DNA from: a virus
Length of the DNA stretch: 20,078 nt
Virus record (IMG/VR): IMGVR_UViG_3300047471_000854
Coordinates: 1 to 20,078 of that record
Reading direction: 5' to 3' (one strand)
A program made the position numbers and the translations under genes. A model generated the notes under the pieces. The model was not told the origin of the DNA. It saw only the letters and a program-made list of their open reading frames with translations, and made no database searches. This document shows, in pieces, positions 1 through 20,078 of this stretch (positions within the stretch are counted from its first letter, which is position 1; each line of letters begins with the position of its first letter).

Positions 1-393
1 TATCGGAAATATCCTCACGTCCACTCCATCTGCCACACCCACTCGCCCTACGCCGTCGGCTACGCCATCTCGGGTAGGGACCTCGAGGTCAGGTGCACGG
101 AGCATGCCGACTACTTCGGTCACGACATCCGGACGACCGGAAGGCCGGACATCGACCGGTGGGGAGACGAGCTGCTCTTGGATCCGGATGAGAAGGCGGT
201 GCTGCTCTACCAGCACGGTGTCCTGACCTTCGGCGACACTCCAAACAAGGCTGTGGAGCTGGCGGCCGCCTTGGAGAACATCGCTCAGAAGAACTACATC
301 GCCCACACCCTCAACGGTGGCAACTGTCGCCTGATGCACGGCGAAGATGTCAAGGCCTGGCACAAAAGGTACAACACGACCTATGGACAGTAA
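1..393 (+). CDS. araD: AraD-type L-ribulose-5-phosphate 4-epimerase (class II aldolase family), 5' end missing
   Basis: The gene enters from the left edge in frame 1 and ends at TAA 391-393, leaving 130 visible residues of a family usually about 230 long. Visible residue 12-14 HTH and H72 in YQHGVLTFG fit the three zinc-binding histidines of class II aldolases/AraD. The stretch EHADYFG (about 34-40) and the terminal YGQ match AraD more specifically than fuculose aldolase, because AraD proteins carry HADYF and end in YYGQ. Known AraD enzymes interconvert L-ribulose-5-phosphate and D-xylulose-5-phosphate in the cytoplasm by a retro-aldol route. In this cassette it could supply or rearrange pentose phosphates for the isomerase, transaldolase and kinases that follow; that role is inferred. 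An aldolase or a different epimerase specificity remains possible. The N-terminal half is outside the window, so intactness is unknown. Confidence 0.82.
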   Translation, partial: YRKYPHVHSICHTHSPYAVGYAISGRDLEVRCTEHADYFGHDIRTTGRPDIDRWGDELLLDPDEKAVLLYQHGVLTFGDTPNKAVELAAALENIAQKNYIAHTLNGGNCRLMHGEDVKAWHKRYNTTYGQ

Positions 394-832
394 CACCATC
401 TACCTCGGTTCAGACCACAACGGGAACGCGGCCCGGGGCTACATCATGAAGCTCCTGCTGGCCGCTGGCTACTGCGTGTGCGACGTCAACGGGGACGACT
501 ACGAGCACAAGGTCGACTACACGGACATCGCCGAGAAGCTGTGCAAGGGCGTCATGAAGGACGACGCCACCGGCATCCTGATCTGCGGTACGGGGACGGG
601 CATGCTGATCGCCGCCAACCGGTTCCGTTCCATCCGCGCCGGCCTGGCGACGGATCGCGCCACGGCCGAGCTCATGCGCCAGCACAACGACTGCAATGTC
701 CTCGTCCTCGGCCAGTGGCGCACTCCCCTGGGTTCCATGGACGAGCTCATCCACACCTTCCTGGAGACCGCCTTCGAGGAAGGCCGTCACATCGCCAGGG
801 TGGAGAAGCTGGGGTACCTCGGTGACGAATAA
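383..832 (+). CDS. rpiB: RpiB/LacA-type sugar-phosphate isomerase
   Basis: This 149-residue protein has the usual RpiB length. It shows GSDHNG at residues 9-14 (family GSDHAG), LICGTGTGM at 66-74 with the catalytic cysteine C68, and HNDCNVLVLG at 101-110 (family HNDAN). Known members interconvert ribose-5-phosphate and ribulose-5-phosphate, or act on six-carbon sugar phosphates (allose- or galactose-6-phosphate). All key residues I can recognise are present, so it is probably active. The start chosen is ATG 383, which overlaps the epimerase stop by 11 bases. An in-frame ATG at 347 would add 12 residues unlike the family. No strong ribosome binding site is visible (AAAGG at 364-368 is distant), suggesting translational coupling. 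Placed between the epimerase and a kinase, it fits a pentose-phosphate step. The exact substrate cannot be read from sequence. Confidence 0.88.
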   Translation: MDSNTIYLGSDHNGNAARGYIMKLLLAAGYCVCDVNGDDYEHKVDYTDIAEKLCKGVMKDDATGILICGTGTGMLIAANRFRSIRAGLATDRATAELMRQHNDCNVLVLGQWRTPLGSMDELIHTFLETAFEEGRHIARVEKLGYLGDE

Positions 833-1742
833 GAACATCCTGGTGGTCGGGGACGTGATCCTCGACGAGTACACCCACGGAAAGAAGCTCGGTGTCTCCG
901 CTGAGACTCCGACCATCGTGGCCGACTACGAGCGAACGGAACGCTTCATCGGAGGTGCGGCCCTCGTCGTCAGACATCTCCTCAGGTTGGGTGCCAACGT
1001 CCGGCTCCTGACTGTCGGCGGCGACGAGAGCCTCTGGACCCGGCTGGTGGAGTCCACTGACGCCCCCACCCAGGACGAGCTCAACCGGCTCGACTACAGC
1101 CCGATCGTGGGCAAGGGATGGAAGTGGACGGAGAAGCGTCGGTTCTACGTCGACGACTACAAGATGGTGCAGTACGACGTTCGGAACGAGGCGTACTACT
1201 CCCAGGACCTGAAGCAGATCATGGCCGACGCCTATGTCCAGGCCCGCAACGTGGCTGACGCCGTGGTGGTCTGCGACAACCGCCACGGGACGATGGACTA
1301 CAGCCTGATGGACCTCATCCGGCAGAAGAAGGAACGCTACGGCGGGAAGCTCTTCGTGGACAGCCAGGTCTCCCAGAAGGAAAGCAACCACAGCAACTAC
1401 GCCGGCGCCGACATGATGTTCCTGAACCTCAAGGAGCTGGAGGCCGTGGTCGGTCGTCCCCGTGAGGTGGACTGCATCGTGGACCGTGTCCAACGGGCCA
1501 AGGAACGCCTCCACTCTGGGATCACCCTGAAGCTGGGACACCACGGTTCGGCCACCATGTTCAAGGACTCGGACGAGTACCACGAGTCGGAAGCATACGA
1601 TGTCCGGGCCGTGGACACCTGCGGGGCCGGGGACGCTTTCCTGGCCGCCTACGCCGTGTCGGAAGACCTCGACTTCGCCAACAGGTGGGCCGGCCTGAGC
1701 ACTACTTATAAGGGGACGATCGTTCCCAAGGAGCGCCCATGA
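822..1742 (+). CDS. PfkB-family sugar kinase, RfaE/HldA-like (first of two)
   Basis: This 306-residue ribokinase/PfkB-family protein resembles the kinase half of HldE, which phosphorylates D-glycero-D-manno-heptose-7-phosphate at C1. The N-terminus reads ILVVGDVILDEYTHG (6-20), followed by SAETP (26-30) and FIGGAALVVRHLLRLGA (42-58), the substrate-lid and GGA region of the family. DTCGAGD (265-271) forms the anion hole, with D271 the expected catalytic base. Where HldA proteins usually have SDYxKG, this one has CDNRHG (151-156), so it is the more divergent of the two kinases here and its substrate may differ. The GTG at 822 is chosen because the family N-terminus begins right after it and it overlaps the rpiB stop by 11 bases; the open frame extends upstream but that part is not family-like. 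It is coupled to the transaldolase by ATGA. Confidence 0.83.
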   Translation: MTNKNILVVGDVILDEYTHGKKLGVSAETPTIVADYERTERFIGGAALVVRHLLRLGANVRLLTVGGDESLWTRLVESTDAPTQDELNRLDYSPIVGKGWKWTEKRRFYVDDYKMVQYDVRNEAYYSQDLKQIMADAYVQARNVADAVVVCDNRHGTMDYSLMDLIRQKKERYGGKLFVDSQVSQKESNHSNYAGADMMFLNLKELEAVVGRPREVDCIVDRVQRAKERLHSGITLKLGHHGSATMFKDSDEYHESEAYDVRAVDTCGAGDAFLAAYAVSEDLDFANRWAGLSTTYKGTIVPKERP

Positions 1743-2452
1743 AAGAGCTCTTCCTCGACAGCGCGAACCTGGACGACATCTCCCTCGCGGTCCGGACGGA
1801 CGCCGTGGCCGGTGTGACGACCAACCCGTCACTCATGGCCAAGGAGACCAAGGTCGTCTCGCTGGAACCTCGCTTCTCGAAGGAGAAGTGGGACCACTAC
1901 GTCAAGCGACTGGACGACGTCTGCCAGGTCTTCCAGACTCGTGCGCGGGCCAGGAAGCACCTCTCGGTCGAGGTCATCACCCTCGATCCCCAGGAGATGT
2001 ACGATCAGGCGCACCGTCTTCGGGACGCCCTCGGGAAGTACGACAAGGTGCAGCTGCACGTCAAGATCCCGATCCTCTTCGAGTCACTCGAGGTGATCTC
2101 GAGACTTGGCGACGACGGGGTCAAGGTGAACGCCACCGCGGCCATGACAGCCCTTCAGGCGAAGCTGGCCCACGATGCCGGCGCTCCCATCGTCTCGTTC
2201 TTCTACAATCGGATGAAGGACGGGGATCTGGACGCCGACATGGAGCTGAGCCTGTTCGCCAACGATCTGAACCGAAACTGCCGTATCATCTGTGGCAGCA
2301 TCCGGAAGCCGGAAGACCTGCAGGACTGCTGGCTGAACGGGGCGGACATCGTGACGGCTTCCCTGTCGATCATCAAGCAGGTGATCGCCCATCCCCAGAC
2401 GGACAAGGCGGTCAAGCAATTCCAGGAGGACATCGACTCATGGCTGAAGTAA
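1739..2452 (+). CDS. Transaldolase / fructose-6-phosphate aldolase (TalC type)
   Basis: A 237-residue TIM-barrel transaldolase of the short class. The start reads LFLDSANLDDI (4-14), then GVTTNPSLMAK (25-35). The Schiff-base lysine is K109 in HVKIP (107-111). VKVNATAAMTALQAKLA (128-144) and VSFFYNRMKD (152-161) match conserved strands. Known members move a three-carbon dihydroxyacetone unit, for example between fructose-6-phosphate and erythrose-4-phosphate to give sedoheptulose-7-phosphate, or act as fructose-6-phosphate aldolases. It carries about 25 extra residues after GVTTNPSLMAK (about 36-60). Phage TalC genes are well known in cyanophages. Here the neighbours suggest a role in feeding a heptose or pentose pathway, which is inference. 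ATG 1739 overlaps the kinase stop (ATGA), and the 3' end overlaps the cupin gene. Confidence 0.88.
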   Translation: MKELFLDSANLDDISLAVRTDAVAGVTTNPSLMAKETKVVSLEPRFSKEKWDHYVKRLDDVCQVFQTRARARKHLSVEVITLDPQEMYDQAHRLRDALGKYDKVQLHVKIPILFESLEVISRLGDDGVKVNATAAMTALQAKLAHDAGAPIVSFFYNRMKDGDLDADMELSLFANDLNRNCRIICGSIRKPEDLQDCWLNGADIVTASLSIIKQVIAHPQTDKAVKQFQEDIDSWLK

Positions 2453-2811
2453 AGAAGAGGACCGCGTCCGACATCAAGCGCGTCGAGCGCGGGTGGGGCT
2501 ACGAGCTCTGGATCGAGAACGAGCCGGAGTACTGTGGCAAGCTCCTCCACATCTACAAGGACAAGTGCTGCAGCCTGCACTTCCACATGAACAAGATGGA
2601 GACGATGTACTTGCAGAAGGGACACGTCCGTCTGAAACTGATTGACCCGGAGAAGGGGGCGCCGTACTACGTCGACCTCCTGCCGGGTGAGTCCATCCTC
2701 ATCGACCGTGGTCTGGTCCACCAGATCGGCGCCATCGAGGAGTCGGACCTGTTCGAGTTCAGCACCATGCACGAAGAATCCGACTCATACCGAGTCGAAA
2801 AGGGGAACTGA
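2440..2811 (+). CDS. Small cupin protein (mannose-6-phosphate isomerase-like)
   Basis: This 123-residue single-domain cupin has the metal-binding set H47, H49, E54 in LHFHMNKMET (46-55) and H94 in GLVHQIG (91-97). GWGYELWIEN (18-27) resembles the WGxE start of the cupin half of mannose-1-phosphate guanylyltransferase/phosphomannose isomerase fusions. Such small cupins are commonly annotated as sugar-phosphate isomerases or epimerases, but many are untested. The start ATG 2440 has an AGGAGG at 2424-2429 with 10-base spacing and overlaps the transaldolase end by 13 bases. The open frame extends further upstream but that part is shadow sequence. It probably works on a sugar phosphate or nucleotide sugar of this cassette, since its neighbours all do. 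The substrate is unknown and a binding rather than catalytic role cannot be excluded. Confidence 0.75.
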   Translation: MAEVKKRTASDIKRVERGWGYELWIENEPEYCGKLLHIYKDKCCSLHFHMNKMETMYLQKGHVRLKLIDPEKGAPYYVDLLPGESILIDRGLVHQIGAIEESDLFEFSTMHEESDSYRVEKGN

Positions 2812-2812
2812 A

Positions 2813-3016
2813 ATGATCAAGAACAAGAAGGGCGAGAAGTGCTCTCCCAAGGATCTGGCGAAGGAAGTCCTGGTCGACGCTGTCCTCAACATCGGCTCCG
2901 TCGAGGGTGACGAGGGTCGGACCGAGAAGGAAGACGCGCTGATCGATGAGCAGTTCAAGAAGCTTAGCCAGCGCGTCCTCAAGGTCCTCGGCTACGTGAG
3001 CACCCAGGACGAGTAG
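2813..3016 (+). CDS. Hypothetical 67-residue protein
   Basis: I do not recognise this protein. It is 67 residues, highly charged (Lys/Glu/Asp-rich) with no signal peptide, membrane segment or cysteine pair, and looks mostly helical. The start ATG 2813 lies one base after the cupin stop, with AAGGGG just upstream at about 2801-2805. Its stop is immediately followed by the ATG of the glycosyltransferase. Frame continuity, third-position G/C bias and tight packing support real coding. Its place within the sugar cassette suggests a small partner or regulatory protein, but nothing in the sequence demonstrates that. Confidence 0.6.
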   Translation: MIKNKKGEKCSPKDLAKEVLVDAVLNIGSVEGDEGRTEKEDALIDEQFKKLSQRVLKVLGYVSTQDE

Positions 3017-3907
3017 ATGCGTATCAACCTCGTCGGAGCATTCATCAGGAACGCCCCGTTCGGGACGGAGATCGCCTTCAAGAAAGGCTTCGACCGTCTC
3101 GGCGAGCACCTGGTGAATGTCATCGACGACAGCCAGCCCGGTCAGGTCTGGGACTACGACGCCGACGCCACGGTGGTCTTCAAGACCATGCAGGGCTACT
3201 GGCATGACCTGGCCATCACCAAGGGCAAGAAGATCGTCTACCAGCCCGACGATCTTCGCTTCCCGCACATCAAGCAGATGATGCTGGACATGCGGAAGTA
3301 CTGTGACTTCGCCTTCACGTTCGACGAAGACGGCGCCCAGCTGGCCCGGGAGTACGGGTACAAGAAGGCGGAGCGTTTGCTCCTGACGGCAGATGACACG
3401 CTCTACCGCCCGCTCCCTCAGGTAGAGAAGGACATCGACGTCTGCTTCATTGGAAGCCTGACACCAGGTGCCAACCACAAGAGCCGGGTCAGGATGTGCC
3501 AGATCGTCAACAACATGCCGGGAGTGCACACCTTCTTCCACGGTGCGATCTACGACATCGAGCAACTGAACCTGATGTACAACCGCTCGAAGATCATCCT
3601 GAACCACGCGACCGACGTGGGGCAGGAGTTCGGTTTCGGCTACGGCTACCAGTGCCGACACTTCGAGGCGGGCATGACACGCTCCTGCGTCCTGTCGAAC
3701 GTCGTTTCAAACGAGACTGCTCGAGACGGGATCAAGAGCTTCTGGTTCTTCTCCAGCGAGCAGGACCTCCAGGACCAGGTCCGCTACCTGCTCGCCGACC
3801 CGGGCCACCGTCAGCAGCTGGCCCATGACCTCTACGGTGAGATGATGGCCGGCCACAAGCCGGAGCATCGCGCCCAGCAGATGGTCGATTTCATCAGGAG
3901 CCTGTGA
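3017..3907 (+). CDS. CgeB-like GT-B glycosyltransferase
   Basis: A 296-residue protein resembling the CgeB/spore-maturation-type glycosyltransferases (GT-B fold, Glyco_trans_1_2 group). Diagnostic stretches are DVCFIGSLTPGANHKSRV (141-158), the start of the C-terminal Rossmann domain, LNLMYNRSKIILN (184-196), and RHFEAGMTRSCVLSN (214-228), equivalent to the family's R-x-FE-x-x-A-x-G nucleotide-sugar binding segment. The first 130 residues form a less conserved acceptor-side domain. It should transfer a sugar from a nucleotide donor in the cytoplasm, and the donor could be the activated sugar made by this cassette, though acceptor and donor cannot be read from sequence. ATG 3017 directly follows the upstream stop, with AGGA at 3006-3009. 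The stop overlaps the next start (TGATG). Confidence 0.78.
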   Translation: MRINLVGAFIRNAPFGTEIAFKKGFDRLGEHLVNVIDDSQPGQVWDYDADATVVFKTMQGYWHDLAITKGKKIVYQPDDLRFPHIKQMMLDMRKYCDFAFTFDEDGAQLAREYGYKKAERLLLTADDTLYRPLPQVEKDIDVCFIGSLTPGANHKSRVRMCQIVNNMPGVHTFFHGAIYDIEQLNLMYNRSKIILNHATDVGQEFGFGYGYQCRHFEAGMTRSCVLSNVVSNETARDGIKSFWFFSSEQDLQDQVRYLLADPGHRQQLAHDLYGEMMAGHKPEHRAQQMVDFIRSL

Positions 3908-4509
3908 TGAAGCTCAATCTCGGATGCGGGTCGGACCTCCGGCCCGGATATCTCAATGTTGACTTCCTGGGTCCGAAGTGGATCCCGGCCGACGTCGGGT
4001 TCCTGCTGACGGACCTGTCCAAGCTGCCTTGGCCGTGGGAGGATGAGTCGGCCGAGGAGATCCTCATGTTGGACTTCCTCGAACACTTCCCGTACAAGCA
4101 GACGGAGAAGATCCTGCAGGAAGTCTGGCGAGTCCTGCTTCCCGGCGGGACGGTGGACATCCAGGTGCCGGACTTCCAACACTGCGCCTACGCCGTGCTG
4201 GACGACGACGGTCTGGACTACCAGTGCAACCGGTGTGGCAACTGGATGCTGGGGTCGGACGGCCATGGGTGCTCGAAGTGTGGCCAGAGCATCGCAGACA
4301 TCCAGGACGCCGCCATCCATAGGCTCTATGGGGGGCAGGACGTCCAAGGGAACTGGCACTACACCGCCTTCACCGAGGAGGTGTTGGGCAGGCTCCTGGA
4401 GAAGAACGGTTTCGCCAACATCCACGCCCTGGAACACGATCACCAGCAGGCGAACTGGAACATCAAGCTCAGAGCCACCAAGGCTGAACTGACCTGGGGT
4501 GACCAGTGA
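3907..4509 (+). CDS. SAM-dependent methyltransferase with inserted zinc ribbon
   Basis: A 200-residue class I methyltransferase (type 11-like). Motif I is LNLGCGSDLRPGYLNVD (3-19), with the acidic end of strand 2 at D19. MLDFLEHF (54-61) is the motif typical of LPS/capsule-associated methyltransferases, and VWRVLLPGGTVDIQVPDF (73-90) is the post-motif strand. Between this and the C-terminal TEEVLGRLLEKNGF comes CNRC (107-110) and CSKC (122-125), a compact zinc-ribbon insertion. It is expected to methylate a small molecule or glycan, and its position between two glycosyltransferases supports glycan modification. The ATG 3907 start gives the family N-terminus; a GTG at 3904 would add one residue. 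The stop overlaps the next gene as GTGA. The substrate is not known. Confidence 0.8.
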   Translation: MKLNLGCGSDLRPGYLNVDFLGPKWIPADVGFLLTDLSKLPWPWEDESAEEILMLDFLEHFPYKQTEKILQEVWRVLLPGGTVDIQVPDFQHCAYAVLDDDGLDYQCNRCGNWMLGSDGHGCSKCGQSIADIQDAAIHRLYGGQDVQGNWHYTAFTEEVLGRLLEKNGFANIHALEHDHQQANWNIKLRATKAELTWGDQ

Positions 4510-5531
4510 AGATCGCGTTCGTCGGGGTCAAGCGGGACTACCAGAAGCTCGGAGCTGGCTACGTCCGCATGTTCAACAAGTACCACCTGGAGATCCCGTT
4601 CTACTACGCGGAGCTTGGTGGGAACGACGTCACGGTCACGACCACGAACTACATCGGAGCCTCCGAGGAGTTTCTGTCTGGCGGCAAGTTCCGCAACGAC
4701 GCCGAGCTGAGCTACATGGGCGGCCACGACCATCACCGCTACGACGTGGTGGTACACTGGCGGAAGTTCTTTCCGGAGCTCTACCACAAGGACGCCATCA
4801 ATGTCCTCCACACCTGTGACCACACCTACCCAGAAGACTGGAAGCGGGACGTCCGGGCGGCTCTCTCTTCGGGGAAGCTGAAGAAGATCATCTGCTACAA
4901 GGGCTGGCACGCGAACCAGGTCGGTGTAGAGCTCGGTCTGGACCCTTCCCAGTGCCTGAACCTGATCGAAACGGAGCTAACCTTCGGCGTGGACCCGGAG
5001 ATCTACCATCCGTCGCCCTCCAAGGACCCCCACGCCATGCTCTGGAGCTCGGATCCGGGCCGCGGGCTGATCGGGGCGGTGCAATTGGCCGTGAAACTGC
5101 ACGCCAGGGACCGTCGGTTCAAGCTTCACGTCTGCCATCCGGACTACACCAACATGTCCCCGATCGTCCATCCGTCGATCGTCTGGCACGGAAACGTGAG
5201 CAACGGACCGGAACTCTGGAAGCTTTTCAATGAGACGGGCATCCTGCCGTACTCGTCGACCTTCCAAGAGCCGAGTTCACGAGCCGCTCGCCAGGCGCAG
5301 GCCGCCGGCAGCCTGGTCCTCTATCCACCGGGCATGGGCACCCCCTCAGAGTACGTCAGAGACATGGAGACGGGCGTCATGCGGCCTGTCAACCAATGGA
5401 TCGACAAGATAGTAGAGCTGGTCGGCACCCCGGCGGCTTCTCAGATCTGTAGGAACGCGGTGGACCAGGCGGTTTCGGAAAGCTGGCAGGTCCAAGCGGA
5501 AAGATTCAATCAAAGGTTCAAGGGAGAGTAG
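4506..5531 (+). CDS. GT-B glycosyltransferase (GT4-like)
   Basis: A 341-residue glycosyltransferase. The C-terminal donor-binding domain is the clear part: MLWSSDPGRGLIGAVQLAVK (178-197) matches the start of the GT4-type Rossmann domain, FKLHVCHPDY (205-214) the next strand, and TFQEPSSRAARQAQAAG (252-268) the E-x-x-x family motif that contacts the nucleotide sugar. The N-terminal half includes NVLHTCDHTYPEDWKRDV (99-116), an acceptor-domain stretch. It acts in the cytoplasm or at the inner membrane face; there is no signal peptide or transmembrane segment. The start is GTG 4506, overlapping the methyltransferase stop as GTGA. Together with the CgeB-like enzyme and the methyltransferase it forms a three-gene glycan-building block. 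Sugar and acceptor cannot be inferred from sequence. Confidence 0.77.
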   Translation: MKIAFVGVKRDYQKLGAGYVRMFNKYHLEIPFYYAELGGNDVTVTTTNYIGASEEFLSGGKFRNDAELSYMGGHDHHRYDVVVHWRKFFPELYHKDAINVLHTCDHTYPEDWKRDVRAALSSGKLKKIICYKGWHANQVGVELGLDPSQCLNLIETELTFGVDPEIYHPSPSKDPHAMLWSSDPGRGLIGAVQLAVKLHARDRRFKLHVCHPDYTNMSPIVHPSIVWHGNVSNGPELWKLFNETGILPYSSTFQEPSSRAARQAQAAGSLVLYPPGMGTPSEYVRDMETGVMRPVNQWIDKIVELVGTPAASQICRNAVDQAVSESWQVQAERFNQRFKGE

Positions 5532-5533
5532 GC

Positions 5534-6481
5534 ATGAGCATTGACATCAACGCTACCGATTTCGTAGCCAAGTTCGATTCCACCAAGGGAACGGTCGGAG
5601 TGGTTGGCTATGGGTACGTCGGGCGCGCCGTCGAGCAGTTCTTCCGCTGGAAGACGGACGAGAAGGGGAACCCCGCGCAGCTCTTCGACGTCAAGGTCTT
5701 CGACAAGGCCAAGCCCGAGATGGACACCCTGGCCGACGTGGTCGGGAAGGCGGAGATCATCTTCGTCTGCGTGCCCACCCCGATGCGCAAGGACGGCTCC
5801 TGCCACACGGGCATCGTGGAGTCGGTGCTCAAGGACATCTTGAACGAGGCAGAGCGTCAGGGAAGAAGCCCGAGCTCATTCGTCGTCGTCGTCAAGAGCA
5901 CGGTCTATCCGGGCTTCACCGACGAGATGCGGAAGAAGATGCCGATCAGGCTGCTCTTCTCTCCCGAGTTCCTCACGGAGAAGAACTCGGTGGCCGACTT
6001 CGAGAACACGAACCGCGTCCTCCTGGGTGGTGACACGGAGGACGGGCGCGTCGCCTTCAAGTTCTTCGAGGCTCGGCTCTACGAGAAGATCCTCATGAAC
6101 CAGGTCGTCATCGTCGGCTGCGAGTCGAAGGAAGCCGAGATGGCGAAGCTCTTCACCAACGGCATCCTGATGACGAAGGTCCTCTTCTGCAACGAGATGT
6201 ACCAGCTCTGCCAGAAGATGGGCATCGACTACGAGGAGGTCCGCACCCTGGCGACGCTGGACTTCCGGATCGGGGTGAGTCACACCTACGTCCCCGGTCA
6301 CGACGGTTCTCTGGGCGCGGGAGGCCACTGCTTCCCGAAGGACATCAACAACCTCCGGAACGTCTGCCGTCAGCAGGGCGTTCCCGAGAAGCTCTTCACC
6401 GCCGTGATCGACCGGAACAACGAGATCCGGGAGGACCACGACTGGGAGAAGATGAAGGATCGTGCGGTCATCGATGAATGA
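5534..6481 (+). CDS. Short UDP-glucose/GDP-mannose dehydrogenase family protein
   Basis: A 315-residue member of the UDP-glucose/GDP-mannose 6-dehydrogenase family, which oxidises a nucleotide hexose twice with NAD+ to a uronic acid. Visible motifs are the NAD-binding VGVVGYGYVGRAV (21-33), FVCVPTP (77-83), KSTVYPGFTD (121-130), SPEFLTE (143-149), AEMAKLFTN (201-209) with the catalytic lysine K205, and GAGGHCFPKD (261-270) with the catalytic cysteine C266. The protein then ends about 45 residues later, whereas family members are about 390-450 residues and have a C-terminal nucleotide-sugar-binding domain. The catalytic core therefore looks intact but that last domain is missing. ATG 5534 follows AGGGAGAG (5521-5528). 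The product could be a uronic acid donor for the adjacent glycosyltransferases, but the missing domain makes the substrate uncertain. Confidence 0.85.
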   Translation: MSIDINATDFVAKFDSTKGTVGVVGYGYVGRAVEQFFRWKTDEKGNPAQLFDVKVFDKAKPEMDTLADVVGKAEIIFVCVPTPMRKDGSCHTGIVESVLKDILNEAERQGRSPSSFVVVVKSTVYPGFTDEMRKKMPIRLLFSPEFLTEKNSVADFENTNRVLLGGDTEDGRVAFKFFEARLYEKILMNQVVIVGCESKEAEMAKLFTNGILMTKVLFCNEMYQLCQKMGIDYEEVRTLATLDFRIGVSHTYVPGHDGSLGAGGHCFPKDINNLRNVCRQQGVPEKLFTAVIDRNNEIREDHDWEKMKDRAVIDE

Positions 6482-6821
6482 TCCCTTTCACGACCGACGT
6501 CTGGTGATGGACCTCGACGGCACCCTCTGCGAACAGACCGCAGGGGGTGACGCCTATTGGACCGCCCAGCCGAAGAAGGACGTCATCGCCCGGGTCAACC
6601 GCTGCTATGACGAGGGGTGGCACGTCACCATTCACACGGCTCGTGGAATGCGAACCCACAACGGTGACGTGAAGAAGATCATCGAGCTCTACGAAGAAAA
6701 GACTCGGGACTGGCTGATCGACAACGGAGTGTGGTTCCACGAGCTGATCTTCGGGAAGCCCCCGGGTGACAGGTACGTCGACGACAGGAGTCTGAGGCCG
6801 GATGAATTCGCAGGCGTCTGA
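6474..6821 (+). CDS. Small HAD-family phosphatase
   Basis: A 115-residue minimal HAD hydrolase. Motif I is MDLDGTLCE, with the two catalytic aspartates near residues 12 and 14. Motif II is HTARGM, the motif III lysine is in FGKPPG, and motif IV is YVDDRS. There is no cap domain insertion. Similar short HADs occur in capsule and LPS clusters. Because it lies immediately before an HldC-type nucleotidyltransferase and an HldA-type kinase, it is a candidate for the C7-phosphatase step normally done by GmhB, which is a different and longer HAD (about 180 residues); this is inference. ATG 6474 overlaps the dehydrogenase stop by 8 bases. A GTG at 6462 is an alternative start adding four residues. 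The 3' end overlaps the next gene by 20 bases. Confidence 0.8.
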   Translation: MNDPFHDRRLVMDLDGTLCEQTAGGDAYWTAQPKKDVIARVNRCYDEGWHVTIHTARGMRTHNGDVKKIIELYEEKTRDWLIDNGVWFHELIFGKPPGDRYVDDRSLRPDEFAGV

Positions 6822-7293
6822 GACATACGAACGGTTCGCCCGGTCCATCAGGGAGGCCGGGCTGTACCTGTTTCCCGAGACGGGGTACGATCGAATCGTC
6901 TTCACCAACGGCTGCTTCGACCTCCTCCACCGTGGGCACCTCGACGTCCTGAACTACGCCAGGAGCGTGGCGGGAGCCCGGGGAACCGTGGTGGTAGGTC
7001 TGAACTCCGACGAGGGGATCAAGCGCCTGAAGGGACAGGACCGCCCGATCCAGGATGAGCACACCCGCGCCCTCCTGCTCATCCATCTCAGGATGGTCGA
7101 CCACGTCATTACGTTCGAGGAAGACACACCCTACGAGCTCATCAGAGCGCTGCAGCCGCATGTGATCGTCAAGGGTGGAGACTATGATCCCAAGACGGTG
7201 GTAGGCTCTGATCTCGCCCTGGTCGTGACCTGTCCGTTCCTGGACGGCAACTCGACCTCCAACATCGTGGAGAAGATCCGTGGAATCTCCTGA
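6802..7293 (+). CDS. hldC: Heptose-1-phosphate nucleotidyltransferase, RfaE2/HldC type
   Basis: A 163-residue cytidylyltransferase-fold protein matching the C-terminal half of HldE (or stand-alone HldC), which makes ADP-D-glycero-beta-D-manno-heptose from ATP and heptose-1-phosphate. FTNGCFDLLHRGHLDVL (34-50) contains the HxGH nucleotide-binding motif H43-H46. VVVGLNSDEGIKRLKG (63-78) with RPI (81-83), KGGDY (124-128) and the terminal STSNIVEKI (151-159) are all RfaE2 hallmarks. About 30 N-terminal residues precede the family domain. ATG 6802 lies inside the HAD gene with GGAG at 6787-6790. It is followed, with a 14-base overlap, by the kinase that would make its substrate. A related glycerol- or other sugar-phosphate nucleotidyltransferase activity is the main alternative, but KGGDY and the C-terminus favour the heptose enzyme. 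Confidence 0.86.
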   Translation: MNSQASETYERFARSIREAGLYLFPETGYDRIVFTNGCFDLLHRGHLDVLNYARSVAGARGTVVVGLNSDEGIKRLKGQDRPIQDEHTRALLLIHLRMVDHVITFEEDTPYELIRALQPHVIVKGGDYDPKTVVGSDLALVVTCPFLDGNSTSNIVEKIRGIS

Positions 7294-8206
7294 CAAGGTC
7301 TACAAGGTTCTCGTGGTCGGGGACATCATGCTCGACCAGTACACGTACGTCAAGACGGTGCGACAGGCCGAGGAGGCCAAGATCCCCGTCTGGGATGAGC
7401 TGCGCCAGGAGTACCGTCTCGGTGGGGCGGCCAACGTGGCTCACAACCTGAAGGCGCTCGGAGGAGCGGAAGTGGAAGTGCACCTCGCCGGCATCTGCGG
7501 ATCGTTGGTGGTCATCCATCGTCTGCGCGAGCTTGGGATCAAGCACGACCGGATGCTTGGGCATGAGACGATGGTCAAGCGTCGGTTCGTGGACGAGAAC
7601 AACAACTTCGTCATGCGTCTCGACAACTTCAGGAAGTTCGACCAGCCCGAGGTAGAGTTCTTCGAGATGATGATGGACTACTGGGAGCAGAGCTTCGACT
7701 GCGTCATCTTCTCCGACTACGACAAGGGGACCATCACCCCGAAGGTCATGGAGGTTTTCAGGAAGCTGGCGCCCATGACGATCGTGGACTCCAAGCGAGA
7801 GGACCTCCGGATCTTCGACGGGATCAACATCCTGAAGGTGAACGAGAAGGAGTACTCCTCCCAGGTCTCCAGCAAGCTCTACACCAACTTCACCGAGTTC
7901 TTCCAGTACGTGGTGGTCACCCGCGGTAGTGAGGGTGCGACCCTCATCATGTGTGACCACGCCAAGACGGTGAAGGCGGACCTGGCCCCTGGTAGGATCA
8001 TCGGGGATTCCTACGTGAATCACTCCGAGGAGTTCCCAGTGATTCAAGCGATGGTCAAGGATGTGACCGGCTGTGGGGACACCCACACGGCCGCCATGGC
8101 CTTCTGTGCGCTGAAGACTCGGGACGTCCGATCGGCAGTGAAGTTTGCGAACTCGGCAGCAGCGCAGGTGGTCCAAAAGTTTGGTACATCTGTCGCCTAC
8201 CTGTGA
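7280..8206 (+). CDS. hldA: Heptose-7-phosphate kinase, RfaE1/HldA type (second kinase)
   Basis: A 308-residue PfkB-family kinase closely resembling the HldE N-terminal domain. It has VLVVGDIMLDQYTY (10-23), YRLGGAANVAHNLKALG (45-61), SDYDKG (145-150), VDSKREDL (169-176), VVVTRGSEGATL (211-222) and DVTGCGDTHTAAMAF (261-275). Expected activity is ATP-dependent phosphorylation of heptose-7-phosphate to the 1,7-bisphosphate, feeding the HAD phosphatase and the nucleotidyltransferase just upstream. The usual GAGD is GCGD here; the catalytic aspartate D267 remains. It matches HldA better than the kinase at 822-1742. GTG 7280 starts within the preceding gene, with GGAG at 7269-7272. It is the last gene of the sugar cassette before a promoter-like site and a change of gene content. 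Confidence 0.86.
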   Translation: MESPDKVYKVLVVGDIMLDQYTYVKTVRQAEEAKIPVWDELRQEYRLGGAANVAHNLKALGGAEVEVHLAGICGSLVVIHRLRELGIKHDRMLGHETMVKRRFVDENNNFVMRLDNFRKFDQPEVEFFEMMMDYWEQSFDCVIFSDYDKGTITPKVMEVFRKLAPMTIVDSKREDLRIFDGINILKVNEKEYSSQVSSKLYTNFTEFFQYVVVTRGSEGATLIMCDHAKTVKADLAPGRIIGDSYVNHSEEFPVIQAMVKDVTGCGDTHTAAMAFCALKTRDVRSAVKFANSAAAQVVQKFGTSVAYL

Positions 8207-8212
8207 TATAAT
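8204..8212 (+). promoter_or_regulatory. Candidate promoter, extended -10 (TGATATAAT)
   Basis: TGATATAAT is a perfect TGn-TATAAT extended -10 box in very GC-rich DNA, straddling the end of the kinase gene. No good -35 hexamer is seen at the usual spacing (TTGGTA at 8181-8186 is 20 bases away). It lies 20 bases before a strong ribosome binding site and at the switch from sugar genes to small and late genes. It could be read by host sigma-70-type polymerase or by the phage sigma-like protein encoded downstream. Confidence 0.45.
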
Positions 8213-8220
8213 GGAACTGT

Positions 8221-8229
8221 AAGGAGGAG
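8221..8229 (+). promoter_or_regulatory. Strong ribosome binding site before 8233
   Basis: AAGGAGGAG ends three bases before ATG 8233, with about five bases between the AGGAGG core and the start. It is the strongest Shine-Dalgarno match seen in the window. It fixes the start of the 61-residue gene and supports this point as the head of a new translational unit. Confidence 0.65.
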
Positions 8230-8232
8230 TAC

Positions 8233-8418
8233 ATGGCGCTGAAACTTGGAAAGACGGTCCTGGTGGAGATCGTGGCGATCGTCCAGCGGGGACTGACGCA
8301 GGGGATCGACATCTCCCAGCAGCTTCGGGACATCGAGCTCGACGATCCGTCGGACGGCACGATCGAGCTGACCCAGGCGTACGTGGATCGTAGGGACTCC
8401 GACCCGGACCTCTACTGA
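8233..8418 (+). CDS. Hypothetical 61-residue protein
   Basis: I do not recognise this protein. It is 61 residues, with a hydrophobic stretch VLVEIVAIVQ near residues 9-18 that is too short and charged for a membrane segment, and an acidic second half ending DSDPDLY. It looks like a small helical protein. ATG 8233 has a very strong AAGGAGG site, and the stop overlaps the next start as TGATG. It is the first gene after the TGATATAAT box and is co-translated with the FmdB-type gene. Confidence 0.7.
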   Translation: MALKLGKTVLVEIVAIVQRGLTQGIDISQQLRDIELDDPSDGTIELTQAYVDRRDSDPDLY

Positions 8419-8609
8419 TGCCCACGTACATCTACGGCTGTGACCCCTGTCAACAGACGATGGAGGTCGTCCAGTCCATCAAGGACAAGCCGGGGTACCC
8501 TTGTCCTTCATGCGGGGAGAACATGTACCGCGTGATCCAGTCCACCTCCTTCGCCCTCCAGGGCGGCGGGTGGGCCAAGGACGGGTACTCGAAAGGAAGA
8601 GGCAGATGA
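8418..8609 (+). CDS. FmdB-type zinc-ribbon protein
   Basis: A 63-residue protein with the FmdB family layout: MPTYIYGCDPC at the start, paired cysteines C8/C11 and C29/C32 (CPSCG), then SFALQGGGWAKDGYSKG (44-60), which matches the family's F-x-L-x-G-x-GW-x-x-x-GY tail. The four cysteines should bind one zinc. FmdB-type proteins are called putative regulators after a gene near formamidase, but their function is unproven. Small FmdB homologues are known in large phages. Here it sits upstream of the sigma-like gene, so a transcription-related role is conceivable but not shown. ATG 8418 overlaps the previous stop and its own stop overlaps the next ATG (ATGA). Confidence 0.85.
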   Translation: MPTYIYGCDPCQQTMEVVQSIKDKPGYPCPSCGENMYRVIQSTSFALQGGGWAKDGYSKGRGR

Positions 8610-8935
8610 TCGGTGTAGTTTTGGGAATCCTGTTGGGACTCGCGGTTGCATACGGTGCCGTCGCGTCCTGGCTTCTGGTCCGAGCGAGCCAGAAGCTCCT
8701 CCAGTTCGACGATCTGGTGAACTACCTGGTCGACGACGTGGAGACCAACGTCAGGTACTTCGATGAGCTGACCAACACTCCGGTGCTGTCCAACGCGCCA
8801 GAGATCATGGACGCCAACAAGAACATGGCGACCATGTCGGCACGGCTCGACGAGTACCTCAGTCGCTTCGAAGAACTTACAGGGACGAAGGTCCGAAAGC
8901 TCACGGTTCCGAAGCCACCCGTAGCGGTAGGCTAG
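8606..8935 (+). CDS. Small single-pass membrane protein
   Basis: A 109-residue protein whose residues 2-24 are a clear hydrophobic segment (Ile/Val/Leu/Gly/Ala-rich), followed by a soluble helical part rich in Asp, Glu and Asn and a proline-containing end. The N-terminal segment lacks a signal peptidase site, so it is more likely a membrane anchor than a cleaved signal, with the body on either side. The soluble part (about 30-95) has heptad-like hydrophobic spacing, so coiled-coil assembly is possible. I do not recognise a family. ATG 8606 has AAGGAAGAGG just upstream and overlaps the FmdB stop. An open frame further upstream is the FmdB gene read out of frame. Confidence 0.68.
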   Translation: MIGVVLGILLGLAVAYGAVASWLLVRASQKLLQFDDLVNYLVDDVETNVRYFDELTNTPVLSNAPEIMDANKNMATMSARLDEYLSRFEELTGTKVRKLTVPKPPVAVG

Positions 8936-8946
8936 AAAGGTCCACG

Positions 8947-9672
8947 ATGGCCCAGTATTTCACGAAGCAGACGGACGAGTACCTCGCGAAGTTCATCAAT
9001 TCGACGGTGGTCGAGGAGAAGCACGAGGTCTTCGACGTACACATCCGCCCGGCTTTCGAGAAGCTGGTGGAGAACCTGATCTACGTGTACGGCTTCTTCA
9101 GCATCGACGACGTCGAGACCTTGAAGAAGGACTGCCTGGCGAACCTGTACGAGATGATCCCGAAGTTCGATCCGAACAAGGGGACCAAGGGATTCTCGTA
9201 CTTCAACGTCATCGCGAAGAACTGGTTCATCCAGAAGACCCGTGAGAAGAACAAGCGCAACCGGCTCGAGTCGGACCTGTACTATGATCTCGACCACGAG
9301 ATGGTCCGCTCCGACCCCAACTTCACTCTCTCTCCCCACGAGGACAAGGTCGAGGAACGTGAGTTCTGGGTCGCCTTCTACAAGGAGTTGGAGTCCTGGA
9401 GGAAGAAGCTTACGAAGAAGACCGAGACCCAGGTTCTCGAAGCAGTCATCTTCCTCATGCGAAACTCAGATCTAGTCACTATTTACAACAAGAAGGCCGT
9501 CTACCTGTACCTCCGGGAGATGACCGGGCTGAACACCAAGCAGGTCGTGGTGAACCTGAAGAAGATCAAGGGCCTGTTCAACGAGTGGAAGGACAGGTAC
9601 TTGTCTACCGGAGAAAGTGAAGAGTGTCAAAGCAATCCGAAGATCTCATCGACGAGGCGCACGGCAACCTAG
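8947..9672 (+). CDS. Phage sigma-like factor, T4 gp55-type (putative late sigma)
   Basis: A 241-residue protein with a sigma region-2-like segment at about 58-105: LKKDCLANLYEMIPKFDP, then KGTKGFSYFNVIAKNWFIQK (78-97), then a basic run REKNKRNR. This matches region 2.1-2.4 of small sigma factors and lines up with the corresponding part of T4 gp55, which directs RNA polymerase to late TATAAATA promoters. A second helical segment, YLYLREMTGLNTKQVVVNLK (186-205), could be a region-4-like helix-turn-helix. It probably binds host core polymerase and recognises promoters of the baseplate genes that follow. ATG 8947 has GAAAGG at 8935-8940. The last 16 codons overlap the next gene; the tail after residue 220 is low in conserved features. 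The sigma assignment is good; 'late' is inferred from context. Confidence 0.75.
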   Translation: MAQYFTKQTDEYLAKFINSTVVEEKHEVFDVHIRPAFEKLVENLIYVYGFFSIDDVETLKKDCLANLYEMIPKFDPNKGTKGFSYFNVIAKNWFIQKTREKNKRNRLESDLYYDLDHEMVRSDPNFTLSPHEDKVEEREFWVAFYKELESWRKKLTKKTETQVLEAVIFLMRNSDLVTIYNKKAVYLYLREMTGLNTKQVVVNLKKIKGLFNEWKDRYLSTGESEECQSNPKISSTRRTAT

Positions 9673-9956
9673 GGGAGGATCGTGCCAAGATCAAGGAGTT
9701 CACCGAACTCCTGAACAAGGCCATCTCTGTCGGCGAAGACGTCGACCCACTCGCCAAGATCGCCCTCGCAGAATCCTTCGCCCGGCTCACGGGCGAACTC
9801 ACCAAGAACAACTCCCTGCTCATCGAGCTGGCGAAGCTACGTGCCAAGAAGGAGTCCGTCACCAAGGGAAAGGGTGAGGGCTTCGACGAGGACGAGGCGG
9901 ACACCATGTTCGATGAGATCGAAGGAGAGGAAGCGGAAGACGACGGGAGCAACTGA
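9624..9956 (+). CDS. Hypothetical helical protein with acidic tail
   Basis: A 110-residue protein, mostly predicted helix, without cysteines or membrane segments. The middle (about 22-82) is a regular amphipathic helix pattern that could be coiled coil. Residues 85-110 are a dense acidic tail rich in Asp and Glu. I do not recognise a family. GTG 9624 lies inside the sigma-like gene, with GGAG at 9610-9613, giving a 49-base overlap in another frame. The stop overlaps ATG 9956. Its tight coupling to a sigma-like gene makes a transcription cofactor (T4 gp33 is a small late coactivator of similar size) an idea to test, but I see no gp33-specific motif. Confidence 0.65.
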   Translation: MSKQSEDLIDEAHGNLGEDRAKIKEFTELLNKAISVGEDVDPLAKIALAESFARLTGELTKNNSLLIELAKLRAKKESVTKGKGEGFDEDEADTMFDEIEGEEAEDDGSN

Positions 9957-10165
9957 TGGCGGATTTCAGCAAGACAAGTGACGACGAACTGAGGGTGCGC
10001 CTGGACGCGCTCCTGAAGCGCCTGGACTACAATCTCAAGTACGTCGCGCCCATGCTCAAGAAGATCTCGGACGATCGCTTCGAGGCTGCGACGGTCGTCG
10101 AGGAAATGAAGAAGAGGGGGATCGATCTCGATCCCGGAAAGGATGCCACGTCAACCACAGTATAA
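9956..10165 (+). CDS. Hypothetical 69-residue protein
   Basis: An unrecognised 69-residue protein, helical and charged, with the pattern LRVRLDALLKRLDYNLKYV suggesting a leucine-spaced amphipathic helix, and a polar C-terminus. ATG 9956 shares one base with the preceding stop. The 3' end overlaps the hub gene by 23 bases, and its stop codon TAA lies within the TATAATG sequence at 10161. The coding call rests on coupling and base composition. Confidence 0.6.
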   Translation: MADFSKTSDDELRVRLDALLKRLDYNLKYVAPMLKKISDDRFEAATVVEEMKKRGIDLDPGKDATSTTV

Positions 10166-10793
10166 TGACTACTACCGGCGCCCGGAAGTATTTCTCGCAG
10201 AGCTCCTGCAGAAGTACATGCGTGGCGAGCTGGTGGAACACGGCGAGGCCGCACCGGTCCTGTATCGTGCGCTCGTCGTTGCCGTCGATGTGGTAGGCGG
10301 CAAGCTCGAGAGTCCGCAGCCAGGCAACAACGACAAGGTCAAGCACGTCCTTCCCAACGGTCAGTCGGTCGACGTCAAGGCACAGGTCGGCCCGCTCAAT
10401 CCCAAGAACTCCATCAAGGCCAGGCTGCTGACAGGCGGTCGAGACCAGTTCTTCTCAGATCAGAACCTCCGAGTGTTCTGGCCCTTTTTCCCGGAACACG
10501 TCAGCGTCCCCATCAAGCCCGGTGAGCATGTGTACGTCCTGTTTGAGGACCGTGACATGACACACGGCCTGTGGGTGGGCAAGATGCCGGGGCACGAGGG
10601 TGTCAACTTCAAGTCCGGCCAGTCCACCTACAAGACGGACGACGATGACACACTGGCCTCCAAGTTCGACGACACGGCGGGAGCAGGCAGCGGAGACGGT
10701 CCGAAGTACAACACCGAGCTCGAGGCCAGTATGTCCGGGATCAAGGACGGTCGCCTCGCCGACAAGTTCGATGACACCAAGGGCGGGGGCTAA
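10143..10793 (+). CDS. Baseplate hub OB-fold protein (T4 gp5 N-terminal-like)
   Basis: A 216-residue protein likely to form the base of the tail needle. Residues about 38-155 read as an OB-fold: VLYRALVVAVDVVGGKLESP (39-58), then FWPFFPEHVSVPIKPGEHVY (112-131) and VLFEDRDMTHGLWVGKMPG (132-150). This pattern (strand, PF/PFP, P-x-GE-x-V-x-V-x-FE, GxWxG) is that of the gp5/VgrG-type hub OB domain. The lysozyme domain of T4 gp5 is absent. The C-terminal 60 residues are acidic and carry a duplicated motif, LASKFDDTAG (171-180) and LADKFDDTKG (205-214). The spike domain is the next gene. ATG 10143 has GGAAAGG immediately before it, closer than ideal. A frame upstream is lacking, and the next in-frame ATG would remove 25 residues. 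Confidence 0.65.
   Translation: MPRQPQYNDYYRRPEVFLAELLQKYMRGELVEHGEAAPVLYRALVVAVDVVGGKLESPQPGNNDKVKHVLPNGQSVDVKAQVGPLNPKNSIKARLLTGGRDQFFSDQNLRVFWPFFPEHVSVPIKPGEHVYVLFEDRDMTHGLWVGKMPGHEGVNFKSGQSTYKTDDDDTLASKFDDTAGAGSGDGPKYNTELEASMSGIKDGRLADKFDDTKGGG
10653..10784 (+). repeat. Duplicated LA-x-KFDDT-x-G motif in hub protein
   Basis: Two ten-residue copies, LASKFDDTAG encoded at 10653-10682 and LADKFDDTKG at 10755-10784, are separated by 24 residues rich in Gly, Ser and Asp. The DNA copies differ at several third positions, so the similarity is kept at protein level. They lie in the linker toward the C-terminus that would face the spike. Confidence 0.6.
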
Positions 10794-11563
10794 TGTCCTA
10801 CGACATGGTCGAGGAGGACGTCCCTCCGTTTCAGGTCCGTGTCGGTGACTACGCCGTCCACGGTTCCAACAACAGTTCACTGATCCTCGGTCGCGATCGT
10901 GCCAAGAACGGTCCGGCCACGGTCGACGACGGGCTTGGAACCGTCGACGATGGCGGAAAGGGGAAGGGCACCGGAGTGGCCCACCTGGTCGCCGGTCGCA
11001 AGGACAAGAACGGGGATCCGGACTTCTCCAAGGACATGTCGTTCCTGTACTTGGCCATGAAGACCAAGCTCGACGACAACCTGAACATCTCCACCAAGGG
11101 CGACGCCAAGGTCCCCAAGGACAACGACGTCCCGGCTGGCGTCATGAAGTCCGACAACGTCCGGGTCATGTTCCGCAAGAACGCCATGATCGTGATCGAG
11201 GACAGCACGAACTTCGTGTTCGTCGACAAGGACTCGGCCATCATCAGCATCGCGGACGGAAAGAACTACATCAAGGTCGAGAAGGACAAGACCACGATGA
11301 AGATCGGCTCTGCCGCCAAGGTCGTCATCGACGGCGGCGGGAAGAAGGTCACCATCGACGTGGACAAGTCTGGCAAGATCGAGCTGTCCGAGGGCGCCGC
11401 CAACCACATCCTTCAGGCCGAGGCTTTCCTCGACAAGTTCGACAACCACAAGCATCCGACCGGCGTCGGTCCTTCTGGTCCTCCGCTCGAGCCACTGAAG
11501 CCCCAGAAGGACCAACTTGCCTCGACGGGAGCTTCCAACAAGCCAGAGATCGTGATTCCCTAA
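10793..11563 (+). CDS. Baseplate spike protein with triple-stranded beta-helix
   Basis: A 256-residue protein resembling the needle part of a contractile tail (gpV/gp5 C-terminal/VgrG type). Residues 12-70 include VHGSNNSSLILGRDR (22-36), a stretch seen in baseplate spikes. Residues 120-205 are short beta-strands of about 8-10 residues with alternating hydrophobics (VRVMFRK, AMIVIED, FVFVDKD, AIISIAD, VVIDGGG, VTIDVDK), as in the intertwined trimeric beta-helix. HKHPTGVGPSGPP (219-231) contains H-x-H and a Gly/Pro tip as in gpV-type proteins, where histidines bind metal. ATG 10793 overlaps the hub stop (TAATG). Together with the preceding gene it looks like gp5 split in two without the lysozyme domain. 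Acts at the tail tip, in puncturing the outer membrane or cell wall. Confidence 0.75.
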   Translation: MSYDMVEEDVPPFQVRVGDYAVHGSNNSSLILGRDRAKNGPATVDDGLGTVDDGGKGKGTGVAHLVAGRKDKNGDPDFSKDMSFLYLAMKTKLDDNLNISTKGDAKVPKDNDVPAGVMKSDNVRVMFRKNAMIVIEDSTNFVFVDKDSAIISIADGKNYIKVEKDKTTMKIGSAAKVVIDGGGKKVTIDVDKSGKIELSEGAANHILQAEAFLDKFDNHKHPTGVGPSGPPLEPLKPQKDQLASTGASNKPEIVIP

Positions 11564-12081
11564 TGCCGTACGTACAGGCAGATCTCAAGTCCAAGATCAA
11601 GGATGCCCTCCAAAAGCTCAAGGATTCCAAGGACAAGAGCTCGACGGCTCCCGTTCCGAACGACGAGTCCTGCGACGCCCTGGCAACTGCCTACGACGAT
11701 TGGGCAATGCTTCCCCTCAAGGCCTTCAGCCCAGTCGTCCAGAAGTCCGCTCTGAAGTCCGCTCTCTCCGCTCCGATGTTCGCGGGGTGGGGACCGGGCT
11801 TCATTTCCTACTGGACAGGTTCTACGGTCACCGTCCCGGCCACCACCTCGGGGCTCATGGGTCCCACCTCCGCCACCGCTGGAGCCACGATACCAGCCGA
11901 CATGGCCCAGATCATGCTGGACTTCGCGAAGAAGGGACAGGAACCTTCTTTGGACGATGTGGCAGATAAGATTGCGGGCGTTCTATTTAAAGCTACAAAC
12001 CAGCTGATCTACATTCTGGTGCCAGTCCCACCGTCGCCAACTCCGACGACGCTGCCGCTGGCAACGGGTGTACCGGCTTAA
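11563..12081 (+). CDS. Hypothetical baseplate-region protein
   Basis: A 172-residue protein I do not recognise. Residues 1-30 are Lys-rich helix (DLKSKIKDALQKLKDSKDKS). The middle is small-residue-rich (Ala, Ser, Thr, Gly) with WGPGFISYWTG around 81-91, and the C-terminus (after about 150) is Pro/Thr-rich (VPPSPTPTTLP). No signal peptide is evident. It lies between the spike and the gp25-like gene, with ATG 11563 overlapping the previous stop, so it is probably a baseplate or assembly protein. Bases 11960-12000 use more A/T codons than the rest and include TATTTAAA at 11984-11991. Confidence 0.62.
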   Translation: MPYVQADLKSKIKDALQKLKDSKDKSSTAPVPNDESCDALATAYDDWAMLPLKAFSPVVQKSALKSALSAPMFAGWGPGFISYWTGSTVTVPATTSGLMGPTSATAGATIPADMAQIMLDFAKKGQEPSLDDVADKIAGVLFKATNQLIYILVPVPPSPTPTTLPLATGVPA

Positions 12082-12088
12082 GACTAAG

Positions 12089-12496
12089 ATGCCTATTGGA
12101 TTGACAGTTCCCTTCACGCAGTCTACCGGTTCGCTGGGCGTTCTCGCCTTCACGGACGACGAGGTAGAAGCGGCCAAGCAGAACATCAAGTCGCTCCTGG
12201 TCACGAACTGGGGCGATAGGCCCATGCATTTCCACCTCGGCTGCAACTTCGTGGAGTTCCTCTTCGAGCCCTTGAAGAACGACGTGCTCCGTCAGAAGAT
12301 GTCCGACCGGGTGGTGGACCAGCTCCAGAAGTGGCTTCCTTTCGTCAGGCTCCAGGACCTGGTGATCACGTTCCACGAGGATGATTCGAGAGTCCCAGCC
12401 AACGGGGTGGGGGTCGCCATGAAGTTCTTCCTGGTCAGCAAGCCGACCAACGTGGCGTCTCTGTTCCAAGTCGTCCCCGGCCCCGGGGGAGGGTAA
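12089..12496 (+). CDS. gp25-like baseplate wedge protein (GPW/gp25 family)
   Basis: A 135-residue protein of the T4 gp25 / phage P2 gpW / T6SS TssE family, part of the inner baseplate wedge that links tube and sheath assembly. The family signature is the stretch SLLVTNWGDRPMHFHLGCNF (35-54) followed by VEFLFEP (55-61), which corresponds to the family 'LLT-x-x-GER-x-x-x-x-x-G' core. The C-terminal part DLVITFHEDDSRVPANGVGV carries the strand pair usual for the family. Start choice is uncertain: ATG 12089 gives MPIGLTVPF, whereas GTG 12068 would add seven residues and overlap the previous gene. Neither has a strong ribosome binding site. It is followed by the gp6-like gene, as in T4-type and P2-type modules. 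Confidence 0.82.
   Translation: MPIGLTVPFTQSTGSLGVLAFTDDEVEAAKQNIKSLLVTNWGDRPMHFHLGCNFVEFLFEPLKNDVLRQKMSDRVVDQLQKWLPFVRLQDLVITFHEDDSRVPANGVGVAMKFFLVSKPTNVASLFQVVPGPGGG
12486..12493 (+). promoter_or_regulatory. Ribosome binding site before gp6-like gene
   Basis: The purine run GGGGAGGG sits at the 3' end of the gp25-like gene, with its GGAGGG (12488-12493) 8 bases before ATG 12502. This fixes the start of the baseplate-J protein in one of the few short gaps (5 bases) in the window. Confidence 0.6.
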
Positions 12497-12501
12497 AGTA
12501 G

Positions 12502-14370
12502 ATGCCGGCACCGAAGCAGAACAAGACCGCCTTCACCAAGGACCAGACTGTCAAGTACCTGAACAAGGACTTCCAGGGGTTCAAGCGCGACCTCATGCAG
12601 TTCTCGCAGGCGCACCACTCGGGCGTCTTCCAGGACTACAACGAGTCATCGCCCGGTATGGCGATCCTGGAACTCCAGGCGTTCATCGGGGACATCCTCT
12701 CGCTCTACCAGGACATGCAGTTCGAGGAAGTGAAGCAGGAGTCGGCCCAGCAGATCGAGAACGTCGTGTCGTTCGCCAAGTCCCTCGGCTACCGTCCGCA
12801 GGGAAAGCGCGCCGCTCGAGGCAAGGAGACGTTCTTCGTCGAGGTCCCGGCCATCACCGTCAACGGCCAGTCCATCCCGGATGACTCGTTCGCCCCGATC
12901 CTCCGAGCCGGTGCCCAGGTCCAGGGACCGAGCAACACCATCTTCGAGACGCTGGACGATGTGGTCTTCAGCGCCTCCAGCCCGGACTACCCCCGTCTCG
13001 TTACCGGCTCCCAGTTCGACTCGGCGACCGGACTCCCGACCCACTACGCCATCCGCAAGGACATGGAGATCACGGCCGGTCAGACGATCGTCGAGACCTT
13101 CAAGATCACCAACTTCGAGCAGTTCCTCCAGATCAAGCTCAGCAACCCGGACGTGATCGAGGTCCTCTCTGTCTATGACTCCGAGGGGAACCCCTGGACC
13201 GAGGTGGACTACCTGGCCCAGGAAGCGGTGTTCGACGCCGACGTGAACTCGGACCTGACCGACAACACGGACGTGCCCTACCTGCTCAAGCTGGTTACCG
13301 TCCCCCGTCGGTACGTCACCGACCGAGACCCGACGGACAGCACCACCTCCCTGATCTTCGGCTCGGGTGACGGCGTCAACTTCGACGACGAGCTCATCCC
13401 GAACCTGGCCGACTACGCCCTACCGCTGGCCGGTCGTCGGACCTTCGCCTCCTTCGCGATCGACCCGCAGAACTTCCTGAAGACCCAGACTCTGGGACTC
13501 AGCCCGTACAACACGACGCTCACCGTCTCCTATAGAGTGGGTGGCGGACCGCAGACGAACGTGATCGCCGGCAGCATCAAGACGGTCACGAACGCCGAGC
13601 TGGACTTCTCGACCACCTCGTTGGACGCCACCAAGAAGGGCGCCGTGGTCCAGTCGCTGGAGTGCATCAACGTCCAGAAGACGGACGGTGGATCTCCGGA
13701 GGAGACCATCGGAGAGGTCAAGGCGAACTCGGCCGCCTTCTTCGCGGCGCAGAACCGCGTCGTCACCAGGGAAGACTATATCGCCCGCATCCTGACCCTG
13801 CCGGCCAAGTTCGGCAAGCCGGACAAGGTGTACGTCCGCCGGGACAGCATCAACCCGCTCGCCATCGACGTTCACGTCCTGGCGCGTGACGCGGACAACC
13901 ACCTGCAGCTGGCGTCCGCCAACCTGAAGGCGAACATCGCTACCTACCTGACTCCGTATCGGATGATCACGGACGGGATCAACATCCTGGACGCCAAGAT
14001 CATCAACCTGCGGGTGAAGTTCGGCGTGACCGTCTCCCCGAAGGTGAACCGGACCGAGGTGCTGGCCAAGTGCCTCGCGGTGGTGCAGGACTACTTCGAC
14101 ATCGACTCGCAGCAGATCGGTCACCCCATCGTGGTCTCCGAGCTGTCGGCCAACCTGCAGGCGGTCCAGGGAGTCATCTCGGTGTACGAGCTGACCTTCA
14201 CCAACGTGATCGGAAACGCTCCGCTGCCGGGCAGTCAGATCACCCTGCCCTACTCCACCACGAGGTTCGACGTCTCTCACCAGCGTCAGAACGAGATCAT
14301 CTACTGCCCGCAGGACTCGATCTTCGAGGTGAAGTACCCGATGGTGGACATCCAGGGAGTGTCGCAGTAA
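12502..14370 (+). CDS. gp6-like baseplate wedge protein (baseplate J family)
   Basis: A 622-residue protein matching the T4 gp6 / P2 gpJ baseplate wedge family. The N-terminal part is diagnostic: YLNKDFQGFKRDLMQFSQ (19-36), FQDYNESSPGMAILELQAFI (43-62) and GDILSLYQDMQFEE (63-76), as in T4-type marine phages. Residues about 400-500 include AAFFAAQNRVVTREDYIAR and the following strand, typical of the baseplate-J core. The C-terminus (about 490-622) has LRVKFGVTVSPKVNR and SELSANLQAVQGVISVYELT. It forms the wedge ring that joins around the hub and drives the sheath trigger. ATG 12502 has GGAGGG upstream. The length is close to T4 gp6 (660). The stop overlaps the next ATG (TAATG). Confidence 0.86.
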   Translation: MPAPKQNKTAFTKDQTVKYLNKDFQGFKRDLMQFSQAHHSGVFQDYNESSPGMAILELQAFIGDILSLYQDMQFEEVKQESAQQIENVVSFAKSLGYRPQGKRAARGKETFFVEVPAITVNGQSIPDDSFAPILRAGAQVQGPSNTIFETLDDVVFSASSPDYPRLVTGSQFDSATGLPTHYAIRKDMEITAGQTIVETFKITNFEQFLQIKLSNPDVIEVLSVYDSEGNPWTEVDYLAQEAVFDADVNSDLTDNTDVPYLLKLVTVPRRYVTDRDPTDSTTSLIFGSGDGVNFDDELIPNLADYALPLAGRRTFASFAIDPQNFLKTQTLGLSPYNTTLTVSYRVGGGPQTNVIAGSIKTVTNAELDFSTTSLDATKKGAVVQSLECINVQKTDGGSPEETIGEVKANSAAFFAAQNRVVTREDYIARILTLPAKFGKPDKVYVRRDSINPLAIDVHVLARDADNHLQLASANLKANIATYLTPYRMITDGINILDAKIINLRVKFGVTVSPKVNRTEVLAKCLAVVQDYFDIDSQQIGHPIVVSELSANLQAVQGVISVYELTFTNVIGNAPLPGSQITLPYSTTRFDVSHQRQNEIIYCPQDSIFEVKYPMVDIQGVSQ

Positions 14371-15776
14371 TGATCTTCAGAATCTTCCCACAGAAGGACA
14401 CGTGGATCACCAACCTGGTCCGCCAGTTCCCGACTGTCCCGGTCACCGGCTCCAACTTCGGCGCCAGCGAGATCCTCGACCTCTTCAAGAAGGCTGGAGT
14501 CTCCGGCGCTCTCGGATGGAACGGGAGCTCGAGTCTCGGTCACATCCTGATGCAGTTCGACCTGGGAGCCTTCCAGGACCTGACCGCATCGTTGCAGGCT
14601 CCGGAACACCCGATGTGGCGGCTGAATCTGAAGGATGCTCGCCACGCCGAGACCCTGCCTTCCAGCTACGACATCGAGATTCTCTCGGTGACGACCGCCT
14701 GGGACGAGGGTCCGGGCTTCGACGAGGAGACTTTCCTCGACCTCGGACAGGCGAACTGGGTGCAGGCCAAGAAGACCACCTACTGGACCACTCCCGGCGG
14801 CGACGTGGAGACCGGACTGATCGACACCTTCCACGTCGACCAAGGACCGGAGAACGTCGATGCGGATGTCTCCACCCAGGTAGAACGCTGGTTGGGCATC
14901 AACCCGCTTCCGCTCAATCCGACCAATGGGAACAACGGGTTCCTGCTTCGTGTGTCATCCTCGCAGGAGGTAGACCCGTTTGACTACTTCGTCAAGAAGT
15001 TCCACGGTCGGTCCACCAACTTCCTGGACCGTCGCCCGTACCTCGAGGCGCGTTGGGACGACTCCATCAGGGACGACCGTTCGAACTTCGTGTTCGACAA
15101 CTCCGGCACGCTCTACCTCTACAACGAGGTGCGCGGCCAGCCGGTCAACATCCCGGGGATCACGTCCGGTCCGGACTGCCTGACCGTCCGCATCGAGGAT
15201 CTGAGCGGGACGTTGTTGGTCGCTTCCGCAAGCTGGACCGGTCAGCCTGGAATCTACAGCTGCAGCATGTTGCTGCCGACCGGCTCCTACTCGGGATCGG
15301 TGTTCTCGGACATCTGGTTCCTCGGCAACCGGGCCTACATGACCGGCAACTTCATGCCGACAGACAACTTCGCCCAGCCCACGTTGTCTACGGGCCGGTT
15401 CGAAGTGGACATGCCGAACCTCAAGAATGAGTACTCGGTCGATGAAGATCCCGAGCTGCGGGTCTTCGTCCGTCCGTTCGACTACAACCCGGCCGTCGTG
15501 AATACCGGGTCGGTCTCGCCGGTGGGGACCATCATCAACCGCGGCTACTACAGGATCGACAACGATCGGACGAAGGAGCAGGTCGTGCCTTTCGGCACGG
15601 GATCGTACCAGGGCGGGACCGACTGGACCCGTCTCAGCTACGATGGGAACGGAAACTACTTCTCGTTCTTCATGAGTTGCCTCGCACCGGGGCAGGTCTA
15701 TCGCGTTGTCTTCCTATTTGATCAAGACGGTCGGAAGCAGATCATCGACCGGGGATTCAAGTTCAGGATAACGTGA
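14370..15776 (+). CDS. Virion/baseplate-associated protein, 468 residues
   Basis: A 468-residue beta-rich protein located after the gp6-like gene. The N-terminus reads MIFRIFPQKDTWIT with GASEILDLFKK (31-41) and GHILMQFDLGAF (57-68), reminiscent of DNRLRE-type beta-sandwich domains, where a 'KDTYI... S-x-x-LL-FDL' pattern is seen; this is a weak resemblance. Aromatic and Gly/Ser/Thr-rich stretches follow, and the C-terminal part (about 320-468) has more regular beta-strand spacing. No signal peptide or membrane segment is present. ATG 14370 overlaps the gp6-like stop. The open frame runs upstream but only as shadow sequence. Probably a structural tail or baseplate component, perhaps a fibre-network or appendage attachment protein; the exact role is not recognisable. 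Confidence 0.68.
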   Translation: MIFRIFPQKDTWITNLVRQFPTVPVTGSNFGASEILDLFKKAGVSGALGWNGSSSLGHILMQFDLGAFQDLTASLQAPEHPMWRLNLKDARHAETLPSSYDIEILSVTTAWDEGPGFDEETFLDLGQANWVQAKKTTYWTTPGGDVETGLIDTFHVDQGPENVDADVSTQVERWLGINPLPLNPTNGNNGFLLRVSSSQEVDPFDYFVKKFHGRSTNFLDRRPYLEARWDDSIRDDRSNFVFDNSGTLYLYNEVRGQPVNIPGITSGPDCLTVRIEDLSGTLLVASASWTGQPGIYSCSMLLPTGSYSGSVFSDIWFLGNRAYMTGNFMPTDNFAQPTLSTGRFEVDMPNLKNEYSVDEDPELRVFVRPFDYNPAVVNTGSVSPVGTIINRGYYRIDNDRTKEQVVPFGTGSYQGGTDWTRLSYDGNGNYFSFFMSCLAPGQVYRVVFLFDQDGRKQIIDRGFKFRIT

Positions 15777-15955
15777 GGACAATGCAAGCTCTAGAGATGG
15801 AAGACCAGGACCAAAAGACACCGGAGTTCAGGTTCTCGACCCGCAAGAAGTACGAGGAAGCGCTCGTCCGTCTGGCACAGGACGGGGACGATGAAACGTA
15901 CGAGGCTCTTGCAGAAGAGTACGTCCGATTCTGCGACGCGGAGATGAATGGCTAG
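15773..15955 (+). CDS. Hypothetical 60-residue protein
   Basis: An unrecognised small acidic protein, mostly helical, with FRFSTRKKYEEALVRLAQDG near the middle. Start options are GTG 15773 (overlapping the previous stop as GTGA, with AGG 7-8 bases upstream), ATG 15782 (GAGG only three bases away) and ATG 15797; GTG is listed because this overlap style is common here. The stop lies inside the next gene, eight bases past its ATG. It may be a small assembly or accessory protein of the tail module, but nothing proves that. Confidence 0.5.
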   Translation: MRTMQALEMEDQDQKTPEFRFSTRKKYEEALVRLAQDGDDETYEALAEEYVRFCDAEMNG

Positions 15956-18953
15956 CAAGCTCTTCTCACTTTTCGATGACCAGATGAAGAAGCCCGGCGA
16001 GGTCGTCGCCGGTACTGCGCAGAGCCTTGCGACCATCTCGGTCAAGCCGGAAGAGCAGAACTACATCATCGGCAAGCTCCGCCAGTTTCAGGTGGCAGAG
16101 TCCAAGATCGACTACTCCGATTTCAAGAACTTCGTCTTCTTCAATTCGGCCCTCGACTACTTCAACCTCACCGCCGAGAAGATCCTGAACGAGTACCCCT
16201 ACGACGCCAGCATCGACGTCATCGACACGTTCACGTTCGACCTGGACCCGTACCAGAGGTACCTCTCCAGCGTCTGGCCGAAGAACACCGGGCACCTCAG
16301 GTTCAATTCCGCGATCTCCTCCTCCTTCATCTCCATCGTCGACCTCGGTCAGATCTACGGAGACACACGGGCGGGAACCACCCAGCAGGCCGGCATCCTG
16401 AGCCCGGGAACGGGTTCATTGGCGGTGGAGTTCTGGTGCAACCTTTCGGGCGCCTTCACGAACTCGGCCGCGATGGTCGTCATCCAGAAGGTGGGCGCCA
16501 CGGGAGACGGCTACACCGTCTACGCCTCGGGCAGCAACATGACCTTCCGGATGGTCTCGGGCTCCGTGACCTCCGAGGTCTCCGCCCCGAGGACGGACGG
16601 ACAGACGACCTACTACGCCTTCGTCTATGACCGGACCAACACGAATTTCCCGGTCCTCGTGGCCTACACCGGTTCGGCGAACATCTTCCCGACCGCGATC
16701 GCCTCCGCCTCCAGCCTCATCGGAGGCCCCATAAACATCGCCAATGCCCAGGCCTATATTGGCAGTGGTACCCTATCCGGGAAGGTGACGGCACTCATCT
16801 CCGGTGCCCTCGATGAGGTGAGGGTGTGGCGTTCGGCCTTGCAGCTGGCGGATTTCACCGGCACGTACAACATCCAGGCCCATGCCCAGAACAACCTGAT
16901 GGGTTGCTGGCACTTCAACGAGTCGGGGTCCATCAACCCGGACGACGGGAACGACCCGCTGGTGCTCGACTTCTCGGGTCACCGGATCAATGGACGCATC
17001 ATGAACTACTGGACCGGCTTGCGCGGGTCCGGATCCTTGATCCCCTACGCTCAGCCGAGCCTCATGCTCTCGTCGTACTTCAATTCGCCCGAGGTGCAGA
17101 CCCTCATCACCACCCAGCAGGCTTCGGGAAGCGCGTTTGACCGGGTCAGTGACAACATCATCACTCGGCTCGTCCCCGAGAACTTCCTGAACCTCGAGAA
17201 CCTGGAGAACACGCAGGTCCTCCAGAACTTCCTCTACATCCTGGCTCGCAACTTCGACCAGATCAAGGTGAAGATCGACCAGTTCACGAAGGTCCTCCGG
17301 GCGAACTACACCCAGTTCAACCAGACCCCGGACGCTCTGCTCGCCGACATCGCCAAGTTCTTCGGCTGGGAGTTCACCGGGAACTTCCTCAGCGCGGATG
17401 CGTTCCAGTACCTCCTTGGCAAGAACGTCCTGGCGAACCAGGACGCGAACAAGGAGCTGGACGTCAAGCTCTACCAGATCAAGAACGAGTTCTGGAAGCG
17501 TACCCTCGTCAACCTGATGTACCTCTACAAGAGCAAGGGTACACGGGAGAGCGTTGAGTCGTTCTTCCGCATCTACGGCGTGAACAAGAACTTCGTTCGC
17601 CTGAAGGAGTACGGCTACAAGCCGAACGTCGGCATCCAGACCAGCCGCATCCACGCCGACAAGAGCGTGTATGCCATGGTCTTCTCTGGTAGCCACGGCT
17701 CCGGATCGCTGACGGGTTCGGTGACCTCCGTCCCGTTCACGGGTTCGGCCCTCTCGGCAGAGGTGAGGTTCTCCTTCCCGCTGTCGACCAGCACCGAGCT
17801 GACCCCGCTGATCACGACCGGATCGCTCTTCGCTCTCTATCAGACCGCTCTTTCTTCGAGCGGTGGCATCCTCGTCCCGACTGGTTCACAGCAGCTGGCG
17901 TACCAGGTCTACTGGACGACGCCGTTCGTGGGCAGCGAGACAGGCTCCCTGTTCCTGACAGGAAGCGAGGGGCTACTCAGCATCCCGAACATCCCGCTCT
18001 TCAATGAGCAGTGGTACAATGTCTCGGTCCACCGGAACTCCCTGTCGGGGACGCTGAACCTTCGCCTTCACCGCCTGAACTACGACGAGGTCGACGTCAA
18101 CCTGTCGGCCACCCTGTCGGCGCCGGAGTCTTCAGGAAGCTCCATCTGGCAGCTCGTGGTCGGAGCCGCCAACAATCTCAAGGCCCAGGGGTGGATGCAG
18201 GAAGCCCGTGTCTGGAACAAGGACCTGACGAAGACGGAGATCTTCGATCACACCCTGAACTTCCAGAGCTACGGAGTCGACTACCCCAACGACATGGGGG
18301 CATTGGCCCTCCACTGGCGCCTGAACGACAACGCCAGCGCCTCGATCGGGGGAACGATCTCGGGCCAGAACATCTTCCAGGACATCTCGCAGAACGGCAT
18401 CACAGGTTCGGGAGCCGGCTTCTCTCCCCTCCGTGCCCCATTCGAGAAGTTCCTCTTGGATTACAACTACATCGCCTCCCCCGACTTCAGCTGGAACGAG
18501 GACAAGATCCGCATCCTGCAGAGCTCGGAAGTGAAGCCGGCAGACGTGACCTACGACAACCAGGCGCTGGCCCTGGAGTTCAACATGATTGACGCCCTGA
18601 ACGAGGACATCTCCCAGGCGATCTCGACCATGGACAACTTCAACAATGCCATTGGCTTGCCGGCCAATCGTTACCGGGCGACGTACCAAGACATAGAGGT
18701 CATCCGCCGGCAGTACTTCAAGCGGCTCCAGGGACGGCTGAACTTCAGGGTCTTCGCGGACATGCTGGAGTTCTTCGACAGAAGCTTCATCACGATGGTG
18801 CAGCGTCTTCTGCCGGCCCGCTCGATCTTCCTTGGAGACGAGTTCGTGGTGGAGAGCCACATGCTGGAGAGGCCGAAGCTCCAGTGGAATTATAGACGTC
18901 AGACCGTGCCCTTCATCCCGGAAGGCGTGATCACAGTCTACGTGCGCACCTAG
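15948..18953 (+). CDS. Large baseplate/tail protein: tail-protein-I-like core with two LamG-like domains
   Basis: A 1001-residue protein. Residues 1-115 form an N-terminal helical domain (NYIIGKLRQFQVAES, DYFNLTAEKIL). Residues about 118-350 are a LamG/concanavalin-A-like beta-sandwich: LAVEFWCNLSG (158-168), ALDEVRVWRSALQLADF (287-303), LMGCWHFNESG (317-327), LDFSGHRINGR (340-350). Residues 395-560 resemble phage tail protein I (P2 gpI): helices around FLYILARNFDQIKVKIDQF and LMYLYKSKGTRESVESFF (523-540) with the K-GT signature. Residues about 575-825 form a second LamG-like domain (WMQEARVWNKDLTKTEIF 749-766, LALHWRLND 786-794). The C-terminus (830-985) has MVQRLLPARSIFLGDEF (950-966) and LERPKLQW, as in tail-I-like ends. 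It probably joins the baseplate periphery and binds host-surface glycans. Confidence 0.72.
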   Translation: MASKLFSLFDDQMKKPGEVVAGTAQSLATISVKPEEQNYIIGKLRQFQVAESKIDYSDFKNFVFFNSALDYFNLTAEKILNEYPYDASIDVIDTFTFDLDPYQRYLSSVWPKNTGHLRFNSAISSSFISIVDLGQIYGDTRAGTTQQAGILSPGTGSLAVEFWCNLSGAFTNSAAMVVIQKVGATGDGYTVYASGSNMTFRMVSGSVTSEVSAPRTDGQTTYYAFVYDRTNTNFPVLVAYTGSANIFPTAIASASSLIGGPINIANAQAYIGSGTLSGKVTALISGALDEVRVWRSALQLADFTGTYNIQAHAQNNLMGCWHFNESGSINPDDGNDPLVLDFSGHRINGRIMNYWTGLRGSGSLIPYAQPSLMLSSYFNSPEVQTLITTQQASGSAFDRVSDNIITRLVPENFLNLENLENTQVLQNFLYILARNFDQIKVKIDQFTKVLRANYTQFNQTPDALLADIAKFFGWEFTGNFLSADAFQYLLGKNVLANQDANKELDVKLYQIKNEFWKRTLVNLMYLYKSKGTRESVESFFRIYGVNKNFVRLKEYGYKPNVGIQTSRIHADKSVYAMVFSGSHGSGSLTGSVTSVPFTGSALSAEVRFSFPLSTSTELTPLITTGSLFALYQTALSSSGGILVPTGSQQLAYQVYWTTPFVGSETGSLFLTGSEGLLSIPNIPLFNEQWYNVSVHRNSLSGTLNLRLHRLNYDEVDVNLSATLSAPESSGSSIWQLVVGAANNLKAQGWMQEARVWNKDLTKTEIFDHTLNFQSYGVDYPNDMGALALHWRLNDNASASIGGTISGQNIFQDISQNGITGSGAGFSPLRAPFEKFLLDYNYIASPDFSWNEDKIRILQSSEVKPADVTYDNQALALEFNMIDALNEDISQAISTMDNFNNAIGLPANRYRATYQDIEVIRRQYFKRLQGRLNFRVFADMLEFFDRSFITMVQRLLPARSIFLGDEFVVESHMLERPKLQWNYRRQTVPFIPEGVITVYVRT

Positions 18954-18960
18954 TTATAAG
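18954..18960 (+). promoter_or_regulatory. Candidate AT-rich late-promoter-like box (TTATAAG)
   Basis: TTATAAG stands alone in an otherwise GC-rich gap between the LamG protein stop and ATG 18977, 16 bases from the start codon. It resembles a -10-like/late-promoter core but has no recognisable -35. Low confidence; the same heptamer also occurs at 1706-1712 inside the first kinase gene. Confidence 0.2.
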
Positions 18961-18976
18961 ACGGAGAATCTAGAAG

Positions 18977-19534
18977 ATGAGCAACTGGGTCTACGACGGA
19001 ACAACCAACTCGGGGTCGCTGAACTTCCCGAAGACAGACGGGACGCCCATCCCTGTGGGCGGAGATCCGACCAAGTTCGTAGATGCGGTGGACTACAACG
19101 TCGTGAGCCAGGCGCTCACCGACATCCGCTTCGCGATCACGTCAGGAAACTTCTTCGGGTTTGGCACCCGGCTTCCCTCGGGATCTCTTCCCACGGGCGC
19201 GGACATCACGAAGGACTTCATTTTCCTCCGCCAGGACGGCGCCATCATCCAGCACAAGGGCACCTTCGGCGGGGCGACGCCGGGTGACTTCGTCATCGCC
19301 GCCGCCGCCGCGAACGTCCTCTACCAGCAGTACTCCGAGATCGTGTTGCCGACCGGATCGAACCCCAGCACCACGCCGGGATTCCCGTTCGGCTCGTCCG
19401 GCGGAGCGATCGTCTATCTGAAGAACAACGGACAGCCAACGGGGCAATCTCCCGCCGTGAACCGCTCGCAGCTCGTCATCAGGTGGTCCATCGACGGTAC
19501 GGAAACGATCATCGCGGAGAGCCCGGCGATCTAA
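18977..19534 (+). CDS. Probable tail/virion protein, 185 residues
   Basis: A 185-residue protein beginning MSNWVYDGTTNSGSLNFPK. It has a helical segment VDYNVVSQALTDIRFAI (38-54), a Gly/Ser/Pro-rich middle, and alternating beta-like stretches (SQLVIRWSIDGTETI). These are the composition and layout of small phage fibre or tail-tip proteins, but I cannot name a family. ATG 18977 has GGAGA at 18963-18967 and follows one of the longest gaps in the window (23 bases), which contains TTATAAG. No signal peptide or membrane segment. It lies just after the LamG protein, so it may be a fibre or an attachment partner. Confidence 0.58.
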   Translation: MSNWVYDGTTNSGSLNFPKTDGTPIPVGGDPTKFVDAVDYNVVSQALTDIRFAITSGNFFGFGTRLPSGSLPTGADITKDFIFLRQDGAIIQHKGTFGGATPGDFVIAAAAANVLYQQYSEIVLPTGSNPSTTPGFPFGSSGGAIVYLKNNGQPTGQSPAVNRSQLVIRWSIDGTETIIAESPAI

Positions 19535-19535
19535 C

Positions 19536-19967
19536 ATGGTGGACGTCACCTGCACTGACTGTGGAACGAAGCTCGGGGAGGCCCTGGACGGACAGGAGCC
19601 CGGACCTCGCGCCCACGGTTGTGTCGACTGCTGGATGGACGCCATGGGCGTCGAGCGGGAATGGGTGCACCTCGAGAACCAGCCGCTCAACATCCAGCAC
19701 ATGAGCCCCATCACCACCCTCTACGTGGTGAAGCGCGGGCTCTTCGACGCCGTGGTGGACGCGGACGACGACCTGACCGTCACCCTCTGCCACGAAGATT
19801 TGCGGAACGCGCCGCTGCCCATGATGATGGGAAACCCCAAGAGGAAGCTGATCAACGGACAGACCCAGATCGACGGGCTCTACGTGCGCGGGACAGGAAA
19901 CTTCTGCCTGCGCATCGACGCCACCGGTCATGATCCTGTCTACACGCACAGCTTCAAGGTGACCTAA
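19536..19967 (+). CDS. Probable virion protein with N-terminal zinc ribbon
   Basis: A 143-residue protein with two cysteine pairs, CTDC (6-9) and CVDC (29-32), spaced as a small zinc ribbon in its first 35 residues. The remainder is beta-rich (TLYVVKRGLFDAVVDADDDL around 71-90) with a polar C-terminus ending HSFKVT. Zinc-ribbon tops on tail proteins are unusual. No family recognised. ATG 19536 follows the previous stop by one base. It may be a fibre tip or an attachment protein, or a non-structural protein retained in the tail module. Confidence 0.58.
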   Translation: MVDVTCTDCGTKLGEALDGQEPGPRAHGCVDCWMDAMGVEREWVHLENQPLNIQHMSPITTLYVVKRGLFDAVVDADDDLTVTLCHEDLRNAPLPMMMGNPKRKLINGQTQIDGLYVRGTGNFCLRIDATGHDPVYTHSFKVT

Positions 19968-19968
19968 G

Positions 19969-20078
19969 GTGCCGGCCTTCCGCGGAAACAACACCGGAAT
20001 GTTCGATGCCGTCTACGGAGACGGTACGGACGGCGTCGTGTCTCTGACTTCCGACACGGTCCTCATCCGAGACGTCAA
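19969..20078 (+). CDS. Start of probable virion protein, cut by window end
   Basis: Only 36 residues are visible, beginning at GTG 19969 one base after the preceding TAA and its AG. The sequence MPAFRGNNTGMFDAVYGDGTD continues into GVVSLTSDTVLIRDV, a Gly/Asp-rich beta pattern found at the start of some phage structural proteins. No stop is reached before the window edge. The length and nature of the rest are unknown. Confidence 0.5.
   Translation, partial: MPAFRGNNTGMFDAVYGDGTDGVVSLTSDTVLIRDV

Follow-up and report, generated by a model that had tools for sequence, protein, structure and literature searches.

The window, that is, the whole stretch of 20,078 nucleotides analysed here, carries on the + strand a single run of ORFs that overlap or abut, in which all the enzymes named in the earlier note were recovered in place. 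Phage genes follow directly 3′ of this cassette, namely a late sigma factor gene (phrog_234) and gp25-like and gp6-like baseplate wedge genes, the baseplate genes having been described in that note too. The features, with model scores and their assignment to an optional block or a core where this applies, are:

1..393, + strand: AraD/class II aldolase-type gene, 3′ part (PF00596, 64.6 bits; optional block)
383..832, + strand: RpiB-type sugar-phosphate isomerase (NF004051, 139.8 bits, above the cut-off of 135; PF02502; optional block)
822..1742, + strand: kinase 1, PfkB family, HldA-like (TIGR02198, 125.6 bits, cut-off 345; optional block)
1739..2452, + strand: TalC/FSA-family transaldolase (PF00923, phrog_440; optional block)
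2440..2811, + strand: cupin, proposed sedoheptulose-7-phosphate isomerase replacing GmhA (PF07385, 24.2 bits, cut-off 20.8; core)
2813..3016, + strand: small ORF, 67 aa, without a Pfam match
3017..3907, + strand: glycosyltransferase (PF13524, 47.2 bits, cut-off 25)
3904..4509, + strand: SAM-dependent methyltransferase (PF08241, 28.3 bits, above the cut-off of 21.2)
4506..5531, + strand: conserved protein, putative glycosyltransferase from context, without a family match
5534..6481, + strand: nucleotide-sugar (UDP-glucose type) dehydrogenase (TIGR03026, 171.3 bits, cut-off 189.8; phrog_9148; PF00984 and PF03721 above cut-off)
6474..6821, + strand: small HAD phosphatase, proposed sugar-1,omega-bisphosphate phosphatase (TIGR01689, 66.9 bits, cut-off 162)
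6802..7293, + strand: HldC-like nucleotidyltransferase, NT (TIGR02199, 154.6 bits, cut-off 181.5; core)
7280..8206, + strand: kinase 2, HldA-like (TIGR02198, 167.7 bits, cut-off 345; core)
8233..8418, + strand: small conserved ORF, end of the cassette slot, in the same place in relatives
8947..9672, + strand: late sigma factor (gp55-like), landmark downstream of the slot (phrog_234, E 1.1e-5)
12502..14370, + strand: baseplate wedge (gp6-like), phage-lineage marker (phrog_219, E 2.7e-23)

The 5′ end of the AraD-type gene is cut by the window; contig G002 contains a 210-aa form, and the best model for the longer form in G001 was L-ribulose-5-phosphate 4-epimerase (NF005123, 149 bits vs a cut-off of 251). 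The solved protein nearest to the kinase 1 profile was HldA (4e84, E 1.5e-25; the next at 6.7e-12), and those nearest to TalC were transaldolases (3r8r, E 2.3e-25), with fructose-6-phosphate aldolases appearing only from 2.2e-16. For the ORF at 4506-5531, searches of Pfam, NCBIfam and PHROGs gave nothing at E 0.001; its homologues occupy the equivalent place in four relatives (G004, G010, G015 and G023). The earlier count of two glycosyltransferases is too low for the whole cassette.

The cassette runs about 11 kb further upstream, with ten more genes 5′ of the AraD gene, among them an NAD epimerase, additional glycosyltransferases and two units of the GT9 (heptosyltransferase) family. The GT9 domain PF01075 was found in two proteins at 49.4 and 51.8 bits (cut-off 22), and the nearest solved protein to GT9b was ADP-heptose LPS heptosyltransferase II (1psw, E 5.1e-8). 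The heptose/glycan gene set amounts to about 19 kb in all, and its carrier is a tailed phage to which known phages gave no near DNA match. A simple hydropathy scan found a membrane-like segment in none of the 31 proteins tested, so that the cassette holds no dedicated flippase or polymerase, and export may proceed through host machinery.

Metabolic genes of this type are common in bacteria, and bacterial genes could in principle have been joined to phage DNA through assembly error. The chance of this is vanishingly small, since the junction with the baseplate genes is spanned by four other phage contigs: G001 and G003 match all 20,078 bases of the window at 99.995% and 99.98% identity, G002 matches 18,233 bases at 99.989%, and G004 shares about 85% identity over the cassette/baseplate junction. 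The cassette gene order was found again in distant relatives. The chimera with bacterial sequence before about position 8200, which the earlier note had considered, is thus ruled out.

Comparison with related phages showed that the core persists and that AraD, RpiB, kinase 1 and TalC are optional, so the earlier proposal of a single coupled pathway was rejected. G004, whose gp6 is identical to that of the window over the 613 residues present in that contig, lacks the four genes and keeps the cupin, HAD, NT and kinase 2, and an epimerase stands in place of the block in G010 and other relatives. HldD exceeded its curated cut-off (274.6 bits) beside the cupin in two of the ten records tested, G010 (301) and G097 (313.9), in both at the place of the window's block; the best SDR of the window species, whose contigs are incomplete, was an upstream epimerase at 135 bits. 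Five records of the window lineage have the block, always at one site before the cupin (the window species, L136, L128/L279, L195 and L167, the last with its left end cut). It could be read as precursor supply or as a second, heptose-like sugar branch. That the block is a complete second activation branch, yielding another NDP-sugar with HAD and NT common to the heptose branch, is a possible though tentative reading. It is consistent with the constant position of the block, with the affinity of kinase 1 to HldA, and with L303, in which block-type genes have their own NT (fused to RpiB), cupin and HAD beside a separate NT-kinase 2-cupin set. Nevertheless, the window cassette has a single NT and a single HAD, precursor supply for one donor would explain equally much, and two cellular heptose clusters (L448 and L450, by eye), in which TalC-like genes adjoin GmhA or GmhB, favour supply. 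A second branch would refine the explanation preferred below, and both can hold together.

For kinase 2 and NT the best models were HldA and HldC, both under curated cut-offs. HldA 4e84 was the sole solved match of kinase 2 at E 1e-4 (E 9.3e-19), and the nearest to NT was 5x9q, titled putative cytidylyltransferase (E 5.7e-34). All 11 GT9b-bearing phage records in the resolved tables contain cupin, NT and kinase 2, and the three minimal-slot records are without GT9, NT, kinase 2, cupin and HAD; the cupin, kinase 2 and NT are thus present or absent together with the GT9 genes. A phage route to activated heptose, as the earlier note had proposed apart from its coupling into one pathway, is the likeliest reading because of the HldA and HldC best models, HldA as the sole solved match of kinase 2, the GT9 genes and the HldD of relatives.

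The HAD, whose motifs are invariant across 16 aligned members, matched only TIGR01689 and no GmhB (HAD-IIIA) model at E 0.001, indicating a family other than GmhB with a predicted activity that fits. The common label "phosphoheptose isomerase" for this protein is probably wrong. Its profile detects a HAD in 24 of 78 NT loci and in 7 of 11 GT9b records, and therefore other phosphatases must act elsewhere. The profile also matched 9iqw (E 9.1e-21), titled phage HY126 D-arabinose 1,5-diphosphate phosphatase, and this family membership, the pentose-phosphate families of RpiB and AraD, and the RpiB-NT fusion beside kinase 1 in L303 would suit a kinase-HAD-NT set that activates a pentose, e.g., D-arabinose, as in RB69-type phages, with a product that may modify DNA. 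We consider this improbable: in the two RB69-type loci compared, the isomerase is KdsD-like and the nucleotidyltransferase belongs to another family, the core is accompanied by GT9 and HldD genes, and a thymidylate-synthase homologue was found in none of G001-G003 and in only one (G015) of ten incomplete records, which also makes DNA hypermodification weak as a default reading.

If the phage activates heptose, the first step would probably fall to the cupin. Its match to PF07385 (D-lyxose isomerase) exceeds the cut-off, yet the alignment covers residues 26-58 only and therefore indicates relationship rather than function. Family members score above the Pfam cut-offs for the D-lyxose isomerase and type II phosphomannose isomerase domains, and both of these enzymes yield manno-configured aldoses. 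The structure was predicted with a pLDDT of 95.9, and residues H45, H47, E52 and H92 (numbered within the stretch 2446-2808) are invariant. The fold was not accepted as proof of function: many cupins tie (Z 14.0-15.8 among the 50 matches listed), and Foldseek places oxalate decarboxylase first, which counts against an isomerase.

The analysis shows directly the content and order of genes, their co-occurrence and fusions, family matches and the predicted fold. Of the 78 phage loci anchored on NT, 67 also have the cupin, vs 3 of 51 control loci; among those with a kinase, the cupin is present in 63 of 73. Against a heptose role, neither NT nor kinase lies within the available stretch of 21 of 76 cupin-anchored phage loci, or was seen in that of L140 and L143, two cupin-bearing loci of the wider late-sigma set, and 11 of 80 NT loci have no cupin, L314 and L333 among them although each spans 20 kb. 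Not one of 123 phage records, G001-G003 included and with contigs incomplete, gave SIS-type GmhA (PF13580) above cut-off, the one weak match being at 15.3 bits; GmhA does occur in some other phages (Cr30). The earlier remark that GmhA is not in view is therefore borne out for the SIS-type enzyme, whose role the cupin probably fills.

Cellular genomes carry the same association. The cupin occurs in some of them in operons with HldD, HldA, GmhB and HldC, and is fused to HldA in five loci and to HldD in one. In one archaeal operon with a cupin-HldD fusion, HldA, HldC and HldD exceed their cut-offs and a GmhB-type phosphatase falls slightly below its own. On the other side, 57 of 80 cellular cupin loci, most of these acidobacterial and lower-scoring, have neither NT nor kinase within the available stretch. 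Of the 23 cellular genomes in which the cupin lies close to NT or kinase, 17 gave a GmhA-model match, none over the cut-off, and seven of these reach at least 50 bits, which counts against replacement. When the neighbours of 46 acidobacterial and similar loci were clustered, RapZ and PTS genes (EIIA, HPr and EI, read by eye rather than by models in L411 and L409) hinted at a sugar-phosphate role of these cupins.

The ADP-heptose pathway could also run with heptose-7-phosphate made by host GmhA, the cupin being a later tailoring enzyme, e.g., on a nucleotide sugar. Cupins of other pathways do act on nucleotide sugars, the highest Z (15.8) among the matches listed belongs to CapF, an enzyme of capsule synthesis that includes a cupin part, and the NT loci without a cupin would fit. 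This is unlikely in view of the five fusions to HldA, the enzyme that directly follows the GmhA step, the isomerase-model matches above cut-off, the lack of GmhA above cut-off in the phage records, and the cupin-epimerase-kinase-NT order, for which 7 of 10 cellular genomes, some perhaps incomplete, have no GmhA-model match of 50 bits. We regard it as fairly probable, if a little less so than the heptose donor itself, that the cupin is a second, unrelated sedoheptulose-7-phosphate isomerase displacing GmhA in many tailed phages, DPANN archaea and candidate-phyla bacteria, that phages so carry complete heptose-donor pathways, and that the labels "phosphoheptose isomerase" (HAD) and "cysteine dioxygenase" (cupin) on T4-like records misname functions. 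A literature search, with subscription papers mostly outside its coverage, found no paper that connects the cupin with GmhA or heptose.

The known ADP-heptose pathway (GmhA, HldA/HldE, GmhB, HldC, HldD) shares with the window's cassette, upstream part included, an HldA-like kinase, an HldC-like NT, a HAD and GT9, and with two relatives HldD, whereas this cassette is phage-borne, has a cupin in place of SIS-type GmhA, and uses a HAD outside the GmhB family. Cyanophage "LPS" clusters (P-SSM2, S-SSM7, S-CAM1 and others) likewise hold NT, a PfkB kinase, a small HAD and a cupin close by, with epimerases near; the cassette of the window and its upstream part further has TalC, RpiB and AraD, a dehydrogenase, another kinase and clear GT9 genes, and GT9 profile matches in the cyanophage stretches are weak. 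PMC7824862 names the cyanophage cupin a sugar isomerase in no more than general terms. The RB69-type DNA arabinosylation locus has a similar isomerase-phosphatase-nucleotidyltransferase logic and the HAD family in common, but its isomerase is KdsD-like and its nucleotidyltransferase unrelated. When the window profiles (kinases 1 and 2, NT, cupin and HAD) were run against three proteins from each of two such loci, only that of the HAD matched, and no window cassette ORF matched the KdsD-like or ORF052-type families. D-lyxose and type II phosphomannose isomerases share the cupin fold, and some family members exceed their Pfam cut-offs, but the similarity is weak (22-25% identity to 7nzo/7nzp) and the Pfam alignment short.

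The reading that we prefer, with a probability of roughly 0.7, is that the phage makes a heptose donor for itself and uses it on a glycan assembled within the infected cell. TalC, where present, and the host would provide sedoheptulose-7-phosphate, which the cupin would convert to D-glycero-D-manno-heptose-7-phosphate (the GmhA step); hosts may also be a source of heptose-7-phosphate. Kinase 2 would then add a phosphate at C1, HAD would take off the 7-phosphate, and the HldC-like enzyme would form ADP-heptose, which HldD could epimerise in some relatives, the window species having AraD-RpiB-kinase 1-TalC at that site. The upstream GT9 enzymes would move heptose to the glycan, which would also receive sugars from other transferases and methyl groups from methyltransferases. 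We infer each reaction and substrate, ADP as the nucleotide, and the glycan's end on virion or host.

The exchange of GmhA for a cupin seems to extend to many other phages and to some archaea and bacteria. If true, it would supply the step with which heptose activation starts, so far missing in phages and in several cellular groups in which no GmhA turned up, correct the label on many T4-like phage records, and provide a protein of about 120 residues with an activity testable in a single assay. An old question, raised in PMC3037559, is whether the "LPS" genes of cyanophages have a function or are filler, and it would become directly testable. Some phages would then bring a heptose-donor pathway in full and, with it, heptosyltransferase-like enzymes of their own.

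The run of sugar enzymes at 1-8206 is part of a genuine phage glycan cassette that holds a predicted heptose-donor module. Thirteen + strand ORFs, several overlapping by a few bases, fill this region and are followed by a late sigma factor gene and then by baseplate wedge genes, so that the enzyme run beside baseplate genes described in the earlier note is borne out by family matches. The 20,078 bases of the window are the complete IMG/VR record; two contigs of the same species, G001 and G003, match it over the full length at 99.995% and 99.98% identity, a third, G002, at 99.989% over 18,233 bases, and the junction between sugar and baseplate genes is also crossed by the contig G004 at ~85% identity. 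A chimera with bacterial sequence, which the earlier note had considered, is ruled out by these matches (at least 99.98% for the first three, ~85% for the fourth), the junction being present in all four. In G002 the cassette starts ~11.2 kb ahead of the window, after a gene with PD-(D/E)XK nuclease-annotated homologues, and the upstream search for further sugar genes that had been proposed recovered ten genes ahead of AraD, giving a full cassette of 23 genes and ~19.4 kb. A membrane-like segment was found in none of the 31 proteins tested, all 23 cassette proteins included.

Genes of the cassette by best family match; the first ten lie ahead of AraD in G002, the remainder on the + strand of the window
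GT4 glycosyltransferase
NAD epimerase
1,041-residue GT4/GT9/GT2 fusion
GT2
GT4
DUF2334/deacetylase
methyltransferase
methyltransferase-like (no Pfam hit)
glycosyltransferase
second GT9 (GT9b)
AraD/class II aldolase
RpiB (over cut-off)
822-1742, PfkB kinase with HldA as top model (kinase 1)
TalC/FSA transaldolase
2440-2811, cupin
small ORF
glycosyltransferase (PF13524)
methyltransferase
protein without family
nucleotide-sugar dehydrogenase
6474-6821, small HAD phosphatase
6802-7293, HldC-like nucleotidyltransferase
7280-8206, second HldA-like kinase (kinase 2)

The fusion (L051:7411-10533) is a single protein with GT4, GT9 and GT2 parts; its counterpart in G016 keeps the GT4 part, and the GT9 profile has no match there. 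GT9b (L051:15188-16090) reads G-[IL]-G-N-A near the N terminus in 5/5 aligned sequences reaching that far, at the position where heptosyltransferases carry the catalytic Asp. G002 also holds a cluster of 35 tRNA genes (L055:11539-19675) upstream of the cassette.

Comparison with related phage records recovered a common order, namely nuclease ... GT9b, slot, cupin, glycosyltransferase, methyltransferase, unknown, dehydrogenase, (HAD), nucleotidyltransferase, kinase 2 and late sigma, kept around a slot of differing gene content. AraD-RpiB-kinase 1-TalC occupies the slot in five records (the window species, L136 from G023, L128/L279, L195, and L167, which is truncated on the left), and the slot is empty in G004, whose gp6, the baseplate wedge lineage marker, is identical over the 613 residues present on the contig. 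The slot epimerases of G010 and L123 (from G097) reach 301 and 313.9 bits for HldD (curated cut-off 274.6), a value exceeded in 2/14 control genomes and not reached in the other 8/10 records tested, the window species (135 bits) among them. GT9b was seen in eleven distinct phage records of the resolved tables, accompanied by cupin, nucleotidyltransferase and kinase 2 in 11/11 and by HAD in 7/11. At the threshold applied, GT9, nucleotidyltransferase, kinase 2, cupin and HAD were all missing from the minimal-slot records L127, L130 and L132, which do carry GT4; in Flavobacterium phage immuto (L115) and Microcystis phage Mel-JY01 (L116), cultured relatives by gp6, a PD-(D/E)XK nuclease gene starts a glycosyltransferase cluster and heptose-module genes are absent from the 31-kb stretches examined. 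Exceptions are L139, with kinase and cupin and no nucleotidyltransferase found, and L140 and L143, with cupin and neither of the other two. Because slot content varies while GT9 travels with nucleotidyltransferase, kinase 2 and cupin, there are two modules rather than one: in the window lineage GT9 and the latter set were gained or lost together, and the pentose/transaldolase genes form an optional block of their own. The single coupled pathway of the earlier note thus does not hold, the optional block being absent in G004 and replaced by an HldD-type epimerase in G010 and L123.

Of the enzymes in the optional block, TalC resembles transaldolases most closely, and the nearest protein to kinase 1 is HldA. 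The phage locus L303 has a fusion of RpiB with an HldC-like nucleotidyltransferase (L303:5315-6172) beside kinase 1, AraD, cupin, TalC and HAD, and a second nucleotidyltransferase-kinase-cupin set adjoins this group. The block could be a second heptose-like sugar branch or could have a simple supply role, the two being about equally probable.

The missing isomerase of the heptose-donor module is probably the cupin, as predicted from genomic context and family membership. Among the best 80 of at least 570 phage loci anchored on the nucleotidyltransferase (78 after two window-species loci were left out), cupin occurred in 67, kinase in 73, both in 63 and HAD in 24, with a median distance of 1,237 bases between nucleotidyltransferase and cupin ORF starts (n=67); at distant late-sigma loci the base rates were 3/51 for cupin and 0/51 for nucleotidyltransferase. 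Anchoring on the cupin (76 of 80 loci counted, after removal of the four that belong to the window's species and G004) gave nucleotidyltransferase in 49/76 and nucleotidyltransferase or kinase in 55/76. SIS-type GmhA (PF13580) exceeded its cut-off in 0/23, 0/50 and 0/50, that is 0/123 distinct phage records, many of them fragments; one sub-cut-off match (15.3 bits) appeared in the 50-record sample drawn from the 80 nucleotidyltransferase loci. Our own GmhA profile had a single match among the viral loci scanned, in L160, which lacks the nucleotidyltransferase. One archaeal GmhA query matched six annotated phage records and the window cupin 35, with zero overlap; the six include Caulobacter phage Cr30, where GmhA adjoins a gene annotated as heptose kinase. 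The absence of GmhA from view reported earlier therefore stands for the SIS type, but the step itself is probably performed by the cupin.

Cellular genomes offer a comparable arrangement. The 80 cupin loci kept had a nucleotidyltransferase nearby in 20, a kinase in 21, either in 23 and neither in 57. Ten shared the order cupin-epimerase-kinase-nucleotidyltransferase, under the titles Woesearchaeota, Nanoarchaeota, Nanoarchaeia, 'archaeon' and, for L377, Nomurabacteria. Four of the ten were examined gene by gene: L364 and L372 have a GmhB-type phosphatase between kinase and nucleotidyltransferase, in L377 it is fused to the nucleotidyltransferase, and in L376 none was seen. L364, where the cupin is fused to HldD, scores 378.7 for the kinase (HldA cut-off 345), 186.7 for the nucleotidyltransferase (HldC, 181.5) and 277.7 for the epimerase (HldD, 274.6), its phosphatase falling just under (162.1 vs 178); GmhA is the sole absentee of the five-step set in this operon, and the cupin is present there. 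Five other loci (L367, L371, L375, L385, L387) carry HldA-cupin fusions. The GmhA model TIGR00441 was over cut-off in 0/23 genomes with cupin near nucleotidyltransferase or kinase; some match occurred in 17, reaching at least 50 bits in seven. In three of these seven (G096, G078, G075) the SIS gene stands with a GmhB-type gene (by profile) and a GHMP-like kinase, and in G096 and G078 a TalC-like gene adjoins it; read by eye rather than with models, these look like GDP-heptose clusters. Separate SIS clusters would fit one isomerase per pathway, and with them present elsewhere in cupin genomes the claim shrinks from a cupin in place of GmhA to a cupin within this operon. Same-family cupins at L411:8001-8366 and L409:7998-8369 follow apparent RapZ, PTS EIIA, HPr and EI genes at sites lacking heptose genes nearby; their role may show the ancestral activity.

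The AlphaFold model of the cupin is a confident cupin (pLDDT 95.9). H45, H47, E52 and H92 (numbering of stretch 2446-2808), which we take to be the usual cupin metal ligands, are invariant in 24/24 aligned members, as are K32, K50, E104, D113 and R116 among others. Of ten members scanned against Pfam, the window cupin (24.2), L377 (27.8) and L391 (27.6) exceeded the D-lyxose isomerase cut-off of 20.8, L385 (33.1) and L377 (23.9) exceeded that of the type II phosphomannose isomerase domain (23.6), with L411 at 23.6, and the remainder were under both. General cupin models, including oxalate decarboxylase, match as well, and fold comparison picked out no single function; D-lyxose isomerase 7nzo had the highest identity (25%) in the second fold-comparison list. 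Since D-lyxose, D-mannose and D-glycero-D-manno-heptose are configured alike at C2-C4, GmhA chemistry would be a chain-extended form of the D-lyxose and phosphomannose isomerase reactions.

Many records of T4-like phages, P-SSM2 included, have a homologue of the HAD protein (window 6474-6821; L271:9734-10078) annotated 'phosphoheptose isomerase', a label that phrog_1238 bears too; in other records it reads hypothetical or polynucleotide kinase. The Cr30 protein of that name, unlike this family, is genuinely related to GmhA. Since HAD motifs are present and the family profile matches 9iqw (9.1e-21), a solved structure with the title phage D-arabinose 1,5-diphosphate phosphatase, the HAD family is probably misnamed; the activity that fits it is hydrolysis of the distal phosphate of a sugar bisphosphate, a step required for heptose activation. 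Confidence in the structure model is intermediate (pLDDT 82.2). RB69-type loci use this family for pentoses, and their other tested enzymes differ from those of the window, so HAD does not decide the sugar.

Nucleotidyltransferase, kinase and HAD occurred in 7/7 cyanophage stretches scanned, with cupin inside the stretch in 6/7 and just outside it in the seventh, S-SM2. The consulted parts of PMC3037559 (2010) state that such cyanophage genes co-occur and ask whether they are functional, and those of PMC7824862 (2021) describe clusters of PfkB kinases, nucleotidyltransferases, cupin sugar isomerases and HAD phosphatases, proposed to alter the host surface or to yield a secondary metabolite; these parts of either paper assign neither a heptose route nor a GmhA step to the cupin. 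A phosphomannose isomerase from another cyanophage is described in PMC9602691, whose main text contains neither 'cupin' nor 'heptose'. Our literature search, in a library with few subscription papers, found no paper giving the cupin the GmhA step or a heptose route.

Taken together, it is reasonable to suggest, with a probability of roughly two-thirds, that the phage builds its own heptose donor for a glycan, the cupin being predicted to perform the GmhA step. It also appears fairly likely that this cupin would be a second, unrelated kind of sedoheptulose-7-phosphate isomerase, displacing GmhA in phages and some cellular groups; both readings are made slightly less likely by the 57 cellular loci without heptose genes. 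The rival in which host GmhA makes heptose-7-phosphate and the cupin tailors a later product is improbable, and marginally less so than first judged. The main importance lies in this predicted cupin isomerase, and in phage genes that have been carried under probably wrong labels.
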